Positions 1 through 50,838 of a stretch of DNA of 50,838 nt are shown here, one piece after another. Position 1 is the stretch's first letter, and every line of letters begins with the position of its first letter. A program made the translations under genes and the position numbers. The notes beneath the pieces are model-generated. The model was given only the letters and a program-made list of their open reading frames with translations, made no database searches and was not told where the DNA came from. Origin of the DNA: a virus; the IMG/VR virus record IMGVR_UViG_3300031774_000025, positions 1-50,838 of that record. The stretch is one strand, 5' to 3'.

Positions 1-1
1 T

Positions 2-1858
2 TTTGGTTTCAAAGTAAACAACAGCATAGACAAATCACAAATTGGTCAACCTCTTGTTGGACTTACCGCAGACGAATTATGGAAACAGATTAATCCAAGG
101 CTGGACAGCACAGGAACTGATGATGCATTCAAAAAGAAACAAGGTAGAGTATTCGGAAAGCAAGGAAAGATTGCTCAGTGGAAGGCAGGGCAAACTGGTA
201 AGTATGGCGTAGCAACTCGTCAAGACCCTACAGCGAACACATTTGATAAACTTTTTGTATCAGGCGGGTTAGCGGCAATGGATAAAATGGGATTATTTGG
301 TAATCCAAATGCAACAAAAAATATAGAACTAGACGGAGATATAAAAGCAGAATTAGATCTTATTATACAAGCAGGCCAAGGACAAATATTACATCAACTT
401 TTAGGTGATTTACAAAATGTATTTGATAAAACACAAAAAGATATCCAAGGTTCTGCAGAATATCAGGCAATGAAAGATAAAGCACAACAAGATCCAACAT
501 ACAAGGGAGAATCTATTGTTTACGAAGATGACTTAGGTGGCCCAGAAGCAGAAAGATTAGATCATGTAGCAAAAGAATTAGCATACAATGACGGTGTTGA
601 ATTTGATAGGTATAAAGATGAATACCTTAAAAGAGCATATGATTTATCACAAAAAGATGCAGATGAATATAATAGCATTCTTTCAAGACCGCCTTCAATG
701 CCAGGTGAAGAACCAGAGTATGGAGACCCTGGTTATGATAATCCAAACGATCCTAAAAAATCACAAGCATATCAAGATGCAATGGCACAAGGAACGCAAC
801 AAATTGCACAAATTTTTGGTAATATAGATAATATAATCAAACAAAGCAAAATAAAAGTTAATAATCCAGACCTTTTAAAAGGCATTGCTAAAAGCATTTT
901 AAGTGCTGGACAACTTTTTCCTGCTTACAAATATATAGCAAAAGAGTTTCCTAAATATAACCAAGCGGCAATGGACCGTGCAACTTTAACTAAGAAAGAC
1001 TATGAAACATGGGTGAACAAACTTAATCTATTTAAGGATTCAGAACCTGAAAAATACAGAGAATTACTTCAACCATATGGTAATGCTATGCCTTCATTTC
1101 AAAAATGGAAGGCTCAACAAGGACCTAACATGCCAACAGATCCTAAAGGTGCATACTACAGTCCCAAAAAAGATTTAAGCAGAGTAGGAGATAGAAAACT
1201 ATCAGCAAAAGATCCAGACAAAAACAAATATCAACCAACAGATGACCAATGGAAGGCTGAAATGCAAGTTAAAGTCCAATATGGAAGGGAAAAGGCCAAG
1301 GCAATGGCAGATCCTAAAAAAATGGGTAACGAATTTCCAGACTATAATAAATGGTTACAAATGAAAGGCTTAGGGCAAACTAAACAAAACAAAGACGGAA
1401 CATTTTTTAAAGCAGATAATCCAAATTGGCAATCTCATTTAGGTGGCAATATGTTTATATCACATAAATTTATAGACCCTTCAACAAATCAGCCTATTAA
1501 AGTTGCAAAAGGAAAATTTCCTGAACTAGATAAGATAGTTAATCAGTTAGTTGATTTAAATCAACCTGAATTGTTAAACAAACATAGGAATAAAATAGTG
1601 CCAGGTGCATTTGTATTTCATATAGGTGGTAAAAACTCTGGAAAGCCAGGCGGAATGATCAAAGCACAAATTAAAAATCCTGTAAAACCTGGTGACACTT
1701 CAGCAATGTTAGTTAGTAAGTTCAACAATAAAGGATATACAACACCTCTAAGTTCAATAAAACTACAAATTGGAAATGCAGTTCCTAAAGGTTACAAACC
1801 TAGAACCCATAACAAAGGTGGACAAACAGCAACTAATCCAAACTTTGAATTGAAATAA
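2..1858 (+). CDS. Unknown phage protein, 5' end outside window
   Basis: The reading frame is open from base 2, so the gene begins upstream of the window; the first in-window ATG at 278 is not a credible start because coding sequence continues before it. About 618 residues are visible. The protein is soluble-looking, rich in Lys, Gln, Asn and Pro, with no membrane segment, and has a Pro/Gly/Glu-rich stretch in the middle around bases 690-760. I recognise no catalytic motif. It ends one base before the ligase-like gene at 1860, so the two are probably cotranscribed. Its place directly upstream of proteins with capsid-targeting-like starts makes a virion or cargo protein possible, but that is inference from position only. 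Confidence 0.75.
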   Translation, partial: FGFKVNNSIDKSQIGQPLVGLTADELWKQINPRLDSTGTDDAFKKKQGRVFGKQGKIAQWKAGQTGKYGVATRQDPTANTFDKLFVSGGLAAMDKMGLFGNPNATKNIELDGDIKAELDLIIQAGQGQILHQLLGDLQNVFDKTQKDIQGSAEYQAMKDKAQQDPTYKGESIVYEDDLGGPEAERLDHVAKELAYNDGVEFDRYKDEYLKRAYDLSQKDADEYNSILSRPPSMPGEEPEYGDPGYDNPNDPKKSQAYQDAMAQGTQQIAQIFGNIDNIIKQSKIKVNNPDLLKGIAKSILSAGQLFPAYKYIAKEFPKYNQAAMDRATLTKKDYETWVNKLNLFKDSEPEKYRELLQPYGNAMPSFQKWKAQQGPNMPTDPKGAYYSPKKDLSRVGDRKLSAKDPDKNKYQPTDDQWKAEMQVKVQYGREKAKAMADPKKMGNEFPDYNKWLQMKGLGQTKQNKDGTFFKADNPNWQSHLGGNMFISHKFIDPSTNQPIKVAKGKFPELDKIVNQLVDLNQPELLNKHRNKIVPGAFVFHIGGKNSGKPGGMIKAQIKNPVKPGDTSAMLVSKFNNKGYTTPLSSIKLQIGNAVPKGYKPRTHNKGGQTATNPNFELK

Positions 1859-1859
1859 A

Positions 1860-3116
1860 ATGAGATTAAATGAGATTGTAAAAAATTCTATTACAAATAT
1901 TATCTGCGAAGCAGATGGTAAGAATACTCATTTGGAACACTTAGAAGATCATATATTTAATCAAGGACACCAAGGAGCCAAAGAAGCAGTAGACTATCTA
2001 TACAGTTTACATCAGATGCTTGAAGGAAATAGTGAGGCTCCAGTAAGCATGACAACTAAATGGGACGGTGCACCAGCCATTGTAGCAGGTAAAGATCCTG
2101 AGACTGGCAAATTTTTTGTAGGAACCAAAGGTGTATTTGCACAAAAGCCAAAAATTAATTTTACAAATAGAGATATAGAAGAAAATCATCCAGCAGAAGG
2201 ATTGCAATCAAAGTTAAAGATAGCACTAAAGCATTTAAGTAAATTAAATTGGAATACAGTTGCACAAGGTGACATGTTATATACAAAAGAAGATTTAATG
2301 AATATTGGAATAGACGGTGAAAAGGTTATTGCATTTAAGCCTAACACACTTGTTTATACTGCACCAGTAGATTCAGACTTGGCAAAAGACATTTCAAGTG
2401 CTGAAATAGGCATAGTATGGCATACAGAATATCAAGGAGGTCCTACACTAGCAGATACTCAGGCTAAATTTGGTTTTGACAGTAGTGTATTAGGACAAAC
2501 GTCAAGTGTTTGGCACAGAGATGCACTAATAAAAGATCTTAGTGGTATAATTACACTAAGCAAAGAAGAAAATGTAGATATTTTAAGTGCAATCACAGAA
2601 GCAAATAATTATCTCAATAGTATAGAACCAAGCACATTTAAATGGTTGGATCAAGGTAATGATTTAATAGGTAAAGATTTTTTACAACAGTTGAAAGCAC
2701 ATGTAAATAATAATATCAGAGCAGGAGCATTTGATGAACCAACTAAGTTTGCACAAGGATTCGTGCAAAAATACATAGACTTTATGCAAAAGAAAATAGA
2801 TGGTTACAAGACGCAGAAAAAACAAGACGAAGCAAATGATAAATTAGTTCAAGGAGTCAAATTTATCAGAGAAAATGCAAAACAAATAGTTGCAGTATAT
2901 GACTTATATTTAAAAATCATAGAAGCAAAAATAAAACTTATAAAAAAATTAGAACAGATAAGACAAATTCCAACATTCAAAGAAACAGAAAACGGTTATG
3001 AAGTAACTGGAGAGGAAGGATTTGTTGCAGTAGACAAAATAGGTAACGCAATTAAGTTAGTCGATAGATTAGAGTTTAGTAAACTTAATTTTGGAACAGG
3101 AGCACCTGGAAAATGA
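1860..3116 (+). CDS. Ligase-like nucleotidyltransferase (KxDG motif)
   Basis: 418 residues. Residues 67-70 read KWDG, the motif I of covalent nucleotidyltransferases (DNA/RNA ligases, capping enzymes), in which the Lys takes up the nucleotide. Near the C-terminus E386-G387-F-V and K399-L resemble motif IV (EGhVhK) and motif V, and a central VAQGDML segment could be motif III. This order fits the ligase fold, although the long gap between motifs III and IV is unusual. The start MRLNEIV...IICE17|AD resembles a T4-type capsid-targeting peptide ending at an IxE site, so the enzyme may travel in the virion. The ATG follows the previous stop directly, and the 3' end overlaps the next gene by four bases (ATGA). 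The substrate (DNA, RNA or other) cannot be told. Confidence 0.6.
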   Translation: MRLNEIVKNSITNIICEADGKNTHLEHLEDHIFNQGHQGAKEAVDYLYSLHQMLEGNSEAPVSMTTKWDGAPAIVAGKDPETGKFFVGTKGVFAQKPKINFTNRDIEENHPAEGLQSKLKIALKHLSKLNWNTVAQGDMLYTKEDLMNIGIDGEKVIAFKPNTLVYTAPVDSDLAKDISSAEIGIVWHTEYQGGPTLADTQAKFGFDSSVLGQTSSVWHRDALIKDLSGIITLSKEENVDILSAITEANNYLNSIEPSTFKWLDQGNDLIGKDFLQQLKAHVNNNIRAGAFDEPTKFAQGFVQKYIDFMQKKIDGYKTQKKQDEANDKLVQGVKFIRENAKQIVAVYDLYLKIIEAKIKLIKKLEQIRQIPTFKETENGYEVTGEEGFVAVDKIGNAIKLVDRLEFSKLNFGTGAPGK

Positions 3117-4240
3117 ATGACATGACTACTGATGAAATGATAACATACTTAGAAAAGGCTATGAAAGAGAAGCATCATCCAGATTGGCTTGGATGGGTAA
3201 GACAAAATAAAGTTTTTAAATTAAAAACCATTCCTATAAACTCTGTAGCACCAGCAGATGGTTGGGAAGGAGATCAAAATAATATAGATAATATGGTTAA
3301 AAGTGATTTAAGTAATGCTCCTACTATTGTGGTTCATAAAGATGGCACTATGATTGATGGCAATCATAGACATCAAGCATTAAAGAAACAAGGTGCTCAA
3401 ACAGTTAAAGCCTATGTAGGCGAAAGTAAAATGGATTTAAAATTAGTAAATCAAGAAATATCTGAAGCAAGGTTATATAGAACAACCAACGGCTTTAAAA
3501 ATCTTACTGGCAGAGACATTGCAGACCTACTTTATCTTCATACTTTGACATTATATATGATGTTACAAGATGATGGTCTTGAAGATTATGCTGTAGGATA
3601 TGCTAAACAAACTACCCAATATGGACATTTTACTTTGATGAGAACACATGCTACTGATCTTTACATGTTAGCATACGCAGTAAAAAATCCAGATAACAGA
3701 TATATAAGTTTTAAAAACAATCGTTCAAGTAGAAAGTTTTTAGAAAAATTAAATTTTGGCACAATGCCTACAAGACAGTTTCATTTCTTTATATCTAGAA
3801 TAGGTAAACGTGGAGATAAAAGAAATGAGGCATTAAGTTTCTTTATGAGATTAGAACGACAGTTAAAAATTACAGATGGAAGATATAGAGGTTATAGAAG
3901 AATGGTATTAAGTTGGGGCAAACTTAAATATCATTCAAAGCAACTAGTAGTATCAAAACTTACACAAGAAATAAGAAGGTTAGGTCGTGGAAGTGAACTT
4001 ATGAGTCCTATGACAAGCATGAATAAAGACCGAGGTTTAAGAGTGTCTTCAGATTACAAAGAACCTAGAACAAGTTTAACAAGAAGAGTAGCAGGAACGG
4101 CCGCTGGAGCAGTCGTAGGAAGATATGCAGGCAAAAAAATTGCACAAAAGACTGGTGCTAATGTTGATAAATATAAGAAAGTAGGAACAGGACTAGGTGC
4201 AGTTGCAGGTTATTGGGCAAGTGGAAGAAAGAAACAATGA
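3113..4240 (+). CDS. ParB/sulfiredoxin-like domain protein with glycine-zipper tail
   Basis: 375 residues. The N-terminal third carries a ParB/Srx-like signature: IPINSVAPADGW..., then PTIVVHKDGTMIDGNHRHQAL around residues 62-86, with the GNHRHQA stretch that forms the phosphate-binding loop in that fold. The middle (residues about 115-310) is basic and unrecognised. The last 60 residues alternate small residues (AGTAAGAVVGRYAG, GLGAVAGYWASG), a glycine-zipper pattern typical of membrane-associated or oligomerising helices. It overlaps the ligase-like gene by ATGA and the next gene by ATGA, so translation is probably coupled. A similar ParB-like motif occurs in the superoxide dismutase fusion at 13645. 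Whether this domain hydrolyses nucleotides, cuts DNA or only binds it is not visible. Confidence 0.5.
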   Translation: MNDMTTDEMITYLEKAMKEKHHPDWLGWVRQNKVFKLKTIPINSVAPADGWEGDQNNIDNMVKSDLSNAPTIVVHKDGTMIDGNHRHQALKKQGAQTVKAYVGESKMDLKLVNQEISEARLYRTTNGFKNLTGRDIADLLYLHTLTLYMMLQDDGLEDYAVGYAKQTTQYGHFTLMRTHATDLYMLAYAVKNPDNRYISFKNNRSSRKFLEKLNFGTMPTRQFHFFISRIGKRGDKRNEALSFFMRLERQLKITDGRYRGYRRMVLSWGKLKYHSKQLVVSKLTQEIRRLGRGSELMSPMTSMNKDRGLRVSSDYKEPRTSLTRRVAGTAAGAVVGRYAGKKIAQKTGANVDKYKKVGTGLGAVAGYWASGRKKQ

Positions 4241-4866
4241 AAATAAATGAAATACAATCAGATCAAGTAAAAAGTGATGCCGCTAAAGTGGTTGACTTAG
4301 TGAGATCTGGACAAGATATTAACCTAGCAGTTGATACATATAAAAATATTCATTCTGGTAAACTAGATTATGATGCCGCTTTTTCCGCCGCTAGAACCCA
4401 AAGCGATGCTGAACAAGGCAGAACGTCGCAACAACGTCAAGACATGGAAGCAAGAGCAAAAGCACAGAAAAAACTAGACGACAAAATAAGAAACAATAAA
4501 GCATTAGCAAAAGATAAAGCACAAAGACTTAAAAACAAAGGAACATTTAAAAAAGATGATGATGCTTCAAGAAAACAAAAAGCACAAGGAAGTGATTACA
4601 CAATCGATCCTGAAACAGGGCAAATGTTTGCAAAAAAAGGTGCAAAAGGAACTTTCTATGGTAACCAATCAACAGGAAGTTTAGGCTTAGGCAAAGGCAG
4701 GCAATCAGTTAAAAAATATCTAGATGATCCGTCATTATTATTAAGCCTTGGAGCAGATGATTTTGATGATGCTATAAGCAGAGGCTCTGATATTGGCTCA
4801 AAGATATTTAAACCTAAAGGAAGTGGCGGAAAAGTAATTCCAAAATACTCTATACGTGATAATTAA
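4237..4866 (+). CDS. Small basic phage protein with MKINEI start
   Basis: 209 residues when started at the ATG at 4237, which overlaps the previous stop as ATGA. A longer in-frame start at 4213 would give an N-terminus unlike its neighbours, so I prefer 4237. The protein begins MKINEIQ, like several other proteins here, but has no clean (I/L)xE site nearby. Residues about 45-115 are an Ala/Lys/Gln/Arg-rich, probably helical stretch; the rest is Gly-rich. No enzyme motif is seen. It is the last gene before the late promoter at 4899. A virion-internal or DNA-binding role is possible from charge and context only. Confidence 0.6.
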   Translation: MKINEIQSDQVKSDAAKVVDLVRSGQDINLAVDTYKNIHSGKLDYDAAFSAARTQSDAEQGRTSQQRQDMEARAKAQKKLDDKIRNNKALAKDKAQRLKNKGTFKKDDDASRKQKAQGSDYTIDPETGQMFAKKGAKGTFYGNQSTGSLGLGKGRQSVKKYLDDPSLLLSLGADDFDDAISRGSDIGSKIFKPKGSGGKVIPKYSIRDN

Positions 4867-4898
4867 TCAATTTTTTCACACAAAAAAATTCAAAATTA

Positions 4899-4906
4899 GA
4901 TAAATA
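4899..4906 (+). promoter_or_regulatory. T4-type late promoter (GATAAATA)
   Basis: GATAAATA matches the T4 late consensus TATAAATA except for the first base. It lies 44 bases before the ATG at 4950. The predicted leader contains a 7 bp hairpin with a four-base loop (4918-4935) directly before the AGGAG at 4939-4943. Confidence 0.75.
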
Positions 4907-4949
4907 AAAGTAACATAAGAGTTTATTGAAACTCTAATAGGAGATAAAA

Positions 4950-5294
4950 ATGGCACAATCAAAAGGAAACGGAGCCGGTGTTGCACAGTTTGTAACTGGA
5001 ACACTAGTTTCTAATCATAACTTAAAAGCAATCCTAGTTGACACTGGTGCAAACCTTCAAACAGAAGACGATGCAACAAGAGAAGCAGTTGAAAGAGCAT
5101 TAGGCTTTATTCAACCACTTATGTATGTTATACCATCAGCAAGTGGTGGAGAAATTCATGCAGTTGTTGATGCAAGTCAATTTGATGCGGCATCTTTACA
5201 GAAGCAACTCAGAGGAATTGGAACTGATAACGTAAACAGTTACAACTTTGCAGGCGCAACTGTTACAGCAGGAACAGGAATGGCTATAAGTTAA
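4950..5294 (+). CDS. Small virion-type protein, paralogue A
   Basis: 114 residues, starting MAQSKGNGAG. It has its own late promoter, a strong AGGAG ribosome binding site at 4939-4943 and a hairpin terminator just after the stop, the arrangement expected for an abundantly made structural protein. The N-terminus (MAQ...NGA...QFxTG.L) and C-terminus (ATVTAGTGMAIS) align by eye with the protein at 5774 (MAQ...NGA...QFLTGEL; ATITAGSYSVV), so the two look paralogous. No cysteine, membrane segment or enzyme motif. A decoration, tail or fibre-associated role is inferred from expression signals only. Confidence 0.75.
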   Translation: MAQSKGNGAGVAQFVTGTLVSNHNLKAILVDTGANLQTEDDATREAVERALGFIQPLMYVIPSASGGEIHAVVDASQFDAASLQKQLRGIGTDNVNSYNFAGATVTAGTGMAIS

Positions 5295-5310
5295 TTTTTA
5301 ATTAACATAG

Positions 5311-5342
5311 AAAAAATGGCGGTTTTAACTGCCATTTTTTTT
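5311..5342 (+). terminator. Rho-independent terminator
   Basis: A 10 bp perfect stem (AAAAAATGGC / GCCATTTTTT) closes a 10-base loop and runs into a T tract. It lies 17 bases after the stop of the 4950 gene and 10 bases before the next late promoter. Confidence 0.85.
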
Positions 5343-5351
5343 GAGCATTTT

Positions 5352-5359
5352 GATAAATA
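5352..5359 (+). promoter_or_regulatory. T4-type late promoter (GATAAATA)
   Basis: GATAAATA directly after the terminator at 5311-5342. The leader of the downstream gene includes a 9 bp inverted repeat (5373-5381 with 5399-5407) ending just before the AGGAG. Confidence 0.75.
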
Positions 5360-5372
5360 TTAGTAACAATAA

Positions 5373-5407
5373 AATTAGTCAGACATTTATGAAAAAATTG
5401 ACTAATT
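5373..5407 (+). promoter_or_regulatory. 5' leader hairpin before the ribosome binding site
   Basis: AATTAGTCA at 5373-5381 pairs perfectly with TGACTAATT at 5399-5407 around a 17-base loop. It leaves the AGGAG at 5411-5415 free, so it may protect the 5' end of a highly used late mRNA rather than block translation. A shorter analogue sits at 4918-4935. Confidence 0.5.
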
Positions 5408-5422
5408 ATTAGGAGATTAAAA

Positions 5423-5692
5423 ATGGCACAAGTAGATAGAAGAGCGGCAGACTCAGGTGAGTTCATTGGTAAAGATGTATTCCTAAAAAGTTTTCAACAA
5501 CAATCAGGTAACATCAGTGCATCACAATTAACATCACTAGTTAGTTCAGTTCAAAACTTAAACCTTACAGTATTAAAAGTAGGTAGTTTTACAGCAGGAA
5601 CACAAGCAACTGTGAACTTTATACTAGAAGGTGCAGACAATTTAGCAAACGGTGACATAGCGGCACACGTTATTGCAGACGTCTCATTCTAA
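5423..5692 (+). CDS. Small virion-type protein B
   Basis: 89 residues, starting MAQVDRRAAD. The AGGAG ribosome binding site at 5411-5415, its own late promoter and its own terminator make this a single-gene, strongly expressed unit like its neighbours at 4950 and 5774. The sequence is Ser/Gln/Ala-rich with alternating hydrophobics (LTVLKVGSF, ATVNFILEG) that suggest beta structure. The MAQ start and gene architecture are shared with the two flanking genes, but clear residue-level similarity is weaker. It has no cysteines and no membrane segment. It is probably a minor structural protein; the exact location in the particle is unknown. Confidence 0.7.
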   Translation: MAQVDRRAADSGEFIGKDVFLKSFQQQSGNISASQLTSLVSSVQNLNLTVLKVGSFTAGTQATVNFILEGADNLANGDIAAHVIADVSF

Positions 5693-5706
5693 GTTTATAA
5701 CTTATT

Positions 5707-5735
5707 TAAAAAGGCAGTTTATACTGCCTTTTTTT
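5707..5735 (+). terminator. Rho-independent terminator
   Basis: GGCAGT (5713-5718) pairs with ACTGCC (5723-5728) around a TTAT loop. The stem is extended by an A run on the 5' side and a T run on the 3' side. It is followed within three bases by the next late promoter. Confidence 0.85.
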
Positions 5736-5737
5736 AT

Positions 5738-5745
5738 GATAAATA
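5738..5745 (+). promoter_or_regulatory. T4-type late promoter (GATAAATA)
   Basis: GATAAATA abutting the T tract of the preceding terminator. The downstream ATG at 5774 has GGGAG at 5763-5767. Confidence 0.75.
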
Positions 5746-5773
5746 TTAGCAACAATATATTCGGGAGAATAAA

Positions 5774-6106
5774 ATGGCACAAATTAGAGTAAATGGAGCA
5801 ACATCAGTTGACCAGTTTCTAACAGGTGAACTGAAGCATTTTATTTTAGATGCCGTTGATGCAATTAATGTCCATCAATTTGGTTTTACAGCATCAGGCA
5901 ATCCTAAAGGTGGAGAAGCGGCTCTTTCAGCAATGGGACTAGTAGCAAATCCAGTAATATTAAATACACATGCTTCGAATACAAGAATATTATACTTTGC
6001 AGTAGAGGTTGATGGAATTTCAAATTCCGCTTTACAATCAGCATTAAGATCAAATACTTCTTTTGCTAATGCAACAATTACAGCAGGAAGTTATTCAGTA
6101 GTATAA
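5774..6106 (+). CDS. Small virion-type protein, paralogue C
   Basis: 110 residues, starting MAQIRVNGAT. It shares the N-terminal pattern (NGA...QFxTGEL) and the C-terminal beta-hairpin-like ATITAGSYSVV with the protein at 4950, so both probably arose by duplication. A middle segment (VMxNP-like AMGLVANPVILNTHASNTRILYFAVE) parallels the AMPVVMN...YKFAFE segment of the protein at 6206. It has its own late promoter, a GGGAG ribosome binding site and a terminator. A virion surface or fibre role is inferred from these expression signals; nothing in the sequence proves it. Confidence 0.75.
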   Translation: MAQIRVNGATSVDQFLTGELKHFILDAVDAINVHQFGFTASGNPKGGEAALSAMGLVANPVILNTHASNTRILYFAVEVDGISNSALQSALRSNTSFANATITAGSYSVV

Positions 6107-6128
6107 TAAAATTGAAAAATTTAAAATT

Positions 6129-6153
6129 AGCACTCTCCGGAGTGCTTTTTTTT
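6129..6153 (+). terminator. Rho-independent terminator
   Basis: AGCACTC (6129-6135) pairs with GAGTGCT (6140-6146) around a TCCG loop and is followed by an uninterrupted T tract. It separates paralogue C from the next late promoter. Confidence 0.85.
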
Positions 6154-6175
6154 GACCCCATGGTCGGCAACTTCT

Positions 6176-6183
6176 GATAAATA
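6176..6183 (+). promoter_or_regulatory. T4-type late promoter (GATAAATA), head of cargo operon
   Basis: GATAAATA 23 bases before the ATG at 6206, with AGGAG at 6195-6199. No terminator or further late octamer is visible between here and 16882, so this promoter probably drives the whole run of overlapping genes from 6206 to 16882. Confidence 0.7.
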
Positions 6184-6205
6184 GTGTAATATACAGGAGA
6201 CACAC

Positions 6206-6610
6206 ATGAGTTTAACAAGAAGTGGCGCAATGGGAAGTTCCGAGGTTGTTTCAGGCAATATCGAGTTCTACACATTGTTTACAAAGTTAGACATTACACA
6301 AACAGGCGATTACAGTGACAACAGTCAAAAGGATTTTGAAAGTGTTGTTCAGTGTATAGGCTTAAGAGCAATGCCTGTGGTGATGAACGAACCCGTAGAA
6401 CTTAGCGGTTCTGGGGCATTTGTTTTAGAAAATTATGGTGCACCAACACTTACAGGAGCAGGTTGGATTTATAAATTTGCTTTTGAAAGAGAAGGAGTGC
6501 ATACTATAACAACTTTAACAGATGAATTAAATGGAATAGTATTGAATGCGGGAACAATTGATACAAAGAGTTCTGTAAATATGGAATTCACTAAACAAGA
6601 TTTATTATAG
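6206..6610 (+). CDS. Small virion-type protein D
   Basis: 134 residues, starting MSLTRSGAMG, with AGGAG at 6195-6199. The middle part (AMPVVMNEPVELSGSGAF, then GWIYKFAFEREGVHTI) has the same order of segments as the protein at 5774, so it is a likely diverged member of the same family. It is Gly/Ser/Thr-rich and beta-like, with one cysteine. Unlike its three predecessors it is not followed by a terminator: the membrane protein gene starts 10 bases later. It may be the first product of the cargo operon. Confidence 0.7.
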   Translation: MSLTRSGAMGSSEVVSGNIEFYTLFTKLDITQTGDYSDNSQKDFESVVQCIGLRAMPVVMNEPVELSGSGAFVLENYGAPTLTGAGWIYKFAFEREGVHTITTLTDELNGIVLNAGTIDTKSSVNMEFTKQDLL

Positions 6611-6619
6611 AGATAAACA

Positions 6620-6859
6620 ATGCCAAGAAAATCAGAGCCAGAACAAGAATTAAAACCTTACGTAGAAAAGGGCAATATAGAAGCACATATTATTGCAGAT
6701 ATGTTGAGGATAGAAAGCATTACTGCAGAATTACGAGAGTTCAAAGAAACAACAAAAAGCAGATTAGACAAATTAGAAAGTTGGATAATTGCTATTGTTG
6801 GGTTGACATTTACATCTCTGATTAGTATAATAATAGGTATAGTAATTAATTTAATATGA
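6620..6859 (+). CDS. Small C-terminal-anchored membrane protein, holin-like
   Basis: 79 residues. Residues about 20-53 form a charged, coiled-coil-like helix (IADMLRIESITAELREFKE), followed by one strongly hydrophobic segment, roughly residues 54-78, reaching the C-terminus. A cytoplasmic coiled coil plus a single C-terminal membrane helix is the layout of XhlA-type haemolysin/holin proteins, so a role in lysis or membrane anchoring is possible. The context is a late operon of virion genes, where a holin would fit, but T4's own holin is unrelated and no endolysin is adjacent. The gene overlaps the next by four bases. Confidence 0.55.
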   Translation: MPRKSEPEQELKPYVEKGNIEAHIIADMLRIESITAELREFKETTKSRLDKLESWIIAIVGLTFTSLISIIIGIVINLI

Positions 6860-7140
6860 TATTAGAAGATATAACACAAGACTTAGTTGTTGAAAACAGA
6901 ATGGTCTGGCGCAAGATGGGGAACAAAGTAGTTCGTGCTGTCAGGTGCACATCTGGTCACAGGAAAGGTCGTGTTGTTTCTAAATCACAACAATGTAGTG
7001 CGCCAATCAATATGAAAAAACGCATGACAATCAAAAAGACTAAAGCAAAAATGGGTGCAAGGATCTCAAGAAAATCACAAAGAACAAAAAGAATGAATCC
7101 TGCAAGTAGAAGAGTAAGAGCATTAAACAAGAGAAGATAA
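6856..7140 (+). CDS. Very basic small protein with targeting-like start
   Basis: 94 residues, of which about a third are Lys or Arg, concentrated in residues 45-94. Two cysteines (CTSGHRKGR...CSAP) lie in a short central module. The N-terminus MILEDITQDLVVE13 is acidic and amphipathic, unlike the rest, and resembles a removable capsid-targeting peptide (VxE rather than the strict I/LxE). A basic body behind such a leader is the design of T4 internal proteins that enter the head with the DNA. It overlaps the membrane protein gene (ATGA) and its stop abuts the ATG of the giant gene. The function is inferred from composition only. Confidence 0.6.
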   Translation: MILEDITQDLVVENRMVWRKMGNKVVRAVRCTSGHRKGRVVSKSQQCSAPINMKKRMTIKKTKAKMGARISRKSQRTKRMNPASRRVRALNKRR

Positions 7141-10100
7141 ATGAAATTTACTGAAGTAAAAACATTAGAACATTTATTAAAAGAATATGCTACACCAGTA
7201 GGACAACAAACCACTGGTAATACTGGTATAGGTTCAGTTGCTAAAAAAATGGCTGGACAAGCCGGTAAATCTTTAAGTAAAAAAGTAGGCGGTAGTGTTG
7301 GTTCTGCAACTAGCATGGCTGGACAAGCCATTAAAGGTGCTGACAGTAAAACTACTCAAAGGTTAAAAAGTATAGCATCACCCAAGACCAGCAAAGCAAA
7401 AATAACATTAAGTCCAACAATAAATGGCGAAAGAAATATAGCCGAGCCAGTAGTAAAAACAAAAGCAGGAAAAGTAGAAAAAGGTGCAGATATATACGAC
7501 CAATATGGTAACTATGCAGGTAAAGTTGATTCACCATTAGGTGATAATTCTGCAGGTGCTGGAGCAGATGCAGTAGCAATCTTAAACAAGAACAATAAGT
7601 ATGAAGTTAAAACAGGCGACGATGAAGTGTTTGTGCAAAATCCAGAAGCCAAAGAAGTCGATGAAGGGAAACTCAGCAAGATAGCAAATCGCAGAGGTAA
7701 AAAGAGAAAGATTAAAAAATTAAAACGCATACTTAAAAAAATAAATAGAAAAAGTTTAAAAGAAGCAGATCCAAAACTTTTTGAAATAAACTTCAACAGA
7801 CAAAGTGTAGCCAAAGAGGCTTTAGATGCTCCAGTAAGATGTGGATTTGAAGCCGAAACATTTTTCTATAATGCTGATAGCAGAACTGCTAGTGACGATG
7901 TAGACAACATGAGTATCAGTGATGTTGAATACGAATTTGGTGACTTACCAGATAGTGCATATGAATACTATCAAGACTGGCTTCGTGAAAAAGCAATGGA
8001 CGAGTATTTGCCTGATCTTATAGATAATTGGATAGAAGAAAATCGTGACGAAGATGAATACATTCAAGACTTTATGGATTCTGGTAATGGTCCCACAGAA
8101 GATGCTGTCGAAGAATACAAAGAAAATTATAAAGAAGATAACCCTAACGAATACGAAAATCGTGAAGAAGATGGTTGGGAGTTGGATAACTGGGCCAGAG
8201 ACTTTATCAACGAAGAGTATGAAGATGAATACGAAGACTTCCTAAGAGATATAGCAAACGATGAAGACCATCTGGTTGATGATGCTATAGAAGAAGCCGA
8301 AGGCGATTATTCTATGGACGAGTATGTAAGCGATCAATATTATAGTATGAGTGAATTCTTAGATGACTTCAGTTATGACTACTCTAGAGAAAACGCCGGT
8401 GTCGACCAAGTAGCAGATATTTTACATAATTGGATCAACAAAAGCAGTGAATTCAAAGACTATCCAGAAGTAGGTGATTACGGAGATACTTATACAACAA
8501 GTGCTTATTCAGTAGAGCCTGACAGCAGTATAGAAGCAGACGAGGGTGCAGGGGCTGAAATTATATCTCCAGTATTTAGTAGTCCTAGACAGATGCTTAG
8601 AGAAATGAAAAGTTTATTTGAATGGGGAGAAGATCAGTTCGGCACTAATAACTCAACAGGCTTACATGTTACTATGAGTTGGCAAGCGGAAAAGAAAGAT
8701 CCAAACAAATTAAAAATGGCATTGCTATTAGGTGATCCATACTTACTAGCAGAATTTGGAAGACTTAAAAATACTTATACTAAAAGTCAATATAATAGTT
8801 TACTAAAATACGCAAGTGACATACAAAAGGGTCAAGATAACAATCTAAAAGCATTAGAAAACCAATTATCAAAAGGTATAGATAGTGGTAAATTTAATAG
8901 CATACATTTTAAAGACGAAAGAGATGATTCGACAGGCAATAAACTAATAGAATTTAGAATTGCTGGTGGCTCAGATTACAGTCTAATGTATAACGAGATT
9001 GTAAAAGCAGTTGTGCGATATGCTACTGTAATGAAAGCAGGATATGATGATGAGGCTTACAAAAAAGATTATATCAATGCTTTATACAGAATACTTAACA
9101 AATCCCAAGAACCATCAGAAAGAGATATAGATAGATTAGCAAAAATTGACCATCCAGTAATTACTTCTGCTAAAGAAATTGTAAGCAAAAAAGAATACTT
9201 CGACGTTCTTAATAAATTAGAAATGAGTGTAACATATTTTGACACATATAAAAAACTGATACAACCTGATGCTGACAAAAAATGGAAACAGAGTATAAAA
9301 GATTATCAAAAAGGAACTGGCAGAGATCCAAGTTGGATGGGCGAAAGCATCAACGAAGACGAAATTACAGGTTATGTAGAACCAGATAGAGTAATGCCAA
9401 GCAAGATGGCTCCTTTAAAGTTAAAGCAGGCACAAGAAGCCTTTGGTCAAGCAGTAGCAATGTTGGCAAAACAACTTGCACAAAAAACAGCAAGAGCAAC
9501 ACCTAGGTCAGTAAATATAGGTCACTTTAGAAAGTATGCTGGAGAGTTAAAACTAGACCAAAAAGATTTAGAAAAACTTTTAGTTCAAAGCATAGACGAT
9601 GCAAATTATGATAATTTAGAAAACGATAAAGAAAAACATAATGTTTTACAGCAAGGTATAGCAAAACTATTTAAGAAAGATATTATAGGTAAGGCTGAAT
9701 TTTTTGACAGTCAAGAATTTGATATTATTGCCGATGGCTTATGGCAATACTTTCAAAATGAGGACGCAAAAGACAATTTAGTATTAGATAAACTTGCAGA
9801 ATTATTTGTAAATGTTAATCCGAGAAACGAAAAAGATAAAGTTAGAGATGAATTAATCGACCTCAGCAAAAAAAGACAAAAAAATGAAATGTATAGATAT
9901 TTGTCTAATAACCATAGTAATCATGTAAGGGGTTCACTCCTAGCATCAGATATGCTTAGTAGTAGAAAAGCAATTGAAGAACTTAAAGCATTCTTAGAAA
10001 AATATTCAGGTTACGAACACCCCGTAAGTAGAGATCATCATATTAACATTAGAAGTGATGATAATTACGGTAATGTATATCAAATGAATATGATTCAAAA

Positions 10101-13100
10101 AATGAGACAGAGGATAAGAATTCTAAACAGTATGCAGAAAACTGACCAAACAAAATATGAAAGCATTAAAAAACAGTTAATAAAACTTGGTCTAAACTAT
10201 TTAGAAGAATTGAAACCATATGATCCACCGCCAGAACCTTACTCATGGGATGATACCAACGGAAGTGATATGATGAGTTTTCGAAATATGGAACATTGGA
10301 ATAACACTATGGACTCCATTGTTAAATTAGGCGATGACGATGATACCACTTATAACTTTAGTGGTCGATATGATGATATTGTGTTTAGTTGTATTTGGTT
10401 ATCAGAATATTATGAAAGAGTTCAAAATTATGGTGCACCTAAAGATAAATTTTTAAGATCGCTTATTAAAAATAGATTTAAAGCAATCAAAGAATTCTTA
10501 TCTGGATTTGATAAAATTTTCCAAGCAGAGGGATTTGCAAATTTAGAAAAAGAAATTGCTGGTAAAAATCAGTTAGACAAACGTAATAAAGATTTTGAAA
10601 AAAATGTTAGAGATAAATCTTTAGCAGAAATAAATATTCCTGCTCATAGTTTTGTGTATATTGAATGGAGTCTTCAAGGCAATTTACAAGATGTAGATTT
10701 AGATGAAGAAGATAATGAAATGAATGATTGGTTCAAGCGAACTGTAGTAAAAGAATTACAAAACAGTTGGTCGCATCAAGACGGAGGAAACAGGTTAATA
10801 TATGTCATTCCAGGGGCGCATTGGGAACAAGCCAAAGATGCAAATGAAGGATTAGAAATAATAGATAGAGAATCAAAAGAGGATAATTTTTACCATAATT
10901 GGCGCAAAAGAGGTTATCAAAAAATATTGCAAAAGTTTACAAGAACGTATAATACCAAATTTAGTAGACTTACAGACGAAGACGAAGGTGAGTATAAACT
11001 CGCTGATAGAAATTTTTACAAGGAACTAAATAGGTTAAATGTTGAGGTAACTAGAAAAGGTGATAGTAGAAGAGGTGCTCCTGGACAAAGTGATTTAATA
11101 AAACCTGAAGAATTAGAAAATCCAAAAAGCGGAGAACCTATTAATAGAAGTTCTGCAATGATGTGGGAGCAGTCTACAGAAGATGCTGAGCAAAAACGTT
11201 TTGATGCTTTTGATTGGAGCAGTTATCCGGAAGAATTTAAAGAAGCAGTTGCTGAAATGATGAAGAATCATACTCAAACACACGGTAATTTTAGAGTAGC
11301 AATGAGTGACGTGATAGATAAAATTAACCAAAAAGAAGTTAATATACCTTTGAAAAAACAAAACAATATACAAGGTATGATAAATGCGGCTGGTGTAGAA
11401 GACATGGATGGTGACAGTTCAAACGGTATAGCAAGTAAAACAAATTGGAGTAACTTAGCAGACTACTTAGGAATAGAACGTGGTGTTAATGACCAAGGTC
11501 CTAACTTACTTAAAAAAGTTTATGATCAATACGACGGCAACCACGAATGGCGACCAGAACCTGACCCAGATGCATGTTGTATGCCAAGATGGTCCTCCGC
11601 AGTTAAGGCCGCATATGAATATATCAAAACAAATTATAATGTAAGTGCTGGAAACTATTTTAGAAAAGATGCAGACGGTAACGACGGTGATAATGTAAGT
11701 AGTGTGCATAGCACGCCGGACCAACAAGTGAACACAGATTACGACAAAGCCAGAGAAGACCATCCAGGGTTTAATACAATGATGCAAAATGGTATGCAGA
11801 ATTACTTAGTGCGTGGCCAAGTAAATGACCTAGTAGGATTTTTAAACAATCCAAGCAATGATAATGTTTTCAAATCGGCGGTTTTAAATACTTTAGCAAA
11901 TCGATTTGAGGTCAATCCTGGAAATCCTTTTAATAGTTTCCAAGATGCATTAGCAGTTACTCGTAGACACGGTTATGAAAGTGTATTTGATAAATTTGAG
12001 AAACTTCCGTTAGAAGAACAACTTATTAAATTACAAAAAATAGACAGTAAAAAAATAGACAAAGTATTAGAGGGCGGTGTTAAACAGTTGGCTTATGATA
12101 AAGAATGGGATAGAATGCATTCTAGAGACAATGTTCAAGTGTCAAGACCTAATCCTATGAAAGTTGTTAAACCTTACAATCCAGCACAACATAAAGAAGC
12201 AATGATCAAAAACAAAATGGATAGTCAGAAGATAACAAGACAACAAGCAGAAGCACAGATAGCCGCAATGTTACGAAAGCCTGAAAATCAAGATTATTTT
12301 ACAGCAAATGCAGATAAGAAAAGACAAGATAAGAAAAATAACGTTACAGAGAGTGTGCCAAATAATACAAAAGTAAGAATGATTAATAAAATATTATCAG
12401 ATCATTTTCCAGCAAGTGATTTGAAAAAACAAATGGATGCCTACTTTGCTATACCTGACCCACAAATGTTAAAAGACTTCAGGAAAAGACGTGCAGAAGC
12501 AGGAGATGATGTATGTTTAAGACCTATATTAAGGAACTATATACAAATGAAATTACATCCTAAACTACACTCAGCAATAAACTTAAACGAAAGCAAAGAC
12601 GATTTAATTGCAAAAATTGATGCATTACCTGATGATGAAGGCACAAAAAAATTAGTTAATTACATAGAACAATTAATTGACGATATGGGTGTAGGCGGAA
12701 AAATACAAAGTTTAAGTAATGAATTAGAAGTTATAGATGATATAGATGTTAAAAAGGCTATTAATCAAATTGCAAAAATTATAGCAAGTATTGAGATGAG
12801 TCCTCAAGAAAGAGCACAATTATTTGTAGATTGGAAAGCAGACAAATTAGTAAATGTTGACGCATTACTATCTACTTCAACAGTAAGTTTAGAAACTATT
12901 TTTAAAGGTTACGGAGAAAAAGGCGAAAGCCACGTAACTGAGTTAGTAGATGATTTAAATCAAGTAGTGCAGTATGGTATAGGCCCAGGTGAATTTGCAT
13001 TATCAGTATTGTCACAGAGAATAGAAGGTATAGGTGCATCGTCTGGTGCTGATGATGATGGGCCAGAGGGCAAAGGTGACTTATTAATTGACGGCAAGCC

Positions 13101-13644
13101 AATAGAATTGAAAACTACAAGAAAAAATTCTGCAAGATTTAATGACAGACAAGTTACTGCATCTGATTCATATAAAAGTTTAGTAACAGCATTTTTTAAT
13201 AAGTATGATGCAAAGTTTAAAGAACTTGAAGAACAAGGATTACAAGTTAGAGTGAAATCAGGTATGCAACAAAATCATGTCATGGCGTTTTTAAAAGAAG
13301 TTCCAGAAGCAGAAAAAGAGGTTGCTAATATTATCTCAAATATATTTACAGCATTAAATGTAAGCGGTGGCCCGATTGCAAGATACTTGGCACAAGGTGA
13401 TAAAAATCAAGCCATGCAATTAATAGCACAGTCAAATGTAAATAACTACCTTGCACAAAAAAGACAAAGCGGTAACTTACTTGGAATACTTTTCTTAGAT
13501 CTTAACAAACAAGCATTTACTTTTATTAAAGAAGTTTCAGATCTAGAAGGCACAGGTTTAAGATTACATGCAAAAACAAATTATTTAATTACAACAGTAG
13601 AAAACCCATTTGCCAATACGTCAATTGTGGATACAGGAGCATAA
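7141..13644 (+). CDS. Giant multidomain cargo protein: amidoligase-like and PD-(D/E)XK nuclease-like
   Basis: 2167 residues. The start MKFTEVKTLEHLLKE15 resembles a capsid-targeting peptide ending in LxE. Residues about 230-700 look like the phage amidoligase (amidoligase_2) family of the ATP-dependent carboxylate-amine ligase class: G235-F-E237-A-E239, then E473-I-I-S-P477 and G507-L-H509-V. A very acidic insert (about 250-430) splits this domain. Near the C-terminus GKGD1980...E1989-L-K1991 is a textbook PD-(D/E)XK nuclease core, with a candidate upstream Glu in GPGEFA. Several IxE/LxE/VxE sites lie between blocks (E208, E215, E739, E1737, E1817), so the chain may be cut by the prohead protease. 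The middle (about 750-1730) is unrecognised. It is the largest gene here, in an operon with the SOD fusion. Confidence 0.7.
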   Translation: MKFTEVKTLEHLLKEYATPVGQQTTGNTGIGSVAKKMAGQAGKSLSKKVGGSVGSATSMAGQAIKGADSKTTQRLKSIASPKTSKAKITLSPTINGERNIAEPVVKTKAGKVEKGADIYDQYGNYAGKVDSPLGDNSAGAGADAVAILNKNNKYEVKTGDDEVFVQNPEAKEVDEGKLSKIANRRGKKRKIKKLKRILKKINRKSLKEADPKLFEINFNRQSVAKEALDAPVRCGFEAETFFYNADSRTASDDVDNMSISDVEYEFGDLPDSAYEYYQDWLREKAMDEYLPDLIDNWIEENRDEDEYIQDFMDSGNGPTEDAVEEYKENYKEDNPNEYENREEDGWELDNWARDFINEEYEDEYEDFLRDIANDEDHLVDDAIEEAEGDYSMDEYVSDQYYSMSEFLDDFSYDYSRENAGVDQVADILHNWINKSSEFKDYPEVGDYGDTYTTSAYSVEPDSSIEADEGAGAEIISPVFSSPRQMLREMKSLFEWGEDQFGTNNSTGLHVTMSWQAEKKDPNKLKMALLLGDPYLLAEFGRLKNTYTKSQYNSLLKYASDIQKGQDNNLKALENQLSKGIDSGKFNSIHFKDERDDSTGNKLIEFRIAGGSDYSLMYNEIVKAVVRYATVMKAGYDDEAYKKDYINALYRILNKSQEPSERDIDRLAKIDHPVITSAKEIVSKKEYFDVLNKLEMSVTYFDTYKKLIQPDADKKWKQSIKDYQKGTGRDPSWMGESINEDEITGYVEPDRVMPSKMAPLKLKQAQEAFGQAVAMLAKQLAQKTARATPRSVNIGHFRKYAGELKLDQKDLEKLLVQSIDDANYDNLENDKEKHNVLQQGIAKLFKKDIIGKAEFFDSQEFDIIADGLWQYFQNEDAKDNLVLDKLAELFVNVNPRNEKDKVRDELIDLSKKRQKNEMYRYLSNNHSNHVRGSLLASDMLSSRKAIEELKAFLEKYSGYEHPVSRDHHINIRSDDNYGNVYQMNMIQKMRQRIRILNSMQKTDQTKYESIKKQLIKLGLNYLEELKPYDPPPEPYSWDDTNGSDMMSFRNMEHWNNTMDSIVKLGDDDDTTYNFSGRYDDIVFSCIWLSEYYERVQNYGAPKDKFLRSLIKNRFKAIKEFLSGFDKIFQAEGFANLEKEIAGKNQLDKRNKDFEKNVRDKSLAEINIPAHSFVYIEWSLQGNLQDVDLDEEDNEMNDWFKRTVVKELQNSWSHQDGGNRLIYVIPGAHWEQAKDANEGLEIIDRESKEDNFYHNWRKRGYQKILQKFTRTYNTKFSRLTDEDEGEYKLADRNFYKELNRLNVEVTRKGDSRRGAPGQSDLIKPEELENPKSGEPINRSSAMMWEQSTEDAEQKRFDAFDWSSYPEEFKEAVAEMMKNHTQTHGNFRVAMSDVIDKINQKEVNIPLKKQNNIQGMINAAGVEDMDGDSSNGIASKTNWSNLADYLGIERGVNDQGPNLLKKVYDQYDGNHEWRPEPDPDACCMPRWSSAVKAAYEYIKTNYNVSAGNYFRKDADGNDGDNVSSVHSTPDQQVNTDYDKAREDHPGFNTMMQNGMQNYLVRGQVNDLVGFLNNPSNDNVFKSAVLNTLANRFEVNPGNPFNSFQDALAVTRRHGYESVFDKFEKLPLEEQLIKLQKIDSKKIDKVLEGGVKQLAYDKEWDRMHSRDNVQVSRPNPMKVVKPYNPAQHKEAMIKNKMDSQKITRQQAEAQIAAMLRKPENQDYFTANADKKRQDKKNNVTESVPNNTKVRMINKILSDHFPASDLKKQMDAYFAIPDPQMLKDFRKRRAEAGDDVCLRPILRNYIQMKLHPKLHSAINLNESKDDLIAKIDALPDDEGTKKLVNYIEQLIDDMGVGGKIQSLSNELEVIDDIDVKKAINQIAKIIASIEMSPQERAQLFVDWKADKLVNVDALLSTSTVSLETIFKGYGEKGESHVTELVDDLNQVVQYGIGPGEFALSVLSQRIEGIGASSGADDDGPEGKGDLLIDGKPIELKTTRKNSARFNDRQVTASDSYKSLVTAFFNKYDAKFKELEEQGLQVRVKSGMQQNHVMAFLKEVPEAEKEVANIISNIFTALNVSGGPIARYLAQGDKNQAMQLIAQSNVNNYLAQKRQSGNLLGILFLDLNKQAFTFIKEVSDLEGTGLRLHAKTNYLITTVENPFANTSIVDTGA

Positions 13645-15735
13645 ATGAAAATAGATGATTTAATAACAGAAACCGGAATTGGTTATTCAGACGGATGGTC
13701 ACAGTTTTCAAATGCTGGTCAAGAAGCATTTAAAAAAGATAATTTGCAAGGCCTATTTGATTGGGCAAAGACTATATTTCCTGAGTTCGCTGAATTTAGC
13801 AAAGAAGATTTCGAAGAAGATTTTAGAAACTATGTAAAAGACAATGACGGCGATGTCAACGAAGGACTAATAGCATGGTTAGATTTTTATTATGAAACAT
13901 ACTATATACAAAATAAAGATGCAGTAAAAAATCAAGCAATGCAGAAATTATCACTTCAAGCATCCGCGGGAGGCGGAGGTGCTGGTGGCGGTGGCGGTGC
14001 AGGTGGCGGTGCTGGAGCAGGTGGCTCTGGTGGTGCAGGTGCAGGTGCTAGTGCTGGTGGCGACGGTGGCTCAGCAAGTTCAAGTGGAGACGGAGGGTCT
14101 GCAGATAGTGGTGGTGCTAGTGATAGTTCCCCTTCCTCCGACTCTGCTCCTAGTGATGCTCCGGCTATTAGAGGTGGTGGTTTTTATGGATTAGGCACTA
14201 TGACAAGTCGCAAAAAGAAGAAAAAGAAAAAGAAAAAGAATTTTGTTTTTGGTGGTAGCATATACAAAGAAATGAATGAGATGGATTCTTGCCCAAGAAC
14301 AAAATCAAAAGGATGCCAATGCGAATCATTACAGAAAATTACAGAAGCAGAGGAAACAGTTAAAGCAATAGCAACACTAGAACACACAGAAGATGATGTA
14401 GCAGGTGTAATTAAATTTAAACAAAAACCAGGAAGGCCAACTATTATTAAAGGAATAGTAAAAGGTCTAACACCTGGTAAACACGGTTTTCATATACACG
14501 AGTTCGGCGATCTAAGTGATGGTTGTGCTAGTGCAGGTGGACATTATAATCCAGACGGTGTTGACCATGGAAGTTTACAACAAGGACATGTAGGCGATTT
14601 AGGTAACGTAACAGCAGATCAATCAGGCACAGCAAGATTTCAAATTAAAGCAGAACGTGTAGAATTATCTGATGTGGTAGGCAGAGCAATAGTAATACAT
14701 GCTGATGAAGATGACTTAGGAAAAGGTGGCGACGACGAAAGTTTAAAAACAGGTAATGCTGGTGACAGATTAGGTTGTGGTGTAATACGTTTACGAAAAG
14801 TAGTTGAAGAAACATTTGAAAGAAAATATTCTGATAAACATTTTGATAGAAATCAATTACCGCAAATTAGAAAACCAGATATAAGAAAGTCCCCATTTAC
14901 TTTTAGAGAAGGTATAATGAATCCTTTCTTAATAAAACCAGTGCAAAGTCAACGTGTAGAAGGTTTGGCAGAATCGGCTGAAAAAGGTTACTTTGATGAT
15001 GACTACAGGCCACTTATATTAGATAAAGACAATTATCTAGTAAACGGACATCACAGATTAGATGCCGCACATATTTTAGGTTTAAGAGAAGTTAAAGTTG
15101 TCAAGGTAAATGCAACTATAGAAGAACTTATGAAACATTTTAAACACAAAATAAGTTATGATAAAGTAATGGAAAACAAGATAAATATTAAAGACATGAA
15201 AGCAAAAGATTTATTATACTTAAAATTCAAAAAATCATTAGTTGAATCAAACATTCAAGAAAGAATGTTTGGTGTAAACGAATATGACATGCTGGATATG
15301 TTTATGAGTTCAGACAATGTAAACAAAGTTTTTGGTAGTGTAAAACGCGGAACACCAGATATGAAACATGAAGGTGTAAGAAATCTAAAAATGTATCTTA
15401 AAAAAGCAGGTATATTTGATGACAACAGAGGCGGCGGTCTTGCTTATAAAAATATAGATTTTGGTCGCATTAACACAGATCAAATAAGCAATGCTAAATT
15501 TGATAATCTTATGTTACATGCAAGAAAACTTGCTGATAATACAAATAATCTTACTGATGTTGCAGAAGAAATGAGGACTACTATACTTGATAATCCTGTT
15601 CCTTCACAAAATGACTTAACATATATTTCTAAAAAGCAAAAAGAATTTGTGGGACTTAAAGCACAACAAATACAAATGATTAAAAATATTAATAATCTTA
15701 TTAAAAGTGTATTTGGTTTAGGAACAACTGCATGA
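13645..15735 (+). CDS. Cu/Zn superoxide dismutase fused to capsid-targeting-like leader and ParB-like domain
   Basis: 696 residues. Order: MKIDDLITE9 targeting-like leader; acidic helical domain to about 105; Gly/Ala/Ser-rich linker (about 108-185); poly-Lys run (about 190-199); a second ITE234|A site; then a Cu/Zn SOD domain (about 240-385). All expected SOD residues are visible: copper ligands H283, H285, H300, H352; zinc ligands H300, H308, H315, D318; disulfide pair C294 and C378; substrate-guiding R375. After it comes a ParB/Srx-like motif (VNGHHRLDAA, residues 466-475) and an unknown helical tail. There is no secretion signal, unlike most bacterial SodC. The reaction, dismutation of superoxide to oxygen and peroxide, is known for the family; packaging in the head is inference from the leader and the internal IxE site. 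Confidence 0.9.
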   Translation: MKIDDLITETGIGYSDGWSQFSNAGQEAFKKDNLQGLFDWAKTIFPEFAEFSKEDFEEDFRNYVKDNDGDVNEGLIAWLDFYYETYYIQNKDAVKNQAMQKLSLQASAGGGGAGGGGGAGGGAGAGGSGGAGAGASAGGDGGSASSSGDGGSADSGGASDSSPSSDSAPSDAPAIRGGGFYGLGTMTSRKKKKKKKKKNFVFGGSIYKEMNEMDSCPRTKSKGCQCESLQKITEAEETVKAIATLEHTEDDVAGVIKFKQKPGRPTIIKGIVKGLTPGKHGFHIHEFGDLSDGCASAGGHYNPDGVDHGSLQQGHVGDLGNVTADQSGTARFQIKAERVELSDVVGRAIVIHADEDDLGKGGDDESLKTGNAGDRLGCGVIRLRKVVEETFERKYSDKHFDRNQLPQIRKPDIRKSPFTFREGIMNPFLIKPVQSQRVEGLAESAEKGYFDDDYRPLILDKDNYLVNGHHRLDAAHILGLREVKVVKVNATIEELMKHFKHKISYDKVMENKINIKDMKAKDLLYLKFKKSLVESNIQERMFGVNEYDMLDMFMSSDNVNKVFGSVKRGTPDMKHEGVRNLKMYLKKAGIFDDNRGGGLAYKNIDFGRINTDQISNAKFDNLMLHARKLADNTNNLTDVAEEMRTTILDNPVPSQNDLTYISKKQKEFVGLKAQQIQMIKNINNLIKSVFGLGTTA

Positions 15736-16058
15736 GGCTACTTGAACTTAACAAACTAAATGAGAAATTTACTCCTCAAATAGAAGGCTGGTATGATTCT
15801 GATGATATGTTGAGTTGGATAAATCAAAATTATAAACAAGAAGCGGCAAATGAATGGAATGAAATGGTGAACTTATTAGCAACATCATTAGAAGAAGTTC
15901 AGAGATCTGAATCAGCAATGAATACTTACAAAGCAGGTGATGTTAGTATCATGAATGACTTTGTTGAGGATTTGCCTTTTGATATAACTGATCTGCAATA
16001 TTATAAAAATAAACCATACTTTAAAACAGTATCTTCAAGAACTATGGATAGAGAATAA
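15732..16058 (+). CDS. Small acidic protein with targeting-like start
   Basis: 108 residues, overlapping the SOD gene by ATGA and the next gene by one base. The start MRLLELNKLNE11|KF matches the amphipathic-helix-plus-LxE pattern of capsid-targeting peptides. The rest is acidic, mostly helical, with no cysteine and no enzyme motif. I do not recognise a family. The position between two other proteins with the same kind of start suggests a small packaged protein or a partner of the SOD fusion. Confidence 0.6.
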   Translation: MRLLELNKLNEKFTPQIEGWYDSDDMLSWINQNYKQEAANEWNEMVNLLATSLEEVQRSESAMNTYKAGDVSIMNDFVEDLPFDITDLQYYKNKPYFKTVSSRTMDRE

Positions 16059-16882
16059 TGAAACTATTCGAATTCTTTAACGAAGACAAGGACAATGTTA
16101 CAACCTTAAAACCTCAAACAAAAGGCACAAAGTATCCTTTGTTTAGTAAACAGAACATTCAAAAAGCATACAATGAATGGGCAAATGGCGCCGAGGTAGA
16201 CAGAGATATTAACATAGTAGGCAAAGACAACAAAGAGTATGTAATACGCCAAAACTATGATGATGCCAGCCAACACTTTGAGGAAGGAGAGTGGTATCTC
16301 ACTAATGCTAATAACGAGATTGTAGATACTGAAGGTTATCCGGACCCAGGAGAACTTTTATACGACCATAATGCAGATGAAGAATTTTATCCAGATGATG
16401 ACATAGAAGAAGGAACACGTTGTTGGAAAGGTTACAAGAAGAAAGGCACAAAGAAAATGTTTGGTAAAACAGTTCCTAATTGTGTAAAGAATGAAATGTA
16501 TAATCAAGACGATTTTGATGATGTATTTGGAGATAGGAAATACAAAAATGAATTTGCATACTTAGATGATCTTAGAGATTCAGGTGCAACTAATATGTAT
16601 GGTGCAAGTGCATATCTTGTTCGAGACTTAGGATTAGACAAAGCAGAAGCAGATAAAATTCTTATAAGGTGGATGAGATCAAAAAAAGATAAAGACGTAA
16701 GCGAAAATTTTGCAGACGGTAAAAAAAAGGGCAAAAGTAAGCCTGGTAGAGTAAAAAAAGCAGGAGCGAGTTGCAATGGCTCGGTAACAAGCCTGCGTAA
16801 AAAAGCAAAAAACAGCAGTGGTGAGAAGTCAAAAATGTATCATTGGTGTGCCAACATGAAGAGCGGTCGCAAGAAAAAGTAG
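16058..16882 (+). CDS. Cargo-type protein with basic cysteine-containing C-terminal tail
   Basis: 274 residues, starting MKLFEFFNE9|DK, a targeting-like leader with FxE. The N-terminal half is acidic. A central module GTRCWKGYKKKGTKKMFG...NCVKNE (about 122-148) carries two cysteines among lysines. The C-terminal 55 residues are strongly basic and contain AGASCNGSVTSLRKKAK...YHWCANMKSGRKKK, a conserved-looking motif with two more cysteines. This tail resembles the basic Cys/Trp-containing tail of the protein at the far right end of the window (ARYWSCRKW). DNA or nucleic acid binding inside the head is plausible, but no enzyme is recognised. It is the last gene of the operon. Confidence 0.6.
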   Translation: MKLFEFFNEDKDNVTTLKPQTKGTKYPLFSKQNIQKAYNEWANGAEVDRDINIVGKDNKEYVIRQNYDDASQHFEEGEWYLTNANNEIVDTEGYPDPGELLYDHNADEEFYPDDDIEEGTRCWKGYKKKGTKKMFGKTVPNCVKNEMYNQDDFDDVFGDRKYKNEFAYLDDLRDSGATNMYGASAYLVRDLGLDKAEADKILIRWMRSKKDKDVSENFADGKKKGKSKPGRVKKAGASCNGSVTSLRKKAKNSSGEKSKMYHWCANMKSGRKKK

Positions 16883-16889
16883 TTAAATA
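16882..16889 (+). promoter_or_regulatory. T4-type late promoter variant (GTTAAATA), leaderless spacing
   Basis: The last A of the octamer is 6 bases before the A of the ATG at 16895. The same variant, GTTAAATA, is used at the same spacing on the minus strand at 43685-43692. No ribosome binding site precedes the ATG. Confidence 0.6.
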
Positions 16890-16894
16890 CTACT

Positions 16895-17497
16895 ATGCAA
16901 ATATTTCCAACCTTAGATGATTTTCCAGTATTTGAATTGTCTGGAGTCGATTTACCTAACATACCTATAAGTAATGAATTAGCATATGAAGAAAATCTTC
17001 TCAGTTCAGTATCGAATAAAAGAAAAGAAATAATCGATATACCTGACAATTTTTTAGAAAGGTGGCATCAACATGGTGCAACAATAGAACAGTTTATAAC
17101 AGATCCACAATTACAAATTAATACACCTGAGATAGGTGCTATGTGGTTTGGAAAAAATCAAAAATTTAAATGGAATAATGACTACCCGCCACGCATATTA
17201 TTAGATGGTGGTGGATTTTATATGGAACCTCATTTGGATAACCGAGATGTTTTTGCAGTAGTGATTGTTAATTTGCAAGATAATCCAGAAGGCTCTGGAA
17301 CACAAATGATAAGTCCGTTTGAACGTAGACCAAGTATGAAAGATCAAACAGTATATCAAGGTCCTACCGAAAAAGGAACAGGTATTTTATTTTTTAATAA
17401 TTGGAATACTTGGCATCGAATTGAAAATAATTCAGATAAAAATAGATTAATTGCGTATTACACAATAGGTATTGACAGTTTATTAGTAGACAATTAA
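16895..17497 (+). CDS. 2OG-Fe(II) oxygenase-like protein
   Basis: 200 residues. The C-terminal half shows the double-stranded beta-helix signature of 2-oxoglutarate/Fe(II) oxygenases: H-L-D in MEPHLDNRD (iron ligands), a distal His in NTWHRIEN and an Arg about ten residues later (KNRLIAYY) for the 2OG carboxylate. The product would hydroxylate or otherwise oxidise a substrate that cannot be named. It is transcribed from its own late promoter, probably without a leader. It is one of seven such proteins in this window; sequences differ enough that they are not recent copies. Confidence 0.65.
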   Translation: MQIFPTLDDFPVFELSGVDLPNIPISNELAYEENLLSSVSNKRKEIIDIPDNFLERWHQHGATIEQFITDPQLQINTPEIGAMWFGKNQKFKWNNDYPPRILLDGGGFYMEPHLDNRDVFAVVIVNLQDNPEGSGTQMISPFERRPSMKDQTVYQGPTEKGTGILFFNNWNTWHRIENNSDKNRLIAYYTIGIDSLLVDN

Positions 17498-17505
17498 GAT
17501 AAATA
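17498..17505 (+). promoter_or_regulatory. T4-type late promoter (GATAAATA), near-leaderless spacing
   Basis: The octamer overlaps the end of the oxygenase gene (stop TAA 17495-17497 immediately before it). Its last A is 7 bases before the A of the ATG at 17512. Confidence 0.7.
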
Positions 17506-17511
17506 CTTTAT

Positions 17512-17679
17512 ATGAAGATAAATGATATTATCAACGAGACAACTTCAGCAGGTGGCATAGCCGTTGTGGCGGCCCCTCTGTTTAAAGAACCTATTAAGAG
17601 AAAACCAAGTGCGAGCCGTAAAAGGAAAAAACGAAAAACTGAGTCTAATAAGCAGTCTAGAAGCAAAGATATTCAATAA
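17512..17679 (+). CDS. 55-residue protein with capsid-targeting-like leader
   Basis: Sequence reads MKINDIINE9|TTSAGG, then a small hydrophobic stretch (IAVVAAPLF) and a very basic tail (RKRKKRK). The leader matches the T4 pattern (MK + amphipathic residues + IxE at position 9) almost residue for residue in layout, and a short basic body is typical of T4 internal proteins. A late promoter sits 7 bases upstream. The last part (17609-17679) overlaps another plausible coding frame, so the two products share DNA. The CDS is too short to be picked up by usual length cut-offs. Confidence 0.65.
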   Translation: MKINDIINETTSAGGIAVVAAPLFKEPIKRKPSASRKRKKRKTESNKQSRSKDIQ

Positions 17680-17824
17680 AATTGAAGAAGACGGCTTTAC
17701 AGATGTAAATAGTATGTCAGAACGAGAAAGTTTTCTTGCAGACGACTTGTATAAAAGAAATATTCTTAAAAAAGTTAAAAGAGATAATACCATTGGCTAC
17801 AAAATTTTCAAAAAAGAAATTTAA
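17609..17824 (+). CDS. Small overlapping ORF, start uncertain
   Basis: About 71 residues if started at the GTG at 17609; a further in-frame GTG lies at 17564 and an ATG at 17714 would give only 36 residues. The sequence after 17635 (LSLISSLEAKIFNKIEEDGF) looks like genuine protein, with charged helices ending in a Lys-rich tail. It overlaps the 55-residue gene in the +1 frame for about 70 bases. The lack of a good ATG suggests translational coupling to 17512 or a +1 frameshift out of it. No function is recognised. Confidence 0.4.
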   Translation: MRAVKGKNEKLSLISSLEAKIFNKIEEDGFTDVNSMSERESFLADDLYKRNILKKVKRDNTIGYKIFKKEI

Positions 17825-18209
17825 TAAAAAGAAATTAGCAAAAAGTTTAGACAATATTGCGTCTAAAGTTGCTAAACGTAATGGTTATTTCTTTGTAAAA
17901 AATCAATTTAACTTTTACGATATACTTGAACAACATACAAAACAGAAAATTATAGTTGATATACCTTTCCAAAGAACTGCATCAGCAGTAACAAAAAGAC
18001 TTAATACCAAAGACGATACACAAAACATTTCTGTAGACCGTTTACAGGCTAAAGTCCAACAGTTTCATAAGCATTACAACGATACAGTATTCTATAATCA
18101 TACTTTAGAAACATCAGTTGATAACTTTAAAAAGCAAGTTGTATTAACAAGACTCGATATATCTATAACATATTTAAAGCATATTAAAGAAGACTTGATA
18201 AACTACTAA
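17793..18209 (+). CDS. Unknown basic protein, non-ATG start
   Basis: About 138 residues from a TTG at 17793 (an earlier TTG at 17736 would add 19 residues). The protein-like sequence begins ATKFSKKKF and continues with Lys-rich helices, then NGYFFVKNQFNFYDILEQHT and DISITYLKHIKED. It overlaps the end of the preceding ORF, again pointing to coupled translation. There is no ATG in frame near the start. No family is recognised. It is followed by the late promoter at 18228. Confidence 0.5.
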   Translation: MATKFSKKKFNKKKLAKSLDNIASKVAKRNGYFFVKNQFNFYDILEQHTKQKIIVDIPFQRTASAVTKRLNTKDDTQNISVDRLQAKVQQFHKHYNDTVFYNHTLETSVDNFKKQVVLTRLDISITYLKHIKEDLINY

Positions 18210-18227
18210 TTTTTTCTGTGTAAAAAT

Positions 18228-18235
18228 GATAAATA
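18228..18235 (+). promoter_or_regulatory. T4-type late promoter (GATAAATA)
   Basis: GATAAATA 28 bases before the ATG at 18263, with a weak AGGA at 18252-18255. Confidence 0.7.
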
Positions 18236-18262
18236 ACACATATACAATATTAGGATTATAAA

Positions 18263-19570
18263 ATGTTTATTAGAGATTTTAACCAAAACAATAAAGAAAA
18301 AATTGCAAATTTACAAAAAACTCTCAAGGAAGAGTTTGGTGTTGCATTTGTTCAAAAGTTTCCTACACAAGATAAATTGAAACTTTTGAAAGATTCAGCA
18401 AGCCAAAAAATTATTAGCATCAAAGGCTCAACGCAACAATTTCAACTTGAACCAGATTACATTAAGTATCTAGGAATTAGAGATTTATCTGCAACTATGT
18501 TAGCAGAAGGCATGTATGCTGAATCTCCAGCATATATGGAAATGAAAGATGCACTTATGGCAAGTGTTAAGCAATTAATGGATAGTGGTTACACTATGGA
18601 AGAAGCAAGTTCAGAATGTATGAACAGATACAGAATGGATAATAGATTTGCTTATGATGACGACCATGTAAAACATATTGTTTTACTTGCGGCCAAAGAC
18701 TACATGGAAGCATGTGGCATGAAATCAGAAGGAATTGTTCAAGAAACAAATACAGAACTTAACGAATACTTGCTAAGAGAACTTGCTAAAGAAGTTGGCA
18801 TGGAAGTAGAAGATGTAGCCAGTTTAGATGCTATTGAAGAAAAGTTAAACCTATTTGCAGAAGTAAGTGGTAAAAGCAAAGATGCAGTTGTTGGTTTCCT
18901 AAATGGTTTAGAAGAAGATGCAGTTGTCGGTGGTATTCAAATGTTTGGCAGAAAGATTGCTGAAAAGAAACTTAACGACAGTATTCAATATATGTATAAA
19001 TTACAAAAAGACGGTAAGAGTGTTGGTGAGATTGCAAAAGAACTAGACATGGAACCAGAAGAAGTTAGAGATGCTATGAAGAAAACAGACGAGTCAGTAG
19101 AGGAAAGCCAAATGAATATGTTTGATGATATAATAGACGAAATGATTTCAGAAGAAGTAGAATCAGTAGATGAAGCAGAAGTTGTTATGGCTGTTAGAGC
19201 ATTAGCAGACGATATTCAAGATCATGTAGAAAGACTAGGCAGAATGGTTAACGAAGATTTACCAGCAATAGCAGACTCTATGGTTAGCGAATTTGGATTA
19301 GAAAAAGCACAAGGCTTTAAAGAAAATGCAGAAGGTGTTTTATCAGGAGCATTAGAAAGTGCCAAACAGGCAAAAGAAGGAATGGACGGATTAGTAGGTA
19401 ATATTACAGGAACTGGATCAATGGCAACAAGTGATTTAGAAAGTGATGAACCTATGGGTTTAGAAGAGCCAGGCGTTGATCCTTTAGCAGAACCAGATAT
19501 GGACGTTAACGAACCAGCCGCGGCAGGACCTGAGGACGAGCCATTAGGCAGAGCACCAGTAGAGGTGTAA
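18263..19570 (+). CDS. Acidic conserved phage protein, possibly head-related
   Basis: 435 residues, strongly acidic, mostly helical. The first 90 residues are mixed and charged. Residues about 95-155 carry a Met/Ala-rich conserved-looking block (MLAEGMYAESPAYMEMKDAL). Around 245-275 a segment (QKDGKSVGEIAKELDMEPEE) resembles a helix-turn-helix of the kind used for counting or adaptor domains. The last 60 residues are a Pro/Glu/Asp-rich low-complexity tail. Acid-rich helical proteins among late genes are often scaffold or core proteins, but I cannot assign one. The next gene follows after one base, so the two are coexpressed. Confidence 0.55.
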   Translation: MFIRDFNQNNKEKIANLQKTLKEEFGVAFVQKFPTQDKLKLLKDSASQKIISIKGSTQQFQLEPDYIKYLGIRDLSATMLAEGMYAESPAYMEMKDALMASVKQLMDSGYTMEEASSECMNRYRMDNRFAYDDDHVKHIVLLAAKDYMEACGMKSEGIVQETNTELNEYLLRELAKEVGMEVEDVASLDAIEEKLNLFAEVSGKSKDAVVGFLNGLEEDAVVGGIQMFGRKIAEKKLNDSIQYMYKLQKDGKSVGEIAKELDMEPEEVRDAMKKTDESVEESQMNMFDDIIDEMISEEVESVDEAEVVMAVRALADDIQDHVERLGRMVNEDLPAIADSMVSEFGLEKAQGFKENAEGVLSGALESAKQAKEGMDGLVGNITGTGSMATSDLESDEPMGLEEPGVDPLAEPDMDVNEPAAAGPEDEPLGRAPVEV

Positions 19571-19571
19571 C

Positions 19572-19913
19572 ATGCTCATCAATGAGGTTATCCAAACAGT
19601 AAAAGAGAACTACTACGAAGATTTAATTGTAGCAATTCAAGACGAATTATCTAAAGGAGAAGTCCAAGATAAAGGCGAAATAGATACTGAAGAACTTCAA
19701 ATGAGACTTTCAGAACTCAACTTTGATTTAGATATAGAAGACTTAATCCAAGCAGTCGAAGACAGTGGATTTGCAAGTAGCCAAGACAGTGATATCATAA
19801 AAGTCAAGGGTGAAATACCAGCAGACATGGACACAGATGTAGAAGACCCTAGTGATAGAGTAGGAGATCTTGCAGGCAATCAAGCAATGAAAGATATAAA
19901 GGCGGAGTTATAA
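19572..19913 (+). CDS. Small acidic protein
   Basis: 113 residues, starting MLINEVIQTVKE12|N, again like a targeting leader but with V at the -3 position. The body is acidic (EDLIVAIQDELSKGEVQDKG, DIEDLIQAVEDSGF) and has two helix-rich repeats that could pair, each with an EEL/EDL...L pattern. No enzyme motif. It lies between two genes with almost no spacing (one base each side), in the late transcript beginning at 18228. Role unknown. Confidence 0.55.
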   Translation: MLINEVIQTVKENYYEDLIVAIQDELSKGEVQDKGEIDTEELQMRLSELNFDLDIEDLIQAVEDSGFASSQDSDIIKVKGEIPADMDTDVEDPSDRVGDLAGNQAMKDIKAEL

Positions 19914-19914
19914 A

Positions 19915-20232
19915 ATGCCAGGAATTTTTGTTACGGCAACAGATGCCAGAACTAAAAGCAGAAATAATACTGTTATACACAGTGAAATAACATCGATCGA
20001 AAATGCCGTTTATGCCAATATAGACGCAGGCCTTTTGTATGCAAATGTAAACAATTCAACAATGACAAACAGCAACGTTTACTACAATGTAAAAAATGGC
20101 GTGACTACAGATGCTACTAAAAAAGATCAATTAGACTATGTTACAAAATACTTTAAAGACTTAGGCTATGGTATAAGTTGCGTATCAGATCCAAGTGCCA
20201 ACACACATCTACAATGGAACATTTCCTGGTAG
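19915..20232 (+). CDS. Small conserved-type virion protein
   Basis: 105 residues, starting MPGIFVTATDARTKSRNN. The sequence has a Thr/Asn/Val-rich first half (IHSEITSIENAVYANIDAG) and ends YGISCVSDPSANTHLQWNISW, a Trp-containing beta-like terminus. The tail overlaps the start of the next gene. It is probably a structural protein because it lies in a late transcript with acidic head-type genes and shows no catalytic motif. Family not identified. Confidence 0.55.
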   Translation: MPGIFVTATDARTKSRNNTVIHSEITSIENAVYANIDAGLLYANVNNSTMTNSNVYYNVKNGVTTDATKKDQLDYVTKYFKDLGYGISCVSDPSANTHLQWNISW

Positions 20233-20681
20233 AGCATTTCAAAGAACTCTTTAATCAAGATAATAACTTTACTAATTTAAATTATAACCCACCTTATCAA
20301 AATCTTAAAGGTGTTTCTAAATTTGGATTAGACGAAACTCATTCTCCTGTAATTCATTCTCACTTTAAAGAAGATATAAAACAAAAAGAAATTCATCCTA
20401 GAATTATAAAACTTTTAAAATATAAGTCAGGCTCATATGCATCTATACATACTGATGACCCTACAGAACATGTTCCATTTACCTGGACATCAATAACATT
20501 AATCGATAAATCAGATAATCTTTTAGGTGGTGAAAATTTATTAGATGGTATTGCTCAAAGTTTTAATATAGGTGAAACAGTATGGTATCCTGCAGGCATG
20601 CCTCATGGTGTAACTAAATTACATCAAGGATATAGAAATGTTTTAGTTATATTATGGACTTCAATTTACTTGACAGAATAG
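20214..20681 (+). CDS. 2OG-Fe(II) oxygenase-like protein (prolyl-hydroxylase-like)
   Basis: 155 residues from the ATG at 20214, which overlaps the previous gene by 19 bases; the TTG at 20178 would add 12 residues unlike a protein start. The signature of 2OG oxygenases is clear: IHTDDP (His-x-Asp), about 45 residues later MPHGVTKL with the distal His, and R ten residues on (YRNVLVILW). The segment PFTWTSITLIDKSDNLLGGENL gives the family's central strand and the Gly-Gly before it. Target unknown. The early promoter at 20670 starts inside its 3' end. Confidence 0.7.
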   Translation: MEHFLVEHFKELFNQDNNFTNLNYNPPYQNLKGVSKFGLDETHSPVIHSHFKEDIKQKEIHPRIIKLLKYKSGSYASIHTDDPTEHVPFTWTSITLIDKSDNLLGGENLLDGIAQSFNIGETVWYPAGMPHGVTKLHQGYRNVLVILWTSIYLTE

Positions 20682-20697
20682 CACCACTTCATATAAG
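20670..20697 (+). promoter_or_regulatory. Sigma70-like early promoter
   Basis: TTGACA at 20670-20675 and TATAAG at 20692-20697 with a 16-base spacer. The -35 lies in the last codons of the oxygenase gene. It is well placed to drive the exonuclease at 20727. Confidence 0.6.
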
Positions 20698-20726
20698 TAA
20701 TACTACATTCACAATATAAAATTTTT

Positions 20727-21395
20727 ATGTTAAAAACAAAATACGACTACCCAAAATTAAAAAGAATACAAACAAAACAAGGCAGACAATACACAGATGG
20801 ACAGGGCGATCCTGTGCCAAGTGTTACTACAGTTCTAGGTGATACCGGTGATAAAACAGCCTTAATTGCTTGGCGTAAACGTGTAGGAAACGCAGAAGCA
20901 ACTCGTATAAGCACAGAGTCAGCAGGACTTGGAACTAAAGTGCATAATGCTTTGGAAAAATATATACTACAAGAAGACTACGAAATCAAAGGCAACAATC
21001 ATATTAGTGTAATGGCAAAAAATATGGTAGATGAAATGATAGATAAAGGATTAGGCAAAGTAGATGAACTATATGGTGTTGAAGTAGGATTAATTGCACA
21101 AGGTTTGTATGCCGGAACAGCAGACGGAATAGGAATGCACGAAGGCGAAGAATGTATTATAGACTTTAAAACTGCTAAAAAAATTAAAAAACGTGAATGG
21201 ATTGAAGATTATTTCATGCAAGGTTGTGCTTATGCATTAGCACATAATGAAATGTTTAAAAGTAATATCAAAAAAGTTGTTATTTTGATGGTAGACAGAG
21301 AGGGTAAATTTGCCGAATTTACTATCAAAGACGATGAATTCACTGAATACTGCAATAAGTGGTCGGATAGACTTACAGATTACTATTCTAAGTAA
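20727..21395 (+). CDS. PD-(D/E)XK exonuclease, RecB/Cas4-like
   Basis: 222 residues. The motifs of the RecB-type nuclease family appear in order: GTKVHNALE (G69, H73, E77), GTADGIG (D133), IIDFKTAKK (D146-x-K148, the metal-binding core) and YFMQGCAYA (Q165). This set is characteristic of Mg-dependent DNA exonucleases such as Cas4 and AddB. The N-terminal PSVTTVLGDT segment is also usual. It likely degrades or processes DNA ends during phage replication or recombination, acting in the cytoplasm. The sigma70-like promoter just upstream suggests early expression with other DNA metabolism genes. Confidence 0.85.
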   Translation: MLKTKYDYPKLKRIQTKQGRQYTDGQGDPVPSVTTVLGDTGDKTALIAWRKRVGNAEATRISTESAGLGTKVHNALEKYILQEDYEIKGNNHISVMAKNMVDEMIDKGLGKVDELYGVEVGLIAQGLYAGTADGIGMHEGEECIIDFKTAKKIKKREWIEDYFMQGCAYALAHNEMFKSNIKKVVILMVDREGKFAEFTIKDDEFTEYCNKWSDRLTDYYSK

Positions 21396-21406
21396 TATGC
21401 GAAAGT

Positions 21407-21414
21407 GATAAATA
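21407..21414 (+). promoter_or_regulatory. T4-type late promoter (GATAAATA)
   Basis: GATAAATA 26 bases before the ATG at 21440, with a good AGGAG at 21425-21429. Confidence 0.75.
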
Positions 21415-21439
21415 CATACTAACTAGGAGATAGATTAGT

Positions 21440-24004
21440 ATGGCTACGAGCAACAACGCAGTAATTATTTCAAGGATCCAAAATAGACGTGGTCTAAAAC
21501 AGGATCTGCCAAAACCTTTAAGATCAGGTGAGATAGGTTTTGCAACAGATACAAGACAAATTTACATAGGTGGGGATACCGACCTACTTGTCAACTCTGG
21601 TCTTAATAAAATTGCACAGTTTGAAAAGACGCCATCTGCTATCAACTACACAAGAAATATTGCAAACTTGCAAATTATAAAATTCCAAGTTCCAAGCAAG
21701 TTTTATGCAAAAGGAAATGTAACTTGGGATGGTGTAACAAAAACAACAGCATGGTTAGGCAGTGATGTATTTAAATCTAGTGCAACAGTATTTAAGAATT
21801 TAGATACAAATGCAAAGTTTACATCTAATGATTTAAATGTAACTAGAGACGGAGTTATCCTTGAAGGAGATGACGTAACAAGTTCTGTTTCAAGTGTTGC
21901 CGCAAGTAAAGATTATGCTTTTATACAAGGCGGAGAATCTGCAAGTGATTCACAAAATTTAGGTTTTAGATCAGCACCACTAACAACAGAAGAGATAGGT
22001 CTTACATATTACAGTAATACAACACTAATATCAGCATTATCAAAAACATCCCCAGATACAGACGTTGGTAACTATGTAACAGGTGTAACAAGTTTTTACA
22101 ATGATGCTACTCTTTGGACTAATTTAACAAGTCAAGTTATTCCTTCATATAGAAAACTTAATGATAAGAATATTAGAGTAACTCCTTCTACAGGGATTGG
22201 TTACATTGGTTTAGAATTTGGTAAACATATTACACCATCAACAGATGTAAAATATGCACCAGGAACAATAGCATATACAAGTCCAACATTAGGAAAGTTT
22301 TTTGTTAGTAGAAATTCAGATATACAAACAACAGTTAGTAACGTAGCAATAGCATATACAGTAAGCGGAAGTAACATTGTAATTGCGGCAGATCCGTCAA
22401 TTAAAAGTTATACAACTTCTGCACCAACCAATTATGTTTATACCTCAGGAGCAACTGCAGGTGCAACAACAGGCTGGTTAGGTGGAAAGGTCTTACAAGT
22501 AGTTGCTGTAAATGGAACAACAAACTTCACAGCCGCGATACCAAGCAACTCAGCAACATATACAAGAGTTGTTGAATCAACAGATACAGAGCATTCAGCA
22601 AGTAACATATCTTTTACAGCACAAGATGTTGGTTCAATAAGTGTTAATGATGGAATAACATTTTTATACAGCGGTAATAGTGCTGTTATAGATTCAGGCG
22701 TAGTTCATGCAGTTACATCTGCAAGTAGAAGTGTAACAGTAGATACATTAGCGGCAAGTAAAGGTAACCTTATTGCATTACAAGGTAGCAATGTAAGGTT
22801 TATTACTCATAGCACAAATAATACAAGTAAGCCTGTAGTTTATTCTGTTAATCATGGTTTTGATAACACTGAAACAGTAAACGTCTCAGGTAGCGGTGCT
22901 TTTGGTTCATCTATGACTGTAGCAAGTGCTAGTTCAAATGCATTTGTAGTAACAACATCAAGTCCTGTTACAACAGGCAATAGTAGTTTAACAGTTACAC
23001 CAGTCTTAATAAATGGCACTATATCTATAACACCTGTAATAGGAGTAGATTTATCAAGCATAAATATTGCCCCATCAAACGGCGCAACACAAGTAGGAAC
23101 AGTTGTAAATACTGTAAATGCTATTAACAAATGGCCTAAACTAAACAAAGTTCCTAATGCAGATAATCAACTATATCTAACACATTCTGAGTCATTCCAA
23201 AAGACACCACAATGGTATAACGGTTTTAGAATACATACAGACTCGGCCTTTACTGCTAACAAGTTAGGCTTAACAGTTGGTAACTATGATAAATCAGATG
23301 CTACAATTAAATCAAAATTAGAGAGTTGGTTATCAGGAGCATTGGCAGAAACTAAATTTAACTATTTTACAAGTGTTTCAGTAGGTGCTGGTAATACAGG
23401 TATTTTTGCTAATTCTGTTTCAAACTTTAATAGTTACAGTTTAACAATAGACGAAGATTTAAAAGAAGCAACTTTTGGTTCACGTGAAGAAGCAAGAGAT
23501 TTTGCAACAATTTGTAACAACGTTTACTTTACAAGTCAACAGTCAGGACTAACAGGTTACAATAAAGGACTACTTAATTTAAAAACTAATATAGAACTTT
23601 TAACCAGAGACGCATTAGAGGCAGGTGAGGCAGTAACAGCATTTTCAAGTCCTGAATCTATTGCAATACCAAACGGAAATGGAAACAATATTTTAACAAA
23701 TCTTGACCCAGATGCATACAATACGTTCTTTGTAGAATACAGTATGAAAGATACTAATTCTAATACATCTATTAATTATAGTCGTGTAGGTTCAGTAATG
23801 TTTGGTGCAGATAAAGATCAACAAGTAGCATATATAAACGATCAATATTCAGATAGCAAACAAACTATATCAGGAATTGGCAATGTGGATCTAGTTGTTT
23901 CATATGATGTAAGTTCAGATAAGTTTGACCTAAGAGCAAACAATAGTTTAAGTCCTTCTTCTTCCGTAACGATGAATTACATCGTTCGTAAGTGGAAATC
24001 GTAA
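21440..24004 (+). CDS. Tail-fibre-like structural protein
   Basis: 854 residues. The N-terminus (IISRIQNRRGLKQDLPKPLR then SGEIGFATDTRQIYIGG) matches the short phage fibre domain that reads RRG...L..GEigf.tDt...yiG, found at the start of many tail-fibre and receptor-binding proteins. The rest is a long Thr/Ser/Asn/Val-rich beta-structured chain with repeated strand-turn patterns and few charged residues, typical of fibre shafts. There is no signal peptide. A late promoter and a good AGGAG indicate strong late expression. It is probably part of the baseplate or tail tip that meets the host; which fibre is uncertain. Confidence 0.75.
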   Translation: MATSNNAVIISRIQNRRGLKQDLPKPLRSGEIGFATDTRQIYIGGDTDLLVNSGLNKIAQFEKTPSAINYTRNIANLQIIKFQVPSKFYAKGNVTWDGVTKTTAWLGSDVFKSSATVFKNLDTNAKFTSNDLNVTRDGVILEGDDVTSSVSSVAASKDYAFIQGGESASDSQNLGFRSAPLTTEEIGLTYYSNTTLISALSKTSPDTDVGNYVTGVTSFYNDATLWTNLTSQVIPSYRKLNDKNIRVTPSTGIGYIGLEFGKHITPSTDVKYAPGTIAYTSPTLGKFFVSRNSDIQTTVSNVAIAYTVSGSNIVIAADPSIKSYTTSAPTNYVYTSGATAGATTGWLGGKVLQVVAVNGTTNFTAAIPSNSATYTRVVESTDTEHSASNISFTAQDVGSISVNDGITFLYSGNSAVIDSGVVHAVTSASRSVTVDTLAASKGNLIALQGSNVRFITHSTNNTSKPVVYSVNHGFDNTETVNVSGSGAFGSSMTVASASSNAFVVTTSSPVTTGNSSLTVTPVLINGTISITPVIGVDLSSINIAPSNGATQVGTVVNTVNAINKWPKLNKVPNADNQLYLTHSESFQKTPQWYNGFRIHTDSAFTANKLGLTVGNYDKSDATIKSKLESWLSGALAETKFNYFTSVSVGAGNTGIFANSVSNFNSYSLTIDEDLKEATFGSREEARDFATICNNVYFTSQQSGLTGYNKGLLNLKTNIELLTRDALEAGEAVTAFSSPESIAIPNGNGNNILTNLDPDAYNTFFVEYSMKDTNSNTSINYSRVGSVMFGADKDQQVAYINDQYSDSKQTISGIGNVDLVVSYDVSSDKFDLRANNSLSPSSSVTMNYIVRKWKS

Positions 24005-24015
24005 GTTAGTTTTCC

Positions 24016-24447
24016 ATGTTTGAAAAACATCACACTTCCCAAGATCGCCAAAGAATTTGGAGAGACTTTCGCAATCGCGACGACCTTACAATAGATACAA
24101 TTATACAAGAATTTAGCCACGTAAAAGTATTAGACAGATACTTAGATTACTATACACCTCAGTCATGGCCAAACATTTTTACAATACTCTATGATGGGTA
24201 TTTTTGTCAAACAGGTATCACATTATTAATGATTGCTACTTTAGATTTCAAAGGCTTCATAAAAGATGAAACACTTATATTGCCAGTGATAAGTAATAAT
24301 GATATAGGCAACACAGGAATAGTGCTTGAACTGAATGATACCTTCCTTAATTTCTCACCCGGAGAAGTGACCCTCAAGGAACAAGCCTTAGAGCATGGCA
24401 CATTGTTTCAGACCCATAAAGTGCCAAAAAAGTCAATTTATTCTTGA
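24016..24447 (+). CDS. Small protein of unknown function after fibre gene
   Basis: 143 residues, starting MFEKHHTSQDRQRIWRDF. The sequence has charged N-terminal helices, a middle TPQSWPNIFTILYDGYFCQTG block and beta-rich strands near the end (GIVLELNDTFLNFSPGEVTL). It follows the fibre gene by 11 bases and shares its transcript. T4-like fibre genes are often followed by small chaperones or adhesins, but no motif supports that here. Its stop codon overlaps the -35 of the early promoter for nrdA. Confidence 0.5.
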   Translation: MFEKHHTSQDRQRIWRDFRNRDDLTIDTIIQEFSHVKVLDRYLDYYTPQSWPNIFTILYDGYFCQTGITLLMIATLDFKGFIKDETLILPVISNNDIGNTGIVLELNDTFLNFSPGEVTLKEQALEHGTLFQTHKVPKKSIYS

Positions 24448-24472
24448 CTTTTAAGTAGTTTTATATTACAAT
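24444..24472 (+). promoter_or_regulatory. Sigma70-like early promoter for nrdAB
   Basis: TTGACT at 24444-24449, a 17-base spacer and TACAAT at 24467-24472. It stands 57 bases before the nrdA ATG and overlaps the stop of the previous gene. Confidence 0.75.
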
Positions 24473-24528
24473 AATATTTAGGTAAATATATTTTTTATAA
24501 TAAAGAAAGACCAACGGATTTTACACAC

Positions 24529-26823
24529 ATGCAAGTTAAAAAGAGAGACGGAAGATTAGAAGACTTAAACATAGACAAACTACACAAAGTCGTTATGTAT
24601 GCCTGCGAGGACATCACAGGTGTTAGTGCAAGCCAAGTTGAAATAAACAGTCAAATACAATTCTTTGAAGAAATAGCAACAGAAGATATTCAAGAGACAC
24701 TTATTAAAAGTGCCGCTGATCTTATATCTGAAGAAACCCCAAATTACCAATATGTAGCAGGTAGATTAATTAACTATCATTTGCGTAAGCAAGTGTATGA
24801 AACATTTACACCACCATGCTTATGCGACATCATTCAAGACAATATTGACAAAGGATTTTATGATCCTGAGTTTACGGAACTTTATACCAAAGCAGAGATA
24901 GATGAACTTAATGATTACATTAAACATGAAAGAGATGAAGTGCTAACCTATGCGGCAATGGAACAATTCCGTGGTAAGTATCTAGTGCAAAACAGAGCAA
25001 CAGGTGAAATATTTGAAACACCACAAGTTGCTTACATGATGATATCAGCAACACTATTTGCAAAATATCCTGCAGATACTAGAATGAAGTATGTAAAAGA
25101 TTATTATGATGCAATTAGTTTATTTAAATTAAGTTTACCAACTCCTATTATGGCTGGTGTTAGAACACCTCAAAGACAGTTTAGCAGTTGCGTATTAATT
25201 GAAACAGACGACAGTTTAGATAGCATAAATGCAACTTCAAGTGCTGTGGTAAAATATGTAAGTCAAAAGGCAGGCATAGGTATAGGCGCAGGTAGTATTA
25301 GAGCAGTAGGTTCTAAGATTAGGAGTGGAGATGCTACCCATACAGGAGTTATCCCATTCTATAAATTATTTCAGTCTGCTGTAAAAAGTTGTTCACAAGG
25401 TGGAGTTAGAGGCGGAGCGGCAACATTATACTATCCTATTTGGCACTTAGAAATTGAGGATATGTTAGTCTTAAAAAATAATAAAGGCACTGAAGACAAT
25501 CGTGTAAGACACATGGACTATGGTGTGCAATTGAACAAACTTATGTATGAGCGACTTATTACAGGTGGTAACATTACATTGTTTAGTCCTCATGATGTTC
25601 CTGGATTATATGATGCTTTCTTTCAAGACCAAGACAAGTTTCAAGAGTTATATGAAAAAGCAGAACGTATGACCAGTATCAGAAAGAAAAGCATTCCTGC
25701 TATTGAATTGTTTAGTTCATTTATTCAAGAACGTAAGGATACAGGTAGAATATATTTAATGAATGTTGACCATGCTAATACACATGGAGCATTTATTGAA
25801 GAAGTAGCACCAATTAAACAAAGTAATCTATGTTGTGAAATTGACTTACCAACTAAGCCATTAAATGATATTAATGATCCTGAAGGTGAAATTTCTCTTT
25901 GCACATTATCAGCAATCAATTGGGGTGTTTTAAAAGACTTAGATGAAATGCAAAAAGTATGTAATTTGGCTGTTAGGGCACTAGATGAACTATTAGATTA
26001 TCAAAGTTACCCAGTAATAGCGGCAGAACTTAGCACAATGAAAAGACGTCCACTAGGTGTTGGTATTATTAACTTTGCATATTGGTTAGCAAAAAATGAT
26101 AGCAATTATCAAGAACCGAATTTAGAGTTAGTAGACGAATGGGCAGAAGCATGGAGTTATGGACTTATAAAAGCAAGTGCCGATTTGGCAGTTGAAAAAG
26201 GTGCAATATCAGGTAACATGGAAACAAAATACGGCCATGGTATTACTCCTAATCAAACATACAAAGTAGAAGTAAATGAACTTATTAAACACAAAGAACG
26301 TATGGATTGGAAAGGATTGCGTAAGCAATTAGCAGATACAGGAATAAGAAACTCCACTTTGATGGCTATTATGCCAGCAGAAACGTCTGCTCAGATAAGT
26401 AACAGCACGAACGGAATTGAGCCGCCACGTAGTTATGTAAGCATTAAGCAAAGTAAACATGGTGTGCTGAAGCAAGTAGTTCCTGGATATCCAAGATTAA
26501 AAAACAAATACGATCTATTGTGGGATCAAAAATCACCGGAAGGTTATTTAAAAATAATGGCAGTCCTGCAAAAATATATTGACCAAGGCATTTCGGTAAA
26601 TACATCATACAATCCGGAACACTACGAAGACGAAAAAGTTCCTATGAGTATGCTTATCCAAGATGTATTAATGTTTTATAAGTATGGCGGTAAACAGTTA
26701 TACTACAACAACACATTTGATGGACAAGGCGAAATAGATATTAATAAAAAAGAAGTAGAACAACCAATGTTCGTCACTACAGAAATTATAGATGACGAAG
26801 ACTGTGAGAGTTGTAAAATTTGA
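24529..26823 (+). CDS. nrdA: Ribonucleoside-diphosphate reductase, class Ia alpha subunit
   Basis: 764 residues. It reduces ribonucleoside diphosphates to deoxynucleotides together with NrdB, supplying DNA precursors. An N-terminal ATP-cone-like domain (KKRDGRLEDLNIDKLHKVV) precedes the ten-stranded barrel. Catalytic residues are present: C221 and C458 form the redox pair, C435 is the thiyl radical site in NLCCE with N433 and E437, and the C-terminal EDCESCKI (C759, C762) shuttles electrons. The length is normal for the bacterial class Ia enzyme. A sigma70-like promoter lies just upstream. The stop overlaps the start of nrdB. Confidence 0.97.
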   Translation: MQVKKRDGRLEDLNIDKLHKVVMYACEDITGVSASQVEINSQIQFFEEIATEDIQETLIKSAADLISEETPNYQYVAGRLINYHLRKQVYETFTPPCLCDIIQDNIDKGFYDPEFTELYTKAEIDELNDYIKHERDEVLTYAAMEQFRGKYLVQNRATGEIFETPQVAYMMISATLFAKYPADTRMKYVKDYYDAISLFKLSLPTPIMAGVRTPQRQFSSCVLIETDDSLDSINATSSAVVKYVSQKAGIGIGAGSIRAVGSKIRSGDATHTGVIPFYKLFQSAVKSCSQGGVRGGAATLYYPIWHLEIEDMLVLKNNKGTEDNRVRHMDYGVQLNKLMYERLITGGNITLFSPHDVPGLYDAFFQDQDKFQELYEKAERMTSIRKKSIPAIELFSSFIQERKDTGRIYLMNVDHANTHGAFIEEVAPIKQSNLCCEIDLPTKPLNDINDPEGEISLCTLSAINWGVLKDLDEMQKVCNLAVRALDELLDYQSYPVIAAELSTMKRRPLGVGIINFAYWLAKNDSNYQEPNLELVDEWAEAWSYGLIKASADLAVEKGAISGNMETKYGHGITPNQTYKVEVNELIKHKERMDWKGLRKQLADTGIRNSTLMAIMPAETSAQISNSTNGIEPPRSYVSIKQSKHGVLKQVVPGYPRLKNKYDLLWDQKSPEGYLKIMAVLQKYIDQGISVNTSYNPEHYEDEKVPMSMLIQDVLMFYKYGGKQLYYNNTFDGQGEIDINKKEVEQPMFVTTEIIDDEDCESCKI

Positions 26824-27929
26824 AGAAAAAATTGAGTGTATTAGACGTAAAAAATAAATCCGATCATACTAAAGCAAACATGTTTCTTGACGAAAATGGT
26901 GGCTTAGGTATGCAAAGATTTGATGTGATCAAATATAAGCAGTTTGAAAAATTAACTGATAAACAGTTAGGATTCTTTTGGCGTCCAGAAGAAGTTGATA
27001 TTCTAAAAGATGCAACTGACTTTAAAAATTTAACAGACTTTGAACAGCACATTTTTACTAGTAATTTAAAAAGACAAATATTACTAGATAGTGTCCAAGG
27101 ACGTTCACCTAATCTTGCATTACTACCCATTGTTAGTTTACCTGAGTTAGAAGCCTGGATTGAGACATGGGCATTCTCAGAAACTATCCACAGTAGAAGT
27201 TATTCACACATTATTAGAAATGTATATTCTAATCCAAGTAAAGTGTTTGATGATATGTTAGAGATGGAAGAAATAGTAAATTGTGCAGATAGTATTACAG
27301 AAAAATACGATGAACTTATAGAATTTAATGAACTAAGAAATAAAGGTTATAAGTCTTATAACGAATACGAACATAAAAAAGCAATATGGTTATGCTTAAT
27401 GAGTGTAAACATATTAGAAGGTGTTCGCTTTTATGTTTCATTTGCTTGTAGTTGGGCATTTGCAGAACTTAAAAAAATGGAAGGCAATGCTAAGATTATT
27501 AAACTAATTGCTAGAGATGAAAACGTCCATTTAGCCAGCACACAGCAAATGTTAAAATTACTTCCACTAGAAGATAAAGACTTTGCAAAAATAAAAGAAG
27601 AAACATATGAAGAAGTTACCCAAATGTATTTAGATGCAGTTGCACAAGAAAAAGAATGGGCAGACTATTTGTTTAAAGACGGAAGTATTATTGGACTTAA
27701 TGCAGAACTACTCAAACAGTATGTAGAATTTATTGCAGGTAAAAGAATGCATGCCGTAGGACAAGAAAAAATATTTAACACAGGCACAAACCCTCTTCCT
27801 TGGACGCAACAATGGATTGCAGGTGGTAGTGTTCAAGTTGCACCACAAGAAACTGAAATTAGTTCTTACGTTATTGGCGGAACTAAACAAGACGTAGAAA
27901 AAGATACGTTTAAAGGTTTCAGTTTATAA
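26820..27929 (+). CDS. nrdB: Ribonucleoside-diphosphate reductase, class Ia beta subunit
   Basis: 369 residues. It holds the diiron-tyrosyl radical cofactor needed by NrdA. The iron ligands and radical Tyr are visible: D90 (LLDSVQGR), E121 and H124 (SETIHSRSY), Y128, the ILEGVRFYVSF helix Glu, and E/H in ARDENVHL. The first available start in frame is TTG at 26820, overlapping the nrdA stop (TTGA); the first ATG, at 26880, would delete 20 residues, still before the conserved core, so the exact start is open. Coupled translation with nrdA is likely. Length is typical of the family. Confidence 0.96.
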   Translation: MKKKLSVLDVKNKSDHTKANMFLDENGGLGMQRFDVIKYKQFEKLTDKQLGFFWRPEEVDILKDATDFKNLTDFEQHIFTSNLKRQILLDSVQGRSPNLALLPIVSLPELEAWIETWAFSETIHSRSYSHIIRNVYSNPSKVFDDMLEMEEIVNCADSITEKYDELIEFNELRNKGYKSYNEYEHKKAIWLCLMSVNILEGVRFYVSFACSWAFAELKKMEGNAKIIKLIARDENVHLASTQQMLKLLPLEDKDFAKIKEETYEEVTQMYLDAVAQEKEWADYLFKDGSIIGLNAELLKQYVEFIAGKRMHAVGQEKIFNTGTNPLPWTQQWIAGGSVQVAPQETEISSYVIGGTKQDVEKDTFKGFSL

Positions 27930-27949
27930 TATACAAAATTAATCCCCCA

Positions 27950-27957
27950 CATAAATA
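27950..27957 (+). promoter_or_regulatory. T4-type late promoter (CATAAATA), leaderless spacing
   Basis: The last A is 6 bases before the A of the ATG at 27963. No Shine-Dalgarno sequence fits in between. Confidence 0.7.
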
Positions 27958-27962
27958 TTAGC

Positions 27963-28244
27963 ATGTATAATTTACAAGACGATCTCGGAAAAGTAAAATC
28001 TGTTAAACTTACAAATGGTGTTGAAGTTATTGCAACATTACTGGCCGCTGAAGATGATTATATTAATTTAGGAGAGCCTAGAGTAGTTGTTATCAATGAC
28101 GACGAACTTGCATTGATTCCTTATATTTTTACAGGATCATCTGAAGAAGTAGTTGTTAGATTTACAGAAGTTCAAGCAATAGTAGACACTTTAGAACAGA
28201 GTGCAAAAGATTACGAAAGCATCATAGAAGGCAAAGAAGATTAG
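27963..28244 (+). CDS. Small protein, possibly Sm-like fold
   Basis: 93 residues. The first half reads VKSVKLTNGVEVIATLLAAE followed by YINLGEPRVVVI, the strand-turn-strand pattern of Sm/LSm-type beta barrels (surface with a Gly-containing turn, then an hhGxL-like strand), and ends in an acidic helix. If so it could bind RNA or act as a small oligomer; this fold guess is weak. It has its own late promoter at leaderless spacing and precedes the PAAR gene, so a virion-assembly role is equally possible. Confidence 0.5.
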   Translation: MYNLQDDLGKVKSVKLTNGVEVIATLLAAEDDYINLGEPRVVVINDDELALIPYIFTGSSEEVVVRFTEVQAIVDTLEQSAKDYESIIEGKED

Positions 28245-28248
28245 TATA

Positions 28249-28256
28249 GATAAATA
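28249..28256 (+). promoter_or_regulatory. T4-type late promoter (GATAAATA), leaderless spacing
   Basis: The last A is 6 bases before the A of the ATG at 28262. The octamer starts shortly after the stop of the preceding gene. Confidence 0.75.
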
Positions 28257-28261
28257 CTAAT

Positions 28262-28528
28262 ATGCCAAGTATAGCAAGAGTTCAAACAGATAATGCACAA
28301 GGAGTCATTACAGGTCCTGGTGCTCCCACAGTAAAAGCAGACAACAAAAAAGTATCAGTAGAAAACGATAAAGTTGCTGGTCACGGAGATGCTCCTCATT
28401 CTGCACCAACATTAACATCTAATTATTCAAGCACAGTAAAAGCAAATAACAAATATGTTGCAAAAAATGGAACTATAGCCACATGTGGGCATAGTGTTAG
28501 TTCCGAATCGACTGTAAAAGTGGATTAA
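28262..28528 (+). CDS. PAAR-type tail spike tip protein
   Basis: 88 residues. PAAR proteins form the sharp metal-tipped cone on the end of the phage tail tube; T4 gp5.4 is the counterpart. The sequence shows the family layout: MPSIARVQTDNAQGVITGPG, the turn-rich VKADNKKVSVENDKVAGHGD with a metal-type His, and a second block (TVKANNKYVAKNGTIATCGH) containing the Cys/His that would complete the site. The short length fits a single-domain PAAR. It is transcribed from a late promoter that predicts a leaderless mRNA, and is followed after 3 bases by a radical SAM gene. Confidence 0.8.
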   Translation: MPSIARVQTDNAQGVITGPGAPTVKADNKKVSVENDKVAGHGDAPHSAPTLTSNYSSTVKANNKYVAKNGTIATCGHSVSSESTVKVD

Positions 28529-28531
28529 CAA

Positions 28532-29557
28532 ATGGCCAATTTACTTTCTGTAAGAGGCCCGCATTCAAGAAGCACTAACAACAATTTAAGAGTCCAATGG
28601 AATATGGGAAACCCATGTAATTACGAATGTAGTTATTGCCCTCCAATACTACACGATGGCTCTAAACCTTGGTTTAAAAGTCAGGTATATATTGACACCA
28701 TTGAACGACTAAACATGCATTACACGGCGTTAAACAAAGTCTTAGACTATGAATTAATAGGTGGAGAAGTAACTGTTATACCTGGATTTGAAGATATTAT
28801 ACGCAAAATACGAGAGTCAGGAGCAAGGTCTTTAGTGTTTACAAACGGTGGCAGAACAGTTAATTGGTGGTCTAAAGCAAAGTATTACTTAGACTCTATA
28901 GTATATACATATCACCCTTTAAGCCAGGATAAAGAGCATTTTAAGGCGGTTTTAAACGAAATAAAAGACTTTGTGCATGTTGATATTAACATAGCCGGTA
29001 TAGGCGGCAGAGTCGACGAATTAGGCGTCTTAACAGAAGAGATTAGAGACCTTTTTAAAGACTGTAAACGTAATAACTATGATAGTATCAGTATATGTGT
29101 TAAAACCATGTATAAGAAGTTACTAGGCGCCCGTAGTAAGCAAGAAACATATTGGGAATACACAGACAGCGAGTTAGAAGTTTTAAGCAGACCAGGTATT
29201 AAACCACGTCCTGCACCGCCACCAGATCCTAATGCTCCAGCACCTACGCCACCAGATCCTAAAACATATATGACAGAGTTTTTATATGATGATGGAACTG
29301 CGAAATATGTGCAAAATCATCAGATAATAAATGAAAGATTAAATCAGTTTTATGGTATGAGATGCCATTTAGGAACGGAAAGCCTAAACATAGATGCTAC
29401 AGGTAATATGTATAGTAGTTGGTGTGGTGCAATTAATTTTGGTAATATTGCTGATAAAGAATGGAATCTTCCTGAAGTAGGTTTTGTTTGTCCATTAAGT
29501 AATTGCAATAATCTAAGTGATATATCAATTACTAAGACCGCTATCGATATGGTATAA
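28532..29557 (+). CDS. Radical SAM enzyme with cysteine-rich C-terminal region
   Basis: 341 residues. C29-x3-C33-x2-C36 (CNYECSYCPP) is the radical SAM [4Fe-4S] motif, followed by LIGGEVTVIPGF (the GGE motif) and strand motifs of the TIM barrel. The C-terminal part has further cysteines (MRCHLGTESLNIDATGNMYS, SWCGA, FVCPLSNCNN), a SPASM-like auxiliary cluster region. A proline-rich insert (KPRPAPPPDPNAPAPTPPDP) near residue 226-245 is unusual. Such enzymes often modify peptides or sugars; the substrate is unknown. It follows the PAAR gene in one transcript and overlaps, tail to tail by 33 bases, a degenerate relative on the minus strand. Confidence 0.8.
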   Translation: MANLLSVRGPHSRSTNNNLRVQWNMGNPCNYECSYCPPILHDGSKPWFKSQVYIDTIERLNMHYTALNKVLDYELIGGEVTVIPGFEDIIRKIRESGARSLVFTNGGRTVNWWSKAKYYLDSIVYTYHPLSQDKEHFKAVLNEIKDFVHVDINIAGIGGRVDELGVLTEEIRDLFKDCKRNNYDSISICVKTMYKKLLGARSKQETYWEYTDSELEVLSRPGIKPRPAPPPDPNAPAPTPPDPKTYMTEFLYDDGTAKYVQNHQIINERLNQFYGMRCHLGTESLNIDATGNMYSSWCGAINFGNIADKEWNLPEVGFVCPLSNCNNLSDISITKTAIDMV

Positions 29558-30439
29558 TTGTCTACCCATTAATGTTGTTAAAACATAATATACTTTCTTT
29601 TCGTATTCATAATCTAAATTAAAAGCCTGTAATTCCCAATCATCGCAAAGTGCATTAGAAAAAATTTGCATTTCTTCATAATTATAAAACACATGTCCTG
29701 TAACTGATAGATATATGTCCTCTTGTTGCTCCATTTCAAATGCTTTTGCATTAGGTAATACAAAATTATCAGGATTGTCTAATATACTTTTACCTTTTAT
29801 TTTTTTAACAAAGTGCTTGAGGTAATGATACCCTTGTAAAGATTTTTCTAGTGTTGGTTTGTTCGAATCCACAGTATGCACATCATACAACCATTTACCT
29901 TCTTCATTAACAATGTTACTCATGTCTCCAGCAATACAATCTCCATCGTGTTCATACACTTTGTCGAAAAGTTCTTTCATGTATTTTAAATCTAATTTAT
30001 TATGTTTAAATTTTATAAACTGTATTTGTTTATTTTTAACAGCATCAATATTAGCCTTAACAATTTTCCAATCAGCATTTAAAAATACTTTATCAACAAT
30101 TCCTGTTGTTTTAAATACAAAATATGCTCCTAAGTCACTAAGGCTTTTATATAAATTAATATCGCCCATACCATATGTTACTATTGTAGATGATATGTGA
30201 TGGCTTGTTAAAAATGATACAACTTTTTCTATATCTGTGTAACACATAGGATCGCCAAAAACAGAAACAAAGTCTACATGATCAATGTCATTTAACGATG
30301 AAATGTAATCTATAAGAGAATTAGAATCTAGTTGATAGTTTATATTACGTTTGCCAAATCTATGGTTTACCCATTGTCCTTGTGCTGACAAAGGATTAAA
30401 TACTATCGAATCAGTTGTTGTGTCTATTATTAAGTTCAT
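29525..30439 (-). CDS. Radical-SAM-barrel-like protein lacking cluster cysteines
   Basis: 304 residues. DFVSVFGDPMCYTDIEKVVSFL resembles the GGE/GEP strand and helix of the radical SAM barrel, and VTYGMGDINLYKSL the next strand-helix unit. The usual CxxxCxxC loop is missing: the corresponding region reads NPLSAQGQWVNHRF with no cysteine. If the homology is right it is a non-catalytic partner or a different enzyme on the same barrel. It converges on the radical SAM gene with a 33-base overlap, which hints at a functional pair. A terminator hairpin with an ACTAAATA motif lies just upstream of its ATG. Confidence 0.55.
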   Translation of the reverse strand: MNLIIDTTTDSIVFNPLSAQGQWVNHRFGKRNINYQLDSNSLIDYISSLNDIDHVDFVSVFGDPMCYTDIEKVVSFLTSHHISSTIVTYGMGDINLYKSLSDLGAYFVFKTTGIVDKVFLNADWKIVKANIDAVKNKQIQFIKFKHNKLDLKYMKELFDKVYEHDGDCIAGDMSNIVNEEGKWLYDVHTVDSNKPTLEKSLQGYHYLKHFVKKIKGKSILDNPDNFVLPNAKAFEMEQQEDIYLSVTGHVFYNYEEMQIFSNALCDDWELQAFNLDYEYEKKVYYVLTTLMGRQLYHIDSGLSN

Positions 30440-30465
30440 AAAAAAAGCACTAATATTTAGTGCTT
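30440..30465 (-). terminator. Terminator of the protease gene, with late-promoter-like loop
   Basis: On the minus strand AAGCACTAA (30465-30457) pairs with TTAGTGCTT (30453-30445) around a three-base loop and runs into seven Ts (30446-30440) directly before the next ATG (30439). The octamer ACTAAATA at 30461-30454, like the one at 40767, lies within the hairpin. Confidence 0.7.
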
Positions 30466-30492
30466 CTTTTAAATGTTTTTTAGAACTATTGG

Positions 30493-32088
30493 TTACGGTT
30501 TCTGAGGTCCTGTTGGAGCCACAGCATATGATATAACTGCTTCGTAATCATTTGCTTCATCATCGTAATAATATTCGTCTGCAACGTTTAGATCGTTAGC
30601 ATTACCGCCATTTGCGTAAACACCAATTGAATATTCTTCAACTATTGTTTTACTGCCTACTGTTCCTTTAACTGCAAAGTTGTATATGCCTGGTGCTATA
30701 CTATTTGGAGCAAGTGTTGAATTGGATGTATCTGCTGTAACTATACCAGTGCCTGTATTAAATGTCATCCATGGTGACAAAGGACTAAAGTCAATTACTG
30801 CAACATTACTTGCTGAACCACTTATGTTAATGTTTACATTTGCACTTGAACCATATTCAATATCAAATAATCTACCTGATGGATGTGATGCAAATGAAAC
30901 GTCTGTTGATTGTGGAGCATAAGCAAGTGAGAAACTAACATTTCCTGAATCTAATGATTTGCCTGAATCAAATGTTAAGTCAGTATATTTTAAAAGTGTA
31001 GTAGTGCTGTCTGAAGAGTTTGAAGTCTGCCTTGCGTAAATATGCCCTTCTGTTACTAATGTTGATTTAATTTGGTTTGCAGATTGTGAACTATATATGT
31101 CAATATATTGAGCACAAATACCTGATGTAATTGCAGTAGAAACAGAAGTTCCGTCTTGCCATACATAGTTTGCAACATTACTGCTGTCTGCAATCATTAC
31201 GTCTTTACCTATTGCAAAGATATCAAGTTTAGCATTTGTATTAACTGATCTTTCTAAATCGATATTTGCTGAAGTATCTACAATCGGTCTATTAGTAATA
31301 TCCATTACTTTATAACTATTATCTATAGCACCTACAGTAATAACTGTATCTAAACCACCCGGTGTAAAGTTATCTACTTCACCACCATCATTACCTGCGG
31401 CCGCTATAACAATAAGGCCATCATCTAACATATCATTAAGAGTATCATCAATTAATTGGCTCTTAGTCATAGTAAATGGCATACAAACAACTTTTGGATC
31501 TGAGGCATCGTTTGCCGCATGGTGAACTGCGACTGAATCTAAAGCAGAAACAACTTCACCAACTGATATGTTTCCTGCTCCTTCGTTAAACATTTTGACA
31601 TTAAACAAAGTTGCATCTGGAGATGAACCTATGTTGTCACCTACTATAAGACTTGCCATTGCTGTTCCGTGGCCATTTGTGTCTGCAAAGCCAGTTGCAA
31701 TAGATGTATTATATAGGTTTGTGATAGTTGAACTACCGAATTCGTTATGTGATGCATTAATTCCTGTATCTAATAGGTAAATCTTTGCATTTGTTCCTGT
31801 GCTTTGAGGACTCCATGCAGGTGCCCCACTTGCGTCAATGCCGTGTTGTTTAAGAAAAGTGTTGTTTGCCGTTGCTATAGATAAGTTACTTGTAACTTCA
31901 TCTGCTTCTAACTGACTACTTTTCAATCCGTTAATTGCCGCAACTTGTTCCTGTGTTCCTTCAACTTTATAACTTCCTAACATTTTATAGTTAGTTGTTA
32001 TCGATGCACCGGCATTAGTAATAGCAGTATTACATTGATCAGATGTAGAGTGAACTGCCTTATTAATTTTGATGATATATGATGCCAT
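30493..32088 (-). CDS. Subtilisin-like serine protease (S8)
   Basis: 531 residues. An N-terminal inhibitor-I9-like prodomain (ASYIIKINKAV...LGSYKVEGTQEQ) is followed by the S8 catalytic domain: D107 in IYLLDTGIN, H140 in TNGHGTAMAS, N233 in AAAGNDGG (oxyanion hole) and S315 in DGTSVSTA. The C-terminal 190 residues are beta-rich, Ig-like, and end in an acidic Tyr-rich tail. There is no signal peptide, so it probably acts in the virion or during assembly. A late promoter on the minus strand at 32124-32131 and GGAG at 32095-32098 precede it. The processed target is unknown. Confidence 0.9.
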   Translation of the reverse strand: MASYIIKINKAVHSTSDQCNTAITNAGASITTNYKMLGSYKVEGTQEQVAAINGLKSSQLEADEVTSNLSIATANNTFLKQHGIDASGAPAWSPQSTGTNAKIYLLDTGINASHNEFGSSTITNLYNTSIATGFADTNGHGTAMASLIVGDNIGSSPDATLFNVKMFNEGAGNISVGEVVSALDSVAVHHAANDASDPKVVCMPFTMTKSQLIDDTLNDMLDDGLIVIAAAGNDGGEVDNFTPGGLDTVITVGAIDNSYKVMDITNRPIVDTSANIDLERSVNTNAKLDIFAIGKDVMIADSSNVANYVWQDGTSVSTAITSGICAQYIDIYSSQSANQIKSTLVTEGHIYARQTSNSSDSTTTLLKYTDLTFDSGKSLDSGNVSFSLAYAPQSTDVSFASHPSGRLFDIEYGSSANVNINISGSASNVAVIDFSPLSPWMTFNTGTGIVTADTSNSTLAPNSIAPGIYNFAVKGTVGSKTIVEEYSIGVYANGGNANDLNVADEYYYDDEANDYEAVISYAVAPTGPQKP

Positions 32089-32123
32089 TTAAAACTCCAA
32101 TTGTAAGTTTGATATTATAAGTA

Positions 32124-32131
32124 TATTTATC
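32124..32131 (-). promoter_or_regulatory. T4-type late promoter (GATAAATA)
   Basis: Reads GATAAATA on the minus strand, 36 bases before the ATG at 32088, with GGAG at 32098-32095. Confidence 0.75.
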
Positions 32132-32168
32132 ACTATTTAGAAGATAATTTAACTTACTTGGTATTTAT

Positions 32169-33197
32169 ATGAATTTCACTTTAGGACACCCAAATTCTGT
32201 TTTACTACAGGACCGTATGTGTGTTTACACTATTAAAAAGCCTGAAGATAATTTATCTCTATTAGAAAGATATCATAACGAATTAAAAGAATTCGATGGT
32301 TGCACCTTGATGTTAAGTGGCGGAACAGACAGCCAATTTATGTTAAGACTGCTAACACATTTTAACATAAAATTTATACCAATTACATATAAAACAACAT
32401 GGAAAGGCGGTGTTGTAAATACTGACGATGTAATATATGCTCAAGAAGTAGCAAACAAATTTAGTCTTGATTTAGAGGTTATAGATTTTGATTTAAAAGA
32501 ATTTTACGACAGCAACCAACACATGAGAGTTGGAAAAAAGTTTAATACATCTAGTCCACAGGTTGCTATGCATTTAGAATTTATAGACAGATATATACCC
32601 CCTAATAGCAAACTGGTTATGGGCGGCGACATGCCTTACTTGATCTATAACCAAGCAGGTAGTGAACATAACAATTATACTGGATTAGACTATTTGGTTG
32701 CAGAGACTCCTAGAATATTAGTTAATACTATAAAACCTTATCATAATATTTGTGAAAACAAAGGCATACAGTTTATTAAAAACATATCTTATTGCTCTCC
32801 TGAAGCAGTATATCAAATATTAGATCAGCAAATCAAAATAGTAGAAGAACAAAAAATTCATGTAGAGTTTAACGACAAAGAGCCTCAATTCAGAGAGATG
32901 TTAGAATTTAAAAAAGCAGTTTGGAATTCTATAGTGCCGGGCGATATAAACACTCTTATGAAAGTTGGCGGCTTTGAAAGACTTAAAAAGTTTCTTGCAA
33001 TTAAGTCAGGTATATACAACCACTATGATAAACTATACCGAGAGCCTATGCAAGTATATGATGATAAAACTAAAGTAGATGGTATCAGATATAAACTCAA
33101 AATCGATGATGCTACTAAACAACTTTCACAACGTTTCGAAGATGCAATAAAAAAATCTAATAGCAAATGTATCAACGGATTCCATTTTGACTTCTAA
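32169..33197 (+). CDS. PP-loop ATP pyrophosphatase, asparagine-synthetase-like
   Basis: 342 residues. CTLMLSGGTDSQFMLRLL contains the SGGxDS PP-loop (residues 50-55) that binds ATP pyrophosphate in asparagine synthetase, N-type ATPase and sugar amidotransferase families. IKFIPITYKT and LDLEVIDFDL supply the following Rossmann-like strands. There is no N-terminal glutaminase, so ammonia or another nucleophile would come from a partner. It could form an amide on a sugar or amino acid. No late octamer or clear early promoter is seen in the 80-base gap between it and the divergent protease gene. Confidence 0.75.
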   Translation: MNFTLGHPNSVLLQDRMCVYTIKKPEDNLSLLERYHNELKEFDGCTLMLSGGTDSQFMLRLLTHFNIKFIPITYKTTWKGGVVNTDDVIYAQEVANKFSLDLEVIDFDLKEFYDSNQHMRVGKKFNTSSPQVAMHLEFIDRYIPPNSKLVMGGDMPYLIYNQAGSEHNNYTGLDYLVAETPRILVNTIKPYHNICENKGIQFIKNISYCSPEAVYQILDQQIKIVEEQKIHVEFNDKEPQFREMLEFKKAVWNSIVPGDINTLMKVGGFERLKKFLAIKSGIYNHYDKLYREPMQVYDDKTKVDGIRYKLKIDDATKQLSQRFEDAIKKSNSKCINGFHFDF

Positions 33198-33231
33198 TTA
33201 CCCTATTATCTATAGGATTTTAAATAACCAA

Positions 33232-33239
33232 TATAAATA
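33232..33239 (+). promoter_or_regulatory. Exact TATAAATA octamer, target unclear
   Basis: The only perfect T4 late consensus in the window. The nearest downstream gene starts 126 bases away with a terminator-like hairpin in between, so it may be inactive or drive a short transcript. Confidence 0.35.
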
Positions 33240-33254
33240 GATGTTATAAACAGA

Positions 33255-33280
33255 TATAACCTAAAGTTATAGAGTTTTTT
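33255..33280 (+). terminator. Weak terminator
   Basis: TATAAC (33255-33260) and GTTATA (33266-33271) form a 6 bp stem with a five-base loop, followed by GAG and six Ts. It lies between the PP-loop gene and the early promoter at 33323. Confidence 0.45.
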
Positions 33281-33322
33281 AATTACCTCCTTACATTTTA
33301 ATCTATCTTAATTAATGTGCAG

Positions 33323-33351
33323 TTGATTTTGAAAGAGGTTATGTGTAATAC
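33323..33351 (+). promoter_or_regulatory. Sigma70-like early promoter for the cytochrome c operon
   Basis: TTGATT at 33323-33328, a 17-base spacer and TAATAC at 33346-33351. It lies 14 bases before the first ATG (33365) of the five-gene operon. The -10 is a moderate match. Confidence 0.5.
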
Positions 33352-33364
33352 AAATAGATATAAC

Positions 33365-33466
33365 ATGAGTAAACAAACAATCACAAAAGTAAAAGACAGA
33401 GCAGAACTTTTTACATTAATTAGCATGTTTTTGTTTAGTGTTTTAGCACTAACACCTGCAGTATAA
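33365..33466 (+). CDS. 33-residue single-pass membrane peptide
   Basis: MSKQTITKVKDRAELF is a short basic N-terminus followed by one hydrophobic segment (TLISMFLFSVLALTPAV) to the end. It is the first of five genes in a row whose stop and start codons overlap as TAATG, which strongly supports it as a real gene despite its length. Small hydrophobic proteins of this type often accompany respiratory or photosynthetic complexes, but no family is recognised. Confidence 0.6.
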   Translation: MSKQTITKVKDRAELFTLISMFLFSVLALTPAV

Positions 33467-33594
33467 TGAAATTACCACTCTGTTACATGATTCTACTATT
33501 CGCCGCACATACTGATAGCATTGCGGGAATATTACGTGGATTAAAAGATGTTTCAAAGACAGATTATATTTTAGTGCCCAACGATAAAGAATAA
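33466..33594 (+). CDS. 42-residue peptide with hydrophobic start
   Basis: The sequence starts MKLPLCYMILLFAAHTDSIA, one short hydrophobic stretch, and continues with a polar tail (KDVSKTDYILVPNDKE). It overlaps the previous stop and the next start as TAATG. The hydrophobic part is only about 14 residues, borderline for a membrane span or signal-like anchor. No function is recognised; operon position links it to the cytochrome c that follows. Confidence 0.5.
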   Translation: MKLPLCYMILLFAAHTDSIAGILRGLKDVSKTDYILVPNDKE

Positions 33595-34040
33595 TGAGAG
33601 AATTAGGAATGGTTCTATTAGGTTGCTTTGCAATCTTTAGTTTCTTTGCGTTCAAAATTCATCCATCATTAGAGTATAGTGGATACAGTAGTAATAATTC
33701 ATGCACAGGCGAATGTTATGCTCAATATGTAGCACTTAATGGCACACCAGCAGAGATAGAACAAGCCAAACGTGCATTAGCAGAAGGTGATCCTTTTAGC
33801 AGTATAAGAAGTTTATGGTCAGGTTGTGCCGCATGTCACGGAGCAGACGGTGGCGGTGGAATAGGTCCAATGTTAGCAGGACAAAGTTCAAGTGATATTA
33901 TTAGTAAACTTACTACATACAAAAACAATGGAACAATAGGAAGCCAGAGTGCTCTTATGTGGGGACAAGCGGCTATGCTGTCTGAAAAGGATATAGAAAC
34001 AATTGGCGAGTTTATACAAGCCGGACTACCAGGGAAATAA
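33594..34040 (+). CDS. Membrane-anchored class I cytochrome c
   Basis: 148 residues. Residues 4-20 form an uncleaved-looking hydrophobic anchor that would place the rest in the periplasm. C78-A-A-C81-H82 is the heme c attachment motif, followed by GADGGGGIGPMLAGQ, the family's conserved loop; M122 in SALMWGQAAMLSEKDI is the likely axial Met, and the terminal helix (IETIGEFIQAG) is typical. An extra CxxxC (C37, C41) precedes the heme domain. Such proteins carry single electrons between respiratory complexes. Heme attachment would need the host's cytochrome c maturation system. It is the centre of a five-gene TAATG-overlapping operon. Confidence 0.9.
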   Translation: MRELGMVLLGCFAIFSFFAFKIHPSLEYSGYSSNNSCTGECYAQYVALNGTPAEIEQAKRALAEGDPFSSIRSLWSGCAACHGADGGGGIGPMLAGQSSSDIISKLTTYKNNGTIGSQSALMWGQAAMLSEKDIETIGEFIQAGLPGK

Positions 34041-34327
34041 TGGAAAAACAAATTTACGACCCTTTATGGAAAAGATGGAAAACAGTTGAGCCTGAAGTTG
34101 TTGCTCCTGTTATAACAAGTGGCTACGAACAACAATTAGAACTACAATTAAATAAAACTGTAGATGCAACACCAGAAGATGTTCGCAAATGGCAAAACGG
34201 TGGTGACTTCTTTATGACGGGTGACTTTGATGCAATGAAATTTTTTGTTGTAATACCAGCAGTTATACAAATTGTAGTATTTTTTATGATGTTGGCTGTA
34301 ATGGCTTTAAATGAAATAATGTTTTAA
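34040..34327 (+). CDS. Small membrane protein of the cytochrome c operon
   Basis: 95 residues. A soluble N-terminal part (YDPLWKRWKTVEPEVV and a Gln/Leu-rich helix) is followed by a single C-terminal hydrophobic segment (about 68-90, FFVVIPAVIQIVVFFMMLAVMAL). It overlaps both neighbours as TAATG. The order, cytochrome c then small tail-anchored proteins, suggests a membrane complex that docks the cytochrome. No respiratory subunit family is recognised with confidence. Confidence 0.6.
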   Translation: MEKQIYDPLWKRWKTVEPEVVAPVITSGYEQQLELQLNKTVDATPEDVRKWQNGGDFFMTGDFDAMKFFVVIPAVIQIVVFFMMLAVMALNEIMF

Positions 34328-34485
34328 TGATTATAGAAGCATTAAAGGCCGTTATTGGCGTAGGCAAGAAAGGCCGTGATGTTGAAATTACACCTCTTCG
34401 AATTCTTATTTTTGCTTTTTTAGTTGCGTCTATATTTTTAGGATTTATAAGTTTATTACTCACTATGGTTAGTTTTCTATACTAA
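34327..34485 (+). CDS. 52-residue membrane protein, last of cytochrome c operon
   Basis: MIIEALKAVIGVGKKGRDVE is a short amphipathic/basic start, followed by a strong hydrophobic span (ILIFAFLVASIFLGFISLLLTMV). It starts in the TAATG overlap with the previous stop. Its stop is followed within 10 bases by the late promoter of the next gene, so the operon ends here. Function unknown beyond probable membrane location. Confidence 0.55.
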   Translation: MIIEALKAVIGVGKKGRDVEITPLRILIFAFLVASIFLGFISLLLTMVSFLY

Positions 34486-34491
34486 TCGGCA

Positions 34492-34499
34492 CATAAATA
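34492..34499 (+). promoter_or_regulatory. T4-type late promoter (CATAAATA), near-leaderless spacing
   Basis: The last A is 7 bases before the GTG at 34506. An ATG at 34504 would end after five codons, so GTG is the usable start. Confidence 0.6.
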
Positions 34500-34505
34500 T
34501 CTAAT

Positions 34506-35006
34506 GTGCATAAAGTTTTAAAAAATATTTTTACAGAACAACAATGTGACAGTTTAATAGAAACTGTTAGCAGTAATACATTGTCTGAAAAAATTATTTC
34601 AAACTCTGGCGAAAAAATGTCACGAGCATATTTAAACGAGAAATGGCAATATTTTTTTACAAGATTATTTAGAAAAGAAATACAAGAACATTTTGATATT
34701 ATAAATCAATCTTTAATTGATTATGACATAGTAAGTTTTAGAACCATGCATTACCCCAAAGGCGCATCTATTGGAAGGCACACAGATAGTTACATGAAAC
34801 AAGATGGAGAAAGTAACACAGGATTAATCATTCAACTTACAGAACCAAATGTTTATAAAGGTGGCTATTTGAGAATGTCTAATGAATTGATAGAGTTAAA
34901 CAAAGGAGATGCTGTATTATATTCTTATGATACACCTCATGAAGTTACAAAAATAAAAAGCGGAGATAGGTGGATAGCCAGTATTAGGTTACTTCTAAAA
35001 AGATAA
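34506..35006 (+). CDS. 2OG-Fe(II) oxygenase-like protein
   Basis: 166 residues from a GTG start. GRHTDSY gives the His-x-Asp iron ligands, PHEVTKIKSGDRWIASIRLL the distal His and the Arg that holds 2-oxoglutarate; LIIQLTEPNVYKGGYLRM is the central strand with its Gly-Gly. The length and layout are like short prolyl-4-hydroxylase-type phage proteins. The substrate is unknown; nearby genes do not settle it. It lies between the cytochrome c operon and the lipase, but is under its own late promoter. Confidence 0.75.
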   Translation: MHKVLKNIFTEQQCDSLIETVSSNTLSEKIISNSGEKMSRAYLNEKWQYFFTRLFRKEIQEHFDIINQSLIDYDIVSFRTMHYPKGASIGRHTDSYMKQDGESNTGLIIQLTEPNVYKGGYLRMSNELIELNKGDAVLYSYDTPHEVTKIKSGDRWIASIRLLLKR

Positions 35007-35009
35007 ATA
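35002..35009 (+). promoter_or_regulatory. T4-type late promoter (GATAAATA)
   Basis: Overlaps the stop of the oxygenase gene and lies 43 bases before the ATG at 35053, with AGGAG at 35041-35045. Confidence 0.75.
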
Positions 35010-35052
35010 CATACATAACACAATATTGTGCTTAGGTAGTAGGAGTAACAAC

Positions 35053-35856
35053 ATGGCAGTTAAAGATATGAGTTACCGCGAACGCGGTTTACTCTTGAGT
35101 ATGTTCGCTCATCAATGTTATAGCGAACCAAAAGAGTTATTGAAGAAGAGACCAGGAATAGTAGACTTGGCACCTCTTAAAAAGTTTTTAAACAAACCCC
35201 TTCCTCCAACATACATAGATGTTGAAGGCGCACAGGCGTATGTAATGAGCGACAGCAAGGATGTCCTTATTGCATGTAGAGGAACAGAACCCACGCAACT
35301 TAATGACGTATTAGCAGACTTAAAGACGTTTCCTGTTAAGCATCACTTAGGTGGTAGAGTTCACAGAGGCTTCTATGCAGAGTATGATAAAGTTATACCA
35401 GGCATCAAAGAAGCATTAGCAAAACACGATAAAAAAGGCAACAAAGATATTTGGGTATGCGGACACAGTTTAGGTGGAGCAATGGCTCTGCTAGTAGCAG
35501 TAGAACTTAAACCAAGTGGTGGTTGTCATACATTCGGTCAACCCAGAGTAGGTAATGCAGAATTTTTAAAAGTTATCGACTTTCCATATTACAGATATAG
35601 AAACAACAATGATATAGTTCCAGGTGTTCCGCCATCATGGTTATTCTTTAAACACGGTGGTGTTCTAAGATATATTAACAGTCATGGTAACATCAGAGTA
35701 GCAACATACTGGCAAAGATTTAAAGACAAGTGGAGAGGATTTATCAATGCGGCCAAGCAAGGTAAATTCTTTGATCATGTTTTAGATCACAACATGGGTG
35801 CATACCATGAGTATATATCTAACATGGATGAGTCGGGCGAACAGTTACCAAAGTAG
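35053..35856 (+). CDS. Class 3 lipase
   Basis: 267 residues from the ATG at 35053, preceded by AGGAG; an earlier non-ATG frame extension is ignored. The alpha/beta-hydrolase core of lipase_3 is clear: VLIACRGTEP (oxyanion strand), VHRGFYAEYD, W-V-C-G137-H-S139-L-G-G nucleophile elbow, NNNDIVPGVP with D187, and DHNMGAYHEY with the catalytic His (H246 likely). FGQPRVGN is a family hallmark. It would cleave acyl esters of lipids. There is no signal peptide, so it acts in the host cell or as part of the particle, for example on membranes at entry or lysis. Late expression fits either. Confidence 0.88.
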   Translation: MAVKDMSYRERGLLLSMFAHQCYSEPKELLKKRPGIVDLAPLKKFLNKPLPPTYIDVEGAQAYVMSDSKDVLIACRGTEPTQLNDVLADLKTFPVKHHLGGRVHRGFYAEYDKVIPGIKEALAKHDKKGNKDIWVCGHSLGGAMALLVAVELKPSGGCHTFGQPRVGNAEFLKVIDFPYYRYRNNNDIVPGVPPSWLFFKHGGVLRYINSHGNIRVATYWQRFKDKWRGFINAAKQGKFFDHVLDHNMGAYHEYISNMDESGEQLPK

Positions 35857-35881
35857 GTATATAACTTTTTTCACTGCTATT

Positions 35882-35889
35882 GATAAATA
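35882..35889 (+). promoter_or_regulatory. T4-type late promoter (GATAAATA), leaderless spacing
   Basis: The last A is 6 bases before the A of the ATG at 35895. Confidence 0.75.
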
Positions 35890-35894
35890 TTAGC

Positions 35895-36062
35895 ATGTCA
35901 AAAACACCATACGAAATAAGATTAGACTTAGTTAAAGAAGCAAGAGAAATACTTCAAGCAAAGGCTAAGAATCCAGAAGATATGCCCTCAACCGATGACG
36001 TGCTCAAAGAGGCTGAACGCCTTAACGAGTTTGTATCAAAAAAACCATTCCAAGAAAGATAA
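35895..36062 (+). CDS. 55-residue charged helical protein
   Basis: Starts MSKTPYEIRLDLVKEAREIL; an upstream frame extension from 35880 would run through the promoter, so the ATG at 35895 is chosen. The whole chain is a charged helix (AKAKNPEDMPSTDDVLKEAE). The promoter 6 bases upstream implies a leaderless mRNA. Many T4-like marine phages carry such short proteins of unknown function. It precedes the tRNA region. Confidence 0.6.
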   Translation: MSKTPYEIRLDLVKEAREILQAKAKNPEDMPSTDDVLKEAERLNEFVSKKPFQER

Positions 36063-36066
36063 TCCA

Positions 36067-36074
36067 ATTAAATA
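36067..36074 (+). promoter_or_regulatory. Late promoter variant (ATTAAATA) before tRNA-Thr
   Basis: ATTAAATA with its last A 12 bases before the tRNA-Thr 5' end. The same TTAAATA core is used at 16882 and, on the minus strand, at 43685. Confidence 0.45.
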
Positions 36075-36085
36075 ATACTACTTGA

Positions 36086-36162
36086 GCCACTATAGCTCAG
36101 ATGGCCAGAGCAGGGGTTTTGTAAACCTCAGGTCGTCCGTTCGAATCGGACTAGTGGCTCCA
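36086..36162 (+). tRNA. tRNA-Thr (UGU)
   Basis: Complete cloverleaf: acceptor GCCACTA/TAGTGGC, D-stem GCTC/GAGC, anticodon stem GGGGT/ACCTC with loop TTTGTAA (anticodon TGT, Thr), T-stem GTCCG/CGGAC with TTCGAAT loop, discriminator T and an encoded CCA. It would read ACA-type codons, which are common in this AT-rich genome. Confidence 0.95.
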
Positions 36163-36191
36163 TAACGTTGCAATAGCAACAGGATAATAAA

Positions 36192-36410
36192 ATGGTAAAA
36201 GCAAAAGCGAAAGCAAAAACAACAGCGAAAGCAAAAAAAGTAGTTGATACTAGTTTTGATTGGACTAAAGTTGGCGACAACGTAATGAAAAATGCACAAG
36301 AAATTAGTGCTAACATTATGAAGAATGCTGAAACAATCGGTAAAAATGTTGCCGCTAATTCTAAAACAGTAGGCGACAGAATGTCTGCATACTTGAATAG
36401 ACGCAGTTAA
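36192..36410 (+). CDS. Lys/Ala-rich small protein between tRNA genes
   Basis: 72 residues. Residues 2-17 repeat Lys-Ala (VKAKAKAKTTAKAKK), like a histone H1 tail, and residues 24-60 form two amphipathic helices with repeated MKNA/NIMKNAETIGKN units. The AGGA at 36181-36184 and a 5 bp hairpin (36167-36180) precede the ATG. A DNA- or RNA-binding role is suggested by composition. It is flanked by tRNA-Thr and tRNA-Ala, so the transcript must be processed. Confidence 0.65.
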   Translation: MVKAKAKAKTTAKAKKVVDTSFDWTKVGDNVMKNAQEISANIMKNAETIGKNVAANSKTVGDRMSAYLNRRS

Positions 36411-36417
36411 GTAGACA

Positions 36418-36493
36418 GGGGCCATAGCTCAGATGGGAGAGCGTCTGGTTTGCAACCAGAAGGTCCGCGGTTCGATCCCGCGTGGCTCCACCA
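36418..36493 (+). tRNA. tRNA-Ala (UGC)
   Basis: Cloverleaf with acceptor GGGGCCA/TGGCTCC (one G-T pair), D-stem GCTC/GAGC, anticodon stem TCTGG/CCAGA with loop TTTGCAA (anticodon TGC, Ala), T-stem GCGGG-type arm with TTCGATC loop, discriminator A and an encoded CCA. Confidence 0.95.
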
Positions 36494-36508
36494 CTTTTTA
36501 GGAAAAAT

Positions 36509-37645
36509 ATGAAACTAAACACACTAGACAATAGATGGGACAATCAAATTGTAAATTACGATTTGGAAAAACATAACTGGCGTCAGTATTTCTTAGACGC
36601 AGTTCAAGAAAAATATCCTCAAATAAAAACACTTGAAACTACCCATGAAGTTATGGACCCAAAAGACTTAAATGACTTTGCATGGGACATACAACGCATT
36701 TGTAAAACAGAAGAATTTGCAAGAAAGTTAGATGACTTTTTTGAAGATGTTATATCACCACAGATAGACGGTGAGGATTTTATGATACAAGACGTAGTAG
36801 GTTTGCGTATGGTAATACCTGATCAAGCAAAACATGGTAGAACCCTAAACTTTCATCAAGGCATTTGGTTTGGACATGGTCCAGGTATGTATAGTATTTG
36901 GACACCTCTCACAGAAGCATGGGACACGAACACTATGCAAATACTTCCGTGGGAAGAAAGCAGAATGATTACACAAAAGACTTATGATGAACAATTAAGT
37001 TATCAAGAGATACAAGCATTGTGTTTAGAACATTCAATCCCTTGCACAACATCTCCAGGACAAAGTTGGCTATTCCAACAAGGACACATACACGGAAACG
37101 TAAACAACGATACAGATATTACACGTTGGAGTTTCGACACAAGGATTTTAGTTAAAGGCGGCAATTATGGTAGACGTAGACCAGGTGCTTACTTTAGACT
37201 ATTTAGGAACTACAGACAGTCTATTAGTAATGTAGACACAAGTAGGACATGGATTAACTACATTGACATGAACAGTCGTTTTTGTAAAACAACACCATTC
37301 TTTATCACAAGCATACAGATGGATAAGTTTTGTAAAGACGTAGGCATTGTGCCAGTAGACTATCCATTAGAATTAAGTTTTTGTCATTGGGAACCAATGC
37401 TAGAAGACTTTATAAAAGACCCTAACATAACTGGCATAGTATTGCCAAGTATATTAGGAATAACAGAAGACAAAGAAAGACGAGATTATCTATTCAATTT
37501 AGCATTAACTAATGATACACATTTACTTTTTGCTGATGAGAGTATATACTTAAACAATGACTCAGAATTAAACTATATTAATGCGATTTTCGAATATATA
37601 AACAATGAAGAAGATCCAGATTTATTATTAGGACACACAAGGTAA
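36509..37645 (+). CDS. Fused 2OG-Fe(II) oxygenase and LIC12192-like sporadic carbohydrate cluster protein
   Basis: 378 residues from the ATG at 36509 (AGGA at 36500-36503); an earlier frame extension runs into tRNA-Ala and is rejected. Residues about 95-240 resemble the oxygenase of the sporadic carbohydrate clusters: NFHQGIWFGHGPGMYSIW, LTEAWDTNTMQILPWEES and HIHGNVNNDTDITRWSFDTR, with candidate iron and 2OG residues. Residues about 255-360 follow the pattern I recall for the LIC12192 family: TTPFFITSIQMDKFCKDVG, GIVLPSILG and HLLFADESIYL. In bacteria these two are separate neighbouring genes of surface-sugar loci, so this looks like a fusion. The family call is from memory of sequence pattern; two glycosyltransferase genes follow immediately. 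Confidence 0.6.
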   Translation: MKLNTLDNRWDNQIVNYDLEKHNWRQYFLDAVQEKYPQIKTLETTHEVMDPKDLNDFAWDIQRICKTEEFARKLDDFFEDVISPQIDGEDFMIQDVVGLRMVIPDQAKHGRTLNFHQGIWFGHGPGMYSIWTPLTEAWDTNTMQILPWEESRMITQKTYDEQLSYQEIQALCLEHSIPCTTSPGQSWLFQQGHIHGNVNNDTDITRWSFDTRILVKGGNYGRRRPGAYFRLFRNYRQSISNVDTSRTWINYIDMNSRFCKTTPFFITSIQMDKFCKDVGIVPVDYPLELSFCHWEPMLEDFIKDPNITGIVLPSILGITEDKERRDYLFNLALTNDTHLLFADESIYLNNDSELNYINAIFEYINNEEDPDLLLGHTR

Positions 37646-37649
37646 AAAA

Positions 37650-38594
37650 ATGGCCAAAAAGAAAAAACCCCAACAGAAAAAAGCAGTATCAAAGACTCCT
37701 GTAAAGCAAGATTCAACACCTGCTGAACAAGATTCTTTGTATCAACTTTTAGATTCAAAAATTGAAATTCCTTTATCAAATTTAAGGAACAAACATATCT
37801 TTATAGCAACACCTTGCTATGGAGGTCAACTAGGAGAACCTTATTTTAGAAGTATGATGAGGTTTGTAATTTTATGTGGTAAGTATAATATTCAATATAC
37901 TGTTAGCACATTAGCAAACGAAAGTCTCATTACAAGAGGTAGAAATACACTCACAAGTTTCTTTATGGAAAATGAAGCGGCAACACATTTGTTCTTTATT
38001 GATGCAGATATCGAATTTAATCCAGAAGATATATTAAGAATGGTTGCTTATGATAAGCCTATTACAGTAGGTGCTTATCCTAAGAAAGCAATTAATTGGA
38101 CAAGCATATTAGGTGCCGCAAGAAACCCAGATATGAATGAAGATGCAGAAACTATTGAAGGACATAGTTCAAACTATGTTGTAAACTTTGACTTCTTAAA
38201 AGATGCAGATGGTAATCCAACTCCACAAGTGCAAGTATCAGATAATCTTGTAAAACTAAAAGACGGTGGAACAGGATTTATGTGTATTAGAAAAGATGTC
38301 ATACAACAAATGTTCGATAAACATTCAGACTTAAAATATGTTAATGATATTAATGTTGACAATAAGTTTGAACCATTTATGTATTCATTATTTGATTGTA
38401 TTATAGATCCAGAAAGCAGACGTTACTTATCAGAGGACTACACATTCTGTAGACGTTGGCAGGATATGGGAGGCGATGTTTTCTTAGATCCTAGAACAGC
38501 ACTTAACCACGTAGGTCACTATACATTCAGAGGTAATATAAGAAAACTGTTTACTGGCGAAAATAGTCATAGAAGAAAGCAGGAGGCAGGTTAA
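37650..38594 (+). CDS. Glycosyltransferase, GT-A type
   Basis: 314 residues. A basic Lys-rich start (KKKKPQQKKAVSK) precedes the catalytic domain: IFIATPCYGGQLGEPYFRSM, then ITRGRNTLTSFFMENEAATH and LFFIDADIEFNPEDILRM with the D-A-D motif that binds the metal and nucleotide sugar. LSEDYTFCRRWQDMGGDVFL is the usual acceptor/base region. It transfers a sugar from a nucleotide donor; acceptor unknown. The gene follows the 2OG/LIC12192 fusion after four bases and the next glycosyltransferase starts at its stop, so the three form an operon. Confidence 0.85.
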   Translation: MAKKKKPQQKKAVSKTPVKQDSTPAEQDSLYQLLDSKIEIPLSNLRNKHIFIATPCYGGQLGEPYFRSMMRFVILCGKYNIQYTVSTLANESLITRGRNTLTSFFMENEAATHLFFIDADIEFNPEDILRMVAYDKPITVGAYPKKAINWTSILGAARNPDMNEDAETIEGHSSNYVVNFDFLKDADGNPTPQVQVSDNLVKLKDGGTGFMCIRKDVIQQMFDKHSDLKYVNDINVDNKFEPFMYSLFDCIIDPESRRYLSEDYTFCRRWQDMGGDVFLDPRTALNHVGHYTFRGNIRKLFTGENSHRRKQEAG

Positions 38595-39449
38595 GTGAAA
38601 ATATCAATATTGTTACCAACAAGAGGTAGAACAGATGTTCTTAAAAACAGCATCATGTCATTACTAGATACAGTAAAAGAACCTAATGAAATAGAACTTA
38701 TTTTAGGAATGGATGAAGACGATCCAGCAACAATAGATTATGTTAAAGAAACATTAGGGCCTATCTTACAAGAAAAAGGTGTTGAAACAAAAGCAAATAT
38801 ATTCAAGCCACTAGGATATGAAAACTTACACCAATATGTAAACACATTGGCCGGCAACGCATCAGGAGATTGGTTAATGTTTTGGAACGATGATGGTTTA
38901 ATGAAAACTAAAAATTGGGACGAAGTAATTCATTCCTATACAGGACAATTTAAATTACTTGCTCCACATGATAATCACGAAGGCCATCCATATGCTATTT
39001 TTCCTATTGTGCCTAAAGATTGGTTTATACTAATGGGACATCTTAGTCAAAATGCACAAAACGATGCATGGCTAAGCCACATAGCATATATGTTAGATAT
39101 TTTTGAAAGGATTGATGTAGAGTTTGTTCACGACAGAGCAGACATTACAGGTAACAACGATGACGAAACTTTCCAAAATAGAAAGTATATGGAAGGTAAT
39201 CCAGAAGATCCTAATGACTTTGGACATCCTAGTATGCAACAAGCAAGAATTAATACTGCACACAAAATTGCATGGTTTCTTGAAAAAACAGGTGAAGGAG
39301 ATCTTACTTGGTGGGAAAAAGTTAAGGCAGGAGAGCAGGAACCTTTTGAAAAAATGAAATGGGCAGATGGTGTAAAAGGCGCAGGCCAATTAGATGCTGT
39401 TGATGATGAGCCAGAGCAACTTCCAGATGACACAATCATTTCTCTATAA
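38595..39449 (+). CDS. Glycosyltransferase family 2-like
   Basis: 284 residues from a GTG start with a strong AGGAGG at 38581-38586. KISILLPTRGRTDVLKNSIM is the classical family 2 N-terminus, followed by IELILGMDEDDPAT and GDWLMFWNDDGLM, a DD motif for the metal-bound nucleotide sugar. The C-terminal part is acidic and ends with a Pro/Asp/Glu-rich tail. It likely decorates a sugar chain with the preceding enzyme. The final codon overlaps the start of the 2OG-type gene at 39449. Confidence 0.85.
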   Translation: MKISILLPTRGRTDVLKNSIMSLLDTVKEPNEIELILGMDEDDPATIDYVKETLGPILQEKGVETKANIFKPLGYENLHQYVNTLAGNASGDWLMFWNDDGLMKTKNWDEVIHSYTGQFKLLAPHDNHEGHPYAIFPIVPKDWFILMGHLSQNAQNDAWLSHIAYMLDIFERIDVEFVHDRADITGNNDDETFQNRKYMEGNPEDPNDFGHPSMQQARINTAHKIAWFLEKTGEGDLTWWEKVKAGEQEPFEKMKWADGVKGAGQLDAVDDEPEQLPDDTIISL

Positions 39450-40090
39450 TGGAAACCCTAACGCCATTTGGGCCTAGTATAGGTCTAGACAAATTATCAC
39501 AATCAGAATGTGATACATTAATGGCAATATGTAACCCTTCGTTGCCTGATGCAAATAAAGTATTAGTAGGCTTAATTCAAGAAGAAAAAAGTATTTTACC
39601 CGCTCTAGCAAACAGTGAAATTTTAAAACGTATAAAAAGTATTGCATTAGAATATCTCAATAACATTGATTCAGGATACTACGGAAAACTAAAACCTTTA
39701 CTTACACCACACATAGACTTTGCAGGTGCATGGTATAATAATCAAAAAATACACGAGCATCAACCACCACATAATCACATAGGACATAGTATTGTAGTTG
39801 TTGTATTCCCTCATATAGATATCAATGCCCCTATACCTTATGACAGAAACGATTCAAATAAAGCAGGCCTACTAACATTTTATCATTCAGGAAATTTAAA
39901 TGATGGATTTGGGAAGTCAGCAATTACTGTAGAGCCCAAAACAGGTGATGTATATGTATTTCCTGCAGATCTAATGCACGGAACTTTACCCATATACAGC
40001 GAAGAAGATTCTAGATATAGCATCAGTTTTAACCTTATATTTTCTGAAAAAGCCAGAAAAGACCTATCAAAAATCATTAATTCTGGTTGA
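39449..40090 (+). CDS. 2OG-Fe(II) oxygenase-like protein
   Basis: 213 residues, overlapping the glycosyltransferase stop. HEHQPPHNHIGHSIVVVVFP carries the His-rich iron-site strand seen in phage oxygenases of the TIGR02466-like type; GLLTFYH is the middle strand, and VEPKTGDVYVFPADLMHGTL gives the distal His, with SRYSISFNL supplying the 2OG-binding Arg. It could hydroxylate a sugar, peptide or base; its operon with glycosyltransferases favours a carbohydrate substrate. Its stop overlaps the -35 of the dexA promoter. Confidence 0.7.
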   Translation: METLTPFGPSIGLDKLSQSECDTLMAICNPSLPDANKVLVGLIQEEKSILPALANSEILKRIKSIALEYLNNIDSGYYGKLKPLLTPHIDFAGAWYNNQKIHEHQPPHNHIGHSIVVVVFPHIDINAPIPYDRNDSNKAGLLTFYHSGNLNDGFGKSAITVEPKTGDVYVFPADLMHGTLPIYSEEDSRYSISFNLIFSEKARKDLSKIINSG

Positions 40091-40114
40091 CAAACCCGTA
40101 TAATCTGCTATAAT
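40087..40114 (+). promoter_or_regulatory. Consensus sigma70 early promoter for dexA
   Basis: Perfect TTGACA at 40087-40092, 16-base spacer and perfect TATAAT at 40109-40114. The dexA ATG at 40138 has CGGAG at 40126-40130. It is the strongest host-type promoter in the window. Confidence 0.9.
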
Positions 40115-40137
40115 GTTTACTTAATCGGAGTATTCAT

Positions 40138-40677
40138 ATGGCCACACATGCTATGATAGACATAGAAACACTAGGCACAAAGCCTAATGCTGTTATATTG
40201 TCTGTAGGAGCAATTAAGTTTGACCCTTTCAGCAGTAATGACCCATTTGATGGAAAGCATTGGCGACTAGATGTTGATGCACAAACAGAAAAAGACCGCG
40301 AAGTTAATGATGATACATTAGCCTGGTGGGCAAAACAAGACCCTGAAATACAAGAAGATGCCTTTGGCGAATCTGGTAGAACTGATTGTTTTCAATTTAT
40401 GAAAGAATTGAATGCTTGGTTAACAGGGTGTGAGGCTGTTTGGTGTCAAGGTCCACAGTTTGATATGGTAATATTAGAAGACTTCTTTGATAACTTTGGA
40501 CATCATAAAAACTGGTTTTATTGGCAAATAAGTGATTGTAGAACACTATTTAAACTTATGCCTAGAGATCCACGTAAAGATATCCAACAAAATTTGCATA
40601 ACGCATTAGAAGATTCTAGGTGGCAAGCAGTTTGTGTGCAAAAGTTCTATAAGGACTTTGGTGTGCTACCTAGGTAG
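40138..40677 (+). CDS. dexA: DEDDh 3'-5' exonuclease, DexA-like
   Basis: 179 residues. T4 DexA digests DNA from 3' ends during host DNA breakdown. The DEDDh motifs are in order: MIDIETLG (D8, E10), GPQFDM (second Asp), and HNALEDS (His and final Asp). FDP...WRLDVDAQTEKDREVNDDTLAWW matches the DexA pattern of an IxFDP strand and a late WW. The size is slightly smaller than T4's. A perfect consensus sigma70 promoter upstream and a long-stem terminator beginning at its stop make it a self-contained early gene. Confidence 0.85.
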   Translation: MATHAMIDIETLGTKPNAVILSVGAIKFDPFSSNDPFDGKHWRLDVDAQTEKDREVNDDTLAWWAKQDPEIQEDAFGESGRTDCFQFMKELNAWLTGCEAVWCQGPQFDMVILEDFFDNFGHHKNWFYWQISDCRTLFKLMPRDPRKDIQQNLHNALEDSRWQAVCVQKFYKDFGVLPR

Positions 40678-40761
40678 AGAGTATGCTCGAATGGTCTTTC
40701 GTAAATTGGGTTGGACAATGTCCTGTAAATTCCCTAAGTGGACTGCATACTCTCAATTTTT
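40677..40761 (+). ncRNA. Structured RNA / terminator after dexA
   Basis: GAGAGTATGC (40677-40686) pairs perfectly with GCATACTCTC (40745-40754), enclosing 58 bases that can form two inner hairpins: CGAA...TTCG (40688-40701) and GGAC-AAT-GTCC (about 40713-40723) within a GGG/CCC pair. A T tract follows at once (40757-40762). The outer stem plus T run will act as a terminator. The multi-branched inside is more elaborate than a plain terminator needs, so a regulatory or stable RNA is possible. No known riboswitch was matched. Confidence 0.55.
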
Positions 40762-40766
40762 TCTCT

Positions 40767-40774
40767 ACTAAATA
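40767..40774 (+). promoter_or_regulatory. Late promoter variant (ACTAAATA), leaderless spacing
   Basis: CTAAATA core with the last A 6 bases before the A of the ATG at 40780, the same distance as at the other leaderless-type promoters. Confidence 0.5.
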
Positions 40775-40779
40775 GTTGT

Positions 40780-41109
40780 ATGGGCCAATATACAGATAAG
40801 ATTAATAAGATTGCAGAAGACTTTAAAACTATAGAGGAGTATGAAACGGCTTCAAGTTTACTTGCACAAAATGGGTGTATGATAATTTCATATAAACATG
40901 GTGGCTACACAATTACTGCAGGTGATAAAGGAGGTGAATACAACGGTTACAACCTAGAGCCTAACGAAGTAAAAGTAGTTCCTTCCTCAGAGAAATATTA
41001 TTTAGAACTTAAAGAAAAATATGATGGGCACGATGGAAGAACATTGACTGAACAGTTAGGTAGTTTAAAAAAGAAAATAAACAATTATATAGAAGGAATC
41101 TTTAAATGA
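40780..41109 (+). CDS. Unknown helical protein
   Basis: 109 residues starting MGQYTDKINKIAEDFKTIEE; the longer frame from 40738 would pass through the terminator stem and the promoter and is rejected. It has helical ends (ATASSLLAQNG, EQLGSLKKKINNYIEGI) around a central beta-like part (MIISYKHGGYTITAGDKGGEY). No motif recognised. It overlaps the metalloprotease gene by four bases (ATGA), which suggests coupling. Confidence 0.55.
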   Translation: MGQYTDKINKIAEDFKTIEEYETASSLLAQNGCMIISYKHGGYTITAGDKGGEYNGYNLEPNEVKVVPSSEKYYLELKEKYDGHDGRTLTEQLGSLKKKINNYIEGIFK

Positions 41110-41537
41110 TATGGGTAGACATTCACGGTCAATTAAAGCATAAAAAAAGAGTTACAGAAATTTGCGAAGAAATTTTGAATGATTATTTGCCTCGCACAAA
41201 AAAACATAAATTCGTAGATATTTTTATTTACACAGAAATAGACGACCAATGTGCAGGATTATGTTCAGGAGATAAGCACGGTGCAGAAATAGAATTAGCA
41301 CGTCGATCATATAATGAGCCTTATACTTACCCAGAAATAATGAGAAATCTTTGTCACGAGTTAATTCATGCAAAACAATTTATGAAAGGCGAATTACATG
41401 GAACAAATATGAATCGTTGGTATAAACAAGATTTCTCTAACGTTTCTTACAGAAAATTACCATGGGAAATGGAGGCATATGGTAGTGAAAGATGGTTATA
41501 TAAAACATTTTTCAGAGACGAACTAAATTTAAATTAA
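41106..41537 (+). CDS. Zinc metalloprotease-like protein (HELIH)
   Basis: 143 residues. H84-E85-L86-I87-H88 (NLCHELIHAKQF) is the HExxH zinc motif of gluzincins and SprT-type peptidases, and WEMEAYGSERWLY about 35 residues later can supply the third ligand Glu. The N-terminal half has beta strands (FVDIFIYTEID, HGAEIELA) of the SprT-like arrangement. The target is unknown. It overlaps the gene before it by ATGA and is followed by peptide deformylase. Confidence 0.7.
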   Translation: MIWVDIHGQLKHKKRVTEICEEILNDYLPRTKKHKFVDIFIYTEIDDQCAGLCSGDKHGAEIELARRSYNEPYTYPEIMRNLCHELIHAKQFMKGELHGTNMNRWYKQDFSNVSYRKLPWEMEAYGSERWLYKTFFRDELNLN

Positions 41538-41543
41538 TAAATA
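41536..41543 (+). promoter_or_regulatory. Late promoter (AATAAATA), leaderless spacing
   Basis: The last A is 6 bases before the A of the ATG at 41549; the octamer overlaps the stop of the metalloprotease gene. Confidence 0.6.
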
Positions 41544-41548
41544 TCAGT

Positions 41549-42088
41549 ATGAACATAAAATTAGTAGAACCAAAACATCCTGCTTTACATTCAGTAACAA
41601 ATATAAATCCATTTGACGATAAGGATGTTAATTGGGAAGAACGTGAACAAGAAATGATCCAACTTATGAAAGATAGATTTGGTATTGGTCTTGCTTCTCC
41701 CCAAATAGGTTCGAGTCACAAAATGTTTGTAATGACATTATCTACTGGACAAGACATTGGTGTTTTTAATCCTGAAATATTAGAGTTTAGTGATGATGAG
41801 ATTGGCATGCAAGAAGGCTGTTTAACGTTTCCTTTGCTATATTTTATTGTTACAAGACCAGCAAAAGTAAAAGTAAGATTTCAAACAGTAGACCAAGAAG
41901 TAGTTGAAGATTGGTTAGAAGGTATGGACGCAAGGTGTTTTCAACACGAGTTTGACCACTTACAAGGCAAACTATATTTGGACTATGCAAGTGATATGAA
42001 ACTACAACGTGCTATGAAAAAACGTGACAAACAGATTAAAATGTTACAAACAGATTTAGCCTTGCAAAAACTAGAAAATGAGTCTTGA
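41549..42088 (+). CDS. def: Peptide deformylase
   Basis: 179 residues. Removes the formyl group from new protein N-termini. The three motifs are complete: GIGLASPQIG (Q52), EGCLTFP (C91, metal ligand) and QHEFDH (H133, E134, H137). It has the standard core and a charged C-terminal helix, so it is somewhat longer than the short phage deformylases. Marine phages often carry a deformylase, thought to help the host process phage or photosystem proteins; here no photosystem gene is nearby. Its late promoter suggests use on virion proteins. The 3' end overlaps the GH6 gene. Confidence 0.95.
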   Translation: MNIKLVEPKHPALHSVTNINPFDDKDVNWEEREQEMIQLMKDRFGIGLASPQIGSSHKMFVMTLSTGQDIGVFNPEILEFSDDEIGMQEGCLTFPLLYFIVTRPAKVKVRFQTVDQEVVEDWLEGMDARCFQHEFDHLQGKLYLDYASDMKLQRAMKKRDKQIKMLQTDLALQKLENES

Positions 42089-42935
42089 ATATCCTTTTTG
42101 GGTAAACGATTTCGATAGAGTTCGCGACCACAAGCAAAAATATCCCCTAGCAAGTAAAATATTTGAATATCCTACTGCCTTCTGGTATGGAGAACGCAAT
42201 GGTAAAGAGATGAAAGATCTAGATAAAAGTTTAAAAAGGCTTTTTAAAAGAACTTTACCAGGTTTACCTATATTAGTAGTGTATAATTTGCCAAATAGAG
42301 ATATAGGACAATACAGCAAAGGTGGTGCTAAAACTAAAGAAAGTTATTTAAATTTTATGCAAAGTTTTGCAGACGGAATAGGTGATTTGTCCCCTATAGT
42401 TATTTTTGAACCTGATGCTTTACCTCATTTAGTAGAAATGAGTAAGGAAGATAAAGCATATAGAATAGAATTAATGAAAGAAGGATTAGCAATACTAACA
42501 TCACGGTCTAAAGCATTAGTATATATAGATATAGGTCACAGTAATTGGCTTACTCCAAAAGAAGCAAGTGATTTAATAGGTTTTGTTACTAATGAGCATG
42601 TAAGAGGCTTTGCAGTCAATGTAAGCAACTACAGAACGTCTAAGGAGTCTTTAAATTGGGGTTTAAAGGTGTGTGAGTATAGACCAAACGATACATTTAT
42701 AATAGATACAAGTAGAAACGGCAAAGGGCCTCACGGCAACGATTGGTGTAACCCTCCAGGTAGAGCATTAGGCATGCCTCCTTCAACTAATACACTTCTT
42801 GATAAATGTGATGCTTACTTATGGATTAAAGTTCCTGGTGAGAGTGACGGCAAATCAAATGGTGGGCCAAGAGCCGGAAGGTTTTGGGGTGAGATGGCGG
42901 AAGAATTAGTAAAGAATACTAGTTGGATTTCTTAA
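42078..42935 (+). CDS. Glycoside hydrolase family 6-like (beta-1,4-glucanase type)
   Basis: 285 residues. The GH6 barrel motifs appear in order: VVYNLPNRDIGQYSKGGA (D75), IVIFEPDALP (D113, general acid), VYIDIGHSNWL (D151, W157), FAVNVSNYRT, IIDTSRNGKGP (D210), WCNPPGRALG and LWIKVPGESDG. This family cleaves beta-1,4-glucan by inversion. There is no signal peptide or carbohydrate-binding domain, so it either acts on an intracellular glycan, rides on the particle, or has been recruited to phage entry or release. It overlaps the deformylase end and, at its own end, the minus-strand glycosyltransferase. Confidence 0.9.
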   Translation: MSLEYPFWVNDFDRVRDHKQKYPLASKIFEYPTAFWYGERNGKEMKDLDKSLKRLFKRTLPGLPILVVYNLPNRDIGQYSKGGAKTKESYLNFMQSFADGIGDLSPIVIFEPDALPHLVEMSKEDKAYRIELMKEGLAILTSRSKALVYIDIGHSNWLTPKEASDLIGFVTNEHVRGFAVNVSNYRTSKESLNWGLKVCEYRPNDTFIIDTSRNGKGPHGNDWCNPPGRALGMPPSTNTLLDKCDAYLWIKVPGESDGKSNGGPRAGRFWGEMAEELVKNTSWIS

Positions 42936-43679
42936 CTCTGCATTTAAAACTTCTTTACCTGTATGCTTAGTAAAGTGAAACATTCTAAATTCATTACCGT
43001 CACAACGATCAAACTCAGTTCTATTTCTAACTAATGTATTGAACTCAGGTTTATACCTAGTAACATCTATTTCTTTATACATTGTAATAAAATTAAACAT
43101 TGTTTCGTCACAAATCTCTAATGCAAAATCTCCTGCTTTAGCATATACTTCTTTGATAGTATTAAGATAATCCATTTGTTTCCAAACATCTTTTGTTAAA
43201 GTTATTACACCATTATTATTTTGCCATATCATTCTATTAGGTGTAATGTTAAACATCTCACATAATTTTTCTGTTTTGTTATGGATACCTTTGCCTGGTA
43301 AAGGCTGTGTATAATGTATAGCACATTCTACATTTAAAAATTCTTTTGTATCTTTTTGCTTAGGTAAACCTTTATGTATTACATCAAAATCAATGTATGA
43401 AAGTTTGTCATACGTTTTAAAATACTCTTCAAATAACATAAACTTTATATTAAAAATATCATTATGTCCTATCATAGGAATAGAATATTTTGAAAACAAA
43501 TCTTTACAATAAAATGCATCATCTATAAAATGATAATCGCTATCAAAATAGTCTGCTAAACTTTTATGTTTTTTAACAGACAAATTTACATAGTCTTGTG
43601 TATATTGTTCGTATATTTCTGGGACATAAGCACCTGATAGGTTGCTCCAAGGAATATAAAAAGTAAAGAAGGAATGCAT
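42906..43679 (-). CDS. Glycosyltransferase-like protein (GT8-type DxD)
   Basis: 257 residues. IPMIGHNDIFNIKFMLFEEY is followed by YDKLSYIDFDVIHKGLP, the strand with a DxD that binds the metal-nucleotide sugar in GT8-like enzymes. WQNNNGVITLTKDVWKQMD and ICDETMFNFITMYKEI fit the later acceptor-side pattern. It is transcribed from a GTTAAATA late promoter at leaderless spacing. It converges on the GH6 gene with a 30-base overlap. Role in sugar decoration is inferred. Confidence 0.65.
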   Translation of the reverse strand: MHSFFTFYIPWSNLSGAYVPEIYEQYTQDYVNLSVKKHKSLADYFDSDYHFIDDAFYCKDLFSKYSIPMIGHNDIFNIKFMLFEEYFKTYDKLSYIDFDVIHKGLPKQKDTKEFLNVECAIHYTQPLPGKGIHNKTEKLCEMFNITPNRMIWQNNNGVITLTKDVWKQMDYLNTIKEVYAKAGDFALEICDETMFNFITMYKEIDVTRYKPEFNTLVRNRTEFDRCDGNEFRMFHFTKHTGKEVLNAELRNPTSILY

Positions 43680-43684
43680 GTAAG

Positions 43685-43692
43685 TATTTAAC
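43685..43692 (-). promoter_or_regulatory. Late promoter variant (GTTAAATA), leaderless spacing
   Basis: On the minus strand the last A is 6 bases before the A of the ATG at 43679. It is identical to the octamer at 16882. Confidence 0.6.
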
Positions 43693-43698
43693 TTACTA

Positions 43699-44082
43699 TT
43701 AACTTACACCGGAAGGGTCTTGGTCCTTTTGCATGTCATCGTTAAAATCTTTATCAGACATACCATCAACTTCGACATCCTCTGGACCTGCAGTATCTGG
43801 TAATGCAGGAACTTCTAAACTATTTTCTAGATAGTGTTTTGCATCGCTAATATATGTTTTGCTTTTAACAATTTTTGCTTGCCACCAATGTGGAAAATCT
43901 GAATCTGGTAACTCGCCAAGCATTTTGAATAGTTCCATAGAATATTTTCCAATCTCATACAGATGCCTTCTAACCATGTCTCTTTCATTATCAACATGTC
44001 CTACAGCAACTTTTTCTACAGAGCCTGCATCTTTTTCATTTACAATGCCTGCTAATTTTTGTAATTTTTCTATTTCGTTCAT
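43699..44082 (-). CDS. Acidic helical protein with LAGxxxE start
   Basis: 127 residues from the ATG at 44082; the in-frame ATG at 44097 lies on the promoter and is rejected. The start MNEIEKLQKLAGIVNE16|KD is like the internal repeats LRKLAGMEEA and MRHLAGMEEA of the fused protein at 45349, an amphipathic helix ending in a short Glu site. The body has a helical segment with DFPHWWQAKIVKSKTYI and an acidic tail. Function unknown; the shared motif suggests a common processing or packaging signal. Confidence 0.6.
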   Translation of the reverse strand: MNEIEKLQKLAGIVNEKDAGSVEKVAVGHVDNERDMVRRHLYEIGKYSMELFKMLGELPDSDFPHWWQAKIVKSKTYISDAKHYLENSLEVPALPDTAGPEDVEVDGMSDKDFNDDMQKDQDPSGVS

Positions 44083-44087
44083 ACTGT

Positions 44088-44095
44088 TATTTATC
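44088..44095 (-). promoter_or_regulatory. Late promoter (GATAAATA), leaderless spacing
   Basis: The last A is 6 bases before the A of the ATG at 44082 on the minus strand. Confidence 0.7.
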
Positions 44096-44098
44096 ATA

Positions 44099-45322
44099 TT
44101 ACCAAACTTCTTCTATACAGTTTAGTGCTGTAATAAGACCTTTAATTTCGTGTTGAAGTCTGAACATACGTTGATTTGATTCTAACATTTCTATACTCTC
44201 TTTGCTATTCAATAGGTCTTGTAAATCTGCTAAAGGCATATCACATATTTCATCTAATAATTCTATGTGTGAACTTAAAGCAGTAAAATAGTTAGATTCG
44301 TCTACTTGAAGTTTGAAAAAATTATCCCAACATTGGTATCCACTGCTGTTTAGTCTACTCTCATAATTAGGGATTCCAAAGCCTACAAATGGAAGTCCGT
44401 AAACAAAGTTTTTGTAAGTTTTTTCAGTAAAGAATGAGTTATCTACTATTTTGATATGATCTTCAAACATAACAGATGTATCTAATTTTCTATGTGTTTC
44501 CATTGGTAAATTTACACCTCCGGTATCAGCCACATGCGGATCAATAATCCATTCTAAATTACCATCTATGGGATCATATATTTGTTTTTCTATATAACTG
44601 CCATCAAAAATGTCAACAATGTCTTCTGAGCCGGGCAATTTTAAAGCATTAATTCTATCGAATGCTTTTAAGTTTTGTCTAAAACCAAACAGATCTCTTG
44701 TTTCATTATAATCAAAGTGCCAAGAATAATGAGCCTGTTTGGTATAATCTTTGGCTCTCATAATTCCGTTTGCAATCAATCTAAGCAATCTAGGCCTTTT
44801 CATAAAACAGATCAAATGCTTTTCTAAAACACGAGGTTTTATTTCTCTCCATAAACTTTCATCATTTGCAAAATTTAAATAAGCAGTTGCAAACATATCA
44901 TAGTGAATGGTTTTAAAATCATTTAAATAAAATTCATTTTGAAAATTTTGTGTTTGTGGTTGTGACGTTAATATTATAATTTTATCTGATGGAACACCTA
45001 CTGATGATAACATATACATTACATCAAAAAATTGTTTTCCAACAAAATCTTCCATAGTTGTATCTATAACAATTTTTGGATTAAGTCCATTGCCTGCAAG
45101 GTTTTGAATAATAAAATTTACATGCCCTGGATCAAGTTCTGACCAAGTGTCTAAGGTTAGAAAAAATAGTGTGTTATCTACTTTTTCTGGTTTGAAATGA
45201 AATCTAATTATCTCATCAGGGATATTGTTTTCTTCTTTGTATCTTTTTATATGGCCGAATGCCGATTTAGATTGAACTGAACCAGAGGTTGAGAAAAACT
45301 CATTGAATATATTTAATGCCAT
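44099..45322 (-). CDS. Glycosyltransferase-like protein (fucosyltransferase-type)
   Basis: 407 residues. The C-terminal third contains FFTEKTYKNFVYGLPFVGFG then LNSSGYQCWDNFF, the ITEK-x-xK...G.PFI...G pattern of fucosyltransferase-like (GT10-like) phage proteins. The N-terminal half has Rossmann-type strands (PKIVIDTTMEDF, KIIILTSQPQ). It probably transfers a sugar to a phage or host glycan. It has a TTTAAATA late promoter at leaderless spacing. The stop lies 3 bases before the octamer of the next minus-strand gene (43699). Confidence 0.6.
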   Translation of the reverse strand: MALNIFNEFFSTSGSVQSKSAFGHIKRYKEENNIPDEIIRFHFKPEKVDNTLFFLTLDTWSELDPGHVNFIIQNLAGNGLNPKIVIDTTMEDFVGKQFFDVMYMLSSVGVPSDKIIILTSQPQTQNFQNEFYLNDFKTIHYDMFATAYLNFANDESLWREIKPRVLEKHLICFMKRPRLLRLIANGIMRAKDYTKQAHYSWHFDYNETRDLFGFRQNLKAFDRINALKLPGSEDIVDIFDGSYIEKQIYDPIDGNLEWIIDPHVADTGGVNLPMETHRKLDTSVMFEDHIKIVDNSFFTEKTYKNFVYGLPFVGFGIPNYESRLNSSGYQCWDNFFKLQVDESNYFTALSSHIELLDEICDMPLADLQDLLNSKESIEMLESNQRMFRLQHEIKGLITALNCIEEVW

Positions 45323-45327
45323 AACTG

Positions 45328-45335
45328 TATTTAAA
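45328..45335 (-). promoter_or_regulatory. Late promoter variant (TTTAAATA), leaderless spacing
   Basis: The last A is 6 bases before the A of the ATG at 45322 on the minus strand. Confidence 0.55.
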
Positions 45336-45348
45336 CAGAAAGTTTAAA

Positions 45349-47316
45349 TTATGCAGGCATTACTGATTTTAATTTATCTCTACAGTCGTTATAAACTTGT
45401 CGCATGTCTATATTTTGACCTTTATGCTTATGCTCGTCAAATATATCTTGACATATTTTTTGAATTGTATCTTTTGGCAATTCACCTTCAAATTCTTTTT
45501 GAAGCATTGCAGTATTCTTTCCATATGCATTAAAATCTTTAAGCATTAAATCTGAATCAGGACTAGCCTCTTCCATTCCTGCTAAATGACGCATTCTGTT
45601 TAAGGCTTCTTCCATTTCCATGTCTTCTGGATCGTAATCAGGTTCACCATGGTCTTTATAGTCTGCATTATGAACTACATCTTCTATGTAACCATGCACT
45701 ACTTCATCTCTGTCATCGTCCATGTGTAAGTTATGATCCATTGCATACTCAGTCATTTCTTGATCAAGTTCTCTGTGACTCAATCCCATAACTTCTGCTA
45801 AATCTTCTTCACTGTTTTCGTATGCAGTGATTAACTTGTTATACAATTCCTCTTCTTGACTTGGTTCACCTTCTGGTGCACTTTCTTCCATTTCTGGTTC
45901 TTCTTGCTCTGGTTCTAATTTACCTGCATTTTGTAAAATTGCTCTTGTTTCATCATCTAGTGCCCACTCTGGTGGATTATCATCACTGTCGTCCCATGCA
46001 CGAAGTATTGCTTCTTCAACATCATTTAAATCGTCTACATGTTGAGAAACTTTATCATAAAACTCTTCTGCTTGATCCATAGCCATATCTTTTACTTTGC
46101 CTTCTTCAACACCATCTTGGCTATATTCAGATCTAATGTCTGATAAATCTAATGATTCTTTTTTGTCCATTGGATTTGTAATACTGTCCAATTCATCTTT
46201 TTCGGTAGGCTCAGGTTGATACTCAGGCTCACTGTCGTCACCTGCAACTAAATCCATTTCTTGTATAGCAGAGTTTACTAATTTTAATACAAATTTCTTA
46301 TCGTCATCTTCTAGAGCCATTATACTTGGCTCATTATATCGATCAGTTAATTTATCTATAATTTTACTAAGTTTATCACTTACCATCAAACTGTTTTCGT
46401 CTTTAGGATCTATTCTTTCGTTAATTTCAGATAGTAAATTTGCAGGAGATTTAAGTAGTGCTTGTATAAACACATCTTTTTTATCATCTACATCGTTTGG
46501 ATCTTTCTCTTCTGGGAATCTGTTAGCAATACTCATTTTTGCTGAACTTTTATTAGGTTCCATAAATTTTACTTTACCTGGATTAAGTTCTGTTTCAAAT
46601 TCCACAGGAGCCGCTTCTTCCATTCCTGCTAATTTTCTTAAAATATTTAAATCTTCGCTCATCTTGTTGCCTGCTATTTTGTTATATACTAAATTAAAAA
46701 CTTGGTTATTCATTTCCCCAAATTGATTAGTAAAAATTCTTTTTGCTGACTCTATGTCAGGTGCATTTTTTAATGCTTCTCTAAAAGCACTTGCACTCTC
46801 TACCTCTTCCATGTCATCTATTACATTGTCTATCGGTGCAATGTAACCCCTAACACTCATAGGTTGAGGATCTTGCTTATAAGTATTTATCATCTGATAG
46901 TATTTAGGATCAACCTTTCCAGTGTCTTTATTAGGTTTAATTTTCATATCTAGTCCTGTTTCTGGATGCAAATTGCTCATTGGAAAACGTTGTAACACAT
47001 CTTTTTCACCAACTGCAAAAAAGATTTGAACTTTTTCAGGATCAAATTGGTCACTCATTTCTTTGAAATTTGCTTCATAATCCATATTATGATAAGGTCT
47101 AGGTGCAAGTAAAAATTTACTAGGATCTATACCGTGTGCTTTTGCTATAAGTCTTTTTTCTTGAAAATTAAAAGGTGATTTCTCGCCATCTACTTTATCA
47201 GATGTGCCTATGTAAACATCAGCACCAGGAAATTGTTCTTGTATTGATCTATATACTTTCACATGATGTGAAAGCATAGGTTGAAAACGTCCTGGATATA
47301 TTACTACCTTCTTCAT
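45349..47316 (-). CDS. Adenylyltransferase-like domain fused to acidic repeat protein
   Basis: 655 residues. The N-terminus KKVVIYPGRFQPMLSHHVKV is the nucleotidylyltransferase start (GRFQP..H.GH type) of NMN/pantetheine adenylyltransferases, with SPFNFQEKRLI as the second motif and VQIFFAVGEKD as the strand between; the usual first His is replaced. An NAD-salvage-like role is possible. After residue 200 the chain is very acidic and carries two copies of LxxLxxLAGMEEA (about 46613-46642 and 45564-45593), each ending E|A, like processing sites. The domains between may be separate cargo. A late promoter at leaderless spacing precedes it. Confidence 0.65.
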   Translation of the reverse strand: MKKVVIYPGRFQPMLSHHVKVYRSIQEQFPGADVYIGTSDKVDGEKSPFNFQEKRLIAKAHGIDPSKFLLAPRPYHNMDYEANFKEMSDQFDPEKVQIFFAVGEKDVLQRFPMSNLHPETGLDMKIKPNKDTGKVDPKYYQMINTYKQDPQPMSVRGYIAPIDNVIDDMEEVESASAFREALKNAPDIESAKRIFTNQFGEMNNQVFNLVYNKIAGNKMSEDLNILRKLAGMEEAAPVEFETELNPGKVKFMEPNKSSAKMSIANRFPEEKDPNDVDDKKDVFIQALLKSPANLLSEINERIDPKDENSLMVSDKLSKIIDKLTDRYNEPSIMALEDDDKKFVLKLVNSAIQEMDLVAGDDSEPEYQPEPTEKDELDSITNPMDKKESLDLSDIRSEYSQDGVEEGKVKDMAMDQAEEFYDKVSQHVDDLNDVEEAILRAWDDSDDNPPEWALDDETRAILQNAGKLEPEQEEPEMEESAPEGEPSQEEELYNKLITAYENSEEDLAEVMGLSHRELDQEMTEYAMDHNLHMDDDRDEVVHGYIEDVVHNADYKDHGEPDYDPEDMEMEEALNRMRHLAGMEEASPDSDLMLKDFNAYGKNTAMLQKEFEGELPKDTIQKICQDIFDEHKHKGQNIDMRQVYNDCRDKLKSVMPA

Positions 47317-47321
47317 ACTAC

Positions 47322-47329
47322 TATTTATC
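47322..47329 (-). promoter_or_regulatory. Late promoter (GATAAATA), leaderless spacing
   Basis: The last A is 6 bases before the A of the ATG at 47316. The octamer's first base is shared with the stop codon of the preceding gene. Confidence 0.7.
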
Positions 47330-47934
47330 TAGATTTTATACCTTATGGTCAGTCCTAATTTTTCTTGGCAATGCATAGTGCTAGTTGCATGTAATACTTT
47401 AGAATCAAACTGTATAAAATTACCAGGTATAAATTCGTATGGTGTTCCGGAGAGTCCAAACCAAAAATCTCTTGGTTGCCAATTTAGATATCTATTGTAA
47501 AGATAATTTGGAATGGGTTGATCTGTTTTATTATCTATATCGTGATCACAAGGTCGACCACTAACACCTTCGTTAAATTTAAATTTAATTTTTTCTTTGT
47601 TAGTCCAAGTTATACCATCACCGGACCATGATTGGTCGAACACAATTAAAAATGGGTTCTTACCGTTGAATACTTTTAATGGTATAACAATGTTGTCTTT
47701 TTCTACATGGTGAAAATCTGAATGAGGATAATACGGTGCTTTGTGTTTGTAAAAATGACAGACTCTTATTCTGTCTGTGTCTATAGAATTGACATTTTCT
47801 AAAACTTTTATTGCAGGCATACCGCTGGCTTTTTTCATAGTAGCAGTATCGTAATCGATACTAGTGTCGTAAATATCTATTAGTTCATTTAAAACATCTT
47901 CAGATATTGCATTTTTATTATAGATAGTTGTCAT
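47329..47934 (-). CDS. 2OG-Fe(II) oxygenase-like protein
   Basis: 201 residues. APYYPHSDFHHVEKDNIVIPL gives a His-x-Asp pair, and FIQFDSKVLHATSTMHCQEK with LGLTIRYKI supplies the distal His and the Arg. The middle has a large insert (YNRYLNWQPRDFWFGLSG). It fits the phytanoyl/prolyl hydroxylase-like fold but is more divergent than the others here. It is the last gene of the minus-strand operon with a PLP enzyme and an SDR. Confidence 0.6.
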   Translation of the reverse strand: MTTIYNKNAISEDVLNELIDIYDTSIDYDTATMKKASGMPAIKVLENVNSIDTDRIRVCHFYKHKAPYYPHSDFHHVEKDNIVIPLKVFNGKNPFLIVFDQSWSGDGITWTNKEKIKFKFNEGVSGRPCDHDIDNKTDQPIPNYLYNRYLNWQPRDFWFGLSGTPYEFIPGNFIQFDSKVLHATSTMHCQEKLGLTIRYKI

Positions 47935-47946
47935 TTATAAACATAT

Positions 47947-48717
47947 TTACCGTTCTAAATATTGAGTTATGCAAACCCTGTTTACATCGCCTCTTTTAAA
48001 ATCTTTGTATTTGTCTGTGTAATCTAATCCAAAAATCACTGTCGGCGAAGGTTCAAGTTCTAATTCTTCGCATACTTTATTTTGCACATCTTTATACTTT
48101 GTAGGCATATCGTCAGGACCAATTGTGCTTATAAGATCATAATGATACTCTGCTGACACTACTAAAGGATATCCCCATGTATTGTATATTGTGCAAGGAA
48201 ATTTATCTTTAGTATATAATAATCCAACTCTGCTTAATCCAGTTCCGAACACTTTACTTAAAGAAAAACAAACACTATGTATGTTTTTGTATTGTTCGAA
48301 ATTAAAATCTATACCTTGACAAATACCAAACAATGCACAATCAACAAAAATAGGAACACCAAAAGAATCTGCTTCTTTTAATCTTTCATGAGAAGATTTT
48401 CCGTCTGCACTAAATGGATGACTGACTACAATACAATCTGCTTCTTGTAAATTTGTTGTTGCTTTTTCACCTAATACGTTTTGATGATAAAGATATTCGC
48501 CATCAAAAATACCAATTTTATTATATAATCCGTATAGTTGATTGAGTGCATCTGTAACACCACTAACAACAAAATACTGTTCTGGCAGTCCTTTTACTTG
48601 TTGATTAGATGAATGTATCCAGCGATCAAATATTTTTTCAAATCGATAATATTGATTAAGTTTGGCTTTTGAATTATCAAACTTAAATGCTCTTGCTTGT
48701 TTTAATAAGGACGCCAT
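47947..48717 (-). CDS. PLP-dependent aminotransferase-like (fold type I)
   Basis: 256 residues. VCFSLSKVFGTGLSRVGLLY contains the Schiff-base Lys (K155) in an SxSK loop, VPIFVDCALFG has the Asp (D126) that contacts the pyridine nitrogen, and FVVSGVTDALNQLYGLY the phosphate-binding strand. It is much shorter than a standard aspartate aminotransferase (about 390), and the C-terminal small domain is reduced. It could aminate a sugar or keto compound. Its 5' end overlaps the 3' end of the SDR gene by 16 bases. Confidence 0.75.
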   Translation of the reverse strand: MASLLKQARAFKFDNSKAKLNQYYRFEKIFDRWIHSSNQQVKGLPEQYFVVSGVTDALNQLYGLYNKIGIFDGEYLYHQNVLGEKATTNLQEADCIVVSHPFSADGKSSHERLKEADSFGVPIFVDCALFGICQGIDFNFEQYKNIHSVCFSLSKVFGTGLSRVGLLYTKDKFPCTIYNTWGYPLVVSAEYHYDLISTIGPDDMPTKYKDVQNKVCEELELEPSPTVIFGLDYTDKYKDFKRGDVNRVCITQYLER

Positions 48718-49241
48718 AAACTTAACTCGCCTATCTCAATGTGCTGTGGCAAATTTATTGCATGTGCGATTTGTTCTGCACATTCTGGTGCCGTTAGCAT
48801 ATTAGCAGTTACACCTTCTGTCATTTTTGATTCTACATATCCAGGATTAACATTTATCATTCTGCATTTACGATTGCCTTTAAACATAAGCAAAAATGCT
48901 TGATGTGATAATGCGGCCTTGTGTGCTGAATAGCCTGAAGTATTGCCACTTATACCTGGATACTTACTAAGACTGCTAATATTTACTATTGTTTTAGATT
49001 TATCTCTTGCCCAAAACTCCCATAGTCTATTTAAAATATTAACCTGTGCTAGTTCGGAATAAGCATTATTGATAAACACATCGACATCCCAGTCTAATGA
49101 CTCTTGAACTATGTCTTCTGCTCGTGTATCAATATCATATCCATTAGAACGACTAAAGCATACTATTTCGTGTTCTTGTGACAGTATATCGAATAGTGCT
49201 TTTCCTATTCCGCTAGTGTGTCCTGTCAGTGCTATTTTCAT
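48702..49241 (-). CDS. Short-chain dehydrogenase/reductase
   Basis: 179 residues. IALTGHTSGIGKALFDIL is the TGxxxGxG NAD(P)-binding turn, DVFINNAYSE the NNAG-like motif, NISSLS the catalytic Ser region and Y104-x3-K108 (YSAHK) the catalytic pair. The enzyme oxidises or reduces an alcohol/ketone, with a sugar or cofactor substrate plausible. It is shorter than the usual 250-residue SDR, missing part of the substrate-binding C-terminus. It overlaps the next minus-strand gene by 29 bases. Confidence 0.85.
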   Translation of the reverse strand: MKIALTGHTSGIGKALFDILSQEHEIVCFSRSNGYDIDTRAEDIVQESLDWDVDVFINNAYSELAQVNILNRLWEFWARDKSKTIVNISSLSKYPGISGNTSGYSAHKAALSHQAFLLMFKGNRKCRMINVNPGYVESKMTEGVTANMLTAPECAEQIAHAINLPQHIEIGELSLWRPY

Positions 49242-49770
49242 ATCTTACTCCTACTATGTGATATCTGTTGTCGTCTCCATAATTAACTGCTGTATGAAAA
49301 CCTGATGTGTTTACTAAGTAACTTTTGCCTTCTTCTAAATGAAAATGTCTCACGCCTACTTCTTTTTCATTTGTAGGAGCATGTAAATAAAAGGCTAAAA
49401 ATGCTCTTTCATTTGTTTTAACTGGTATGTGTATTCTAATATTATCTCTATTGTCTATGCTGTCCATATGCACACTATACGTTTGCTTTGGTGCAATTTT
49501 TAGCAATCGCCATCTATAATACTGAGGATATTTGTTAAATAATGCTTCTATACTAGTATCTGTAAATGCTTTATTAGTTGTAGAGTAATACCGCTCTGGA
49601 TACTGTAGATCTTTCATTTTTCCTATACTACATGTCCAATCGTTATCACCCGATACACTTGTTAATGATACTTGATTTTTATCTAATAGATTATGATCAA
49701 CAAGAACAGGATATAAGTCCTGCCAAATTTGATGTGTATCTATTTCGTCTGCAAACTCTACTAATCCCAT
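49213..49770 (-). CDS. 2OG-Fe(II) oxygenase-like protein (aspartyl hydroxylase type)
   Basis: 185 residues. APKQTYSVHMDSIDNRDNIRIHIPV shows a His-x-Asp-bearing strand followed by an RIHIPV strand like aspartyl/asparaginyl hydroxylases. YLVNTSGFHTAVNYGDDNRYHIVGVR supplies the distal His and the Arg. It overlaps the genes on both sides by a few bases, so it is coexpressed with the SDR and PLP enzyme. Substrate unknown. Confidence 0.65.
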   Translation of the reverse strand: MGLVEFADEIDTHQIWQDLYPVLVDHNLLDKNQVSLTSVSGDNDWTCSIGKMKDLQYPERYYSTTNKAFTDTSIEALFNKYPQYYRWRLLKIAPKQTYSVHMDSIDNRDNIRIHIPVKTNERAFLAFYLHAPTNEKEVGVRHFHLEEGKSYLVNTSGFHTAVNYGDDNRYHIVGVRYENSTDRTH

Positions 49771-50393
49771 GCAACCATTTTAAACTGTTCCGGTTCAACT
49801 CCAAAAAAATCTGACTTCCATTTGCTTTGTGCAAAAAAATCTAGTCCGTGCCATTCATCTTTCTTTTTGATAAGTGTCTGAGCGGCATCCTTCCAATCAG
49901 TATTTAACACAATATTTTCAATTTTTTCTTGTTTTGCGGCTACCTTTTCGTATTCAAAATCATCCCATTCAAAATGAAAGACTTCAAATACATGTGGGTA
50001 TTCAGCATAATCTATACTTACATCTATGCCCCATTTAGAACGCATTTTGGTAATCTTATGTATGAGTGGGAGACCTTCTGCATGTGCCATAAGTTGCTCT
50101 AAAGCATAACCATGATAACTTTTACGTTCATATAAATCAGCATGATTGAGGTGAACACCTCTTATGCTGTTTTCTTCATCGGTGAACCAATCCTGTTTAA
50201 GACTGTTACGCCATCTAGTATTTTTTACATAGCCATTGTTGGCTTCTGCATACATTTTTTCTAAAGGTGTTAAGTCGTAACCATTTTGATCAAAGTTTGC
50301 AAGATGTTCGGCATGTGGGATAAATCCAATGTCTATTGCGGTGCCCCAACTAGGGCGAGAATTTAGTTTGTTTTCAGTGAGGGCAAGTTTCAT
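49761..50393 (-). CDS. Unknown protein of the minus-strand operon
   Basis: 210 residues. The sequence is rich in aromatic and charged residues (RSKWGIDVSIDYAEYPHVFE, VFHFEWDDFEYEKVAAK, KKDEWHGLDFFAQSKWKSDF) with a helical C-terminal half. No catalytic motif or known fold is recognised. It overlaps the oxygenase start by ten bases and abuts the basic protein gene to its right, so all are cotranscribed. A role with the oxygenase/SDR/PLP enzymes is inferred only from position. Confidence 0.55.
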   Translation of the reverse strand: MKLALTENKLNSRPSWGTAIDIGFIPHAEHLANFDQNGYDLTPLEKMYAEANNGYVKNTRWRNSLKQDWFTDEENSIRGVHLNHADLYERKSYHGYALEQLMAHAEGLPLIHKITKMRSKWGIDVSIDYAEYPHVFEVFHFEWDDFEYEKVAAKQEKIENIVLNTDWKDAAQTLIKKKDEWHGLDFFAQSKWKSDFFGVEPEQFKMVAWD

Positions 50394-50837
50394 TTACCAT
50401 TTACGACATGACCAATAACGTGCTTTTGTTTTTGGTCCTGGATTGTCGCAATTATGCCTTGCTCTAAAACTTTTTCTGGCTTTAGGATTATTTTTACGAA
50501 TCTTCATTGCTTTACCTTTAACACTACTTCCGCCATGTCCAAAGTTTACTTTCTTAACATTTCCTGTCTTTGGGTCTTTAACATAAACCTTAAACTTTTT
50601 AACATCACCTTGCATTGGCTTGTTTAGTTTAACTTTACGTCCTCTGTATTCTGCTTCGAACATATCATTCTCATCTATGCTATACCCTAAGTATCCATAG
50701 TCTTCAAAAAATGTATCATCGCAATCGTATGATTCTTCCATTGATTCATTTTCGCTAACTGCTTTTACACCAGATAAACTTTTTATGTGGAGTATGCCAC
50801 CGTCGGACATGTTGTCATTGTAATAATAACGTGCGCC
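50394..50837 (-). CDS. Basic-tail cysteine/tryptophan protein, 5' end open at window edge
   Basis: The frame stays open to the right edge of the window (at least nine codons upstream of the ATG at 50810, reading GARYYYNDN), so the gene may begin outside. From the ATG it has 138 residues: an acidic half (SMEESYDCDDTFFEDYGYLG) and a basic half (FRARHNCDNPGPKTKARYWSCRKW) ending in a Cys-containing Trp-rich tail. The tail resembles that of the protein at 16058. Role unknown; nucleic acid binding is likely from composition. Confidence 0.6.
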   Translation of the reverse strand, partial: GARYYYNDNMSDGGILHIKSLSGVKAVSENESMEESYDCDDTFFEDYGYLGYSIDENDMFEAEYRGRKVKLNKPMQGDVKKFKVYVKDPKTGNVKKVNFGHGGSSVKGKAMKIRKNNPKARKSFRARHNCDNPGPKTKARYWSCRKW

Positions 50838-50838
50838 G

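What the first reader, a model, noticed from the sequence alone, without database searches (positions are those of the whole stretch)
33323..34485. Early-type operon with a membrane-anchored cytochrome c and four small proteins, three with clear membrane spans
Five genes in a row overlap in the same way (TAATG at 33466, 33594, 34040, 34327). The central one is a class I cytochrome c with CAACH heme motif, conserved loop, axial Met and an N-terminal anchor. Three of the other four are small single-span membrane proteins; the 42-residue one has a borderline hydrophobic start. A sigma70-like promoter (TTGATT-17-TAATAC) lies upstream, as it does for nrdA, dexA and the exonuclease, whereas structural genes use the late octamer. 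This suggests an early metabolic takeover module that reroutes electrons in the host membrane. I do not recognise the small proteins as subunits of a known complex.
Basis: partly seen in the sequence, partly recalled or inferred. Interest (0 to 1): 0.87.

Follow-up and report, generated by a model that had tools for sequence, protein, structure and literature searches.

The report
Marine phage membrane-bound cytochrome c operon
A marine T4-like phage carries its own membrane-bound cytochrome c, set among tiny membrane-protein genes; hundreds of uncultured phage contigs carry relatives, which suggests that these viruses feed or steer their bacterial host's respiratory chain during infection.

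Summary
The five overlapping genes are real, and relatives show purifying selection on each. The central one is a class I, c554/c552-like cytochrome c with an N-terminal anchor, CAACH and axial Met. At least 512 IMG/VR contigs encode relatives; tblastn found none in 50,697 isolate phage records. Phage copies form one clade (support 99/99), sister to a membrane-anchored cytochrome c of Halieaceae-type gammaproteobacteria sharing a C-x-G-x-C-Y motif.

The small-protein families recur beside the cytochrome in three phage neighbourhoods, but also occur without it: 54 of 94 newly fetched loci picked by the g4 family show no cytochrome c. So cytochrome c is optional cargo in a phage membrane-protein cassette. 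Related cassettes carry pseudoazurin, alternative oxidase, ferredoxin or PyrD, which parallels the petE/PTOX/petF genes of cyanophages.

The 'early, not late' claim fails. A perfect T4-type late octamer, TATAAATA, lies 133 nt upstream of gene 1, and NATAAATA is kept in 11 of 11 loci of this context; the sigma70-like site is weak.

Most likely role: a phage copy of a periplasmic electron carrier that keeps quinol-to-oxygen flow and ATP supply going. That is inferred, not shown. No publication on it was found.

The parts
33232..33239 (+). TATAAATA, T4-type late-promoter octamer, 133 nt upstream of g1
   Evidence: Only + strand TATAAATA in the window; NATAAATA in 11 of 11 window-type loci, shuffle mean 2.0, maximum 7; ATAAATA invariant in the upstream alignment
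33323..33351 (+). Weak sigma70-like element TTGATT-17-TAATAC
   Evidence: Read directly; a similar element in L007 and L058; not listed by the scan, whose count equals chance
33365..33466 (+). g1, family B, 33-aa single-span membrane protein
   Evidence: Homologues beside cytC in many loci; alignment A3 with invariant Glu before the span; dN/dS 0.33-0.60 where calculable
33466..33594 (+). g2, family E, 42 aa, signal-like hydrophobic start and short tail
   Evidence: Homologues in L007, L058, L003, L261; dN/dS 0.11-0.36 where calculable; borderline hydropathy
33594..34040 (+). cytC, 148-aa membrane-anchored class I cytochrome c; anchor helix 33597-33671, CxGxCY motif 33702-33719, CAACH 33825-33839, axial Met122 33957-33959
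   Evidence: Pfam, alignment, PDB profile, AlphaFold and Foldseek, tree, dN/dS 0.12-0.31 where calculable
34040..34327 (+). g4, family D, 95 aa, C-terminal membrane span
   Evidence: Alignment A2 with invariant Gln and Met in the span; at least 197 viral contigs with a relative of the L013 member; dN/dS 0.21-0.53 where calculable
34327..34485 (+). g5, family F, 52 aa, C-terminal membrane span
   Evidence: Alignment A4; dN/dS 0.11-0.53
34492..34499 (+). CATAAATA, late-type octamer of the next gene (2OG oxygenase 34506-35006)
32169..33197 (+). QueC/HUP-like gene upstream; conserved neighbour in window-type loci
   Evidence: Relatives within 3 kb of cytC in 10 loci, some of them overlapping copies; Pfam hits below cut-off

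Best explanation
The locus encodes a phage-owned electron carrier: a class I cytochrome c held to the outer face of the inner membrane by an uncleaved N-terminal helix and (inferred) matured by the host's Ccm system. It descends from, or shares an ancestor with, a membrane-anchored cytochrome c of gammaproteobacteria of the Halieaceae-containing order and has evolved inside T4-like marine phages as one clade. The likely mechanism, inferred, is that it accepts electrons from the bc1 complex and passes them to a host cytochrome c oxidase. This would keep quinol oxidation, proton pumping and ATP supply running while the phage replicates or lyses the cell. It is carried inside a cassette of tiny phage membrane proteins (families A, B, D, E, F, G) of unknown function that can exist without it; these may dock or stabilise such carriers. 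In this phage the operon is probably read from a T4-type late promoter, with at most a weak host-type promoter in addition.
For: Heme motif, axial Met and c554/c552-like fold; strong purifying selection on cytC; one phage clade beside a cellular anchored cytochrome; in related phages the same cassette carries other electron-transport proteins: pseudoazurin, alternative oxidase, ferredoxin, PyrD; late octamer conserved.
Against: No biochemical or expression data. Redox partners, heme attachment and topology are not tested. The cargo proteins are found in a minority of loci (AOX in 10 of 213). Many cytC copies lie next to nrdB and glutaredoxin, which allows another redox role. The bc1-to-oxidase step comes from general knowledge of class I cytochromes c.
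Confidence: 0.6

Rival explanations
1. Dedicated five-protein complex: the four small proteins are structural subunits that assemble with the cytochrome into a phage-specific membrane complex which captures host electron flow (the first reader's module).
For: Families B, E, D and F recur with cytC in different orders and in three genomic neighbourhoods; overlapping starts suggest coupled translation; in L003 and L089 they stay within about 3 kb although separated by other genes.
Against: The cassette lacks cytC in 54 of 94 newly fetched D loci and in 19 of 25 whole records; 53 of 119 cytC loci show no recognised cassette member.
Confidence: 0.25
2. Passenger: the small membrane proteins do something else (superinfection exclusion, holin-like or membrane remodelling), and the cytochrome and other redox genes merely inserted into a region that tolerates small genes.
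For: The cassette is present without redox cargo in the operon in L195, L211 and L251; phages often carry tiny membrane proteins of such functions (general knowledge).
Against: Different redox cargo keeps appearing beside the same families in unrelated neighbourhoods; no similarity to a described phage family of known function.
Confidence: 0.3
3. Non-respiratory redox role: the cytochrome acts in envelope stress defence or redox sensing rather than as a respiratory carrier.
For: Peroxiredoxin, glutaredoxin or ferritin genes lie near many copies; two conserved extra cysteines before the heme.
Against: The same cysteines are in cellular relatives; peroxiredoxin, glutaredoxin and ferritin are expected in the cytoplasm, the heme domain in the periplasm; oxidase and cupredoxin cargo points to respiration.
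Confidence: 0.1
4. Cellular contamination or an assembly join.
For: Cytochromes c are normally cellular genes.
Against: At least 512 viral contigs; the same locus in independent assemblies L001 and L002; the phage copies form their own clade; nrdB, gp55 or other phage genes flank many of them.
Confidence: 0.01

Closest known systems
Cyanophage electron-transport genes petE (plastocyanin), PTOX and petF (ferredoxin) (PMC3037559)
   Same: T4-like marine phages carrying a small electron carrier and, in some relatives, a quinol oxidase of the AOX/PTOX superfamily, a cupredoxin and a ferredoxin; scattered distribution and varied genome locations.
   Different: Here the carrier is a membrane-anchored cytochrome c, the chain is respiratory, the inferred host is a heterotrophic gammaproteobacterium, and a cassette of tiny membrane proteins accompanies it. 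AOX, cupredoxin and ferredoxin are in relatives, not in this window.
Membrane-anchored CxGxCY cytochrome c of Halieaceae-type gammaproteobacteria (L132, L160-L179)
   Same: Same layout: N-terminal anchor, CxGxCY motif, single c554/c552-like heme domain; sister clade in the tree.
   Different: In the seven loci whose neighbours were listed the cellular gene stands without the small-protein families, and no family D match was found in 21 of these genomes (without a positive control).
Bacterial cytochromes c554/c552 and c4 domains (PDB 2zzs, 1cno, 1h1o, 1etp)
   Same: Heme-domain fold and motifs.
   Different: Those are soluble mono- or diheme proteins without this anchor and motif.
Viral NorB/NirK (PMC8115048) and viral-fraction cbb3 oxidase subunit I reads (PMC3474794)
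   Same: Respiratory-chain proteins reported in marine viral data.
   Different: Those are catalytic subunits; PMC8115048 says that electron carriers such as cytochromes were not observed in its phages.

Membership tests
Class I cytochrome c (Pfam PF00034) | Profile score above the curated cut-off | tested here: met
   29 bits against 21.3
Class I cytochrome c (Pfam PF00034) | CxxCH heme-attachment motif and distal axial Met | tested here: met
   C78, C81, H82 and M122 invariant in 36 relatives; Met aligned with the c4 Met
Class I cytochrome c (Pfam PF00034) | Covalently bound heme c and reversible redox | not testable with these tools
   Needs expression and spectroscopy
cbb3 oxidase subunit CcoP/CcoO, SoxX and other named NCBIfam cytochromes | Score above the equivalog or exception cut-off | tested here: not met
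   All hits far below cut-off
Phage auxiliary metabolic gene | On phage contigs, host-derived, maintained by selection | tested here: met
Phage auxiliary metabolic gene | Alters host metabolism during infection | not testable with these tools
   No infection data
Five-protein complex with g1, g2, g4, g5 | Obligate co-occurrence of the genes | tested here: not met
   Cassette without cytC and the reverse
Any described family, for g1, g2, g4, g5 | Significant sequence similarity | tested here: not met
   No match to Pfam or PADLOC for these four; none to NCBIfam for g4 and g5; profiles of g1, g4 and g5 find nothing meaningful in the PDB; g4 has only a weak PHROG hit, E 0.021
T4-type late promoter | TATAAATA-like octamer conserved upstream | tested here: met
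   transcription itself not tested
Sigma70-type early promoter | Consensus hexamers above chance and conserved | tested here: inconclusive
   7 of 12 matches by my count, not listed by the scan, which is at chance; a similar element in L007 and L058

The most novel reading that the evidence does not exclude
Uncultured marine T4-like phages share a modular respiratory cassette: a phage-specific set of tiny membrane proteins that acts as a docking or assembly platform for interchangeable electron carriers and oxidases (anchored cytochrome c, pseudoazurin, ferredoxin, alternative oxidase, quinone-linked PyrD). It would be the heterotroph counterpart of the photosynthetic electron-transport genes of cyanophages.
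Probability: 0.3. Interest if true: 0.9.

Novelty: new variant of a known kind. Interest (0 to 1): 0.72.

Why it matters
Cyanophages are known to carry electron-transport genes for photosynthesis. A report of phages of heterotrophic marine bacteria carrying the equivalent carrier for respiration was not found in the open-access library searched. If correct, respiration by infected marine bacteria is partly under viral genetic control, which bears on oxygen use and ATP budgets in infected cells. The small membrane-protein families give a concrete, testable set of new phage genes.

Tried and rejected
Early-only expression: rejected on promoter conservation. Cellular contamination or join: rejected. 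Four MAG hits (L082-L085) first looked like cellular copies but are T4-like phage contigs binned with bacteria. Naming the small proteins by Pfam, PHROGs, NCBIfam, PADLOC and PDB profiles gave nothing. Isolate phages: no relative of the cytochrome or of two cassette families; searches with two other window genes gave only distant relatives, so host assignment from isolates failed. Lipobox reading of the N-terminus: rejected because the Cys is not conserved. Strict co-dependence of cassette and cytochrome: rejected. A second structure job was not used, since single-helix models carry little information. Ten literature searches found no description of this system.

Full report
What is there. The window (G000) is a 50,838-base virus record with a T4-like gene set. 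Between a QueC/HUP-like gene (32169-33197) and a 2OG-Fe(II) oxygenase (34506-35006) lie five + strand ORFs joined by one-base TAATG overlaps: g1 33365-33466, g2 33466-33594, cytC 33594-34040, g4 34040-34327, g5 34327-34485. The stated start 33323 is the -35-like hexamer; g1 is taken to begin at ATG 33365, with alternative starts upstream.

The cytochrome. cytC passes the Pfam cut-off for Cytochrom_C. A profile of 36 relatives finds cytochromes c552, c4 and c554 in the PDB. AlphaFold gives a helix at residues 2-26 and a helical heme domain (mean pLDDT 79.5), matched by c554 (2zzs) and c552 (1cno). CxxCH, Met122 and an N-terminal C37-x-G-x-C41-Y42 motif are invariant or nearly so. Covalent heme, topology and electron transfer are inferred.

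Distribution. A conserved-pattern scan found 512 confirmed relatives in IMG/VR; tblastn found none in 50,697 isolate phage records. L001 and L002 carry the identical cytochrome, and matching small proteins in the same order, from other metagenomes. The close hits in the cellular collection were four phage contigs mis-binned in MAGs.

Origin. Cellular relatives with the same anchor and CxGxCY motif were found among the 22 of 294 genomes that matched in the order containing the Halieaceae MAG G001. They are not general: one genome, the centre itself, of 398 across the phylum at E 1e-20, and 4 of 369 in the class at 1e-18, of which the three other than G001 matched the heme domain only. A maximum-likelihood tree puts 55 phage sequences in one clade (99/99) with a stem of 1.37, beside the cellular clade. 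One old acquisition followed by life in phages fits; the alignment is short, so details inside the tree are unsafe. A host in this bacterial group is an inference from this gene alone.

The small proteins. Homologues of g1 (B), g2 (E), g4 (D) and g5 (F), plus further families A and G, recur around cytC. Common settings are A-B-cytC-D-Ep near the gp55-like late sigma gene, nrdB-D-cytC-glutaredoxin, and the window-type order beside the HUP and 2OG genes (gp55 named by eye). Ep is probably a distant form of E, but profile searches did not join them. In L003 and L089 the cassette lies about 2.3 kb downstream of the cytochrome, with ferritin, IscS and IscU genes between. All five window genes show dN/dS below 1 where it could be calculated, so they are real proteins. 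The small ones match no described family.

Not one obligate module. When loci were picked by family D instead of the cytochrome, 40 of 94 newly fetched loci carried cytC in the stretch and 54 did not. Of 25 whole records searched, 19 had none anywhere, including contigs of 96-121 kb. These records may be incomplete. Conversely 53 of 119 cytC loci show no recognised cassette member. So the cytochrome is optional cargo.

Other cargo. L092, part of a 250.5-kb contig, has B-cytC-EF-hand-pseudoazurin-D-F-ferredoxin-alternative oxidase (AOX Pfam E 1.2e-67). L020 also has a pseudoazurin. AOX occurs in 5 of 48 records searched, not in this window, and in 10 of 213 loci; all eight AOX loci that also hold cytC have it within 3 kb (some loci are overlapping or near-identical copies). 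L256 has EF-hand, PyrD and pseudoazurin between A and D, without cytC in the stretch (PyrD was identified by eye and its quinone type is inference). The set recalls cyanophage petE, PTOX and petF (PMC3037559).

Promoters. In this window 15 of 19 + strand ATAAATA sites in the first 43 kb lie within 140 nt upstream of a gene start, a placement that covers 14% of the sequence. The window's only + strand TATAAATA is at 33232, upstream of g1. NATAAATA is present in 11 of 11 window-type loci against a shuffle mean of 2.0 and maximum 7, and ATAAATA is invariant in the alignment of seven of them. These loci are related, so they are not 11 independent cases. Gp55-type loci instead keep GCGTAT[AC]A (12 of 16, shuffle mean 0.03), so timing may differ by context.

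Mechanism. Shown: sequence, conservation, selection, distribution; predicted: fold. Inferred: maturation by host Ccm, N-in/C-out topology, electron flow from bc1 to a terminal oxidase, benefit through ATP or quinone re-oxidation. I put the electron-carrier reading at about 0.6. Whether the small proteins form a complex with it (0.25) or serve another membrane function (0.3) is open; these two rivals concern the cassette and do not exclude the carrier reading.

Literature. Ten searches of an open-access library found no phage cytochrome c of this type. PMC8115048 states that electron carriers such as cytochromes were not observed in its phages, and PMC3474794 reports viral-fraction reads for a cbb3 oxidase subunit. 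Most subscription papers and preprints were not covered, so 'undescribed' is provisional.

Noticed in passing
L092:11961-12554; L084:9366-9974; L247:2975-3538: Alternative oxidase genes in non-cyanophage-like marine phage contigs; Pfam AOX E 1.2e-67 for L092. Found in 5 of 48 records searched.
   Followed up: partly
window 13645-15735 (+), residues 252-381: A Cu/Zn superoxide dismutase domain (Pfam E 6.9e-44) sits inside a 696-residue phage protein in the structural-gene region.
   Followed up: partly
window 42078-42935 (+): Glycosyl hydrolase family 6 domain (Pfam E 1.9e-53), next to a peptide deformylase gene at 41549-42088.
   Followed up: no
window 30493-32088 (-): Subtilase-family protein (Pfam Peptidase_S8, E 2.7e-21) on the opposite strand, with its own TATAAATA at 32169-32162.
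   Followed up: no
L256:6313-7539: Dihydroorotate dehydrogenase-like (PyrD) gene inside the small-protein cassette; identified by eye only. It would link pyrimidine synthesis to the quinone pool if quinone-dependent.
   Followed up: partly
L003:10447-12586; L089:10457-12614; L012:9537-10767: Iron handling genes next to phage cytC: ferritin-like, IscS and IscU in L003 and L089, IscU and an IscA-type protein in L012.
   Followed up: partly
L082, L083, L084, L085: T4-like phage contigs binned into bacterial MAGs (Sphingobacteriales, Planctomycetaceae, Synechococcus), so MAG labels mislead host assignment here.
   Followed up: yes
L011, L013, L034, L049, L195, L244 upstream of family A: A conserved GCGTATAA-like element in 12 of 16 gp55-type loci (shuffle mean 0.03), a candidate promoter class different from the late octamer.
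   Followed up: partly
L130:1492-1890; L087:7815-8213: Halieaceae have a second, signal-peptide cytochrome c near comM and glnK-amtB whose heme domain is 61-63% identical to the phage one.
   Followed up: partly
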